This document shows positions 1-64,000 of a DNA stretch of 64,000 nt, in pieces. The stretch lies in contig NC_135367.1 of NCBI RefSeq assembly GCF_051622035.1, positions 14,870,501 to 14,934,500 on the forward strand, written 5' to 3'. Under the pieces are notes generated by a model. It made no database searches. It was not told the origin of the DNA and was given only the letters and a program-made list of their open reading frames with translations. How positions within the stretch are numbered: position 1 is the stretch's first letter; each line of letters begins with the position of its first letter. The position numbers were made by a program, and so were the translations under genes. The stretch comes from Arctopsyche grandis (taxonomy: Eukaryota; Arthropoda; Insecta; Trichoptera; Hydropsychidae).

Positions 1-1360
1 TGCATTTATTGATTGCGATCATTACATTTTAACGATAATGAAGAAGATGGAACTGGTTTTGAAAAAATACATTCATTAATAGACTTCTTTAGTTTATTTT
101 ATATTGTTGCAAGATATATTAGAGAGTCTAAATACACCTTTACAAAACTCGAAATCCTCAGCGGTAGTTATCTAGGGTTTGTTTAGATTAGCTACAATTT
201 TTATACCTGCTTTCTATTGGATTTCTAAATGATGTTGGCGAAATTTTCATCGTGGCGGGCTGTCAACAGAAAAGACGTCAGCACTCAAAGGGTTAATGAA
301 AAGAAACGTTTTTCATGTTTATTCCTTTTAATCATGTTTAAACTTTTCCACGACTTTATTTTTAAAACAATACAATCGAAGCGTTTTATTAAAGGACACA
401 AACCAGAATTTGCGCACGTGTTGACAATAATTATTATTACTTATCGGAAAATTGCGATCTGCAAAATGAATATATTTCACCGGTAGAAATATTACTTTCT
501 ACTCAAACATTTACATAACGTGGTGAAATACATAAACGTAAGTATGTACTTTGCGATATATACATAAAAGTCGTTTGAAAATATTTCCAATATCTGAAGC
601 TTTTCCAATATCTTTTAGTGTCAAGCGTTGAAATGTCGAAAGGGTCGATAGGTGAGCAAGCGAAAAGCCGTAGCCCTTATCCCATGTACAAATTCTCGCT
701 GTTGAAAAGGGCTCACCGAAATGAAAAGGGTCGTATCGAATGAGAATCACATCGGAAAAATACCTCCTTACATCTATTGCAATAATGACCGGTCCTTAGT
801 TGCGACAAGAGCAAGCCATGGTTTATTTTATTTCAAGTGAAAAGTAACATTGATTCTTATTTCGAGTTAAATCACCTTGGGGTAATTAAATTATAAAATT
901 ATTGTAAAACGAGCAATTGGAAAGTTGGAAATCCCCAAATATAGCGGATCTGCATATAGTGACGAGATTTCCGTGATAAATTATCTCAATTTTTCTACTA
1001 CAATTTAAGCAATTGTAGTAGAAAAATTAAGCTTTCCAAATTGCTTAAGCTTTCCGTGATGGGTAACGGAGATATTCTCGTTTTACAGTTTGCTTCCAAT
1101 ATTTTTTTCATATTTATTTATAAAAGTGGCAAAATGTTATATTATTATAAAATTATTATATTATTATGAAACACTATGTAAATACATTGATAGTTTGATT
1201 ATTCAGAAAATCGAAAAACTGGTTTGTAATATTTTAAGTTTTATACAAAATTAGTATCTATGTACTACCATTATTGCAATTTGGCAAAAAAGTGCATTTT
1301 GGTCGTATAAATGCCGTTTTTAAATGAAAAATTCCACTTTGCCTAAAGAGAAAGATCTTC
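1..1360. other. Gene-free AT-rich stretch
   Basis: I see no coding signal here. Short open frames have no recognisable composition or motif. A short inverted repeat lies around 985-1045, where two arms related to AATTTTTCTACTACAATT face each other. Confidence 0.6.
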
Positions 1361-1367
1361 GCTCAAT

Positions 1368-1800
1368 ATGTTTTGCCAATGATGACGTATGGATGTGAAA
1401 CTTGGACATTGAACGCCAAGATGTGACACAAAGTCCAATACAATCAAACGAGTATGAAACGCTGTATGCTCGGCATAAAGAGGAGAGATGTGAAATGGAA
1501 TGTGTGGGTGAGAAGTATGATATGGGTAGTGGATATAGTGGAGAGACTAAAGAGATTGAAATGGCAATGAGTGGGTCAATTAGCTAGAAGAATGGATGAA
1601 AGGTGGATAAGAGAAGTGCTGGAATGATACTCGATAGAATGTAAAAGGGTGAAAGGAAGGCCGCAAGTAAAATGGGAGGATGAAATTAGAAAAAGGTGTG
1701 GTGTGAGATAGATGAGAAATGCGCAAAACAGAGACGAATGGAAACGTTTTCGAGAAGCCTTTATCCAGCAATGAATAATGAATGGCTGTAAATGAAGAGG
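1368..1800 (+). mobile_element. Non-LTR retrotransposon 3' fragment (RTE-like reverse transcriptase tail)
   Basis: The plus strand encodes, with stops and frameshifts, the C-terminal end of an insect endonuclease/reverse-transcriptase protein. Recognisable pieces are LPMMTYGCETWTLN near 1370-1415, then RRMDERW-like and VLEW-like blocks (seen here as RRMDERWIREVLE) near 1585-1625, then GRPQVKWEDEIRKRCG near 1655-1700 and an EAFIQQ-like end near 1757-1775. This block order is typical of the tail of arthropod RTE-type elements. The copy is 5'-truncated and full of nonsense changes, so it is dead. A second fragment of the same family lies at 61740-61960. Confidence 0.8.
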
Positions 1801-2262
1801 ATATTCAAAATCCCCCATGATTATTTTAGAAATTTCAGAGTAGATAGTATCGAGATATGAAAATAAGTTTACCATCACGATATCCATCCTAAGTCATGAA
1901 GGACACAAGAAAAAGGATATTTGCGAAAAACTTATAGAAACTCCTTAATTTAATTCGAATGCAATACTTAACAAAATAAATAGCATATGAAATAATATCA
2001 CGGATATATTTACATACATATGTGATTAAATTTAAGGTACGAAATATACAAGAACTTGTTGCTTATATAACGGTGAAAATGTTGACTAACTTGTCCGTTT
2101 TTTTTTCATAATGCAACTATTATATGCACATTTTTGCAATTGAAAATTCAAATAGCCCGAAGCACACTTCGGCGAGAGTTTTATTTTCGCCAATAGGTAG
2201 ATAATTGCATGTCGGCGTGGGTAATTGCACGCCGAGCATAAAAAGTGTATCTGACGCAAGCT

Positions 2263-2410
2263 GGAGGTGTCCCTCCGTAAGGTTGAGGAGCTGATGCAAT
2301 AGTCTGGTTTGTTGAACGATCGCTACACTGGGAGAGATCCTCTCGTCTAGACTGCAGTGATTGTCAACATTTTGATGACCATGATTCAAACCAGTGACGT
2401 TCCGAAGGTA
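2263..2410 (+). pseudogene. Possible decayed exon of an unrecognised gene
   Basis: Read from 2263, the plus strand gives KLEVSLRKVEELMQ, a TAG, SGLLNDRYTGRDPLV, a second TAG, then TAVIVNILMTMIQTSDVPK. It ends at a good splice donor (AAG|GTAAGG). Both stops are one C-to-T change from CAG (Gln). Composition is more coding-like than the flanks, but I do not recognise the protein. It could be a pseudogene exon, a piece of a transposon protein, or chance. Confidence 0.2.
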
Positions 2411-2872
2411 AGGCAATTTTTACAGGCGGCAAATTTTAGGGGGGGGGGGGCAAATTCTGGCAGAATAAAACATATTTTAAATAAAGTAAGGTTTGCGGAA
2501 AGAATCTTGTTCTCCATCTGTTCGACGAAAAAACAATTAAGTAAGAGTGAGTTTTCAATGGCAGTAACATCATTGATTAATGGCTGTAGAGTCAAATTGT
2601 CCTGCACCCCTTTGACTAATATCTGGAATTGATCAAATGATCATGTTACCTACAAATGACTAAAAATTTTTGAGGGTCGATCTCAACAATCTGTTCCTAA
2701 TGATGATACATTTTTATTTACAGTAGAAATGAAAAATTGATAGATATTTTAACAGCACAACTTAGATGAAGATATGAAAAACTATATGCCTTTTGAAGGG
2801 GTGACCGTAAAAAAGTCGAAAATGTTCGTTTACCATGCATATATATGAAAAACGGTTAGTATATATGTATAT

Positions 2873-3048
2873 CAGTGGCGTGCGGTAAAACTCTCTCCCC
2901 CCCCCCCCCCGTCGTAAATCCTCACTTAATTTGCGCGAGCAGGATACAACAGGAACAAGAGAAACAGGCTTTTCCTCCCGTATCCTGCGCGCGCACATTA
3001 AACAAGGCTGTATGACAAAAAGAGAGATAATTTCACCGCGTGCCACTG
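2873..3048. mobile_element. hAT-like MITE (176 bp)
   Basis: The ends are inverted: CAGTGGCGTGCGGT on the left and ACCGCGTGCCACTG on the right, the classic CAGTGGCG-type hAT terminus. Eight-base flanks ATGTATAT and ATATATAT differ at one position, consistent with an 8-bp hAT target duplication. The interior includes a poly-C tract and two inverted GTATCCTGC-type arms. A related copy without the left terminus is inside 48605-48960, and a cousin lies at 32959-33114. Confidence 0.7.
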
Positions 3049-3049
3049 A

Positions 3050-3190
3050 TATATATTATATATACATAGTACCGTTTATTATGCACCCTTTTTTATCTTT
3101 CGACTTAAGATCTTTCGATTTTCGATCTTTGCCTTTCGATATTTGCTTTTTCGACCTTTTCACTTTCGGTGCCGTGAGGTAGACCCCTTT
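3050..3190. repeat. Arm of a foldback repeat shared with 48.6 kb
   Basis: The run of TTTCGAT-type repeats from about 3090 to 3180, ending in GTGAGGTAGACCCC, matches the right arm of the foldback at 48605-48960, including the TCTTTCGATTTTCGATCTTT core. The hAT-like MITE at 2873-3048 sits immediately to its left, in the same relative position as in the other copy. The left arm here is mostly eroded. Confidence 0.6.
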
Positions 3191-3540
3191 TGAAGATACT
3201 GTTCTTGTCAGTGACCCATTGAGCTCATATTCCACACGAGACAAATATGTTTACTCATATTTTACATATTATATACGTATAATGTTTTTAAAATACAAGT
3301 CATCTATCACCTCTTTAGACCCTATTAATATGTAACCCTCTATGATATTATAGTTATGAAAAAATATTTGTTTCAACCATATCTCTTAAGAGGGCGGCAT
3401 TTTGAACTCTGCCTAAGGCGGCACAAAGTCTCGGGACGTTGCTGGTTCAAACTATGCATCAATAACTTTGATCAATGCCATATTCAGATAAGTTTTGGAG
3501 AGAGGGATCCTTAAAATCAAAGTTTTAAACTAAGTTTACG

Positions 3541-3612
3541 AGTTGTGGCACAGCTCAATCGATAGAGCGTTCTGCTCAAGACTGAAAGGTCAAGGATTCA
3601 GTAAAAGTTTAA
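3541..3612 (+). repeat. tRNA-derived SINE head (degenerate)
   Basis: The segment reads as a tRNA-like promoter: CAGCTCAATCGATAGAGCG resembles a pol III A box, followed about 30 bases later by GGTCAAGGATTCA as a weak B box. No complete cloverleaf with a paired acceptor stem is seen, so it is not called as a tRNA gene. Confidence 0.45.
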
Positions 3613-3659
3613 AAAATCAATTTTCAGTGATTTTTGAGTAATAATGTAGCTACTACTAC

Positions 3660-5150
3660 TACATAAGGTTAACATATAATATAACACATATTTATTTTAA
3701 TTATATTATAATTTTTCTACATATCTCTTGTCTATATTTATTGATATTATCTGTTTTAGTATAAATAAGGCAAATAATCTTAAGAATTAAATACATAGAA
3801 TTACTTTCTGCTGATATACCCATTTTGTGAATGTATTTGACCTTCGTAAAAAAGCAGTTTTTAACACGCTTTTCCCTCCCCGTGTAATAACAGATCAATC
3901 AACTGTAAAATTGTTGTACGTTTATTAGTCTAATACACTGTGGAAAAGTACCAAATTGTTTTTACTTATCGTACGCAGAGTATAATAAAAAATACTAATA
4001 TTTGACAATCTGGAAATTTCCATTGTTCTATGTGTGTATGTTCTCTACTTGTTAAAAAAAATTAATTGATTTGCTAAAAATATACTAAGTTTATCAAACG
4101 AACAGGTTAATGATACATTGTATCTTGAATATAACAATGTATGTACATTGTCGTACATATGTACTTGATTTAAGGTTGATGTACACGTACAACAATCAAG
4201 CCAACAGTTTCCCTGGAGATAGAGTATCGTTATGTGTAAAATTAAACCGAGTTGAATTTGATAATGAGTGAACTTAAACCATTTCATTATTGTCGTCTGA
4301 TAACCTTTTCGAGGTAAGAATGTCATACACCTTCACAATCGGCCATTTATCGTTTAAATTATTCACAATTATTTTTTTTATTTAAAAAATGTCTGCTCGT
4401 CACTTCAGTAACATAATTATATACATAATAGGGATGGACGATCCTATTGTTAAATGTGGCGAAATAAATTAATAGAATAAAAGAAATACAGTTGTATGTA
4501 TACTATTTTGAATACATCATAATAAACGCGTATAGTTTTGGCAAATAATTTCGTTTCGCTTCTAAAATTCGCACATTCGTTCGCTCTGGTTCGAGTATTT
4601 GGAAACCTTCCAAGAGCAGAAAAAAAATAAATCAGGCGAATAAACACAACAACCTCACCAAATTGTGTTAAGTGTGCGAGCAAGTAGTAAAAATTGCGTA
4701 AAGCGATTTTAGAATTTGTGTTAAAACGTATATATTTTTATTTTAAAGGTCGTAAATATTGAGATGCAAAAGTTTGATATGAATAATGAAACCAAAAATA
4801 CGAATTTATCTATTTATACAAAAGATGCATAGTTTGCATAAACAATAGAATATTATTTTTCTTAATTAAGTTTGAAATTCTGTCCTTTTCTTTCATATGA
4901 TGCCGTATAAGAAAAAAAGAGATGTAAACATTTATATGGAACAAACTATTAGTGAAATTTTAATTAATTATTACAATTAATGACTATTGAATGTAGTAAT
5001 AAATATGTTTGCGCCATTTAACAGAATCAAAATAATAAAATTTTCAATAACAAAACCTTGTATTCAAAAACGTGATGTACATATATTATTTTGGTTTGTC
5101 ATAAATCAAGCGAGCTTTCCTCTTTCAATGTTAATAATAAATTAACATTT
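3660..5150. other. Gene-free AT-rich stretch
   Basis: No conserved reading frame, RNA gene or clear repeat structure was recognised. Open frames on both strands are short, rich in F/I/K/Y and have no start context, as expected for AT-rich noncoding DNA. Confidence 0.55.
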
Positions 5151-5157
5151 TACTTCT

Positions 5158-5499
5158 CGAAATTTTCAGATCGTTTTATTTCTATTCCATTAGCTTATTT
5201 CCAACGTCGTTGCAGAACAATTCCGCAAACAATTTACCCCTAATAAGAATTCAATGGCAGACCTTAATTTAAAATGTATTACAATACGAATATTTTGGCA
5301 CAGACTATATAAATATATAGTCTATATAAATACAGACTATATAAATATATATAGTGTGCCAAAATATTCGTATTGTAATACATTTCAAATTAAAGTCTGC
5401 CATTGACTTCTTATTAGGATTGAATTGTTTGCGGAATTGTTCTGCAACGACGTTGGAAATAAGCTAATGGAATAAAAATAAAACGATCTGAAAATTTCG
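5158..5499. repeat. Long foldback (about 150-bp arms)
   Basis: The left arm from CGAAATTTTCAGATCG at 5158 to about 5310 is repeated in inverted orientation from about 5350 to 5499, with only scattered mismatches. The central loop is an AT-rich array of ACTATATAAATATATAG units. The structure resembles a non-autonomous foldback element. No protein is encoded, and target duplications are not obvious. Confidence 0.8.
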
Positions 5500-6289
5500 T
5501 TGCGTGATGGCTGTTGGTGACAAGCAGTGGGGTGATTGTGGAATGGAAGGTTTGGAAAACTTATTGAAGAAAGTGGTCGGGTGTTTATCGGTTGCCAAGA
5601 AGACCCGGAGATATCTCTAGGTGTAACGGACTCAATACACATAAAACACATACTGCAGTGCAACCTCGATAGTCCAAACAGTCCCAAAGTTAGGTTTTTT
5701 TTAATGGTTTTCAAACATTTCAACAAAGAAATGTGAATATAGAAACGAACCAATTTTATGAAGAAAAGCTGCTATATTATTTTCACGCTGAAAAAGCTAC
5801 ATTGTGTTATCGAAATAAAAAAGCGTATCGTACAGTTAACCGCAATTCGTTTCAGATTTATCTGAAACGGACCACACGAATTGCTTTTATACGAGACAAT
5901 TCAATGACTTACATATACTATCGCTGTCTGCACTCCCTATAAAATTTTCTAGTTTCGGACTTTTGTATATATAAGTACGTACAAATATAAATCGAAAATT
6001 ATTTTTAGAAATTTTCAGCAAATTTCTGACAATTCGCCAATGATTTTCACACATTTTGACATTTTCATAGCACACAAAACCAGAATCTTACAAGACAAAG
6101 CAATGGTTTAAATTGAGTGTATTAGGTGCGTATTTTTTTGAGTTCAATAATTTGATATACATATATATATATAAAATTCTATATATGATTTTATTACTAT
6201 ATTATAGCAAAATCTAATATATAATTTTGAAAGAGACTTTGTATGTAAGGTTTGGGTGTTAGAATCCGTGACGTTAAATTTAATAAAAA

Positions 6290-6445
6290 AAAAGAATATT
6301 CAAATAAATTTAAATATAATAAAACTATTTAGATAAATTAAAATAAAATAAAACTATTCAAATAAATTTAATAAAATGTTTACTATTAGATTAGTCATGT
6401 TCAAGCGGTTTATATTACAAATACCGAGCGAAACCGGGTAAAACC
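6290..6445 (+). repeat. Dispersed repeat, copy 1 (related to 8.1-8.4 kb)
   Basis: Diverged AAACTATTCAAATAAATTTA units lead into a block with AATACCGAGCGAAACCGG near 6420-6440. The same order appears at 8078-8142 and in inverted orientation at 8214-8398, so this is a dispersed family. Confidence 0.6.
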
Positions 6446-6958
6446 ACTACTATGTAATATTCTATACACACAATATAAGGATTGTAAATAGGTTTTTGAG
6501 CTCTTTTTCCTATTATGCCGTAAATTAACATTAGGATAATATAATACTATGATTACTAACCAAATTAAATTAAATTGTAAAATAGAAAATGATCGGTAGA
6601 TCAGTAGCTATTAAAATATATATAAGATGTACATATTGTCAACATAATTTCGTAATAATAAAAAGCATTTAAAAATCAAAATCAATACACACAATATAGA
6701 ATTAAAATCAACAATGAATTGTATAAATAACATTTTTTGATTTTTGGTGTTTCAATTTAAAGTGAATTCAATTTAAAATTCATGATCTACTTTACAATTT
6801 AAAATTCATGATCTCTTTGTAATAAACTTATTAATTGCCAATTACAGATATACATGATTTATTTATGAATGGACGCGGTACGGATCATATATTATATTTA
6901 CTATGAAATACAATAATACAACAAACATCGAATGAATCAATATTTGTGTACATATGTA

Positions 6959-7140
6959 CACAGATATTGTATGTCCGTTTTTAATTTGTATCAAATTTTA
7001 AGTTTTTAGATGCTGGAATAATTCCGCTTTTTCTATGTACGTAACAAATTACCTTGAAAGGAAAAGACTTGAATCATTCCAGCATCTACAAACTTAAAAT
7101 TTAATACAAATTCAAAAATGGACATACAATATCTGTGCAC
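6959..7140. repeat. Foldback with about 62-bp arms
   Basis: Arms at 6959-7020 and 7075-7140 are inverted copies: CAGATATTGTATGTCC on the left faces GGACATACAATATCTG on the right, and both meet at a TGCTGGAAT core. The loop of about 55 bases holds no recognisable feature. Confidence 0.75.
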
Positions 7141-8077
7141 CAAGCCATTTATATGTACTATAGTATATGTATGTACATTGTGAATTGACACAGTAGATAT
7201 GAACAAAGATCGATCGGTTAACATTTTTAATTTAAAAAAAATTATTTATAATAAATTAAGCAATTTACTCACTTTTATGTTTAGAATTGTTCCTCCATAT
7301 TTTCTTTAAAAGAGACATTTTCTCCGATGGAAAACTTCCAAATGGAATTTCTAGACGCTGCTGAAAGCTCGCAAACTGCGTGCAATTTCTCTTGAAATCG
7401 TATCGTTATAGATTTTTAAAAACGAAAACTGAGTATTTATTGGTATTTTATTTAAGACAGATTGCCAAAATTTATCGAATATTAAATGTGTAATATATTC
7501 AATGGAGTGAACAAACGCGAACGACCGCCTTCGTAAACTGTTCACTAACGACTGATGCTGGCTGACTGGCGTACTAGATTTATACACAATATTGACCAGA
7601 TCAACGGCTCCACTGACGCCAAACACTGATATTGGTTATTATCAAACAGAAATTTTGAATGAAATATATTCTAGATATGTTTATATTAATAAATAAGTAA
7701 AATAATTTGCCGATATTCGCCTTACATCGATGCAATTTTTTACAATTAGATATAATAGATTTCCACAAAAATAATATCGGTACAAAGTCAAGTCAAATGA
7801 TTAAACTACATATGTATATATGTATATGTATTCGTAGTCAAAAATTGTTAAATTGTCAAACATTTTTTTTAATGAAATAAAAATATTTTTCATTTTAGAC
7901 TGAATATACATATGTATATGTACATATGTACATATATACATATCTCATATATAATTTCGAAAAAGACTTGTATGTAAGTATTGTTGGTTGGGAATTTCGT
8001 AAACAAGTCAAAATTTCTATGACAACGAGTCGATTTTTTTTCGATTCAAATCAATTTAATAAAAAAACAAATGAATA

Positions 8078-8398
8078 TTTACTATTAGATTCGCCATGTT
8101 TACGCTGTTTATATTACAAATACCGAGCGAAGCCAAGTAAAACAACTAGTATACTATAAATAAGGGTTTCTACATTTGGATAAAAAAAAAATTGGATTTA
8201 TTTTATACGATTGGTTTTAACCGGCTTCGCTCGGTATTTGTAATATAAACCGCTTAAACATGACTAATCTAATAGTAACCATTTTATTAAATTTATTTGA
8301 ATAGTTTTATTTTATATACATTTATTTGAATAGTTTTATTTTATATAAATTTATTTGAATAGTTTTATTTTATATAAATTTATTTGAATACTCATTTG
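8078..8398. repeat. Inverted repeat with a 28-bp minisatellite
   Basis: Arms at 8078-8142 and 8214-8279 are inverted copies that contain AATACCGAGCGAAGCC. They are followed at 8285-8398 by about four tandem units of roughly 28 bp, each with TTTATTTGAATAGTTTTATT. Copy 1 of the family at 6290-6445 carries the same minisatellite in the opposite orientation. Confidence 0.7.
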
Positions 8399-8472
8399 TT
8401 TTTTTTATTAAATTGACTGGCATGAACAAACAAACATATATACTGTCTCTTTCTAAATTATATGTATACCAG

Positions 8473-8565
8473 AATCCGGCGCCTGCGCCCCCGGAGCCTT
8501 CGCCCCCAGATGATTCGCCCTCGACGCCTGCGCCCTTGGAGCCTTCGGTAGCCCCCGGGGCCGGT
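8473..8565. repeat. GC-rich coding-like minisatellite
   Basis: An isolated GC-rich island in AT-rich DNA, made of imperfect repeats of GCGCCTGCGCCC and GGAGCCTTCGCC. One plus-strand frame reads as Pro/Ala/Glu/Ser-rich peptide (PAPAPPEPSPPDDSPSTPAP), but it has no start and stops at 8578. It is probably the internal minisatellite of a mobile element rather than a gene. The element-like sequence TCTCTTTC[TG]AAATTATAT flanks it on both sides (about 8446 and 8661). Confidence 0.6.
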
Positions 8566-9165
8566 GGTAAATTTATTTGAATCGAAAAGAAAATATATCG
8601 TCATAGAAACTTACCTGTTTACAATGTTCCCAACGACAGTTACATATAAATATAAAAAGTCTCTTTCGAAATTATATATTAGATGTGCATATATTTTTTA
8701 CGTTCCGGTGAATATAACGCAAAATTATTTCGACACAATCAGGTATAGAGAGATAAAGAATATAATACTTTTGCGGTTTGTATAGAAAATAATTAAGAAT
8801 TTTGATGATTCACAAGGAAATGACAGAATTTACAATGAATGAAATTATGTAAGAATAAGCTTTAAGTATATCTATACATTTTTTTTATTTTAGCTAATTT
8901 TGTATAGATACTAAAATTGATATATAGATAATTTTGTATCGATACTAAATTGTATTAAATCTCTGAAATTTGACTAGGGACAAGATGGCTTGGATTTTTT
9001 GACTTCAAAATAATCGATAGAATCTTACAACTATTTTTGAATTTCACCAAGATTTTACTCGTTGGTTTAAAACTCTTGAAATATCAAACATTCAATAATG
9101 AAATTTTATTATGGACACACATATGTATGTCCGTATGTATATATGTATATACATATGTATATAAA

Positions 9166-9997
9166 CGACGCACAGTGTGGCCGTTGCAGAGCTGTCTAGA
9201 CACGCGCTCAATTTGTTTTAAAAACGCTATATTTCAAAAACTGTAACTCACAATAAGCTGAAAATTCATTTTCGATGAATTAATATAATGGTCGATATAT
9301 TTTGAGATTTTGATACAAAGCTATGATCCGGAAGTGGAAGTTTACTTCCTTACATAATTGTGTTTACATAGAAAAACTATACGATTGATTAATATTTAAT
9401 TATCATATTCGTATTCATTGAGAAAAAAATGTATCGGAAAAGTTATGTGTGTTTCAATGATGATACAAAAAAAGTTCTACATTTATTTAACGGTATAGCA
9501 ATTGACAAAATAAAGATACGTAAGTTAAACGTAAAAAAAAATTGATATAGCTTCTTATAGTTAAGTAGTTCCAGCTTAAATAATTCATTAAAATCATGAC
9601 GGAGTCAAATGGAGGTCTTCTTCAAAATTCTTCGTGAAATTTTTAATTTATACAAAAAATATCAAACTCTGCGGTGGATATTCCGATAAAATTTGAATTA
9701 AATACATATATTAAAAAATACTTTTTTGAGAAATATTCAATCAAAAATGTACCAATAAAGTTTTCGACTAGATCACAATTGATCTCGAATCGAAGTCACA
9801 ACCGCATCCAGTACAAATCTATTTCGTTGCATATCACGAGACACAAGTTTGATAAAGTGTGACGAACTTTTGAGACGACTAAATAAATCTTTATTAACAA
9901 TTCATTAATAAAAAACGATGATGTTTTAAAAGTTTTTCGGAAAATATTAAAATCATGAATGTTTAGGCAGATCTGCATACGGTCACACTGTGCGACG
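9166..9997. mobile_element. Non-autonomous DNA transposon with about 37-bp inverted ends
   Basis: The left end begins CGACGCACAGTGTGGCCGT and the right end is CGTCGCACAGTGTGACCGT in reverse. The similarity continues inward (GCAGAGCTGTCTAGAC against GCAGATCTGCCTAAAC). The 832-bp interior has no transposase frame. I could not identify a target duplication or superfamily. Confidence 0.6.
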
Positions 9998-10199
9998 TAC
10001 ATAAGTACAAAAAACGCATCTACAAAATAAAACATATTAGCAGAGAATGAATGAAGCAAAATAATCTGAAAATACAACACGTCTCTGTAAAGAAGCCGCA
10101 AAATCTGTTATACTGAAAAAAAATCGATTTAATCTTGACCTAAATACCTGCTATCTTTGAATTGCAATTTTAAATAGCAAAACATGTGTTTCACACAGT

Positions 10200-10262
10200 A
10201 GTAAATAGTAGTAGTAGATGTAGTGGTAGAAGTCATAGTAGTAGTAAAAGTAGTAGTATAAG
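10200..10262. repeat. GTA-type microsatellite
   Basis: An imperfect run of GTAGTAGTA and related triplets. It has no coding role that I can support. Confidence 0.8.
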
Positions 10263-10319
10263 CTTTTATTGCAATTGTTACATTATTGGCACGTTTTGAC
10301 TTTCCAATTTCACCCACAT

Positions 10320-12410
10320 GCCCTTTTCTAATTTTCTTTGTAACAGCGGCAAATCGTATTGTTTTGGATTTGCAATACCAATTTTATCATAATCGTTACA
10401 TATTATGTATTTCTAATGTAAACTGGGTTTCGAAATGGAATGCGTATTAAATACTACTGTACGTAGGTAAATCCCGGTTTCTGGGAAATTTGCGTAGTGA
10501 TAATTTTTACATAAACCACAAAGATATTTATCGGTAGTGTGTTCTGATTATGCTGATTCAGCTTTGATATTAAAAATAAATCATTAGTTTTAATGTCTAA
10601 TACTCGATGGTATTAATTATTCCTGTGACTGCTGCTAATTTTCGGGAAATGTTACATCTGGTTAGCCAACTAGTGTTATAAAAATTATAACTCAATTACA
10701 AACCATTGCTTTCTCTTAAGTATTATCTATGCCTTCCATACAAGGAGACGTACATGCATTAAAGAAGCATTTATTTTCAGAAATAGTTTCATGATTATTG
10801 TTCCTACCAATATTTACATATATGAGCCGTTATATTTGAGTGGCAAAAGTCCACTTTTCTTCATTTCGAGAAATATTCCGCAAAACATTAAATATAATGT
10901 TTTACGTTTAATAATATTTAAAAATACGGGTGGGTATAATAATACGTTTATTCTATATTTTACTAGCCTCTTTTCAGCTTCCTTTCGATTTTTCGTCTGA
11001 CAATATTTGTTCGAGATTCTGGACAAATCGAATTAATATAAGTGATAACAATGTGTGGATTAAGTCAAACAGAAATAGTGTTTTTGGAACTGAACATTGG
11101 ACTGTTGCCACTTTCAAATATAATTATTATGTATACAATGTACATATGTACATTGTATACATAAATGCATTGTATACAATGTGCTAAACTTATCGTTTGA
11201 CATCTCAACTGTAACGTAATTTTTCGTGTGGACAATCCTTTTGAAGATAGCGAAATTATTTGCCAATTTTTCGTCACGTCAAGTTTCGCACAATTCACCA
11301 TGTTTCGCACAAATCGCAGTTACTCACTCGAAATCCGCACAAGAACTTAATAGAATACCTCAAAATGTTCGAAATACTACCCTTTTGAATAAAAAAGAGT
11401 ATTTTAGAAATTAGGGGACCTTTTACCGAGAAATTCCAAGAATTCAAAGTATTTGCAGGTGATGCGATTTCTATGCACGGTACTGTATGTGGACGGACAA
11501 TTGCAGAAAAATTACTTCTCAAACAGGACTTCCGTATAAATAAGAAAGTAAAAATACTTATTACTTATAACTACATTTTGAATTAAGTATGCATTATCTA
11601 AAAAAAAAACTTGTCACTATAATTATATAATCATTGCCACTGGAAGTCACCTTTCTTCGGATAGTTGTGTTCTTCACGTCTGCTAATTGTTATTGCTCAA
11701 GATTACTAATATCGACTGCAATAAGGTGTTATGCACTCGTTTCCAACTTCTACAACAATAATACAAAGAGCTGAAATGAGGTTAACTTGGAATATTTTTT
11801 AGATAACTGAGGTCGACAGCCCCTTCTTTGTCTTTGCTGCATTTTATTAAACTATTTGATAACTTGACTAATTGTAGCGCAAAGCACTCGGTGTTTTGCC
11901 TTGCTTTTATCAAATTTTTCTGCAATCATTGATGAAAGTATCGATGCTGATGCAATCTACATCCAAAGCGCGTGTACCGTCTCAACGCGCCAGGAGTTGT
12001 TAACCTTTCCGTGATTTTTTCAAACGACAATAAAACTATATATGAAAGTAATGCTATTAACTTTTAAATGTACATACTCTTGTAGTGATGTACTAAAAGG
12101 AGGTCAGAGTGTCACCACCCTCAAACCAAATGGAAATATAAAACATTGAAATTTTTTCCAAAAAAACACGATCAAAGTAAAAGCTTTGTAATTAAAAATA
12201 AAACAAGATTTGATTCTATAAATATGTATACTGCTATATATAATGGCACTTAATGAGCTTTATGTAATTTGCAAAAAAATCCGTTTAATTTTAAGGTTTA
12301 TGTAAAGGTGCTATTTTTTAGATGTTTGTTTTTCAAATTGGCAGCACTTTTTCCAGCGACAGCTAATTTAGCAGCTGACAGCTGATTTATACTCAGTTTG
12401 GTTTGCCATT
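10320..12410. other. Gene-free stretch
   Basis: No conserved protein or RNA gene was recognised. The only structured item is a nested palindrome at about 11138-11185, built from TGTATACAATGTACATATGT and its mirror plus a further TTGTATACAATG. Confidence 0.5.
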
Positions 12411-12414
12411 TCAC

Positions 12415-12730
12415 CATGAATAGATTTTCGCCAAAACAATGCTTGCAAAAATTGTGCACATTTATTTTGAAAATCGTGGTTCAGTTCGCGAAACTTCCAT
12501 TTTACGATCGTGAATTGGCTCCCAAGACTGTGTGATTCAACACTTTCGGCTTATTTTATGTGGGGATATAAGTCGCTAGTCTACGCCGATAAACCAGAGA
12601 CGATGGACGACCTGAAAGCCTTCACCGCGTTATTGCCGATATACCGCCCCAGCTACTCGAAAAAGTAGTCGAATTGGACTTCCAGATTGCGCTTTATTCG
12701 AAGTCGCAGTTTGGAATTATGTTTGGTTTT
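12415..12730 (+). pseudogene. Decayed DUF4817-type DNA transposase, internally deleted
   Basis: The plus strand starts with MNRFSPKQCLQ at 12416. After a frameshift it gives FENRGSVRET near 12467, the helix-turn-helix start of the transposase family that carries DUF4817. The sequence then jumps directly to the C-terminal block YFMWGYKSLVYADKPETMDDL (positions about 12548-12610) and NWTSRLRFIRSRS near 12670. The whole catalytic middle is missing. Frameshifts and stops show it is dead. It could be the relic of a MITE-like deletion derivative. Confidence 0.75.
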
Positions 12731-15700
12731 GCTCTTTTTTTAAATATGTATATAAAGACTGTGAAGGCATCTTTTCACAAAAAATAATATAAAGATATAT
12801 TGTAAGGACATCCTTTACAATACGAGAAATGAAAAATGTATTAAGTATTTCGTTTCAATTTTTTTCGTTTCGATCTTTTCTCTTAAAGCGATGGTAAGAA
12901 AATTCGGTTTAAATAATTGTAACGTGGTTCAAAAGCCATCTAAAAATTATAATAAGCTTTTTTCAATAAATCACATAAAAAATACATCTTTGTAATTATC
13001 ATTTTATATCTCGCCTACCATCATTTTTCTCAGTTTTAAATTCAAGCACACAACAATAAGGTTAGGATCCCCTGATTTAAACCATGAAAATAGACTACGT
13101 GAACGACTCTTGGAGTCCATCAATCTCTCCTTATTTCACTTCTGGTCTTACTTCATCCTTTCCGCTGTCTTACGTACTATTCGAGTCCCCTTTGGGTGCG
13201 TCAATTTGTTGTGGTGAGGGGACTTAGCCGTTCTAGCCGCTACTTAGAACGGACTAGGATCGGAAGAAGCTGGAAACAACGTGGAGTCTTTTGAAGATTT
13301 CTCCACCTTCACGGAAAAAAATGTACTATTCAAGCACTTTTCTCACCACATTTTGTTAATTCTTCTGGCCACGTGGCTCGAGCATTGCCATTTTAATATT
13401 CATACATAATGTATATGAAAATTTGCAACACATCACTTGGATCAGAGTATTGTAACCTTTGGATATTCGCGGCACACATTGTTTACGACTCGTAGGGTTT
13501 GTCAGCTACGTACATACATATGTACTTCATCGGCAGTCGCTAGTTATTCCGTATATGCATACGGACAAAACACTAACTAAAATCGGTTTTCTCCCTCACA
13601 CGCGATCTCACTCGCACGCATTAGGCCGAAGTGCTGTTCGGGGAACACATATTACCGCGGTGCACAGGTTACGATGCTCTGACTTAGATATAGTACAATA
13701 AAGTTTCAAGTACAATATTTTTTTGTATTATTTAAATTATAAGCGTTAACATATAATCAAAAAGTGTAACGATTTTATTCCAATTTATAATTGACATATG
13801 TCAATTTCTAATTTTTAATAAGAATAGAACTATCATATGCAACACATCAGAATAGATGGGCTTATTTTCATTTCCAATATTTCTTCATTGGCTGTATCTA
13901 AAATGCATATATGATAATACATATATAAAAAATAATATATATATTCCTCTGGTGTTGAAACTTTAAGACAAAAGGTTAGCCATTTCTGATGACTGTATCT
14001 TCTTAGAAATCGACAAGGAGGGCGATTGGTAGCCGAGGGCCGCTGCAGATCCCCAGACCAGTCCAGTTTCAAACTAATTATGGATACAGTTTTGATGGGA
14101 CACCCTCTTTTTGCAAAAACCACTATCTGACGACATTCAATCCTGGTTAAAAAATAAACAAAGAGCAAACCCAATAAAACATTTACAAGTATTCTGTACA
14201 GGCAGATGATTAGCGACGAAAATACCAAATCTACTTACTACAAGCAGTTCTAATAGAAATTGCTGGAAATGGAGTGTATATCCAGACAAGTTCTAGTACT
14301 TTTTTATTTTATATTTTCCTTAACTGCTTTTAAGCTTTCCTGCCTTTAAGCTTAGTATTACTTCATCACTTCCTTTTAATTCTAATGCATACACACCTTG
14401 TAGTAGTTACCTGTTTTCTACGATGCACTTCGATTATAGCAATTTTTACATCATATAAAATCAAATATTCAACCATGCATAAGATGTGTTATGAAACAAT
14501 TTTAGAGTGATGCGTAAATGAAATTAATAAATTTAATTAAGATGAATCGTTTTTACAGGTTTTGATAAAATTATCCTACGCAATTAAGCAAAGATAAGTG
14601 ATTCATCTGATGGAAGAGCGTCTAGTTCAAAACAAATCACAGTGACCTCTATTTTACAATATTTATTTACATTTGTCAATAGATAACCTACATAATACTT
14701 GAATGAAAAAAATTTGACCGTCACTTCCTATTAACCCACGGTAAATAAAAAAAATTATCTTCCAGATACACAAAAGCTACCAAATGTGCGTATATTAAAC
14801 GAGGACGCAATGTTATGTAGATATTGCATAATTTCGCAATTCCAAAGGTATATTATGATTGTATCTTCATAACAAATAAAAAGGAAGGTACGGATAAAGA
14901 ACAGAAAGGAGAATAAGAAAAAAATCAGTATTATATGAAAATGAAATGTACTTTTATATGATTAATCACAAATCTTTTTTTAATAAACAATCGTAATAAT
15001 ATAATGAATACGTACAGGTAAACCACAATTCATATTGCGACAATATTGTAACTTATGTACATAAGCTGATGGTTTTGTTTAATTCATTGAAGTATTGTAT
15101 ATATGTACGTACATATCTCGGTTACAATATCAATAGCAAGAGTTGTCAAAAAGGTTTTCCTTTTAATATAAAACAAAAAATGGAATTCTTAGAACTAGGC
15201 TTACATGAAATTAATGGTATATTTTTTAGGTTGAATGATGAACTTATCAGGCTAATTACATTAAAAGTTACATGCGAATATCATGCTGACTCGGGTAGGA
15301 TACATATGATAACAAAACTATTGTGATGAAGCTAGCGATTCGAGATTAAAATTTAGTGGAATAAAACCTTTCATGCTCCAGTTTTATAATGAGAATTGTT
15401 TGGTGCTTTGTACAAATTCAATTTATTTTCAAAATAAATAATCCGAACGGATTCGAAGTAACTTTAAAGATGTCATTTTAATTTATATTTTTTCCACCTG
15501 TAAAATTATAAAACATATCCAATTAAAAAGTTTAAGTATCACAAAAATGGACGAGATCATTCATTGATAATATAAGTTTAATTCAAAATAATAATATTAA
15601 TTCATCAAAACAAAATATAAATACTTTAATATAATAAAATATCCGATTTCCCAAAAAAACCTTCGCATTCTCGTACCTCAATAAAATTTCAGTCAAAAGA

Positions 15701-16270
15701 AAACTTTCATATTATTAACTAAAATAAAATCAGGAAATATTTTAGGATTAGCTTAAACGCCTGATGTATTATAAATTTGGTACATTAATGTATAGCATGT
15801 ATATTGTTAATGTTCTTGAAATATACACATATGTTGAAATTATATCATTTTTGCTAAAAAAAGAAAAATCAAGTGTGATGCAATATTTTCACAAGTTGTT
15901 AATTTCCTTAAATATTTTTCTTGGCTTTTGCCTACAACTCGGAATATACATATTCAATAAAGGCAATACTGGATTTAATTATACTTCCCTACTAATACTC
16001 GCAGACTTAATTTTAATTAAAATTTGAAATTTGTGATGATTAAAGATGTTAACTTTCTCCCTGAAATCTCAAATGTATCAAATTTAATACTTTAGTAATC
16101 AATTATTGTGGTTCACCTTATTTCCAAATTATTGTCGATTTCAATTTTGAAACGCAAGTCAAGACAAGGCATTGTCAGAATACATGCTATAGACAGGCCT
16201 ATAAAAAAGATATTCAGTTAGATGGTCTACAAGTATCAGTGAGAGAACAAAAATAATTTATAAAAATTCA
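12731..16270. other. Gene-free stretch
   Basis: No gene was recognised. At 13090-13320 there is a less AT-rich, possibly transposon-derived segment (GTTGTGGTGAGGGGACTTAG) that I cannot place. A minus-strand open frame at 13833-14228 has a hydrophobic stretch but begins at TTG and lacks an ATG, so it is not called. Confidence 0.45.
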
Positions 16271-16279
16271 ACATTGTAA

Positions 16280-16969
16280 TTATTTCCTCTTGCGATCCTG
16301 CGAGCATTTAGGACAATACCACTTTCCTTTGGGCTTGGTCGTGAGACCGACGCATGCAAAGTGGAACCATTCTATCGGACAATCGGGATTGTCGCAGCCT
16401 ATCATTTCGCCGTAGGACACCTGGTGACAAAGACAATAAGTGGGCTCGTTCGGGTCGACGGGCATGTCGAGAACGTCCGTAGGAGGAGCGGCAGGAGTCG
16501 GTGGCGGCTGAGGAGGACGACGGCGCCTTCGACGGGGCTCCGACTCGGACGAAGCAGACCGCTTCCGGGGCTCCGGACGCCGGCGACGACGCCTCTCGGG
16601 TTCGGCAGCTGGCGCCCCACCCAAAGCCTTGTCTTGGATTTCGGCTTCGAACCGAGCTAGGTCAGAATCCAGACGTCGTATGTGCTTGTCTACGAGTTCG
16701 TACGTTTGTATAGCCAGTTGAACCTTGTCGTCTCCGTACTCCTTGGCTTTGTTGAACGAAAGTTGGATCGCATTGACTCGTTCTCTGAGCGCTTCCGGTT
16801 CGATGTGAGAGGCTCTGGGCAGAAGGTCGGCAGCCTGCAGGTCGATTTTCCGCATGATGTTGTGCGCTCGATCGTCCAGATCGCGCATCAGCTTGAAGTT
16901 GCGCTGCAGTTCGACGGGCAGATGCTGCAGGCTGTCCAGGTAATGCTCCAGGTAAAGGGCGGACGTCAT
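16280..16969 (-). CDS. Ing5: Inhibitor of growth protein, ING4/ING5 type
   Basis: A 229-residue protein in one uninterrupted exon. Residues 1-110 form the ING N-terminal coiled-coil domain (starts MTSALYLEHYLDSLQHLP). Residues 119-165 are an Arg/Pro/Ser-rich linker with basic clusters fit for nuclear import. Residues 177-224 are a PHD finger with ligands C179, C181, C192, C197, H203, C206, C219 and C222 in the Cys4-His-Cys3 pattern. ING4/5 PHD fingers bind histone H3 trimethylated at Lys4 and recruit HBO1-type acetyltransferase complexes in the nucleus. The length and the N-terminal plus C-terminal layout fit ING4/5 rather than ING1/2 or ING3. The start at 16969 is the first ATG of the domain. 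The lack of introns could mean intron loss or a functional retrocopy. The ING5 versus ING4 choice is not certain. Confidence 0.95.
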   Translation of the reverse strand: MTSALYLEHYLDSLQHLPVELQRNFKLMRDLDDRAHNIMRKIDLQAADLLPRASHIEPEALRERVNAIQLSFNKAKEYGDDKVQLAIQTYELVDKHIRRLDSDLARFEAEIQDKALGGAPAAEPERRRRRRPEPRKRSASSESEPRRRRRRPPQPPPTPAAPPTDVLDMPVDPNEPTYCLCHQVSYGEMIGCDNPDCPIEWFHFACVGLTTKPKGKWYCPKCSQDRKRK

Positions 16970-17266
16970 TTTGCCTGCGGACTGTCACCAGGTACGACAG
17001 CTGTCAGAATCCGAATATGGCGACCATCGGCGATCAACGGACTGCGCGCATTCGACTGTCATTGGCCAACACTCCCGCCAGGCCAGCCAATCCACCCGGC
17101 TCGTAACACTGTTAAATACGACCACTTTCTTTCACGGACACTTTTAAGTCGCCTATTGCCTGATAACAACTTCAAATAATCAATAAAAACTAAATATATA
17201 TTGTATTTAAACACCGCTATCAATTTCGATCTTAATTTTGACAAAATACTACAACTGTTAGATTAA

Positions 17267-17990
17267 AGGGGTATTCTAGTCTAGAAATTTGAAAAAATCG
17301 ATTTTTTTTCTTTCATATTTTCAAAGCTTAAACCTTTAAGAATATGTTTTTAAGAAGATTTTTCAAAATTAAAATTATTTTCGGAGATATAGCTGCTTTA
17401 GTGACATGGCATCTGACCGGCGCGTAACTTTACCCGAAACTTTAAACGCGTTTTTCTCAAAACTACTTTTTTCAAGACGGTTGACATGATATCTCTAGTT
17501 CTACTGAACCAATTTACTTGAAATTCGGTGTGAGCCTTCTCTATACATTCCTCTATCGCATGAACTAGAATTATGACAAAATTCCATTAATTCCAATACT
17601 ATTTTTAAAAAATTCGAAAAAGTAAAAAAACTGGTAAAAAATAGACTTTTTATTACAAACAGCCGCTATTTTGCGAAAAAAATTTTGTTTGACTTTTCCG
17701 TAGTTCATGCCATATCAGCATTTGTTTGGATTAAGAATTAATTTGCTTTTTTTATTTTGGATTACTAGGAGGGTTGGAATCGTGTCAACCAGGGCGCACC
17801 ATTTTTTTGAGACCCCTCACTTCATCAGCCTGTAACTCTTTGAATTTTTTCTTTGATTTTTTTTTCTATGTATTCTTCAAACGCTAATAAATATTTTGTA
17901 AAATAATGGCTTTTAGAAATATTTTTTGCTTTTTTTTTATTGCACCTGAAAAAATACCTAAAATTCATGCCTCTAGACTAGAATACCCCA
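17267..17990. mobile_element. TTAA-flanked non-autonomous transposon (724 bp)
   Basis: The ends are inverted: GGGGTATTCTAGTCTAGA begins at 17268, and its complement ends at 17989. The outermost base differs (A on the left, T when the right is read inward). Both ends abut TTAA (17263-17266 and 17991-17994), the target of piggyBac-type transposases. The interior is AT-rich noncoding. It lies directly upstream of the ING gene. Confidence 0.75.
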
Positions 17991-18009
17991 TTAATGTAGA
18001 ACCTCTTAA

Positions 18010-18190
18010 TAAACGAATTATTTCGCACGTTGCGATCGCGTTAATAACAATTGCTGCCACAAAAATCGCAAATACGGAATATCTTGTACTCGAGTTCTCG
18101 TTAGTACGATAGTTCGCGTGGATAGCTCTCGATGGATGAAATTTTTAGGTGCTAAATCTTATAGTATTGTGGCAGCCCTGAGGTACTGGT
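18010..18190 (+). repeat. Dispersed repeat family A, copy 1
   Basis: Contains AAACGAATTATTTCGCAC, TGCCACAAAAATCGCAAATA and TCTCGATGGATGAAATTTTT in this order. The same order is present at 42425-42600 (plus) and at 38225-38405 (minus). No reading frame is shared, so it is a non-autonomous element of unknown class. Confidence 0.7.
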
Positions 18191-18299
18191 TGTAGAACCA
18201 CCGAATTGGCCAGCACTTCGCGGAAAGCAATCGCTTCTTTCCCGGCCGTCAGAATAAATTGTTGTGCATAACCAACATCGTCGTCTCACTCGCCCTACC

Positions 18300-21200
18300 C
18301 CCATATTATCTATTATCTATTATATGTAGGACATATCCCCTGACGTTGATTGAGCCTACATAAACAAGTAGGCCCAGAGAAATGTTAAATATGCATTGGT
18401 TTGGTAGCAAAGTTTTTGTCATGAAGTTACTTATAATTTATATGGATATTAGGTACATCCATATCAATTACATAATTTCAAAGACATACATATACATATA
18501 TGTTTATATTGAATATTACATACAAATTATTTCAAAGACCGAGTTCTCGCACCACAATAAAATGTATTTTCAAATTTGCTTTAACGTGTAAGTTTTCAGT
18601 GGCCTTAATTTGATTATATACTTCCCTGAATGGGCTTTCCCAAAGTCAATGCCCATTTCGAAGGATATTTCCAGTAAAAACTGGAGGTGAAATTATTGTC
18701 ATAAACAATTTCAGAACTCATAAAAATTGTTCTTCAGAAAACATCTTTTGCCGAGTGCATGAATGATCCTTTTATGTATATAGTTCATTTAAGAATAGGT
18801 AAAAATAAAAATAAAAACATACAAAATAACTGAGTTATTTATTCATATACTGCATATAAACACAAAAATGGTAATGCATAGCTAATAATTACAAATAAAT
18901 ATAATGTCTAATAATATAAAACATTCGTTTTCATGTTTGTAATCAAACTTCTCTGACACACATAATATTATAAGGCTCTATTGCATAACACAACACGATT
19001 AATTTGCAGCACATCAAAAATGCATGTTGATTATGTTCTGTAACAAGTTTAACTGCAAAATAAAGAATCCAGCACATCAGTACAATTACAAGAGTATAGC
19101 GTTTAAATACATATATAGATAAATAAATTGATGACCTTTTGATACATTGAAATCTTAACGATTTTTACTGATAATATTCTGCTTGATTACATATATCGTA
19201 TGAATATAAATAGTATAATAAAAATAAATGCAAAGTAATAATCGATAATGATGAATGGCAGAAATATTTTTTCGTTGCTTGAAATACTATTATTAGTGTA
19301 GTTTTTTTAAAATTTATTTTATTATGCTACCTCAGGCACTCACACACACACACACACACACAGAACATTCAATCTCATAATTTTTAACGTCTCTCATGTT
19401 CAGACTAGGTGGGTAATCGAGAAACAGGTGTATAGATAATTAATGAAAAGCTGATGATCACACTGATAATTTTCAATATCATGAATTTTTCTCAATCAAT
19501 GAAGTGTTATACTTTGAACTTGACAGTAAGAACATTCATCACTTGCGTTACGAGTGTGTTATAATTTTATATGTATATTATATTTGATTTGATTAGACTT
19601 TTAAATACAATATTAGTACATTAAGTGATTTTACTAAACTCAACTTCTTCCACCTTATAACCTCCAAGCGATATAAATAATTTTAACACATTTTATACAT
19701 ATTTTAAATTTCAAAGTACAAAATTCAATAATAAATTCGAAAAAGCAAATTCTCATTTAGATAATGGAACTGCAATAAATTCTCCACTTAAGAGACGAGA
19801 TGATAAACTGGAAGAAGTTGACATGTAAAATAGATGACATGCTTATTATTATTATGTAAAGTTTAATAAAAAATAATCTATCAAAAGAATATCTGATATT
19901 TCAATATATACAACCTGCATACTAACATTACATGTATAAACTGCAAAAACGATTAAATTTAGTTATCGTTCACTAACCGTTTTTCTTTAAATTCCAAAGC
20001 ATAATCAAGGAGTGGAATATTATTACAAACTCTCTCTATATATTATTACATTTAGTATTTGACGTCAATTTATCATAATATTGCATTCTGATCATACAAA
20101 TATAATCTCTAAATATAATGGAACGAATTTAACATGTACATATGTCGAATCAAAAGTGGTATTTTAATTTCAAAATTGATTCTATATTTACATGCACACA
20201 GTATAAATAATAAAAAAATACTAAAAGATACATAGAACATAATCGAAATTCCTTCAATATTGACTCGTGCATCCTTTGAATGTCACACATGTAATATCTC
20301 ATTCCTTAATTGGTAATAATCACAAAACAAGCGCCTGATATCAATACACATACTCCAGCAATTCCATATGACAAAATAAATCATTGGCACTTTCAAAGAA
20401 TATTACACTGATATATGTCACACAAAGGATTGATAATATAAAGAATTGAATGTTGGCTGAATCCTTAGTGATTTCAATTACATAATATACAAGAGGTATT
20501 TAAAAGGAAGGAAAAATGACACTTAATTATACATTATTGGAAGTCTGGCTACGTGTGTAAACATATAAAATTTGCACCATGTTCGTAAAATAATGATATT
20601 TATAAAAACAAGTGTCCAATTATACACATTGACGATTCAGTTTGCAGGTATCTTTTAAATATATTTTATGCATATTATAATTAGTATATATTATCATGAA
20701 CGGTTAATTTTTAAGTATATTCACTAAATTCATCATTGTTATAATATAATGATTACAAACACCTGAGAAAGACTAATTTATAGCGTTTGGGAATGTAAGT
20801 TATTCATACGTATATTAGAAACAAATCGTGGCACATTCAAATGTCGATATACATTTTAAAATTATAAACAATAATAAGATTTAATAAGTCGTACAGTTTT
20901 AAAGAAAAAATGTATTGTCATAATAAAATGTTAATTGTAACTAATATTTTAAAGCAGTAGTGAGAGTAAGAGCATATTGCAAATTCAAATATCCATTCTA
21001 CGATAATGCTTCTGATAGAATTATTAGTTTTAAATTCCAAAACAATATTAATTCAACTTCCAACAGAATATGAAAGAGCATTAGATGTGATGTTTAATGC
21101 TTACAATATGCTCTGTAACTTGGCATCTGTCTAAAGCGATGCTGTAAGCATCGCTAAAAACAATATGATAATGATAAAAAAAATAATAATAACTGCTATT

Positions 21201-21620
21201 ACTATTTTCATATATACAGTTTTTATTAAAGCTTTAACTAAATCTAAAATATTATACTTAAACTATTCACTAAAAACATGAAAAACAATTGAAGTAGTGA
21301 TATAATAAAAATAATCTTCATTCTAATATACATATATGTATAATAATAAAATAGTCTTATACAAATTCTAAATATAATATATGTATATATACACATAACT
21401 AATATTTTATCGTATTTGTGGTTTGGTTTTTATTAATCCAAGTTAAATAATTAAATATTTTTATGTAGGAATATAATTGTAATCTGAACTTTTATGTGAA
21501 TCCAATTTAATACGAGTACGACTTAATTATTTTTAAGAAAATCAATACATATACTTTGGTAATACATTTATATACTTGCGAATAAAGAAAAAAATCGACA
21601 ATACGCCTCACATACAATTA
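18300..21620. other. AT-rich stretch downstream of SCAR; possible long 3' UTR
   Basis: No coding frame, RNA gene or repeat structure was found, apart from a CA dinucleotide run at 19340-19362. The part next to 21620 lies just 3' of the SCAR frame on the minus strand and probably contains its 3' untranslated region and poly(A) site, which I cannot fix from sequence alone. Confidence 0.45.
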
Positions 21621-21630
21621 TCATAATGAT

Positions 21631-23103
21631 TCAAACGAGCGTTTCATACTTTTCAAAAAGATCATCATCGCGTTCGCAATCGGAATTTCCAGCCGAAGTG
21701 GGACGGTTTCTACCCCTGGTGTTACCGGGAAAAGGCGACTTCGGCTGGTTATAAACTTGTTCGTTAAAACGCACTCTCTGACTGGCCACATTACCCCTAT
21801 ACCTGTCTTCGAAAGCGTTGTAATCATAACCAGACCTCTTGAAAACCTCATCATCTGCAGAGCTTTGACTCTTTGACCTAACTTTGGAATGTCCCAAAGT
21901 CTTCGTGTCAGTTTTAACACAGCGGACGCAGTGGGAGCCAGAGTGGTCAGCCGATCCTTTCACATAAGTTTTATGATCAGATTCCAACGAATACGGCGCG
22001 CCAATAGACGTCTGGCGTTTGAAATATTCAGTCTTAACTGAATACTCGGTAACGGTGTGGCCGCGAGTCATTAAATTATTGCGTTTACTCCTACAGTCCA
22101 TAGTAGCATACATTGGTTTTGAGCTAAAGTGTTGTTTATTCAACTGATCTGCCGGAATGACATACTCTGTTTTCATCGGTTTGTTTCTAGAAAGAGTTTC
22201 ACATTTATCATTGAAACGTTTAATAACATTAGATACAGAGTTGTCGTCTTCCTTAGTAGGACCTTCACTCCTCGACATTCTACCTTCTGGTTGTGTTTCC
22301 TTAATCTTTTTTTCAGGTTCATTCACAGGAGGGTTTGACTTGGATTGTCCAGCAAAAGAAGCAGAATAGTTCAACTTTTTGTGTAAATGTGCTTGTAATC
22401 TCAACTTTTCAGTATCATCCTTTAATCTATTTTCATTACTGCTCACAGTATCGTCAAAGACCTTCTCTCCAAATTTATCCAAACGAGGAGGGATATTTTG
22501 AGGTTCATTTGTCGGCAACACCACACTATCAAAACTACGCATCGCTTTTTGCATGCTACGCATGGAAGAGTTGATAGAATTTTGTCGTATAATAACATGA
22601 GTATCTTCCATAGGTTTTGGACTGCATGAACTAGCTACAGCACCTTTAATTTTCTCTGGTGACTGGATTAAAGTTTTAGCTTGTTCTGCAACAAGTTTTT
22701 TCGCAATAGAATCACTCTTATTCTTTTCATCAACGCCAGGATCCATCGATACATTTTCCTTCTTATCAGTATTGCGAGTAATGTCAGGCGCAGCTTGTAC
22801 TCCGCTAATTAAACTCGGATCAATTCTGAAAGTATGCTTTCCGCCGTGACTCTTGGTCGGTTTTACTTGCGTGGAATTCAAATGAGTCAGTTTTATCACC
22901 TCGGATTCTACAGGTGGTGGACGTTCTTGCTTTGAGGCGCTTTGGCGACCAGTCTTTGATGATTCTTTCGGGCTGGTCACATTTGGATTTTTCGTTTCTA
23001 TATTTGGCTCATTGTCGTGCGGTTGTTTTGAATAATTTTGCTTTTCCACTTTAGAGTTGAATTTCGATTGGATTGAATCGTTGATTGAAGGGTGTGGCTG
23101 GTG
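21631..23103 (-). CDS. In-frame 490-codon extension after the SCAR stop (candidate readthrough)
   Basis: Starting with the codon immediately after the SCAR UGA, this frame stays open for 490 codons to a TGA at 21631. Its first ATG is at codon 120, so independent translation would leave 119 open codons unexplained. The stop context is TGA-C, the leakiest stop type. A short hairpin (CGATT/AATCG with a 6-base loop) lies about 25 bases downstream of the stop. The predicted peptide is rich in Ser, Lys, Asn, Thr and Glu, with no transmembrane segment and no family I recognise. It contains RVRF (residues about 937-940 of the joined protein), a PP1-docking pattern, and ends ETLV, a class I PDZ ligand. 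Alternatives are an unseen splice bypassing the stop, or a sequencing error at the stop. Confidence 0.75.
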   Translation of the reverse strand, partial: HQPHPSINDSIQSKFNSKVEKQNYSKQPHDNEPNIETKNPNVTSPKESSKTGRQSASKQERPPPVESEVIKLTHLNSTQVKPTKSHGGKHTFRIDPSLISGVQAAPDITRNTDKKENVSMDPGVDEKNKSDSIAKKLVAEQAKTLIQSPEKIKGAVASSCSPKPMEDTHVIIRQNSINSSMRSMQKAMRSFDSVVLPTNEPQNIPPRLDKFGEKVFDDTVSSNENRLKDDTEKLRLQAHLHKKLNYSASFAGQSKSNPPVNEPEKKIKETQPEGRMSRSEGPTKEDDNSVSNVIKRFNDKCETLSRNKPMKTEYVIPADQLNKQHFSSKPMYATMDCRSKRNNLMTRGHTVTEYSVKTEYFKRQTSIGAPYSLESDHKTYVKGSADHSGSHCVRCVKTDTKTLGHSKVRSKSQSSADDEVFKRSGYDYNAFEDRYRGNVASQRVRFNEQVYNQPKSPFPGNTRGRNRPTSAGNSDCERDDDLFEKYETLV

Positions 23104-25363
23104 TCACGCTGGTGGCGGTTGTGGATCTGCCCAACCGTCTGAATCAGCCTCGGAATCGGAAGCACTATCGGATTCGCTGAATTCTACAGCTACACGACGA
23201 GCGAGAATACTTGCGACATCATGCAAAGCAGCTCCACCAACAGCAGTTCCAGTAGTAGAATCAGCTGTGCGGCTTCCATTCGTTTTTTCAACTTTCCTAA
23301 GCTTAATACCTGTAAAAGTAAACATTTATGATTGGTTTTGGTATTAAAAAATAAAAGAATTAACTAATTAGTGTATATAATTAAAAAAAAATACATACCA
23401 TCTCTTATAGCTTTCAATAAATCATCTCTGGGATCCGGCAACGGTGCAGGAGGAGGTGGGGCAGCTTTCAAAGGTTGCGGTTTGATTAAACCTGGTGAAC
23501 GAACGTCACCGTTAGCCATTGGTGGTGGAGGCGACACTGGTTCAGCAGGCGGAGGTGGAGGAGGTGGCGGTGGGGGCGCTGGCGGTGAAGCCGATGTTGG
23601 TGGAGGTGCTGGAGGAGGCGGTGAAGCTGCCGGGGGCGGTGGTGGTGGTGGCAGCGCATCCCTAGCAGGCGTAGAGCGTCTCGTTGGTGTACCAAGTGCT
23701 GGTGGAGCTGGAGGGGGACCAGCTGGTCTACTCTGACTTCTCCTAGGAGTTCCTCCACCGCTGCTATACAAACTTTCAGATGACAACGGTCCGGTACCGT
23801 ACATCGGTTCTTCGCCTATAAAGAAATCAGTTACATTTAACTCAACAACAAAAATGTATGTAAATTATAAGTTTAAATACTATTCAATAAATTACCATGT
23901 GAATTATGATTAGTCGGTGTTGAGTGATGAGGTTGATAAGGATGATTTAATTCTATTGAATTAGGTCTTGCAGGCACACTATCTCGTCCGTCAACCATCA
24001 TGACACCTTAAAAAATACAATATAATGTTTAATTTAATATTTCGATAATTTTAAAAAATGGACTGGAAATTTATATAATATCATCAACCAATTATTTTTA
24101 GTTTCAACAGAAACACTCAAGTGAAAGTCTTTCGATACACGTTATCACTATAAATAGATAACAAAAAGGTAAATAGGAATTACCAGTCGGTTGATGCATA
24201 TACGTTGGAGGTTCATGTGTATATGGTTCTGGCGGAGGATGCGACGGAGGAATAGCTTGTGGCATAAGATGCTCTCCACGTGTGAGAGCTCGTTGACGTT
24301 GTTTATCACGGGTGCATGGCGGTGCACGCACCTGTCGTTTACGTCGACCTGCATCTGCACCAGCTCCTGCGCTTCCTCGTGGGCGCACCTTAAAATAAAA
24401 TGAACGATCGAATACATTGCATTACTTAACATACACTTTCATCGATTTGAAAAATGATCTATATTTACTTTTTTCCCTCTATCGTGTTGTATCCTTTCGG
24501 TATCTTGAAGCATTTCCTGTCGCCAAAGTTCGAAGAAGTAACCAGGATCCGTATAGAATTTCAAACCATCGCGACCATCGTCTCGGTATTGGTTCAATTT
24601 ATCGAGAGGTGGAGGACGTTCGCAAGTGGCGTACGTTTCCAACATAGCTGTCGGCATGGTGTCTCTCGAAAATATTTGTTGATCGAATTGTGTAGAACTT
24701 TTGAAAGGTTTACGTAATTGAATGTCTTGAATTGTTACTGAAATAAAAATTAAACTACAATTAATACACATCCTAAAGTATAATTAGTAGAATGAAACTC
24801 TACAAGCAGCAACCTACATATATGGGTATTATTTCAACTTTTTTCATACAATATGAAAGTAAACTTATAAAATTTAATATTGTCCAGCTGTTGATTATAT
24901 TATTAAATTATACAAAAGTATATATGAAGTTAGTGTTGTTGAAATACTTGTCGGACTCTTCAAAAACTATGGCAAACATTAATTAGCATCTCACCATCTT
25001 CAGCAGTAGAATCTAAATGTGTCAGTTTCAATGCAAGACGGTCAAGCCTCGCTTGTAAGTGAGACGCTCGTCCGGCAATTCCACCTGCCTCCCGAGCCAA
25101 CTCACCGAAGAGATCGTCGGCATGTCTCGACAGTGAAGAGAGTTGCCTGAAAAATAAAAAATAAAACACTAGTGAAAATTCTATGCAAGTGAACAATTTA
25201 TTTAATACTACAAAATAAAGGTATCGATTCAAGATATTTACCTGACAGTATTGGCTAATGTTCCATTTGTTACAGCTTCTAATTCACTGGGAACAGGTAA
25301 ATGAGCTGGCAGTACACTGCGTGAAACGTGGATGGGCGCAACGGCCCGCTTCGGAAGAGGCAT
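23104..25363 (-). CDS. SCAR: SCAR/WAVE, activator of the Arp2/3 complex
   Basis: Coding exons (minus strand): 25242-25363, 24995-25146, 24469-24737, 24184-24388, 23896-24006, 23399-23815 and 23104-23309. All have GT-AG borders and continuous phase, giving 493 residues. Residues 1 to about 180 are the SCAR homology domain (begins [16 protein letters not shown]; contains [16 protein letters not shown] and [22 protein letters not shown]), which docks with Abi and HSPC300 in the WAVE complex. A basic segment and a long proline-rich region (exon 6, poly-Pro runs) follow. Then come the WH2 actin-binding motif near residues 412-435 ([16 protein letters not shown]), a connector ([15 protein letters not shown]) and a Ser/Asp-rich acidic tail. 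It drives lamellipodial actin branching downstream of Rac. The UGA stop is followed by a long in-frame extension (see the separate entry). Confidence 0.97.
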
Positions 25364-25434
25364 ACTGAACCGATTCAATAATATCTCTTATTTACTGCAC
25401 TATTCCTCACCGAAGACGCATCTTAAACGATTAT
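25364..25434 (-). promoter_or_regulatory. SCAR 5' UTR segment with a 4-codon upstream ORF
   Basis: A splice acceptor (TTTTACAG|ATAATCG) lies 71 bases upstream of the SCAR start, so at least one noncoding exon must lie further upstream. Within the segment, ATG CGT CTT CGG TGA (25407-25421) is a minimal upstream ORF that could dampen SCAR translation. The upstream exon and promoter were not located. Confidence 0.6.
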
Positions 25435-25689
25435 CTGTAAAAGAAAATGTCAGGTATAAGGCAACATTGAAAGATTACATAATTAATTAATATAATATCA
25501 CTATTCCGTCTGTATGTCTGTCTGTCTGAGATAACGCTCGCCGTACTATAATAGTCGTTTCGATTCGTGACGTACATCACAGCTAAACCACTGCCCAAAT
25601 GTACATATATACGAAAACAATAACAAAAGAAAAAAATTTCTATATATACTGATCGCTACTAATGTTTCCGCTTGGCAGAGAATTTACCG

Positions 25690-25975
25690 CCATCTATTTA
25701 AAATTTAATTAATTAATTAATTAATTTTTCTATCGGTGTTTTATGTTATTTATATGTAGGTAGGTAGGTAGGTAATTTTTTCCATTTTAAACAATTAAAT
25801 ATAAATATTGAATTAAATATATTTAAAGGGTATTTGAAAAAAATTCGACCGCGTGGGGATCGAACACATGACCGACGACACGTTTCTTTTAATTTTTTTT
25901 TATTTAATAACTTAATATGCCAACACCCATGCGATGATATGTGATCGGTTACAACACTAATATGTAAAAATTAGA
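25690..25975 (-). repeat. tRNA-related SINE, minus strand, with simple repeats
   Basis: On the minus strand, GTGTTCGATCCCC (25856-25868) is a perfect B-box-like T-arm, and TTGGCATATTAAG upstream is a poor A-box candidate. AT-rich filler separates them, so this is not a functional tRNA gene. An (AATT)n run (about 25706-25726) and a (GTAG)n run (25755-25775) sit at the 3' side, as SINE tails often do. Confidence 0.45.
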
Positions 25976-25979
25976 TCAT

Positions 25980-28765
25980 TATAAAACAAATACGATTTAA
26001 ATAGAGTGGGAGTAACAGGTAATTAAATTGTGTTTAACGATTTGCGTTGTCGATGATATATTTCAGCATCCTCAAACTCATAGATCAATCTAAAACCTTA
26101 CAATCAAATTTCCGCTCATTTAAATATGCCACAAAAACCATGCTTGTTTCATGCGTATTTTACAAACAAAATTTTTATCGTGTCAGTTAAAAATAGAAGA
26201 AGAATATGCTGTTCGAACGATAGCAATTGTAGGTCAGCAATGGAAGTCGACCCAACGACCTCCCTCAATTCTTGCTGAGGTTGGAAGATTATGTCACTGG
26301 CCAATCTAGGACGTTTACGTAATGGAACGCCACAAATACTAGTGAGTTTGAATTAGTTGATGCTACAATGGATAATGTACTGAAAAATTCAGCGTGCAAT
26401 TTCAATGAGTAAAGGTCAAAAACGGCGTAAAAATTTAATCAAAAGAATAAATTATGCACTAGAAATCTTGGTTGATTATTAAATTTCTGTCATGAAAACT
26501 ACAAATCAATAAGGAAAGCTATCGTCCTAAACGTCCAACAAAGGTTACATAGTTTAGCTATTTTAAAAGATAAGCTTTCTTTTTTTAAAATTTGCCTTCA
26601 CCAACCTGCATACTAAACCTTTGACGATCGGGATCAGCTCAGATAATTTAGAAAATACATTGGCTAGTATTTTACTTATGAGTACGAATCACAAGGAGAA
26701 GAAAAACTTTCATAAAAACATCCGCAATAAGAGAGTGGAGGAGTGGAGGAGGAGAGGGGAAAACGTGCAAGAAGACAAGTGAAAGGTAGAAGACGATCCA
26801 TCGTTCGAAACGCATTACTGATACATCTTCAACTTAAGAACAATGCGCAAAATTCTTATAAAACAAGTTTTAGGAGGTAAGCAGTTTACGTCACCCTATA
26901 GCATAACGTCAATCGTTAAGGTCAGCGAAAGAGAGAGGGTTTAATACCACACTGCTGGCAAAGCATTTCACACTATGTACATATTACGATAAGAATAAAT
27001 CTCGAATGTAAGAGTGCAACGAAACATTACATATATTCAGAAAGTCTTGCATTCACACTCACCAGATTGTTGCCATTGATGGATACACTAAAGTTTTTAA
27101 GTACGTAACAATTTACCGAGAAGCTTCCATTTGCCTATGCATGTACCAGCAATATTACGACTATGACTTAAAAACTAATATCCATTTTCTGAAAAAAACA
27201 TTTATACATTTTCTTGTGTTTTTCACCTGTCGAAATTGTGAGACCCAACAATTTTAATTCAACTTTTCAGAAGACATCATATAATAGAGACACGACATTG
27301 TACTTGAAAAATACTACCCAATCCCGATTTAACGAGAGGATAGAGTGCTCAGACCCGCCGATTGTGAACACTCTTAGCTTGGGAGTGCTTTCCAAGCGAT
27401 TCGTGGGCTTCTTTCCTCCCCACCCTTGAATCGCGAAAAGAAAAATCGTGTCTCTAAAGGGGGTGGTAATGGCAGTGGTGGTGGATCGATGGATACGACG
27501 ACAACCCCTCGACGAACGCAAGACGAGAACGATCTCTACCAATTAACCGCAGATACAACAGCACTTCAGAAGGAAAAAAATGCAGTTTGTACGATGATGA
27601 TGATGACAGAAACTAAATCCCCCCCTCCCAAGGCCACTATGAGTCATTTGACTTAAAATTGTATTCATCCTCGAATAAAAATGCAAGAGAATGCAAATAA
27701 ATGAACGTCATGCAACAGTCGATGACGTAAATAAACGTGTATGTAATTAAGTATTAGTTCATGAGTGCAACTATTGTACCAACTAGGAAATTTATTTAAA
27801 CGACACTTTTTTTTTTTTTTTGTTCATTCGAAACGTATTGTATTAAATATGAAATAATCAAGCTTCAAAAGCATTTTTCTTGGTTATTTGTAAATGCCAT
27901 ACATATCACAATCCTTATTCTAAAGCCACAATACTCTACATATTCCAGAAACTGCAAGCACACCCACGTAAAAACCCATCTCAACTTGCGAACTGCGACA
28001 CCGCTTGTCAAACATTGGACCTCGTTTTAGTATATTCCAATCGAAGGGTAGAAGTAGTTGGAGAAGAAAATTAGTAAGTCCATTGCAAAAAAACTAACGA
28101 CCTGTCCTAATTCGATATCTAGAGCTGAAATTTGGGTTGAACCCCACAAGAGTCTATAAAAAACACGTATGTATCAAACATTCAGCTCGCCAAATGTCGC
28201 ATTATGTGTACAACTCCTTCCCATCCCTTCGGACAACTCCCTTCTCCCCTGTAAAAAGGGATCTCCAGGGACTCCCTATGACGTCACCGCAGTCTGCGTA
28301 TCTTGTGTGACCTTTACATGACTCACGCCGAAATTCACCCTACGTAGTATCCATTATGAAGGCAACGAGCGAATTTAAATATTAAATCGCACGACTCGAA
28401 ATCAGGGTGAGGCAGTAGTGCAAACATTTGAGAAGTCGACGAAGCGTAAAGTATTGTGGAAATGTAAAAAAAATATACATATAGCTGGCAGACAATGAAC
28501 GATTCTTCGAAACAATAGCGACCGTTGGTAGTTCTACCGCTGACTGTAGACCAGTTTCCGTCGAGACTAATATCCGCTTCAGAATGTCAACATACGTTCT
28601 GGAACATAATCGCATGTCAACATTTGCGGTTTAATCAATGTAAACAACTTCTTTTAACACAAACAAGATCAAAGAGAATTTTTTCAAAAGGCAACAGTTT
28701 GAATACTGATCTGATTTATGCTTAGAACTCAAGTATGTTTCATTGTGCTTGCAACACTAATGGTA
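25980..28765. other. Gene-free stretch
   Basis: No recognisable gene. A plus-strand frame from the ATG at 27489 (MDTTTTPRRTQDENDLYQL, 55 codons) is the least random-looking peptide here but shows no motif and no exon support. TGACGTCA-like CRE cores occur near 28280. No repeat structure was recognised. Confidence 0.4.
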
Positions 28766-28772
28766 AGAACCA

Positions 28773-28887
28773 GAGATAGGCGGCCAGGATTCTTTTATGC
28801 ACAGGAAATGGTTCACTATTGTCAACTTATTGACAATATTGAACCATTTTATATGCATAAAAGAATCCTGGCCGCCGATCTCTGGTA
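28773..28887. repeat. Small foldback, family with AATGGTTCACTATTGTCAA
   Basis: Arms at 28773-28822 and 28837-28887 are near-perfect inverted copies (CCAGAGATAGGCGGCCAGGA against TCCTGGCCGCCGATCTCTGG). The inner part AATGGTTCACTATTGTCAA recurs in both orientations at 37960-38080, so the two are one family. Confidence 0.8.
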
Positions 28888-28989
28888 AGAATACACTCTT
28901 ACGTAGAGGTAGAGCCGGAAGCGTCCTTTTTCGAGGAAACAGGGTGTTTGGGTCTATTTTCCAGGAAACAGGACAAACTACAAAGCTAG

Positions 28990-29200
28990 AGTGCAAAAAA
29001 AAGGTTCATCATAAAAATGAACAATGCACGGCGAACAATGAACAAAGAACGGCGCAAACTTGGTCCACTCTTTACTCATAAGTAGAGGTAGGATAGTCAC
29101 AGTGCTATCCATTGTTCGGCAAACCTTTAACAATGCATTTACAACCTTTGAACAATACACGGCCCCTTCAGGCTCCGGTGACTACTCATAAGTGTTGCAC
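28990..29200 (+). repeat. Dispersed repeat family B, copy 1
   Basis: Contains GAGGTAGGATAG, then TTCGGCAAACCTTTAACAAT, then GAACAATACACGGC, then CTCCGG. The same series, slightly diverged, appears at 35395-35525. Each copy is followed within about 60-100 bases by a copy of the family C foldback. Confidence 0.7.
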
Positions 29201-29275
29201 AGCGCGTCTAGGTAACTCCAGATGTGATGGGCGTATCTTCATATCACTATTAATTCCAACGATATTATTATTTTG

Positions 29276-29480
29276 ACAAGTTTCGCTTACATTTCTTCAA
29301 ATATGGGAGTCAACGTTATCGATAAGAAAACAGGGCTAAGGACGCAGACACACAGAGAGGCACGTGTCACATATAAAAAAAACGCTAGTACACACCATCT
29401 ATGCAATGGCATCCAGGCCTAAAATCTAATAAACGGTGATTCCCATATTTGAAGAAATGTAGGAGAAACTTGTCGAAAAA
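29276..29480. mobile_element. Family C foldback MITE, copy 1
   Basis: The left end GACAAGTTTCGCTTACATTT and the right end AAATGTAGGAGAAACTTGTC are inverted, and similarity extends through TTCTTCAAATATGGGA. The interior holds CACACAGAGAGGCACGTGTC. Single-ended relatives are at 35585-35780, 36130-36240 and 37640-37790. It is too short for a protein and is a typical MITE. Confidence 0.75.
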
Positions 29481-29499
29481 TAATCCCTTGCTGGTTTTT

Positions 29500-31390
29500 C
29501 ACCACAGGAGGCCAAGAACATTCGATTCAGTGCTATTTCGCCTTAAAATATCACCAAAAATACTCTAGGAGGTGAGTTTTGAGAAGATCGCCACGGCACA
29601 GACTAGGCATGTCAGTGTTATTTTGTATATGCAAAACTATCTAAAAAAAACACATGCCACATACCAATCTGTGTGTTTGCACCTTAATTCTATGCAATTA
29701 TTCAACAGGAGTTTCATATACGCTTTAAATGACCATAAACAGGGTTTAAAGGTACGTAGAATATAAATGAAATTTTATAAAAAGGTTACGAACTTTGTTA
29801 GTCAAGTAGCCAGTAGTATCCTCTTGTTTCAGAAAGGGGTTCGTAGACTAGAGGAGGTTAGTGTTAAGAAAAAAGCACGTATGCCCATTTACAGCTAGCA
29901 GAATGCGAAACTCGTTTCACAGAGGCATTTAGCACGTGCCTATTAGAGCAGAGGTTCATAACTTTTTATCAGTTGAAGGTATGTTTGAGGATCTGATCAA
30001 ATCCAATTAAGATCGACCTGATAATGTTAAGTCACGACCATAAATGAAACAAGGACAGAAGTAAACATTAATAATCATCACGTTTTGCCGATATTTAAAG
30101 AAGAGGCAAGATCAATAAAACAAGATGTATTAGTTTAGGATTTGAATACAGGTTGAGGATAGATGCATATAGATATCATCCTCAATTTACCTCCAAATTA
30201 AATTTGAAAGATGAACAACGTATCATGTACCGTAAAACCTAAAGCAATTAGAGAAAAGATCAATTGTGACGTATGTACATATATGATTTCCAACAATCGG
30301 TGGGAACAAGTGGTCCTTGATCAGCTGGAAGTTTGAGTCCAATTAATCAAACATTTTCTAAACTGACAGCTCTAGCTTTAAGCCTTTCTTATCACGACGG
30401 CCTCAAATAGAGTTTTCGCATAATAACTGTTTAAATACCAGTTACACAAACTCGAGTGTCCTGCATTATCAAAAAGTCTCCAGTAACGGTATGCTTAAAA
30501 ACATAAAAAAACCACGCTTGAAATATCTTGGCCGCAAAATTTGATATCAGTCAAACAAGTTCCGTCACAAGACTAGTTTGCTATATTAACTGGTATATAT
30601 TTTGTAAAAAAAATCAAAAGCGAGCTAAGAAGAGGCTAGTAAAAATCCGTATGCGTGTAAGTAAGTCAAAAATCTGAGGAGATAACGAAGCACATTAACA
30701 CACAGATAGCTGTGACAAGATAACGAATCAATTACATGCCAGTAAACGTGACGTAAAGTGGTGATGGAGGGGGAGAAGAAAAATTGAAAACTCAAAAAGG
30801 TGTACAATTTTCAAGAACGGTATAACAAATCACTGTAATTACGGTCGCGAATGGCGTCTAGCCATCTACCAATTAGCAAGACGATCATCTCGAACTAACG
30901 GATAGTCGATCCATCTCAAATTTTCCAGATATTGTTATTGTTACGCGGCGAAGAAGAGGAGGAGGAGGAAGAGGGTGGTAGAGAGGTGTGGCAACTTCCG
31001 GTATTCCCCTCAACTACAACTCCGCGCGAATACTAATCGGTTCTAACGACTAATAACGCATACCATTTCTTCTTTCTAATGGTGCACCGGCGATTACGTG
31101 CAAGTGGTGCTGTGTAAGTTCTGGGAGCTCGGCTTCGTTCAAGTGCAATCTCATTTCAAATGTGTCGACTCATATTTAATGGATATTTTTGCGCCGACAC
31201 CAATTGAGGACTTCCCCTGTCTAGAGGTCTTTCATCTCGGAAGCGTCTCCACTTCTCAATAGGGTACCACTTATCGGCCCGGCAAAATAGCCCTATTTCC
31301 AGACAAATTAGGTATTTATCACGACATAATATACAAATGACTATATCTAAAACATTTCGCCCTGCAAATAAAAAGAGTGGCCCTGTCTAA
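29500..31390. other. Gene-free stretch
   Basis: Only short open frames are present. A purine-rich block near 30955-30990 (GAAGAAGAGGAGGAGG) and a moderately GC-rich segment to 31200 could be a cryptic regulatory region, but no promoter, exon or repeat is supported. Confidence 0.4.
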
Positions 31391-31395
31391 AATCG

Positions 31396-31803
31396 CTCGC
31401 ACGACCCAATCGGGGTCCGCCCGGCAAATCAAACGTCAAACGTGTTGCCAGTAACAAAAATTAAATTTTATCGTGAATTTATTATTACCAACCCTAACAA
31501 CCTAATCTTAAATGAATAAAACCAACCCTAACTTAACCTAACCTTAAATAAATAAGTGTTGGCTGCTAAGATATCACGATTTGTTTGTTTGCTAAGATAT
31601 TACGATGGAATCATATGGAATCGTTTTCACATAAACTTTGAAATGTTTTTCGATTACCAACCAACCTTATATACATACATAAATCTCTTTCGAAATTATA
31701 TATCAGACGTTTTGTTTTTATAAGTTCTCATCAAATTTTATTTTTGTTACTGACAACCTATTTGACGTATGATTTGCCGGGCGAACCCAGATTGGGTCGT
31801 GCA
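31396..31803. mobile_element. Foldback DNA transposon (408 bp, about 75-bp inverted ends)
   Basis: The left end CTCGCACGACCCAATCGGGG and the right end, whose reverse is TTGCACGACCCAATCTGGGT, match for about 75 bases through GCCCGGCAAATCA and CAGTAACAAAAAT. The interior contains CCTAACCTAACC-like steps, which are probably coincidental. No frame is shared with a transposase. Confidence 0.7.
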
Positions 31804-32958
31804 AAAAATGGTATCCCTTCTCAATATATATTGTACAAGACTCCATATAACTATTGGGTACACAAAATCGGTCATATCTTCGATGTCAACAAAACGATAA
31901 GGATTCTGTCTAATCTGAGACCTCAAAATAAGTGTTGATTTCACATTCGAACGAGGTATATATGCAAATAGCTCGCGATTTCTAAATGCCTAATTTGTTC
32001 CGTTGTTTGACCACGTGGAAAATTGGTACTTTGAGCTTCCCCTTCCTTTCTCGTCTCACTTATGAACCGAATAAATTGAAAAACCTCAAAAAGTCAAACT
32101 TTTAAAACAATACATCACTAAGAACCGAAAACTACGCCCAGAGTTTTAGCTAGATAAACAAACCCCTCCTACACAAAACAAACAGAAACGTCGACATAAT
32201 AAATAAGTATTCCCCTGCATACTTGCCGCGTTTTGCTAGGGGGACTTTAATTAGACTACCACCATATAAGCACTACTTCTGATATTGGCTATGTTTGACA
32301 CACGCAATATGCGATTTGGGCAACTATTTGCAACCCTATTTGAAGGGGCCGCGTGATGAATAACCAAGGCTTACACTCTACAAGTCAGCGATTTAGAAAC
32401 TTCTTATGTATAGATGGATCAAGCTCTATAGCAGTTAGTACGAGTCTTCAAACTCATGGTTGGGTTTGTCCGTAGAACCATCTGAGAGTTGTCGCGCCAA
32501 TGCGAGTAAAAAAATGGAACCGAAGGACAAAAATCACCATACCCAGATCTAGCATGGAGCAAACTGATTGAAAATAATTGAATACAGATCTTTCACAGAT
32601 ATCAATCAACGTTCAACGCGTCTCATTTCGCAAGACAACCGTGACTGATTATGCAAAACAGCGGGCTTCAACAACTAAACAAATACACACACGGAATGAG
32701 GGCGTTAGTTGGTTAGTTAGTTGGGCACGTGAACGATTCAAAATGTGGTACAGCACATTTTTCAGAACAAATTCTCTGAGCTAACTTCAAAATACAACTT
32801 AGGAAGAATTTTTTTACTTAGTAGTTCCTTCTTCAAGCACGTCATGTATAACAACAGCAATTCCTTGCCGTTTTATAATTTTTTTTAGTCTCGACCCAAC
32901 TTGGGGTAATAGGGTTTCGTTTGTAGTTTATTTCAATTATTACACAATTGGAAACAAC

Positions 32959-33114
32959 CAGTGTTCTCCCTCTTTTAATCGCACAGCCTTATTTCCGTGT
33001 GCGCGAGTTGGATACAAGGGGACTTGGTATGACGTCATATGTCCCCTTGTATCCCGCTCGCACACATGTAAGGCTGTGCGACAAAAACAGGGCGATTTCC
33101 ATGGAACGCCACTA
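32959..33114. mobile_element. hAT-like MITE (156 bp), cousin of 2873-3048
   Basis: The right end reads TAGTGGCGTTCC inward and the left reads CAGTGTTC. Inside, TCGCACAGCCTT faces AAGGCTGTGCGA, and GGATACAAGGGGAC faces GTCCCCTTGTATCC around a TGACGTCA centre. Flanks GAAACAAC and GTAATAAC match at six of eight positions. The ends and the AAGGCTGT-GACAAAAA block link it to the MITE at 2873. Confidence 0.65.
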
Positions 33115-33874
33115 GTAATAACATTAGTTAGTATTTATATAACCTTGGTTTTGGATGAATTTTGAGAGATTATCGAATATTGATGTTATATTAAACTCGT
33201 AGACGTAGAAGAGCTACATATATTAGACAAATATAGCTTTTCTCCAGACTGTAGCCTGTTTCGAAATTTGGTTTTCATTATAGTTAAAGCTGAAATCCCT
33301 AACTGGCACGTGAACATATGTTGTTGTAGTGCATTCAGTGCTTGATTAACTAATACTGGCTTTTCGTTTTTTTTATTATTTTAACCAGAATGCACAAGAC
33401 TCAGTGCTTTTGCTAAAACTATAACAAAGTGCCTCATCACTTTGTATTCCAATAAATAGCCTTTCTGTGTTATTAATATTGACAAAATTTAATTCAAGTC
33501 ATTAGCATCAACGTTAAATTGTGTTCGTACACATTATACACCCAACTTGTGGACCTCTCAATTTGTTACAATTTGTCTCAATTGTGTGAAGTAGGCTATT
33601 TATTATCTCAAGAATATTTTGCGCCCCATTAAATATGCCACAATTTTGGATAGCAACCATTGCCTCAATGTAATATTAAGTTTTATTATATTTTTTATTC
33701 AATCAATCACAACCAGTGAGATGGAACCCATGACAACTTTGTAGTATATGCTGCTGGCTAAAAAAATGTGCCATTTATCGCAGATGACCCACTAGCACCA
33801 GGGATTATCGAAGAGTATCACAAAATTTATTTGGCAAGCCTCACCCTTTTAAGGGAAAAAAATCATTTCGGGAT

Positions 33875-35013
33875 TAGGGCTTCCAAGCCGGTTTAAACCA
33901 AAACCGAAAAGCCGGCTTTTTGACCATTTTTCAAAAAACCGAAAACCGGCTTTTTGGCTCGATCAACCGGCTTTTTAAGGTTTTCTTTAATTAATGTTTT
34001 TTTCCTCAAAATTAACAATTATGAATTTTAAATTTCTATGAAAGGTCAAAATAAATGTGTATAAACGCTCTTAGGTAATAGGCGTATATTTCTTTGAACA
34101 AAAAAAAAGCTATATTACTTTCTTTCTTGAGCGGTTTCTTTGAGATTTAGTAATGGTCATAAATCAATAAAATATTATTGAAAGTATGTAGTTTCAATGA
34201 CCTACCCAACTTCAGGTATAAAAAGCATCCTTATCTATCGCAAATCCTACACTATCGCAATTCCCACACTATCGCAAATCGTTGTACTTGAAAACATCAA
34301 AAAAAGTAGTCAAATGATTTATGGCAAAATGTATAGGAATTTCCGAAATATAATTGATTTTTCTTCGAAGGAATTACCCTTTAAATATTGAGGCCACATA
34401 CCTATTTTTATTATGGATTTAAAATGTTCGTGATCAAATGGAATTTGCCGTTTCAAATGCATTTGTTTCCGAAATTTACAACGGTTGCTTTTGGATTTTT
34501 TAAGCTAAAACAGATGCGTGAAAACAAATTTGAAATCTCTTTATCTATAATATATCTTTGAATCTCAGCAGTTCTTAATATTAAATTCCACAATTATAGT
34601 TTTTCTGCGAGGTTACACATTATTTTTTAAATAATATATTCTTGATAGTAGCTTATTTAAATCATTTAATTATATGTGCGTATTTAGGATCTGCCATTTT
34701 ACGACTGTGATATATGTACATATAATACAAATTGTATTATTTGTAATATTTGTAATAATAATATAAAGTAATGATCTTATGAAAGTTTATATTGTTTATA
34801 ACTTAATTTAATTTATAAAAAAACTATTTTTTGCATAATATAGATATATATTATGCAAATATATACATATTTACATTTTTTTTCTATATAAATATTTTAA
34901 ACTTAAAAAAAATCGTATTTTTCTAAAACCGGTGAAAGCCGGCCAACCGGCTTTTTATTTGTAAAAAAACCGAAAACCGGCTTTTTATTTCGGGCGGTTT
35001 TTTGGAACCCCTA
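33875..35013. mobile_element. hAT-like non-autonomous element (1,139 bp) with clean target duplication
   Basis: TTTCGGGAT is present at both 33866-33874 and 35014-35022. The element begins TAGGGCTTCC and ends GGAACCCCTA, an imperfect 10-bp inverted repeat. The subterminal regions carry many copies of ACCGGCTTTTT on the left (33890-33985) and the right (34930-34990), a transposase-binding-site-like array. The interior is AT-rich with no transposase. The end sequence and the 8-9 bp duplication suggest hAT, but a 9-bp duplication leaves a MULE-like source possible. Confidence 0.8.
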
Positions 35014-35394
35014 TTTCGGGATATTTTCATTTTTCAGCTTTCACACGATTAAAGACGTAACCCAATAAGATTACAAAATCGTTAATTTTGCCAACTATTA
35101 AATTATATCTCTACAAGCGCAAATACACTTTAAGCAATGTGCGCCAGTTGTAATATAGCAGTTGACCTTTGACAGCACTTATGTCTTTGCGAATGCTTTA
35201 GAATTCAATAATACGGTAATATTTGCAAGGTATTACGAATAAAGGTAATGAGTATCGTATTACGATAACTAAGAATGTGTCCAATTTCCAACTCAATTCA
35301 GAGCGAAAAAACACACTGAGTGATATGGGACGTCACGTCCTTGGTTGTGACCATTAATAGTGGATGTTCCCCAAACCGAATTCGGGTGTAGTTG

Positions 35395-35525
35395 CTAGAG
35401 GTAGGATAGCCAAGATGCCGCTCATTGTTCCATTGTTGTAAAAAGGTTCGGCAAACCTTTAACAATGCATTTACAATATTTGAACAATACGCGGCACCCT
35501 CTGGGTCCGGTATTAGTAGTTGCAC
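35395..35525 (+). repeat. Dispersed repeat family B, copy 2
   Basis: Carries GAGGTAGGATAG, GTTCGGCAAACCTTTAACAA and GAACAATACGCGGC in the same order as 28990-29200, with a few indels. The family C piece begins about 60 bases further on. Confidence 0.7.
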
Positions 35526-35584
35526 GTGCAGAATGCATATGTTTGGGAGGTCGCACGTGTATGCATATTCATATGCAACCGACA

Positions 35585-35780
35585 AGTTTCTCCTACATAT
35601 CTTCAAAAATGGGATTCGCCGTTATCCAGCATTGGATTTGTAAAATACTCCAGGGAGTGATTTTTGGGACAGTGTACCATGTATATGGGCTAGAGGTGCC
35701 GCGTTTTTTTCGCATGATTAAAAGTAACTAAAAAAAACACGTACCACTCAGTGAGTTTTCGCCATTACTAGTCGAGTGAT
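35585..35780. repeat. Family C repeat, copy 2 (single end)
   Basis: Begins ACAAGTTTCTCCTACATATC, followed by TTCAAAAATGGGATTC, then GGAGTGATTTTTGGGACAGT and AACACGTACCACTC. This matches the outer and inner parts of the foldback at 29276-29480 and the fragments at 36130-36240 and 37640-37790. Confidence 0.65.
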
Positions 35781-35835
35781 GTTTTCACGAAAACCTAACC
35801 TCTCCATCTAACCTGGAACTAACTTATACTGGAAC

Positions 35836-35955
35836 TGTATTTTCAGTTGTAATATATTTTGACCAGTTGGAATTTAATTCGCCATATGAATTAACATGGG
35901 TTAGATCGAATATATTTCAAATAGTCAAAATATATGTATTACAACTGAAAATACA
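35836..35955. repeat. Small foldback (28-30 bp arms)
   Basis: TGTATTTTCAGTTGTAATAT at 35836 is mirrored by ATTACAACTGAAAATACA ending near 35955. A related half-copy lies at 36730-36800 (AATATATTACAACTGGAAGA). Confidence 0.7.
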
Positions 35956-36264
35956 TTTCAACTATAAGGGGGAAATCAGCTATGAACGTGTGGCGCATGG
36001 TCTTTTTAAATAGTTTTAAGCATATGAAAAAAATGTGGAATGCCTTACACATATTCATGGAACGCTCAGCACACACCGTCCCAAAATCACCCCCCTGGAG
36101 TGTTTTCGGTAAAATTGTATCCTTGCTTGACAGTGATCGATAACGATGTATCCCATATATGAAGAAATATAGGAGACCCCCCCCCCCACAGCAGGGAGCC
36201 AAGCACGCGACGCGCCGTTCTTCCCTGTTTGATTTCGCCTTAAGAGGGCTGGACACCAGCCATT

Positions 36265-36326
36265 CCATTACATTACAACGTATTACATTACATTACAACG
36301 TATTACATTACATTACAACGTATTAC
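36265..36326. repeat. 20-bp tandem repeat
   Basis: About three units of TATTACATTACATTACAACG lie in direct order. The units are identical, which suggests recent expansion. No coding sense. Confidence 0.9.
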
Positions 36327-36620
36327 ACTTCTCCCTTCCTCAATTATGGCACTAGAGAAATTATTTTTTAATATGCTATGGATATCCACCATTGGGATGC
36401 ATCTATCGTTTTATTTTTTTGATTAGTTATTTTTTATATGAGCTAGGAGCCGCCAAACATCTATAAAATCGCCTCTTTTTTACACCCACGAAGAGTCCAG
36501 CGTGCTTATTTAACGGTCGATTTTAAAAAAAATACGCGCATAGTTGCACAGAAAATATCTTTCTCATACCGATTAAAATACGTATTATCTGGTCGAAGCG
36601 CAACTGTCGCAGTCACTCAA

Positions 36621-36690
36621 TATATATATATATATATATATTGTCGCATTCACTCAATATATACATTTACTCAATATATATATATTAAGG
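36621..36690. repeat. AT microsatellite
   Basis: Runs of TATATATA are broken by two CACTCAATATATA steps. It is simple sequence with no further meaning that I can see. Confidence 0.85.
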
Positions 36691-37639
36691 TTTCGGGTGT
36701 ACAGCCCACTTAACGGTAGTTGGTGCCAGGTTAGATGGAATATATTCCAACTATTTACTTAATCAAAATATATTACAACTGGAAGATACACTTCAACTGT
36801 TACATATATACAAAACTAAATAAAAACAAACGAAAATGAATTATTTGAGTATTTTTTTGTAGTATAATTAAACGGACAACCAGTACGATATTATATGTAT
36901 GCACATATGATTGTTTCGTGACCACCACACACAATGCGGTCGCATGGCTTGCAGCCGGAACTACTAATCAAACCAGGGGAAACAGGGAAGGAGAGAAGAA
37001 GCGAAGAGGGGAATAATATGTGTCATTTAAACGGTTAACGAACAATTACTGTGGCCGATTTGAACTCACGCCGCAACACCGACGTCCGACGCCACAATTA
37101 ATTTCTGAACATTCCATATCGTATGAAGTCTAGCATCTCTAATTGAACACACACACTCGTATCAAAGTTCAACCGTTCGAAATGTACGTAATTATATTAT
37201 AATGGTGGTGAATTTAGCCGACCCAAGTGTACAATATCCGAATTTAGGCATAATCAACGCGGCGGAGATGTTTCTTTCCCAGAATTGTCTCAAATTATAA
37301 GATGTGATGCAAGACCGTTAGTAACGGGCTTTAGAAAACATACATACATACGTATGTACTGCTGAATTTAAAAACGTCGTAAACTCAGTCTAGACTTTGG
37401 AGATTTTGGTAGTTGTGAAGGAGTTAAGTGTGGCTATAAATCAATCGTTAAGTCCTAGTGGATATTGGACATCATCGTTATAGAATTTATAGCATTTTTA
37501 CTCATTCTGGAGTTGTTGGTGTGTAGTTTCTGATAGCACAACAATGTTCTTTTGATAGCATCGTTTCTTTGATACAATTATATGTACATAGTAAGAACAC
37601 ACTCAAAAGTACGGCACAGGTTCCGTAGCCGTGATAGGC

Positions 37640-37790
37640 GTGTCTTCGTGTCATTGTTAATTCGTACGATCTCATTATTTCGAAAAATTTCTTCAAATGC
37701 GGGAATCAATGATTTTTGCTTGTGCAAAATATCGAAAGAAAAAAAGCACGTGCCGCGTACCTCTCTGTGTGTTTTCACTTTAGTGTCTTG
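37640..37790. repeat. Family C repeat, copy 3
   Basis: Has CGATCTCATTATTTCGA, then TTTCTTCAAATGCGGGAATC, then AAGCACGTGCCGCGTACC and CTCTGTGTGTTTTC, in the order of the foldback at 29276. It is degraded at both ends. Confidence 0.6.
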
Positions 37791-37949
37791 TGCAGTCTAC
37801 ATTAGCAGAATAGACTATTCGGAAGAAAAATAAAAAGTCAACATACAGGTTGTATTAGAAATACATACATTAGCGTAACCCACTAGTTTTCGGCATTGGC
37901 TGGGTGCTTGTTAAATAACAATAGACCACTTCATTAGTACACAGAGCAA

Positions 37950-38080
37950 GGGAGCAAAAAAGCATGGTTTACAATAGTAATTGACAATAGTGAACCATTT
38001 TGGTCAACTGGGATGATTGAGGGACGGCGGTCAGGTTGCTCGACGGCTAAAAAAATGGTTCACTATTGTCAACCATTTTT
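37950..38080. repeat. Repeat related to the foldback at 28.8 kb
   Basis: TTGACAATAGTGAACCATTT near 37980 and AATGGTTCACTATTGTCAAC near 38052 form inverted copies of the core in the 28773-28887 foldback. The spacer differs. Confidence 0.65.
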
Positions 38081-38224
38081 TTTTGCTGTCCTGCTTTCTC
38101 GGACAATGGAGAGGTCTATTGTTATTTTACGGCGGAAACCTGACCACCGCTCTTTAGTGATGATTTTGGGGAAGGGAATAATGGTTCGGAGATTATTCCG
38201 CACAAAATGATCTCGCACACGTCA

Positions 38225-38405
38225 CTTAAATCTCAATCACGGAACATCTGGCACCATCTGGAAAAATCCATCCATCGAGAGCAACCCACGCAAACAATCA
38301 TACTAACGATAACGAGTGCCAGGTATTCCGTATTCGCGATTTTCGTGGCAACGATTGTCGTGTGCGCGATCGCAATGTACGAAATAGTCCGTTTACCAAA
38401 TATAA
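38225..38405 (-). repeat. Dispersed repeat family A, copy 2
   Basis: The reverse complement carries GGTAAACGGACTATTTCG, GACAATCGTTGCCACGAAAA, TCTCGATGGATGGATTTTTC and GCCAGATGTTCCGTGAT in order, closely matching 42425-42600. It is the best-preserved of the three copies. Confidence 0.75.
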
Positions 38406-38639
38406 TATATACTTTTCGCATTTGTCGCCTTAATCTCGGATGGTGATCAACAGATAATTTTAGACAAAATTAGAAGTCCTACCTTCTCGTTAGATCGATA
38501 CATCCAAACCTTTGATTTTGATTTTAAAAAGTTCTTATTTTTAAACATCCAGAAATTTCAATTGATAGACAAGATCATTGCTCAAAATCCCTATGCTGTA
38601 TTATCCCGAGTATAAAAGAAAAAAATGCGCGTGAAAAGG

Positions 38640-39510
38640 ACACGTCTCCTAAAATACAAAACCATTGAAGCGCGAACGTGTAGAGGGGTTTCCGAGATCG
38701 GAGTGAAAGACGCAGCGAGTAGTAGTACAAGTTCTTGATCTGTCAGCCAGCCAGCTCAGAAAGAAGTACGGAACAGATCCGTCGAATAGTTAGCGTGTAC
38801 TCTCAGCACAGAGAAACCAGTGGTCGACGAGCACCAATCACTGTAGAACTGCAAGTGTATCATCATTAAAGTTCCTGGGGTCGATTTATTCGAGGAAACT
38901 CAGCAAAGAGTGCACTCAGTAGCATTCGAGATGCACAATTATGTGCAATATGTGAAGATCGAAAAGTGCACACCGTGACCGTGACACACGCGACAATCCA
39001 ACAGCCAATTAAAATACTCCATAATCTCCTTTCTAACCCACACACCCTAGTTAGTCCTGGTCACAGCAACGGCATCATCAGGTCAAAAACATAGCTAGCT
39101 CAATTATAGAACAGAACGTAAATAAACCCGAAAGGTTCGTTGGGGAGACATCGATGATCGTTTTCAGGAGGGGATGACGATATCCCACCCAGTCGGTTAC
39201 TTGTATACCCAGAGACGTGTTTACACGAACAACAACACGTGGGGAACGACATGCATCACCATGAATGTATCACAGGAAAAACCTCGACCCTCACTTTGGC
39301 GACCAGTATCAATCGCAAAGCAAACAAGTGAATGGTGTAAAGATAAGAACGAACTGGTTGAAAGCGCACAAAGCGAAACCAGTCTATCTACGTACAATAT
39401 TGAATGTTGTTCATTTGAAAATGTGCAAAAATGATGACCAGTCGACCGAGATAGCGCACTGCACTGTAGTGAAGTTGAAAAATAATAAGAACGTTTAAAA
39501 TAACATCGAG
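38640..39510. other. Non-repetitive segment, possible untranslated exon
   Basis: Less AT-rich and apparently free of the local repeat families. A plausible acceptor (CGTTTTCAG|GAGG near 39166) and donor (CATCGAG|GTAAAT near 39511) would bound an exon. The frames inside (such as MTISHPVGYLYTQ from 39174) show no known motif. It may be a 5' exon of an unseen gene. Coding status is unsupported. Confidence 0.25.
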
Positions 39511-39789
39511 GTAAATAATGAGAAAGATAATGCAATCTAAACGGTCCATAATAAATATGTATGCAATAAAATTATTTAAAATATTCATAGTATCAATTAT
39601 ATTGATATAATATAATAAGGTTGGTGCTTAGCTCAAAGTCAATTCGAACATAAGTAAAAGAGAAGGTACTAGTAGTACTAGACATCAAACGAGAAAAAAG
39701 TAGTACTAGACATCAAACACAAAATGATAAGAAATACGGTATCGAAACAAGAAAAAAATACCACGTTTCACATCTATAGGATGTTTAAG

Positions 39790-40237
39790 TAGGGTGACCA
39801 CATTTCCCATGACTCAAAATGGGACGCTTCGCAAAAAAATTGCCCCCCCCCCCCTATATAATCAAAAATAGTATAATTTTTCCCTCAAATGATTATTAGT
39901 ATTGTCAAGGAATTATAATTTTTTGGAATTATACGGACATAATGAACGAGATAAAAAAAATCATATAATATCTGATGTTCATGTGCCACAAGCTGATTTT
40001 TTCTAAAACGTGTAAAATTAACAAACAAAATAACTGCAAATATAAATTATACTACTATACAACATAAAATATATATTTAAATAAATACCTATGTATATGT
40101 ATATTTATATATTTGTTTTTGATTTGGAAATTTATGGAAATAAGTGTATAATAAAATTCTTCTGTGAATGACGGGGCAAACGCAAAGCAAGCAAAAACGT
40201 AACCGTATCGGCCAAAACGGTAGGTATGGTCACCCTA
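39790..40237. mobile_element. Short TIR element (448 bp)
   Basis: Begins TAGGGTGACCACAT and ends with the near-complement ATGGTCACCCTA. It holds a C-rich homopolymer near 39842 and AT-rich filler. No convincing target duplication is visible. The right end directly abuts the SINE head at 40238, so the two may be nested. Confidence 0.55.
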
Positions 40238-40320
40238 TGTCACAGAATAGCTCATTGGTTATGCCATTATTAACCAGTAGAGGTCGAGGGTTTGAATCCC
40301 AGCCGGAATCGAATAATTAT
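40238..40320 (+). repeat. tRNA-derived SINE head
   Basis: TAGCTCATTGGTTATG is a near-consensus pol III A box. GAGGGTTTGAATCCC, about 34 bases further on, is a strong B box. Flanking sequence does not pair into an acceptor stem, and an unrelated 3' body follows, so this is a SINE rather than a tRNA gene. Confidence 0.65.
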
Positions 40321-40399
40321 TCGATTTTCATACGCTGCTGGTAAGATTTGAATGGTTATAAAATCCAGATCGACCATCTCCTATTTCCAGTTTTCCATT

Positions 40400-41800
40400 T
40401 TATCTAACTTAATCGTTGACAGATCCAATAAAATCGGCACCCTCTCCCCCGAAATCCGAATTTGTTGATTGTTAAATATACCTACATTCTAGAATGTGTT
40501 AAATATTTATGTACAAGTTTAACCATAGGTGTCTCTTTGGGGCAGTCTCTCATTGCATCTATTATAAAAATGAAATATATATAAAAAAAAATTATTCGGC
40601 AAATTCAGCAACATTGTATTGTTATTTCTGTTGTATACAGTTTACTTTCACTTAAATATAAGTGAAGTAAATCAATAATATATAAGTGAATATTCAATTG
40701 ACAAAATATTAATCAAATAGGTCGGCTCCTTGTAAGGAGAACTATATATTTTATATATATAAGTGAAAAGTAGTGGTTGTATTTTTGAGGATTAAGGAAT
40801 TAAAAGTCGTTAAAGCTTTTTACATAGTAAAGAAACAATATTTTCCCCACAACGGAACGATCATTGAAGAATTTTTTGTATATGTGTAAAATTCAAATGC
40901 ACGGTCAAATAAATAAGAATTGGCCGATAAACTGTAAATCTATGTAATGGTGACATCAAATTCCATAACAAAAACAAATTAAGACTAAAAATTGGATATG
41001 ATTAAGGATGAACATATTCAAATAAACATTTCACAAATTGAAAAATCGATAAAGGACCTACAATTGACCTATTGCACAAACGTTTAAAATATTGTTTAAC
41101 TTTCGTGTAGTATTTTATAATAATTCGAATACAACTATTGTGAATTGCACTTTACACTATGCTGTCATAAGTTGTAATCTATGACGAATTCTATACGATG
41201 TGCGAAAATTTTACCCACACACACTACTGTTATTTTACAATCAAGGTGATGAATGATATAGTTCAATTATAAAAATGTTCTATTATATAAATTGCAGGTG
41301 ATAATACACGTTATACGATATAAATGTAATCACTAGATTTCGTTAGAACTATCACCACTATTGAGATACTGGGAGCGATGTACTAATATTATACAATATA
41401 TATATATATATATATTGGGCAATTTACTTTTTTATCTAAAATATTCACATTAAGGAGATATTTAAATATGATATGTGCTACTGAAATTTATCGACAGAGT
41501 GGCGTGTACATATTGATATAAATGCGCGTAAAATATTGTACAATTTAGGGCACACAAAAATTCCTACTACTCGAATGAAAAAATCAAAACTATATCGTAT
41601 CGAATGCAACCCAAAGACACCTCAAGAGAATTGATTAATTATATAAAGTACGATACGATTTGAGGTTAATAAGATCAGTTATGAAAATTCGCAATAAGTC
41701 AAAAGGTCGGTTACAATGTATTTAAATTTACAATTGGCAGAATCGTCGTAAGTAATCGGATTGATAAATTAAAAATGTTTTCGGGGATTCAACGCGAGTA
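40400..41800. other. Gene-free AT-rich stretch
   Basis: No coding frame, RNA gene or repeat family was recognised beyond a TA run near 41400-41415. Confidence 0.5.
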
Positions 41801-41879
41801 GGGGTGGTCGGTTTGAGGGTTAATGTCATTGTGGCGGGGTGGGGCGGTGCGGGGGGTTTGACAGCAAACGGTCGTAATT

Positions 41880-42240
41880 TCGCGGAAAAAATGACATTTG
41901 TGCAAGAAGGGGAGTGGCGAGGGAGAGTGACAGGGAGGGAGGAAAACGAGGAAGCGGCTCGGAGAGGGGGCGGGGCGGCTCTCCTCGTCCGCCGGACCGA
42001 AGGGTTGTTCACTTCACCTGCGGGGTTGCGGTTGCGGTTGCGGTTGCGGTTGCCTTGCGGTCGCGGTGCGGGGGTGCGATGCGGGGCGGTGCGGGGCGCG
42101 CGGCGGGCTCTCGAAAGGGGCGGAGGCCTAAGAGAGGCCGTCACGCCCAGCCGGCGGCCAACTGCGGCTGCAGCGCCGCTGCCACTGACGGATCGCAACA
42201 ACCGCTTCCACGGCCATACGCGCTCCGTTGCCAATTACTC
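41880..42240. promoter_or_regulatory. GC- and CpG-rich island, probable promoter or first exon of an unseen gene
   Basis: An abrupt GC-rich block in AT-rich DNA. It includes five units of GTTGCG (about 42023-42052) and runs such as GGGGCGGAGGCC. Long open frames exist in several frames on both strands, as expected from a lack of AT-rich stops, and their peptides are low-complexity Arg/Pro/Gly. The PP2A promoter at 50.5-50.9 kb looks similar. No gene start can be fixed. Confidence 0.4.
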
Positions 42241-42424
42241 TATTGACGTGCGTTTCCGAATTTCTAACTCGATTTATATCCACATTAGATTGCGTAAGCG
42301 CGTTTAATATTTACTAAATCAGTATATACTGAAATATTTTGATTTTATTTTCGATAGTTTGAAGTCGGCATTTTTTAATTTTATTATAAAAAAAAATTTG
42401 ATTCATTTTGTTTGACAAGATATT

Positions 42425-42600
42425 TATTTTGGTAAACGGATTATTGCGCAATTTTAAATTTAAATTTAGACAATCGTTGCCACAAAAATTGCGAATACGA
42501 AATATTGGACACTCGAATTCCCCTTAGTACTTTCGATTGATGGAGTTTTTTGGGTGCCAGATGTTCCGTGATCGAGATCGCTTTCTGCGGGATTATTACC
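42425..42600 (+). repeat. Dispersed repeat family A, copy 3
   Basis: Carries GGTAAACGGATTATTGCG, GACAATCGTTGCCACAAAAA, TTCGATTGATGGAGTTTTTT and GCCAGATGTTCCGTGATCGA, the same order as copy 2 but in plus orientation. Confidence 0.75.
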
Positions 42601-42689
42601 GAACCATTTATTTTGCCAACTCTTCATTTAAATTACTATAAAAATCATGCATAAGGTTAAATGAATTGTAATCGTAAGTGAAACGTAAG

Positions 42690-42812
42690 GCCTTGTTCAT
42701 ACTAATGTCTAATAATGTTCATAGTAAGCGCGACAGTTTGTCGCGGTTACTATGAACACTATTAGACATTAGTATGAACAGCGACTTAGTCGAGACTATG
42801 AACAAGACCTAA
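42690..42812. repeat. Foldback MITE with inner and outer arms
   Basis: GTTCATACTAATGTCTAATA near 42697 is mirrored by TATTAGACATTAGTATGAAC ending near 42780. The arms continue inward through GTTCATAGTAAGCGCGACA / TGTCGCGGTTACTATGAAC. An outer AAGGCCTTGTTCATA / TATGAACAAGACCT pair gives a second level of symmetry. Confidence 0.8.
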
Positions 42813-43283
42813 AGGTGTAAAAAGAAGACTTCCAATAAATCATTACTATGGGTATTCTTTTCCCGCACGTGTAATTTGCTTTGAACGATACTAGCATGCA
42901 ATGGATACTTAGACCATCATTATCGCAGCATCAGACCAACCCGCTGCATTAACACGAATCCAACGTTAGCTCGGCGAATATCCACTGGTTTCGTGTTTAT
43001 GTAGCATTGCATGTAATGAAAATAATCCTTACTTGATTGATAACTACCAAAACATCCGAAATCATCGATTCGAATTGTGTATGATTTCAACAGGTTTTGC
43101 AATATTTCAGGGCAATGGATAAAATAAAGAATTGAGTAAAAAAATATACAAATTTTATTTACAACTTACAAATAATTTAATAAATAAATACAAGTCTTTT
43201 CAAATTTAAATTTATTGAGTCATAATTATACAATTATAATTATGTATCGAAAATATAAAAAGAACAAATGGAAAGTTTTTTTT

Positions 43284-45081
43284 TTATCGTGCAGACACTG
43301 ACACTTGCCACACTCGAATGGTGTTATCACTGTAACCAGCGAAGAGTGTTTGGCCATCGGTGGACCACGCCAGAGAAAGGCATTGAATTGGCACAGCCTT
43401 GGACGAGAGAGATACTACGTCGGGTCTCAATTCATCGACCATTTCCTTGCTTTCCAAATCCTGGAAAAAAGAAAAAGGCAAATTAATAAAACAAATTTTT
43501 AACAATTTCATACATGAAATTTAGTGACGAAACGAAACATACCCAAATCTTGATGCAAGCACCGAAAGCGGCGCAAAGCCAGTAACGGTTGGGCGAGAAG
43601 CACAACGCTTGAATAATGTCATTGTGGTCGAGGGTGTGAAGGTGCTTGCCTTCGTTCAAGTCCCACAACATAGCTTTGCAATCCTTACCACCGGATGCGC
43701 ACAACGAACCATCAGGAGAGACGGTTACGGTGTTCAAGTATCCGGTATGTCCCAAGTGGTTGATTTTCAACTTGCAGTTGGTAAGATTCCATACCTATAA
43801 AAAGAATATTACATATATTAGAACGCGTCCAATGGCTGTTTAATATTTCAATCGTGAGATTATCCATTACCTTGACGGCACGGTCCCAACCAGCAGACAC
43901 AATGATGGGATTGGTGTGGTTAGGTGAGAAACGAACACATGACACCCAGTCACTGTGTCCATCTTCCATGATGGTGAACTTGCATTCGGCCAACGTATTC
44001 CACAGCTTGATTGTTTTGTCTCGGGATCCGGAGACGATCTGTCTGTTATCAGCGGAAAACGCTACAGAAAGGACGTCCTGAAAAAGCAAATGAATTTGTT
44101 ATACAGTGACACTCCTGCATTGAAATGTTTACAAGAGCACACTGCAACTTTTTCATGGTTGACTAAAGCCTGCAATGCGCTCTCGAACATCACTCAGTTC
44201 TATTCTACTGTTCTAAGATTACTATCTACAGATATTTGGTAATGTTGTTACTACTTACAGCGGTTGGAAATTGGATCCACAACCGGTAAGCAGTGAATCT
44301 TCTGCCCGCGCTCGGGCGACACCACCCACAAACTCATTTAAACAAAAACCATACGAAGACAAAACAATCTAATCTTCTGCCTCGCATAGGCGCATAACTG
44401 TTGACACCATATTTCGTTTAGAAATGATAAGAAAGATTTATCACACCTTTGTGTGATCTTCGAAACGGCGAGTGGTCTTTCCTGCGCCAAGATCCCACAG
44501 ACGCAGGGTCTTGTCCCAAGAGCCGGAGAGGGCGTAGTTGCCATCGCTGGAGAGTACCACGTCGGAGATGAAGTGAGAGTGGCCGTAAAGCCTCTTGTTG
44601 GGCACTCCGTAGCTGAACTCATTCTTGGTGAGTTTCCATACAATCAAAGTCTTATCTGAAAGCAGTCAAACAAACCAGTCAAGTATTGAACTTCGATCTT
44701 CTAAAAATAGCAATATCGAGGGGAAAGCATCAGTCCCATATCCGCTAACCGATCATAGGTTATCACGTGGTTAAGTTTTTTTCTCATCATAATGAACGAA
44801 ATACACACAAATAATAGATGGAAAGGAAAGTAAAGGGATGCGGGGCACCAGTTCGAGGAATGAATTGACGGGAGAAGGGAGGATGGCCCAGGATGGGTCG
44901 GATTACGAGGGAGTGCGTGTCACGCGGCTTGCAGTATCGATGTAAACGTGGAGTATAAAAAAAATTGCGTACCTCTGGATGCAGATAAGATCATGTCAGG
45001 GTATTTGGGGTTGGTGGCGATTTGCGTAACCCAGCCATTGTGGCCGAAGAGCGTCCCGCGCTGCAGCAGCGTTTCAGACAT
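43284..45081 (-). CDS. Rack1: RACK1, seven-WD40 ribosomal scaffold protein
   Basis: Five exons (minus strand): 44973-45081, 44447-44655, 43871-44077, 43543-43794 and 43284-43460. All have GT-AG borders and continuous phase, giving 317 residues, the normal length of the family. The start is [18 protein letters not shown] and the end is VWQVSVSAR. Seven WD40 blades are visible by their GH...WD-type signatures, for example [63 protein letters not shown] and [17 protein letters not shown]1 sits on the 40S subunit near the mRNA exit and scaffolds protein kinase C and other signalling proteins. It is divergent with PP2A, about 5.8 kb apart, with mobile DNA between. Confidence 0.99.
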
Positions 45082-45148
45082 GTTTCAGGGCGAGCTGACC
45101 GACGACTGGGAGAGCACAACCGTCCCGGCCAACGTCTGCAGCCAAAAG
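45082..45148 (-). promoter_or_regulatory. Possible 5' TOP start of RACK1
   Basis: About 67 bases upstream of the RACK1 start, the minus strand reads GGGGTTCTTTTGGCTG. A cytosine followed by pyrimidines (CTTTT, C at 45148) would give a terminal-oligopyrimidine-like mRNA start, as expected for an mRNA co-regulated with ribosomal proteins. This is an inference. No TATA box is evident. Confidence 0.3.
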
Positions 45149-45469
45149 AACCCCGACCGGCGAAGATTCTCAAACACGCGCATATCGGCCATGTCTCGGT
45201 GTTTCTGCTCGACGCCACGGCTTGTTTATTATTATTCGCGCACGTTATTATTGAAATTATTATTAAATTAAAATATTTCATATTGTTTAAATGTTATTTT
45301 AGTTGAAAAAATTCAAATAAGTACATCTGAAAAATAATTGTGTTGTTATAAAATAAAAAAAATCTGGTAACTGCTATGTAGATACAATAGCAATTGATAT
45401 TTGAACGAATATCATGTCCTGAAATCCAGTGACGTTACTAGGGTTGGTGATACCTAGAGATGTGCCGAC

Positions 45470-47329
45470 CAGGGACGTCATTTCAGCTTTTTCTTAGGGG
45501 GAGCAGGCAAAAATTGTGTGAAATTGATTTTTTTTTTATATTGCAATAAAAATGGATAATATTCTTTGCATACACCTCATTAAGTTTTAAAATATAAAAA
45601 AAGGTTATTTTTGAAAAAATATTATGTAAAAAGTCAAAAAAGCGTCGCAGGTGAAAATTTTTTTCCAAAAATCTTCACATGGTCAACAAAAATCGTCCAT
45701 CAGACTGTGTCACTAAAAAACTATCAATCAACTTAATTTCTACCGACTGTCGTTTTACTTTATCTTATTACGTACAAATGTACGTAATAACAATAGATGA
45801 AGTTTTGAGATCATGCAAAAATTCAAACTCAGAATCGATCACTGATCACGTTTTCATAATCTAGAAAATTGTGTGTTTCTGATTGTATTTTTATTATTTT
45901 TATAATTTTATACATGTACATATGTATGTATATATAAAATTATTTTTATCTCAACTGGAAGTAGTACTTTTACCCTTTAACATCGAGGTGTTATATGTTT
46001 CTCGGAAGCTTTTTGGCGTATTGAACTGATATTTCATATCTAGAATTATAAACTTAATACCAAGTTATATATGAAATTCGTGAACACCCGTTAACCGACA
46101 GTGGCAGTTAACCAGATTTTTCTTCCATCAATGTGATGAAAATATGATTAAAAAAATCATTAAATTTAATTAACCAGAAGTGGGAATTTTTCCTCGTAGA
46201 AATGTCAAAAATGTTATGAACACACGGTTTTTTTACCACACCCCTGAACGTATCAAGCTGAAAATTTATATTTGTATTCTTTATGTACTAAAATTGGTAA
46301 AGTTTTGGTCAGAAAGCAATTTTATAAAATAACTAAAACTTTTTTTGGACCGAATTACACATGAAGATTAAACCCATCTCATTCGCTGTTTTGTGTGAGA
46401 ATGGGCGTCTGTAAATAAAAATACGAGAAATAAAATCATTTGTGATTGAACAGATTCAGTAAAATATTAATTTAAAACCTTTCTTGAAAACAAAAAATAA
46501 ATACGAACTTGCGGAATAAGTGAAACGTAAAGGAGGTGTGTAAAAATAAACGTTACACATCTGTTTTTGAGAGAAAATAAAGTAAAAGAGACCTTTCTAA
46601 CGATTCGCTCCATAGAATGAACAATTTCTAAAAATTTTACCCAAGGCATACATACCACTTAAAAACCAAAAATACTTTCTTCGAAATAATAAAATCTTTT
46701 TTTTTCAAAGCACGTTGCAGCGATTATTTTATTAGTTACTAAGCTACCCAAAAATAACATAAGAAATAAACGTAGCATTCATAGATCCATAGTATCTCAT
46801 TAATCATTAAATTCATAATATTTTCTAAATTCACACTATTCCTAAATTTAGGAGAGGAGAGTGCCCCCCCCATGCCCCCCCCCCAAATGACGTCTGAAAA
46901 AATTGCACGTGTGTAATGCACGTGCAGATTGACAGTGGGAATACCATCGTTGACTTTCACTTAGTAACTCTTCTTGCAATTGTATTTTTGGTTCCGTTAA
47001 TTCTACGAAGGGAAGTCATAAACAAACGACCGTTTCAGTTGTGAATAAAATGCGGTGTACCTTTCTAACAATTCGCTCCACAGGTCGAACAATTTCTAAG
47101 AATTTTACCCAAGGAATACTATTTAACAAAACAAAATATAACCTTTTTTACATAGCTTTATTGCAGCGATTCTATTTCTGGCCTAGTCTATGGTACTCAA
47201 AAGTAACATAACATAACAATCATATTAATTCATTAATCGTTAAATCTTACTGTTTTCTAAATTCACACTATTCCAAAACAAAGGGATGGCAATTGCCATC
47301 CCATGCCCCCCCCCCAAATGACGTCCCTG
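45470..47329. mobile_element. Candidate hAT-type element (1,860 bp)
   Basis: The left end CAGGGACGTCATTT at 45470 faces its exact complement AAATGACGTCCCTG ending at 47329. CAGGG-ACGTCATTT termini resemble TTF-containing hAT elements. Flanks GTGCCGAC and GTGCCGGT agree at six of eight bases, consistent with an old 8-bp duplication. No transposase domain is readable inside. A second right-end-like block (CCCAAATGACGTC near 46880-46893) lies within. Confidence 0.55.
46575..47325. repeat. Direct duplication of the element's right half
   Basis: The segment 46580-46893 (ACCTTTCTAACGATTCGCTC through CCCCAAATGACGTC) recurs, diverged, at 47060-47325 (ACCTTTCTAACAATTCGCTC through the same end). The copies share GCAGCGATT and TAAATTCACACTATTCC in the same order, so the candidate hAT element has two right halves in tandem. 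Confidence 0.7.
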
Positions 47330-47335
47330 GTGCCG

Positions 47336-47392
47336 GTGGGAAAAAACCCGGTTTATTCCCGGGAATAAACCGGGGTTTTTTTCCTGGGAACT
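47336..47392. repeat. Perfect-core palindrome
   Basis: CCCGGTTTATTCCCGGGAAT is followed by its mirror (AATAAACCGGGG...), forming a hairpin centred on TTCCCGGGAA directly outside the candidate hAT element's right end. It could be a small foldback or part of an adjacent repeat. Confidence 0.75.
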
Positions 47393-47399
47393 TTGGATG

Positions 47400-48600
47400 A
47401 CGGAAATTTTGGGAAAATTGAAAAAAATGTATATCAATCAGATTTTCAAATCGACACACTTTTAGATACTCGTATTGAGTCAATGTCATTGATATATGCA
47501 ACATTTAAATGAATCAAAATGTTTTTATGTAGTGGCAGTACTGTAAATGTCAAGGTTTGTGTTTGAGTAGGATGCTTTACGTAAATAACCTAGTACAGGT
47601 ACAATTGCTTGTTCGAAATACGCGGTTTGCAAGTGGCAACTTCGACGATCTCGGAATTCGGAATCTCGGATATATTTATATGTAAAGAGTTTTCGGTAAA
47701 TATGAACAATAATAATGTCGGTGACAGTTTTGAGGTTACGATCCAAAATGGCCGCCACGGCAGTATTGCCCCCCCCCCCTCAACTCTAAGTCATAAATTT
47801 ACAAATGATATTTATGAGACTTGGCTTAGACAGCTTGAAATATGGCTACTTCCTTAGTTCAAAATGATAACGGTCAATGCATTCAAACATCACTCTCTTG
47901 TTTTCTTCTTGTGGAGTTCAGCGTCCTTTGTTTGTTCCCTTACCAATCTCTTTTCAACCCTAGATCTTCTCTCTAGTGTGATTTCTATGAACATCTAATT
48001 TTAAAATCGCCTGTTCGATTGCGTGATTCGTTGGGTGGCCGCGCTTCTCTAGCCGGTTGACTGCCCAGGCTTCAAACGCCGCTATTGCTCACACGCCCAG
48101 ACTTTCAAGAATTAATTTAAGGGCTAAAACACAATCATATATTTTTAAAATTATTTTTCCCATAACAAGAACTATTGCTACCATGTCAATTTATTCCAGA
48201 TCAAAATTCATTATTTTTTTTCAAAATTTTACTGCTGCCATCACTACAAACTAAATTTCGTTATCAACAAATAAATTGAAATCAACAATAAATAAAATAT
48301 CTTTTATTATAGCTGGCAATGAATTTCATGCCTCATTTATCAGTGGCTTGCGATATTATTGCATTAACTAAAAAATAAAATTTATTAATTTTTAGCTTAT
48401 GCATTTATATTGTCCTCACCATCACTTTCATCTTCAGATTCAAGTGTTATAATGTATATAGCGTCATCATCACCATATTCCATTTTTGGAAAATCACAAA
48501 TATTTTCTCCACCAAGAGCACAAAGCACAAATCGTAAAATAAAATATAGAATAACACAAATTTTTATTGTCTGCAAAATGTGGAAATATAAATAATTCGT
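47400..48600. other. Gene-free stretch
   Basis: No recognised gene or element. A C-homopolymer near 47768-47780 resembles those inside nearby MITEs. ATCAC/CATCATCAC clusters near 48420-48475 are simple sequence. Confidence 0.4.
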
Positions 48601-48604
48601 ATAG

Positions 48605-48960
48605 AACGGGTCTACCTCGAGGGACCGAAAGTGAAACGCCCGAAAACGCAAACATCGGAAGGCAAAGATCGAAAATTGAAAGATCTTTAGTCGAAAGATA
48701 AATACATCCTCACTTAATTTGCGCGAGCAGGGTACAATAGAAACAAGAGGAACAGGCTTTTCCTCTCGTATCTGCGCGCGCACATTAAACAAGGCCGTAT
48801 GACAAAAAGAGAGATAATTGCACCACATGCCACTCATATATATTATATATACATAGTACCGTTTACCATGCACTCTTTTTTTTTGATCTTTCGATTTTCG
48901 ATCTTTGCTTTGCAATATTTGCGTTTTCGGGCGTTTCGCTTTCGGTTCCGTGAGGGTAAA
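48605..48960. mobile_element. Foldback element (about 75-100-bp arms) carrying a nested hAT MITE
   Basis: The left arm at 48607-48703 (GGACCGAAAGTGAAACGCCC, then CAAAGATCGAAAATTGAAAG) is mirrored by the right arm ending near 48957 (CTTTCGATTTT-like, GGGCGTTTCGCTTTCGGTTCC). Between them, 48706-48840 is a left-truncated copy of the hAT MITE seen complete at 2873-3048. The arms match 3050-3190. No coding sense. Confidence 0.75.
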
Positions 48961-48966
48961 CGGACC

Positions 48967-49150
48967 ACTAGTTATATGTAAACCAGTCACAGGACAACCA
49001 ATCGATCTAGATCGGTCACACGTGATCACCCGTCACACTAAAACTAGTCACGAGAAAACTGGTCACACCCTAAAACCGGTCACGAGAAAACTGGTTGACC
49101 GATTTTAGGGTGTGACCGGTTGTTCCGTGACCAGTTCCCATTTGACTAGT
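48967..49150. mobile_element. Small TIR element with GGTCAC-type repeats
   Basis: Starts ACTAGTTATATGTAAACCAG and ends with the mirrored CTGGGAACCATT-like terminus closing in GACTAGT, about 33 bp of imperfect inverted repeat. Inside, units such as GGTCACGAGAAAACTGGT recur directly and inverted. It abuts the previous foldback. Confidence 0.6.
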
Positions 49151-49312
49151 AATCACCGAGCCCCCGTGAGGTAGACCCGTATGTAATAGGCACTAAATGT
49201 GCATATACGCTACATGCAAGCTTCCTACCTAATATGATTTCTAATTTGTTACAAATCATCGAATTGAAATCAATAGATTATAGGAAGGTGTGGAGAAAAC
49301 GACGATTGGAAT

Positions 49313-50440
49313 GGGGACGCGACAATTGGTGCAAGGACAAAATGTTCAACGACAAAATGTACCCGAAAATTAGTGCACTGACAAAATGTACCCGCGACAA
49401 AATGTACCCGCGACAAAATGTACCCGCGACAAAATGTACCCGCGACAAAATGTACCCGCGACAAAATGTTCAAAAATCCTAAATTATCCTATTTTAATGG
49501 CAAAAGTAACTTTTTATTGTATTATATTTATCGATGTATATGGTACTTTTTATCGTATAGATCGCGGATGTTATTAAATTATTATAAATTAAAGGTGTTC
49601 TCAACCGTACCAACATATACTTATTTAAATTGAACAATTACATTTTAAGCGAATGTCATTGTGACTCATTGAATATCATTTTAAGATGTCATTGAATTAG
49701 TATAAATGACAGGGGTTCTCAACCGTATCCAATATTTACGTATTAAAATTGAAAAAAAAAACTTTCCGAGCGTATGAACTCCAGATTACATTGCATTAGT
49801 TTATATGGCAGGGCTTCTCAACCGTCTCCAAAATTTTCTTTATTTCAAATGAATAATTTACTTTTTATCGTACACATCGCGGGCGTTATTAAATTAGTAT
49901 AAATGACAGGGGTTCTCAACCGTATCCAATATTTACGTATTTAAATTGAAAAAAAAAAACTTTCCGAGCGTATGAACTGCAGATTAATTAAAAAATTAAG
50001 TAATAAATTTAAAAATGATTTTAAAAATACATGTCAAATGATGATCTTTTTTCTTTATCTATTTTGTATGCTCATATTATGTTTAAATGATTTTTGTTTT
50101 GTTTTCAACTGAATACAACTTATTTCATATGAAGAAAAGATTTGTAATTTTGGCTTTTATTTATTTATTTTCATTATAAGATTTTATATTACGGTTGAGA
50201 AGCCCTGCCATATAAACTAATGCAATGTAATCTGCAGTTCATATGCTCGGAAAGTTTTTTTTTCAATTTAAATACGTAAATATTGGATACGGTTGAACAT
50301 TTTGAACATTTTTGAACATTTTGTCGCTTAAACATTTTGTCGCGGGTACATTTTGTCGCGGGTACATTTTGTCAGTGCACTAATTTTCGGGTACATTTTG
50401 TCGTTGAATATTTTGTCCTTGCACCAATTGTCGTGTAACC
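49313..50440. mobile_element. Foldback element with tandem-repeat ends and a 23-bp flanking duplication
   Basis: The two ends are inverted for about 110-130 bases. Outermost are GGGGACGCGACAATTGGTGC (left) and GGTTACACGACAATTGGTGC (right, read inward). Both then carry CAAGGACAAAAT, TTAGTGCACTGACAAAATG and tandem 16-bp units ACAAAATGTACCCGCG: five at 49386-49470 and two to three at 50335-50370. A perfect 23-bp direct repeat (49290-49312 and 50441-50463) abuts the element exactly on both sides. The interior (49583-50295) is itself a patchwork of four diverged repeats starting AGGGGTTCTCAACCGT-like, one of them inverted. No transposase is encoded. Confidence 0.75.
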
Positions 50441-50463
50441 GTGGAGAAAACGACGATTGGAAT

Positions 50464-50901
50464 ATGGAGCGGCGAACGGGCGAGGTGGCGAAAAGCGAGC
50501 GGCGGTCGCCGTTCGGTGCGCGAGTCGGAGGCAACGGGTGTGGGAGCGGGTGCGGGTGCGGGTTCGGGCACGGCTACGGCTACAGCTAGGAGCCGAGCGG
50601 CGGGTGACGTCACGGTCGGCGGCCATTTGCGCGTTCGTGTTCGTGTTCGTGTCGGCGGACTGTCGCGGCCCGATCGTCGGTTGTCGATCGTCGCGGGTCG
50701 GAGTGCTCGAGCGCCGCAGTGGCGGGCGTCCCTCGGAGAGCGGACAGCGGATTGCGGATTGCGGATTGCGGATTGCGGGGAGCGCTGAGCGGTGAGCGGT
50801 GAGCGGTGAGCGGTGAGCGTGGAGCGTGAGGCGTGTGAGCGTCCGAACCGTCGCCGAGCGCTCGCACTCGCACTCGCACTCGCACTCGCACGGCCGCCGA
50901 C
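50464..50901 (+). promoter_or_regulatory. PP2A promoter and 5' UTR, GC-rich with tandem simple repeats
   Basis: A GC- and CpG-rich stretch ending at the PP2A start codon. It contains short tandem arrays: GGTGCG units near 50540-50560, GGATTGC units near 50750-50775, GGTGAGC units near 50788-50817, and GCACTC units near 50862-50890. No TATA box is evident, fitting a broad housekeeping promoter. The transcription start cannot be placed. The foldback element ends only about 460 bases upstream of the start codon. Confidence 0.6.
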
Positions 50902-54771
<3,870 letters not shown>

Positions 54772-57700
54772 GCAACGCCTTTTTTCTCTATCACAGTCCT
54801 CTCCGGTACACACCCCGCCCAAAAACAGTGTTGTTGCACGTGGAGATGTTGTGCCCAGATTTTAGTGTTTTGTCATGTGTTGCCATCCAACGGGTGTTTG
54901 TATACAAAATATTTATGAAAAAGCAAAATGTTAAAACCGTATGCTGTGGACGTATTTTGCCTGCGCCGATAGTGCAATCTTCAATTTCTATGTTTTTATC
55001 TTTTTTTTTTGTTTTGTTGTAAGTGTATGTAATAGTTGCCAATTACTCCATCATGTTCTGGACGTTTTATAAAACATGTTGAGGAGAGCGTTGTGCTCTC
55101 GTTATATGCTTTTTACTATAAATTCTTCATTATGAATACAATCTTCCTTGTAGATTGTCATTTTTTTTAAATACATGTTTAGAAACTTGTCACTGATTAC
55201 TTGTTCGTAAGTTTTTTGAAACGCGAGTGACACCCTTTTTTTTAATCTTGTCTAAAAAAATAATGATAATGTGCATACTTCACACAGCATTTAAACTTAT
55301 TCACTTTGAAATAACACAGCATATTTGATTTTAATATGCCAACATTAGTATAATGTGATTTCATATTGTATATATGCTTCAAATATGAAATATTTCATTT
55401 GTATTAGGAATAGTTATAATTTGACAGTAGTTGTCAAGAAATATGAATGAAAGGTAATTAAAAAAGTGTGAAATATATTTAAAATAATCATCATTTATTT
55501 TGCAAACATCTTTGACTCACACGGACTGAAATTTACTGGGTTTTCTCGCTTTTTATGTCAGATATAAAAGAACGATCCTCAAATGAAGTTTGAAGCTCTC
55601 TTAGCCACCTTAAAACTAAATAATAAAAAAACTCTGGAATGGTACGGTTTACATGTGATTTAATAATTGTAAATCTGAACTATATAACCAAAATAAAACT
55701 AAATCACAAATACTTATATTGTTTCTCATTTAATTTTGTTCTTTGATCGAGAAGAGCATTTAATCGTGTAATTATTTCAATTGAATGGTACAAGTAAACG
55801 AAAGTAGCTTTGGATTATATATTTATAAGTAATAGAAAAAAATAAAAAAATCCCAATTAAGACGGTGTAACAACTTATGAAAAGCCGGTTTTAGCTGAGG
55901 TTTAACATTTCGGTTTTTTTTTCTTTTTCTTATAATTTTTGATTTATTGCCTTTTTCACAGTTTAAAGTAAGTTTTTACCTACATTATTATAGAAAATAA
56001 TTGCAGAAGCATTTTAACGTTTTTTTAATGTTGTGTTTTTGATCTAACACTGCACTTTTTTATTATATGGTGATTGTGTAACCCCACTGGATTCACAGTT
56101 TTAGAAACATTCTCGAGAAAAGTGCAGCTGATGTGCGCGCATCTAGCGACCAATTTATGTTCAGTGTACTTTTTAATATTATTACTAGTTTAATTTAATT
56201 TTAGCACAATCAGTTCAGTTCATTGTTTTGCGACATGTTTTGTGTTCTTGCTTATTCAAACATTATTCATAAATAATCAATGGGCATTACGCGTGTCTAC
56301 AAGAGAAAGCATTATTTTTTATATTAAACTAGTATTTATATGTAAAATTTTACTTTATTTGTCACTAGTGTTTTTTTTGATTTTATAAATTATCATTTAC
56401 TGTTCTCTGATGATTATCACTATTTAAAATTAATAAATTTTACCGATACATGTCTTTTGCCAAATTTGACATGTTTGATACGTTTGTACCAAATTACATG
56501 GTTTCAAATTATTTTTATGTATAAGTGTATTGTTTGGTATATATATATATATACATATATATGAGAACTCCGTTGGTAAAGTCATAGATTCATTCAATGT
56601 TAGATAAAATAATTAGTTATATGATTAAATGAAAAACAACATACATATTTATAATTAATAAATTCAACAAGAACACTCATGTGTATTTTAAAATTCATTT
56701 TTACCTTTTGATACATGTGGCGCTTTTTAATGTTGACGGAAGAGTTTAACCAACAGTATTTATAATTTTCTCTTAGGTTTTATATCGAATTAAAGTATTA
56801 TACTTTTTGCGTAGTGAATACTAAAGCAAAGAGTAGAGAAAAATAAAAATTATCATTAGAAAATAAAGATACAAATGCATTGTTTCGATCAAAGTGATTT
56901 TTCTATTCAACATGTTGTTTTTGGGGAGAATTAAACGGTATTAACGTTTATAATGAAACAATAAAAATATATATAAAAATAATATTTATACCAATAAAAG
57001 GAAGAAAAAAAATAATACAAAATATAATAAAAAGTCGTCGATGATATCTTTGTATTGTTGAACGAATACACTTTCTGTTGCATTTCGTAGTATTATTTGA
57101 ATGTGTTAATATACTGGTTTTTTTGCTTTCAGAAAATTTAAATTTTTTGATATATATTATTAAGTACATACTGGCAAAATGTTAATAGTTAAACAATAAA
57201 GCTATATACACATAAAGACTTCAACTTGTTTACTATAAACACTTTAATGTTTAATATTCCTACATTAAACATACTTTGAATAAATAAACGTTCACAAGAG
57301 TATAATAAATATACAACCATTAAGGCAACATTACATACATATTGAAATATATGTGCTGGTCAAAATTATAATATCGTCAAAAAAACCTAACCTAAAAAAA
57401 TAAAATATCAATACAATACTTTTTATCAAACCATACAAAATTGACTAACTACTAACTTTCTCCATAAAAATAGTACTTAATCATAACAATAATTGAACCG
57501 ACTGGTAAACTGGTTGAGATTCAACGTATGTACTTCAATGTTCAAGGCATTCCTTCAATCATTGTTTCATGGGAATATTTATTTATATTTAATGGCTTTG
57601 AAAGTATTTAATCACTTCGAAACCTTAACAGAAGACTTTTGAAATGTTTTCGAACGTCTTACCAACTTTTTAGTAAGAATTAATACCTTTCGGTATTATG

Positions 57701-57960
57701 TATTAGATTCACCATTGCACCATAAAAAGACAAACGTAGGAACAACCTGCCGTTCTATTCAAGAGTAAGGCGATGTTGAAAATACTTATTTTAAAGAATA
57801 GCCAATTATTTAACTCGCTACTAATGGGGCCTCACATTGTCTAACATAACCACATCGGAAATGTTCTATAATGTCATGGAGTTTTCGTAAGACACCAACT
57901 ATTCAGAGTTGAATTTTTTTATACTTAAGAGCTGGTGTGAAAATTTTCTATATTTATAAT
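54772..57960. other. PP2A 3' UTR and gene-free intergenic DNA
   Basis: The first part is probably the PP2A 3' UTR. AATAAA-like signals occur at several places (for example near 55693), and none can be selected. The rest is AT-rich without a recognisable gene, RNA or repeat. The carrier gene begins on the other strand at 58023, so the two genes converge. Confidence 0.5.
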
Positions 57961-58022
57961 AAAGCTATTTTCATAGGTTTCATAGATGTGAATACGTTGT
58001 GCGTCCAGTTTCGAAGGCGAGA

Positions 58023-61000
58023 TTAAATTTTCATTCCAGTGTCCAGGTTGAGCGTCTGCTTCATCAGCTCGTATGTGGAGAATGAAACGGCAACCATTGG
58101 AATGGCTCTCAAATAGTTAATGCTCATACCTCGGTATAATCCTTTAACAACACCATCTTCCTTGTATATCAGAGTCAGTGTTTGAACCATACCCATACTG
58201 AAAATACATAAAATGGTTAAGGTAAAGACGATATATGGATGAGTTGCAATTTAATTTAAAAAGCACTTTAACCACATAATATTAAAATTTTTAACTCTAG
58301 TGACATTAATATACATATGTATGAGGTCAATGGTGAGCTGTGTTAGCGCTTGTAAGATTTATAAATAAACATTAAATACACCAGATATTACCAACCTTCT
58401 GCATTTGGATGAATATGTAGAGAAGATCATACATGTAAGAAGAAAAAACACATTGAAAATTTTATAAACCCATCACCAGAGAGAGAAGAAAATTGCTTTA
58501 AAACGTAATATTCAGTTATTGTCAGAATTCACCGTGAAGTAAAGTTAATTGGTGCATTTCAAAGAAATTAATAAATGTAAATGCTCCCTTAAAGGTATTT
58601 GAAGTCGAGTTGGATAATTGTTCCATTGAATTTTTTTATAGCATTACTAAGTGCTTAAAATAATCACAGAATTCAAAGAAAAATATATAATAATATTCAC
58701 AATTAGACCTGTAAATAAATGATTCGTGCACAATACTTGGAACCATTCATACCCAAATCAATATATTAAACACCTGCAAAGCAAAGAGATAAGAAAGCAG
58801 GGCTTCGATACCCAGTGGTAAACTTTAAATTAGGATCAGGTAACCAAATACTAGAAGCAAAACCTTTACCTATTCAATTCAGCTTAAATAAAAAACATAC
58901 CCAAACTTTTCCGTAAGAGGATTCATCAGCGCCAATTGCATCCGTCTCCGAGTTACATCCAACGGATACGATACAGATTGAGCTACGGCTCCTGCAAATC
59001 CTCCACACAGCAGTTTAGCCGGTATCGACAAAACTAAACCACCTAAAACCGCAAAGAGTCGTTCAAATCCGCCAACAACATAAAACCATAATAGCATACG
59101 GGGAAATTAAATATTACCAGAGTTTCTGTCGAGTTTACCACACGCATATTGTGGTATATATTTCATAAACATATACTTGAGCATTTCAAAGCAGTAGAAA
59201 GAAAGGCCAGCATAAGGCACCATACCCATTAAAGTCGGTACAAAGCCTCGATACAAAGCTCGTACGCCGCCTTCCTGAATTGACGAATTTTAGATTAATA
59301 TTTAAGATATAAATTTATGTTAATTTTGATAGTAGGAAATCAGACCGTTTTGAATATTGTTACGGCTGCATTGGCGATGCCCGTATATCGAGTATCACCG
59401 ACTACTTGGAAAGCTAGACGTGCTCGGATCGTGTCCAATGGATAGGTAAGAGCTACAGCCGTCACACCAGCTCCAGCACCAGCTATGAATTTGTCTGTGT
59501 GTCTTGGTAATCCTAGTCGCAACAGATACTGAAAAATATAATGTATTTTATAAATTTGCAAATGGAGATACAAAAGCGAGGTTTCGAATTGTGAGTCAAA
59601 TTTAATACTAAATAGTTTTATTCAGTTGCTTTTAGGAATTACAGAATTTTCAACTTGAGCTGATTTGAGTACTTGTAAACCCTCTTTCTATTAAAATTTG
59701 TATAAAGATAAGATACGATCAATACCTAGAATTTTTGTTTCAGGTAAAAATTCAAAGAAAATCCACAGAAAAAAAGATGATTAAGATTGTCTTCAGGTAG
59801 ATGCTATTTATTTTAAGATCATTTTTTTAAATAAACGGTCAAGTTTCAAGACATTTTGAGATTGGTGATTAGACAACTGAGCAGAGAATAAGAGAACACG
59901 CGACTATTGAACGCAAGACAACTAAACACAGCGACAAGCGCACACAGTGACAAGTTTATGTATAGACTACTATAGACTAACCCGTAAAAAATTAGAAATA
60001 GTATTGTAGGAATATAGCACGACTTGTGCTATTACGAATCAAAACCAGTGATCTCATCATCGATCGATCCCCTTAGACTATTCCAGAAGAAAGAGTTCAT
60101 CGCTCGATCGTAAAACAAACGAAACCCAACAGTGTCGTCATCAGGATACCATAACATGTGTCTTAAAAAGACATTTACTCGTGGCACACGACCGCATTCT
60201 TAAATGAGCGACGTCCTGGCGCTGACGCCACAGCTATAAAGCACGCGCCTCGATAATAGGTCAACACGTGTCCTGGAAACGAAGACAAAGCATCTGCACG
60301 CGGCACGCTTCAAGCCAGAACGTATATAAAGCGACGCACCAGCTCCCAACACCAGAGTGAACATCTGGAGTTCAACCAGCTCACTTCTCCGAAGCTCAAC
60401 CTCTTCGTACATACAATGACCATTGTAACAATTGAACAAAAATAAACGATCCTCTTTCAAACTCAATTGAGTTTCCATAGGCCGGGAAACGGTCGAAACC
60501 TTTAACCCGTCCTATAGTATGTAAATTATAAAATACTTATGTTCTTTTGCCATGGAAGCGTTTCTAGTTGCCTCTATACGTATATTAAAATAAAAAAAAT
60601 GAAAAAAAACACATGATTTTTCTCTTTGGAAACAAATTGAATTGATAATTGAAGTAAAACCAGACTGCAAGTGTAGTTTATGTATATAATATTCGTTTAG
60701 AAGTGCGATTGATTTAAAAATAAATGCACCTTTTCCAGGTATTCAAAGTCAAAGCATACATGCAAGGTTTCCATCGACCGATCAAATCGCGTCCTTGGGC
60801 TAAGTGTGATTGTGGACACTTTTTGCTCTGTTCAAATAAAGAGATTCCGGTCTCTTGTTCTTAATTAGTATTCAAAACCGAAATTGTAAAGAACAAGTTT
60901 TATAGTATACATAAAATACTATGTACAACGCGTGCCGTCGAAACGCGGATGTTAAAAACGAAGCCTACATGATCACACGGCGAAGAATGTCACTTTTACC

Positions 61001-62678
61001 GGTGATTGCGAGTGAAAATTGAGCGAGCGGGTCGAAAATTATTGCGAAAATTGCGAAAGTGAGGAAGGATTCCGACAAGAGACATTGCGGAGTCATCTTT
61101 AATGTCAAAGATCTTTTTGTTCGGTGGAAGAACGTGTCGCTGTATTACGCAACGTGAGAAGCTGAAACAGGTAATTTTACCCAATATAGCTATTTGGTAA
61201 TAACTAACATATACACAGTTTACAATTTTATAGCGTAGAATAACGATATATGACATTACGACTCACTTTGGATTCGTAAATATGCTTATAAAAGCGTTAC
61301 TCAGAGACTTCTAAAGAGAAGAAGCATTATTTTATGATTTTTTGATTTCAGTATAAATTTGTAATAAGTATGCATAATTTACCGAATTATGAAATTGAAT
61401 GACAAAAAAAAAAAAAAAAATTCAACGTCGAACACATAATTCAATTTTAAAAATTAAGTAGATAATTATGATGAAATTTCAAATGAAGAAAATCATATTT
61501 TAAATACCACATTAACACGCCAATAATGAAATTTAGCCACACATTTTTAGGTTGAGTGATCAATTAAATTGAATAAACGCAACTGTATTATTGAGTAAGC
61601 CAACTTTGATCAGAAAAATTGGTAAAAAAATCGTTTTAAGACCAAATCCGGTTTTTCAATACGAAAAACTGATAAATTGATAACGTGGGTGAGAAGTATG
61701 ACAAGGATAGTAGATAGAGTGTAGTGGTTGAAATGGATATGGGCGAGCCGCGTGGCTAAAAGAATGGACGAAAGGTGGACAAAAGAAGTGTTAGAATGGT
61801 ACCCGAGAGATTGCAAAATGGTAAAAGAAAGACCGCATGGAAGAAGTGTGGAGTGAGATGGATGAGAGTTGCCCAAAGTGAGACGAGCGGAAGCGTGTTG
61901 GAGAGGCTTTCATCCTCTGCCAGGAAGTGGATGGTGAATGGCTGTAGATGATGATGATATTATATTGCAAAATTTGACGCTTAATTTACTCGGTTTTTCT
62001 TTGCGAAAATATTCTTAAATAAGCGTATTTAAAGAATAAGCTTATAAGCTAAAATCTGCTCTAGTCATGAATTGGTGTGTGATTTTAAATTAAAGCACGT
62101 CATTAGATTTATCATCATTGAAACTTAAGATAAAAACTTTGAATTCAAGGGCGCAATTAAAATGATACTTAGTATACGTATATGTATAAATACAGTATGT
62201 AATAAGTTATTACTGATAACAGTGAACTCTAGCATTTACTTATAAAATTTAATTAAGTTTTTCGTCTGTGGGATTTGAAACACGATCATCTTATGTCTAC
62301 CATTGAGTTGTGGCTCAAAATTTGCAAAATAAAATTTAATAGCTAATACATTTAACGAAAATACTTATTTACATATATACATATATTCCGTATATATTTA
62401 CATATATACGGAAACTATTATAGATCTTATAGAAAAGTGGAATAAAATTACCTTTTTATAAATTTCGAACGAAGTAAATTGAGTTGCAGCGTAAGGGAAT
62501 ATTCGGACCATTTGAGCTCCATTTCCCTTATAGAGAGCTAATATGGATTCGTCTTTGACTATGGCTGCGAGTCCTTGGGGGACTCTCATAGACTTGTAAC
62601 GAGGCTGGTGAGCTTGGAGGAGGATCTTCAGCCTGTCGAGAGGAGCTACAGTAGTCTTGGAGCACATCCCAGCGACGC
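58023..62678 (-). CDS. Mitochondrial carrier, SLC25A16 type (first exon missing)
   Basis: Six exons (minus strand): 62452-62678, 59346-59528, 59118-59274, 58901-59042 and 58023-58197 carry the frame, with GT-AG borders and matching phase (five visible coding exons). They give about 295 residues from [18 protein letters not shown] to LDTGMKI. The three carrier repeats show PLDRLK, PLDTIR and PLDVTR (Px[D/E]xx[K/R] motifs). The best fit is the SLC25A16 group (Leu5-type carriers linked to coenzyme A movement across the inner mitochondrial membrane) rather than SLC25A42. The N-terminus and start codon lie upstream of 62678 and were not found before 64000. The first intron visible here (59529-62451) contains a solo LTR and other insertions. 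Confidence 0.93.
60005..60516 (-). mobile_element. Solo LTR (512 bp) in carrier intron
   Basis: Starts TGTAGGAATA and ends GTCCTATA, near-inverted termini one change from TG...CA, and is flanked by a 4-bp duplication GTAT (60001-60004 and 60517-60520). Inside on the plus strand are a TATA box (CGTATATAAAGCG at 60321) and a poly(A) signal (AATAAA at 60441), in LTR order. No internal retroelement genes adjoin, so recombination probably left a solo LTR. The LTR is read on the plus strand, opposite to the host gene. Confidence 0.75.
61740..61960 (+). mobile_element. RTE-like non-LTR retrotransposon 3' fragment, copy 2
   Basis: The plus strand reads [20 protein letters not shown], then [15 protein letters not shown], then a stop. 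It is the same C-terminal tail as 1368-1800 but lacks the middle KWEDEIRK block. A short GAT-type tail (GATGATGATG near 61948) follows, as in RTE elements. It is a dead fragment. Confidence 0.75.
62272..62325 (-). repeat. tRNA-derived SINE head, minus strand
   Basis: On the minus strand, CAACTCAATGGTAGACA is an A-box-like start and GTGTTTCAAATCC is a B box, about 25 bases apart. No paired acceptor stem is visible. Confidence 0.5.
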
Positions 62679-62689
62679 CTGTAAGCATA

Positions 62690-63420
62690 TACCCGGAAAA
62701 AAGGTAAACAAATTACGCAAAATTAGTCTTGGCGACAAGCCACAGAACGTACCGTTAAAAAGTTAAAAGAATCGACATGAAGTATTTTTAAAGTTTAAAA
62801 TGTAGTACGATATACGCATGTCGAGTTGTTTTATTGACATCGAAATTCATGAGACATCGTACGATATTTATCACGGAAAAGCAAGAGTTATTTATCAGCT
62901 GGGAATATATGTACAAAGATAAAGCAGAAAGAAAGCAATCGTGAACAAATATTTTTTCAGTAAATTTGATCAGGAAAAAAAACATCTGTTTAACTGTTGG
63001 TGTGTGTGTAAAAGTGCACTAATGCCCTGAATAATGAAATAGAAACAAGGACACTTCGGTTATTTTCGTATTATAATACATAGTAAGACTAAAAATTAAA
63101 GAAAATCAACACAATTCAGACGAATGTGAAAGATCTTATTACTTTTTTTTCTGGATTTTAAACAATTTTGTTATTATTATGCAGCAAAAAAATTACATTA
63201 AAACACGTGACAAGGTAACATGTAGGAGTTGATTTACGAATACGAAATAATGAACGCGTTTCGCGTATTGGGAAGCCCTGTCAATAAATAATGCCTTAAA
63301 TTATCACCCCTGCCACGTGTCCCGTCCGATTAGATCGAAAAGATTCTAAACTGTTTGAGTTTGCGTTAATCCTTGATTTCCTGGTAGATAAACCCAGCTC
63401 AAATTATATAATCTATTAGT
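62690..63420. other. Gene-free stretch at the carrier's 5' side
   Basis: Searched on the minus strand for the missing first carrier exon (expected to end in a donor after a Phe-x-Ala-Gly-like motif). None is visible. Confidence 0.45.
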
Positions 63421-63422
63421 GA

Positions 63423-63712
63423 AATATATGGGAGATAATGAGAGTCTATAATGCAAATTTTAAAAGATATAATGTGAAAAAGATAAAGTTATAGGCGTTT
63501 AAACAATTAAAATCTGACAAAACGAGTGGGTGGCGGTAAGTCAAACATATAAGGTTTCTCGCCACTTCAACTTCAACGTCTACAAAATTTTTGCATCCTT
63601 ACATGTCTTTATTACGATTATTTTTCACCATCGACCTATCAGAAGCGATTTAAATTTCTATCAGTGACCAAACCGCGCAAAATGGCAAAGTTTCAAACCA
63701 ATCGGAAGAATG
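63423..63712 (-). repeat. Dispersed repeat family D, copy 2
   Basis: The reverse complement of the repeat at 53877-54170, with GATAAAGTTATAGGCGTTTA, CGAGTGGGTGGCG and ACCGCGCAAAATGGCAAAGT in matching order. Divergence is modest, so the two copies are probably fairly recent. Confidence 0.8.
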
Positions 63713-64000
63713 CAGGAATTTCAACTGAATCATTAGCGAAGTGAAACATATAAAAGCCTTGTACAAAATTTAATTTAAATTTTTGGCTAATAAATTTTTT
63801 TTTTCATAAAGCCTGTAAATTCAACATACTTATTCGGGATAAAATATCACAAACAACTTTTTTTTTAATCAAAAAGAGAATTCAAATATATGCGTCAGTT
63901 GTTGAAATGCGTCGTATATTAAATTCGTACAGTGCAAAGGCGAATTTTAATAGTAGTGTGAAACGTGTTAAACAGGTAAACGGTTCACAAAAGAAATACA

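Follow-up and report, generated by a model that had tools for sequence, protein, structure and literature searches.

Does the UGA that closes the SCAR gene of the caddisfly Arctopsyche grandis always mark the end of the protein, or do some ribosomes pass it and translate the long open frame that lies directly behind it? The original prediction for this locus, made on a 64-kb stretch of the genome (hereafter the window), held that 490 in-frame codons follow the stop and that its readthrough would give a long SCAR isoform of about 984 residues. SCAR/WAVE is a central activator of Arp2/3-driven branched actin, and a conserved tail of 490 codons would double the SCAR protein and add to it a fixed C-terminal ligand. 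We consider programmed UGA readthrough, giving a SCAR of 984 residues, to be the best explanation of the locus and a likely one, supported by a conserved extension, a late first ATG, the absence of an acceptor-like site and a gene model from the butterfly Leptosia nina.

The SCAR gene and the open frame behind its stop

Spliced translation of the minus strand assembled seven coding exons (25363–23104; Table 1) into 493 amino acids and a stop, confirming that the UGA at 23106–23104 closes SCAR. The protein belongs to the SCAR/WAVE family, with an N-terminal WAVE homology region (residues 1–178 matching WAVE1 in a PDB search, E 4e-58) and a C-terminal WH2-central-acidic module, in which the WH2 motif (PF02205) occupies residues 414–435 and the acidic end, read from the sequence, carries a tryptophan. 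SCAR is a single-copy gene, with all seven matches in the 475.7-Mb genome falling within one locus, and the genome search found no second copy of either SCAR or the extension, which lies at one place. The UGA-C stop context that had been claimed is present (GCG UGA CAC) and is the leaky context of the insect readthrough class.

The frame behind the UGA is open for the predicted 490 codons, up to the TGA at 21633–21631. A first-order Markov model with matched composition was used to generate 5000 sequences, whose open runs from the stop averaged 17 codons and reached at most 138; since none exceeded that length, the run of 490 is not attributable to chance. Codon 120 was likewise confirmed as the first in-frame ATG of the extension. 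One of three AATAAA motifs lies inside the extension, so that a shorter 3′ end removing the end of the tail is conceivable. No known domain was found in the extension at Pfam cut-offs (HicB and, for the relative P0002 described below, DUF1428 fell below cut-off), the PDB returned no homologue at E 0.1, and the tail is probably disordered.

Two other open reading frames were noted in the window. The first, of 234 aa on the minus strand (16280–16984), looks to us like a member of the ING family that carries a PHD finger at its C-terminus, and the second, on the plus strand (50839–51315), is apparently a first coding exon, which we take to resemble the beginning of the catalytic subunit of PP2A (mts-like).

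Table 1 Features of the SCAR locus and of the candidate readthrough extension, in window coordinates.
Feature	Position	Strand	Basis
SCAR/WAVE coding exons	25363-25242, 25146-24995, 24737-24469, 24388-24184, 24006-23896, 23815-23399, 23309-23104	minus	spliced translation
SCAR stop codon UGA, context GCG UGA CAC CAG (UGA-C)	23104..23106	minus	sequence
Candidate readthrough extension ORF, 490 codons (23103-21634), then TGA 21633-21631	21631..23103	minus	open frame, five protein relatives, single genome place
Codons 89-101, KHTFRIDPSLISG, conserved block 5′ of the first in-frame ATG	22801..22839	minus	alignment of six sequences; ATG positions
First in-frame ATG of the extension (codon 120)	22744..22746	minus	ATG scan
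Codons 290-302, near-invariant VSNVIKRFNDKCE	22198..22236	minus	alignment of six sequences
AATAAA inside the extension	22135-22140	minus	motif scan
Codons 330-355, PMYATMDCRSKRNNLMTRGHTVTEYS, block with the highest conservation	22039..22116	minus	alignment of six sequences
Codons 443-446, RVRF, invariant 6/6	21766..21777	minus	alignment of six sequences
Codons 485-490, C-terminal KYETLV, invariant 6/6, also ends Leptosia nina SCAR P0009	21634..21651	minus	alignment
AATAAA, candidate poly(A) signal of the long 3′ end, 3′ of the extension stop	21429..21434	minus	motif scan
AATAAA, second candidate poly(A) signal beyond the extension stop	21222-21227	minus	motif scan

Conservation of the extension as protein

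A search of 5.8 billion proteins returned five relatives of the extension (P0001–P0005, with 90, 61, 58, 35 and 35% identity), all of them unannotated ORFs from one source labelled 'lgn', and a profile search returned the same five. All six sequences have the C-terminus KYETLV in common, and P0001 aligns with the A. grandis extension without a single gap across 472 residues. When the A. grandis codons were evolved neutrally to the same divergence, means of 8.0, 8.7, 13.5 and 13.5 stops were obtained for P0002–P0005, with 0 of 200 runs free of stops in each case, while the relatives themselves have none. For P0001 the neutral expectation is 1.9 stops and 20 of 200 runs were stop-free, so that this relative alone is not decisive; with a mean BLOSUM62 of its substitutions within 1 sd of neutral, it is, taken alone, compatible with neutral drift. 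Across the full alignments, substitutions show a slight shift of about 0.5 to 2 sd from neutral towards conservative changes. The lack of stops in the relatives partly reflects the way they were selected, because they are called ORFs; stop-free relatives of such lengths and divergences would not be expected by drift.

Within two close pairs of relatives the early frame is as conserved as the remainder, with identities for codons up to 80 and for the rest of 85% and 84% between P0002 and P0003 (3 gap columns), and of 86% and 83% between P0004 and P0005 (17 gap columns, including the longer start of P0004), which argues that coding starts near the stop. Between A. grandis and P0001, identity is lower in codons up to 80 (84% vs 91% for the rest); codons 19–58 are poorly conserved towards P0002–P0005 (8–22% identity), and codons 1–18 have no close comparison. 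Scored with a codon table built from SCAR and the remainder of the extension, codons 1–20 gave 0.09 bits per codon in frame, against −0.50 and −0.20 out of frame. The frame carries a signature of protein-coding evolution in a protein-level alignment whose relatives were found as open frames. We regard the frame and its conservation as solid and, judged from these comparisons, the extension is protein-coding.

A continuous SCAR in a butterfly gene model

The end of SCAR together with the extension was used as a query among proteins of 541–1722 aa, and 74 of the 75 proteins found were examined. All but one of these insect SCARs (73/74) end no more than 20 aa after the last tryptophan, as does A. 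grandis SCAR. The exception, Leptosia nina P0009, is a gene model of 1056 aa in which no stop follows the acidic end WADYKPQPA and the protein goes on for about 544 residues, ending in LDKYETLV. The chance of a C-terminal KYETLV by composition is about 3e-8, and since the P0009 tail also ends in this motif, a similar tail appears to be joined to SCAR in Leptosia nina, the sole protein from an annotated source with such a tail among the matches. A. grandis SCAR has 19 otherwise rare residues in common with Leptosia and no more than 6 with each of the remaining proteins examined, a pattern that points to a moth, butterfly or caddisfly lineage. Overall identity does not reveal this affinity: across the first 185 SCAR residues Leptosia is identical at 133, and other insects reach up to 76%.

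Similarity between the two tails was assessed in several ways. P0009 was not listed up to E 10 in a profile search with the extension alignment of six sequences, and hhalign matched the Leptosia tail with the extension over the last 10 columns only. In Smith-Waterman comparisons of the whole 550-aa tail, the score was reached by none of 500 shuffles for A. grandis and P0001, and by 313, 34, 217 and 32 of 500 for P0002–P0005, respectively. With the last 160 residues, C-terminus included, it was reached by 4, 7, 10, 3, 8 and 3 of 500 shuffles (A. grandis, P0001–P0005), and the reversed Leptosia tail gave no signal at the gentler gap costs of this test (309/500). With the final 8 residues omitted, 2 of 150 shuffles attained the score of a gapped profile alignment, and 20 of 300 that of an ungapped alignment. 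Beyond the C-terminus, homology between the two tails is weak; the argument for homology draws on the C-terminus common to both, on the position behind SCAR and on a partial similarity of motifs.

P0009 may mean that the stop was lost in Leptosia, or that the gene model bridges it. If the model is correct, Leptosia carries a sense codon in place of the stop or close to it, and SCAR and tail may be fused constitutively there. The stop may be conserved in P0001–P0005, whose ORFs start immediately after its position and of which no fusion was returned among proteins of 541–1722 aa. Among DNA sequences that might derive from the relatives, 115 stretches (viral_contigs) and 51 stretches (genome_contigs) fit a pattern, and none was confirmed.

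Other routes to the extension

The extension could also be joined to SCAR by an alternative splice that skips the stop, through a small intron around the UGA or by splicing of exon 6 past exon 7. Exon lengths place the end of exon 6 in phase 1, phase-compatible AGs are available (e.g. 23048 and 22865), a GT at the start of exon 7 (23309) scores 1.16, where the real donors of the gene score 0.71–5.03, and codons 1–18 lack a close comparison. The acceptors, however, are poor: across the stretch from 5 nt ahead of the stop to 389 nt behind it, none of 28 AGs scores above −1.17, whereas the six real SCAR acceptors score 2.82 to 11.05 (scores from a hand-written weight matrix, not MaxEnt), and 31% of all minus-strand AGs in the window do as well as the best of the 28. 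The prediction that no splice acceptor is visible just behind the stop was thus borne out, and by this hand-made matrix the region is without an acceptor that would explain the frame. The best GT of exon 7 beyond the exon's own start scores −0.84. Neither a spliced isoform nor a separate annotated gene model for the extension was found in the protein searches, and among the proteins of 541–1722 aa returned the extension is carried by the Leptosia model alone, which retains the acidic tail that skipping of exon 7 would remove. We therefore regard a splice around the stop as unlikely.

Translation of the extension as a separate protein with its own start (from a dicistronic mRNA, by reinitiation, or from an internal promoter or near-cognate start) is more doubtful still. 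Such a start might be sought at the GTG of codon 19 (context AAAGTGG), and the called ORFs of the relatives open with a printed M near codons 1–23 as aligned, none reaching upstream of the stop position. Bacterial-style ORF callers, however, print GTG and TTG starts as M. P0001 starts at the position of the first A. grandis GTG (codon 19), before which there is no ATG, GTG or TTG, and this would be the pattern left by such a caller with a stop just upstream. The A. grandis frame lacks a conserved ATG at its start, and the conserved block of codons 89–101 precedes the first in-frame ATG, so that an ordinary second start is not the explanation. Two out-of-frame ATGs also lie between the stop and codon 89, P0001–P0005 include no gene model from an annotated source, and a single Leptosia nina protein combines SCAR with a tail ending in KYETLV.

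The unbroken Leptosia annotation would also suit an error of sequencing or assembly in A. grandis, or a nonsense mutation that arose there recently, with a continuous long SCAR as the real protein. This is hardly probable given that no fused protein resembling P0001–P0005 was returned in the 541–1722 aa search, that their ORFs begin right after the stop position and that the other insect SCARs examined, Leptosia apart, end as A. grandis SCAR does. Decoding of the UGA as selenocysteine, which a UGA followed by a long frame might bring to mind, can be practically dismissed, since no SECIS element was matched up to E 5 when 20400–23400 was compared with 4227 Rfam families (the only family matched, a nematode snoRNA, stayed far under its cut-off) and selenoproteins are described as lost in some insect genomes in an excerpt of PMC2500217.

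RNA structure 3′ of the stop was considered as a trigger and rejected. The small stem that had been proposed (CGATT/AATCG) is present, but the 120 nt from the SCAR stop show no more folding propensity than shuffled sequence (z = +0.80); of 200 shuffles, 158 fold as well or better. The 8-mer CAGCAGCA, enriched in dipteran readthrough genes according to an excerpt of PMC5100048, is absent from the SCAR region and has its sole match in the window at 33749.

A model of two SCAR isoforms

Under programmed readthrough, the SCAR mRNA would have two in-frame translation ends. The majority of ribosomes would halt at the leaky UGA-C to give the usual 493-residue SCAR, as the similar ends of other insect SCARs suggest, and a presumed minority, at a presumed rate, would insert an amino acid at the UGA and continue for 490 codons to a SCAR of about 984 residues. 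The invariant RVRF of the tail is similar to the RVxF motif by which proteins dock to protein phosphatase 1 (PP1), and we take the C-terminal ETLV of KYETLV to be of the class I PDZ-ligand form. With its short conserved motifs and PDZ-ligand-like end, the tail would tether a fraction of the WAVE complex to a scaffold. A putative PDZ-type C-terminus and a putative PP1-type RVRF site may thus bring the SCAR minority to scaffolds, and such tethering of the long form would be the simplest use of the tail. A more far-reaching version, which we offer tentatively and think rather doubtful as a whole, is that moth-caddisfly SCAR comprises two translational isoforms whose tail (RVRF, KYETLV) would connect a defined minority of the WAVE complexes with the phosphatase PP1 on one side and with a PDZ polarity scaffold on the other, with termination efficiency tuning the sites of branched actin, the stop having been lost and the long form become constitutive in at least one butterfly.

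Comparison with known systems

Other insect SCAR/WAVE proteins are like that of A. grandis in their WAVE homology region, proline-rich region, WH2 and acidic end, and of the 74 examined Leptosia nina P0009 alone continues beyond that end. NHS/NHSL1/GUK-holder proteins have a WAVE-type domain with a long tail. They are regulators in the same pathway, NHSL1 binding Scar/WAVE (excerpt of PMC8478917), but are encoded by separate genes.

The original prediction knew of no readthrough in SCAR, and none was among the literature matches listed for readthrough or C-terminal extension of SCAR/WAVE; a supplementary gene list may include Drosophila SCAR. The word SCAR is absent from the main texts of PMC5100048, PMC3840789, PMC4999894 and PMC4528330. 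The A. grandis case differs from catalogued readthrough genes in its host, SCAR/WAVE, and in its lineage; no readthrough catalogue for the moth/caddisfly lineage was among the literature matches listed, and the authors of a 2024 paper state, in an excerpt, that they were aware of no documentation of readthrough frequency in the insect order concerned (PMC10917498). The stop that is kept in A. grandis and apparently lost in the Leptosia model offers a natural comparison for how readthrough isoforms arise or turn constitutive.

In excerpts of the literature, insect readthrough genes include headcase and kelch (PMC13170385) and vvl/drifter (PMC8417969), with 353 candidates in Anopheles and 333 in Drosophila (PMC5100048). 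Among these genes UGA with a 3′ C is the favoured stop, the stop is conserved, and RNA structures, predicted in only about 9–10% of cases, are not required (excerpts of PMC5100048). A. grandis SCAR is like them in its UGA-C, in the conserved frame behind the stop, in the lack of a visible splice bypass and in a tail that mixes variable and conserved stretches (excerpts of PMC5100048 and PMC4528330). It is unlike most of them in its 490 codons, which lie near the top of the range in the excerpts, where extension lengths are given as 3–555 with a median of 19 (PMC4999894) and as 4 to over 1000, mostly 8–300 (PMC4528330). The A. grandis SCAR case fits the known insect readthrough class, for which it is unusually long.
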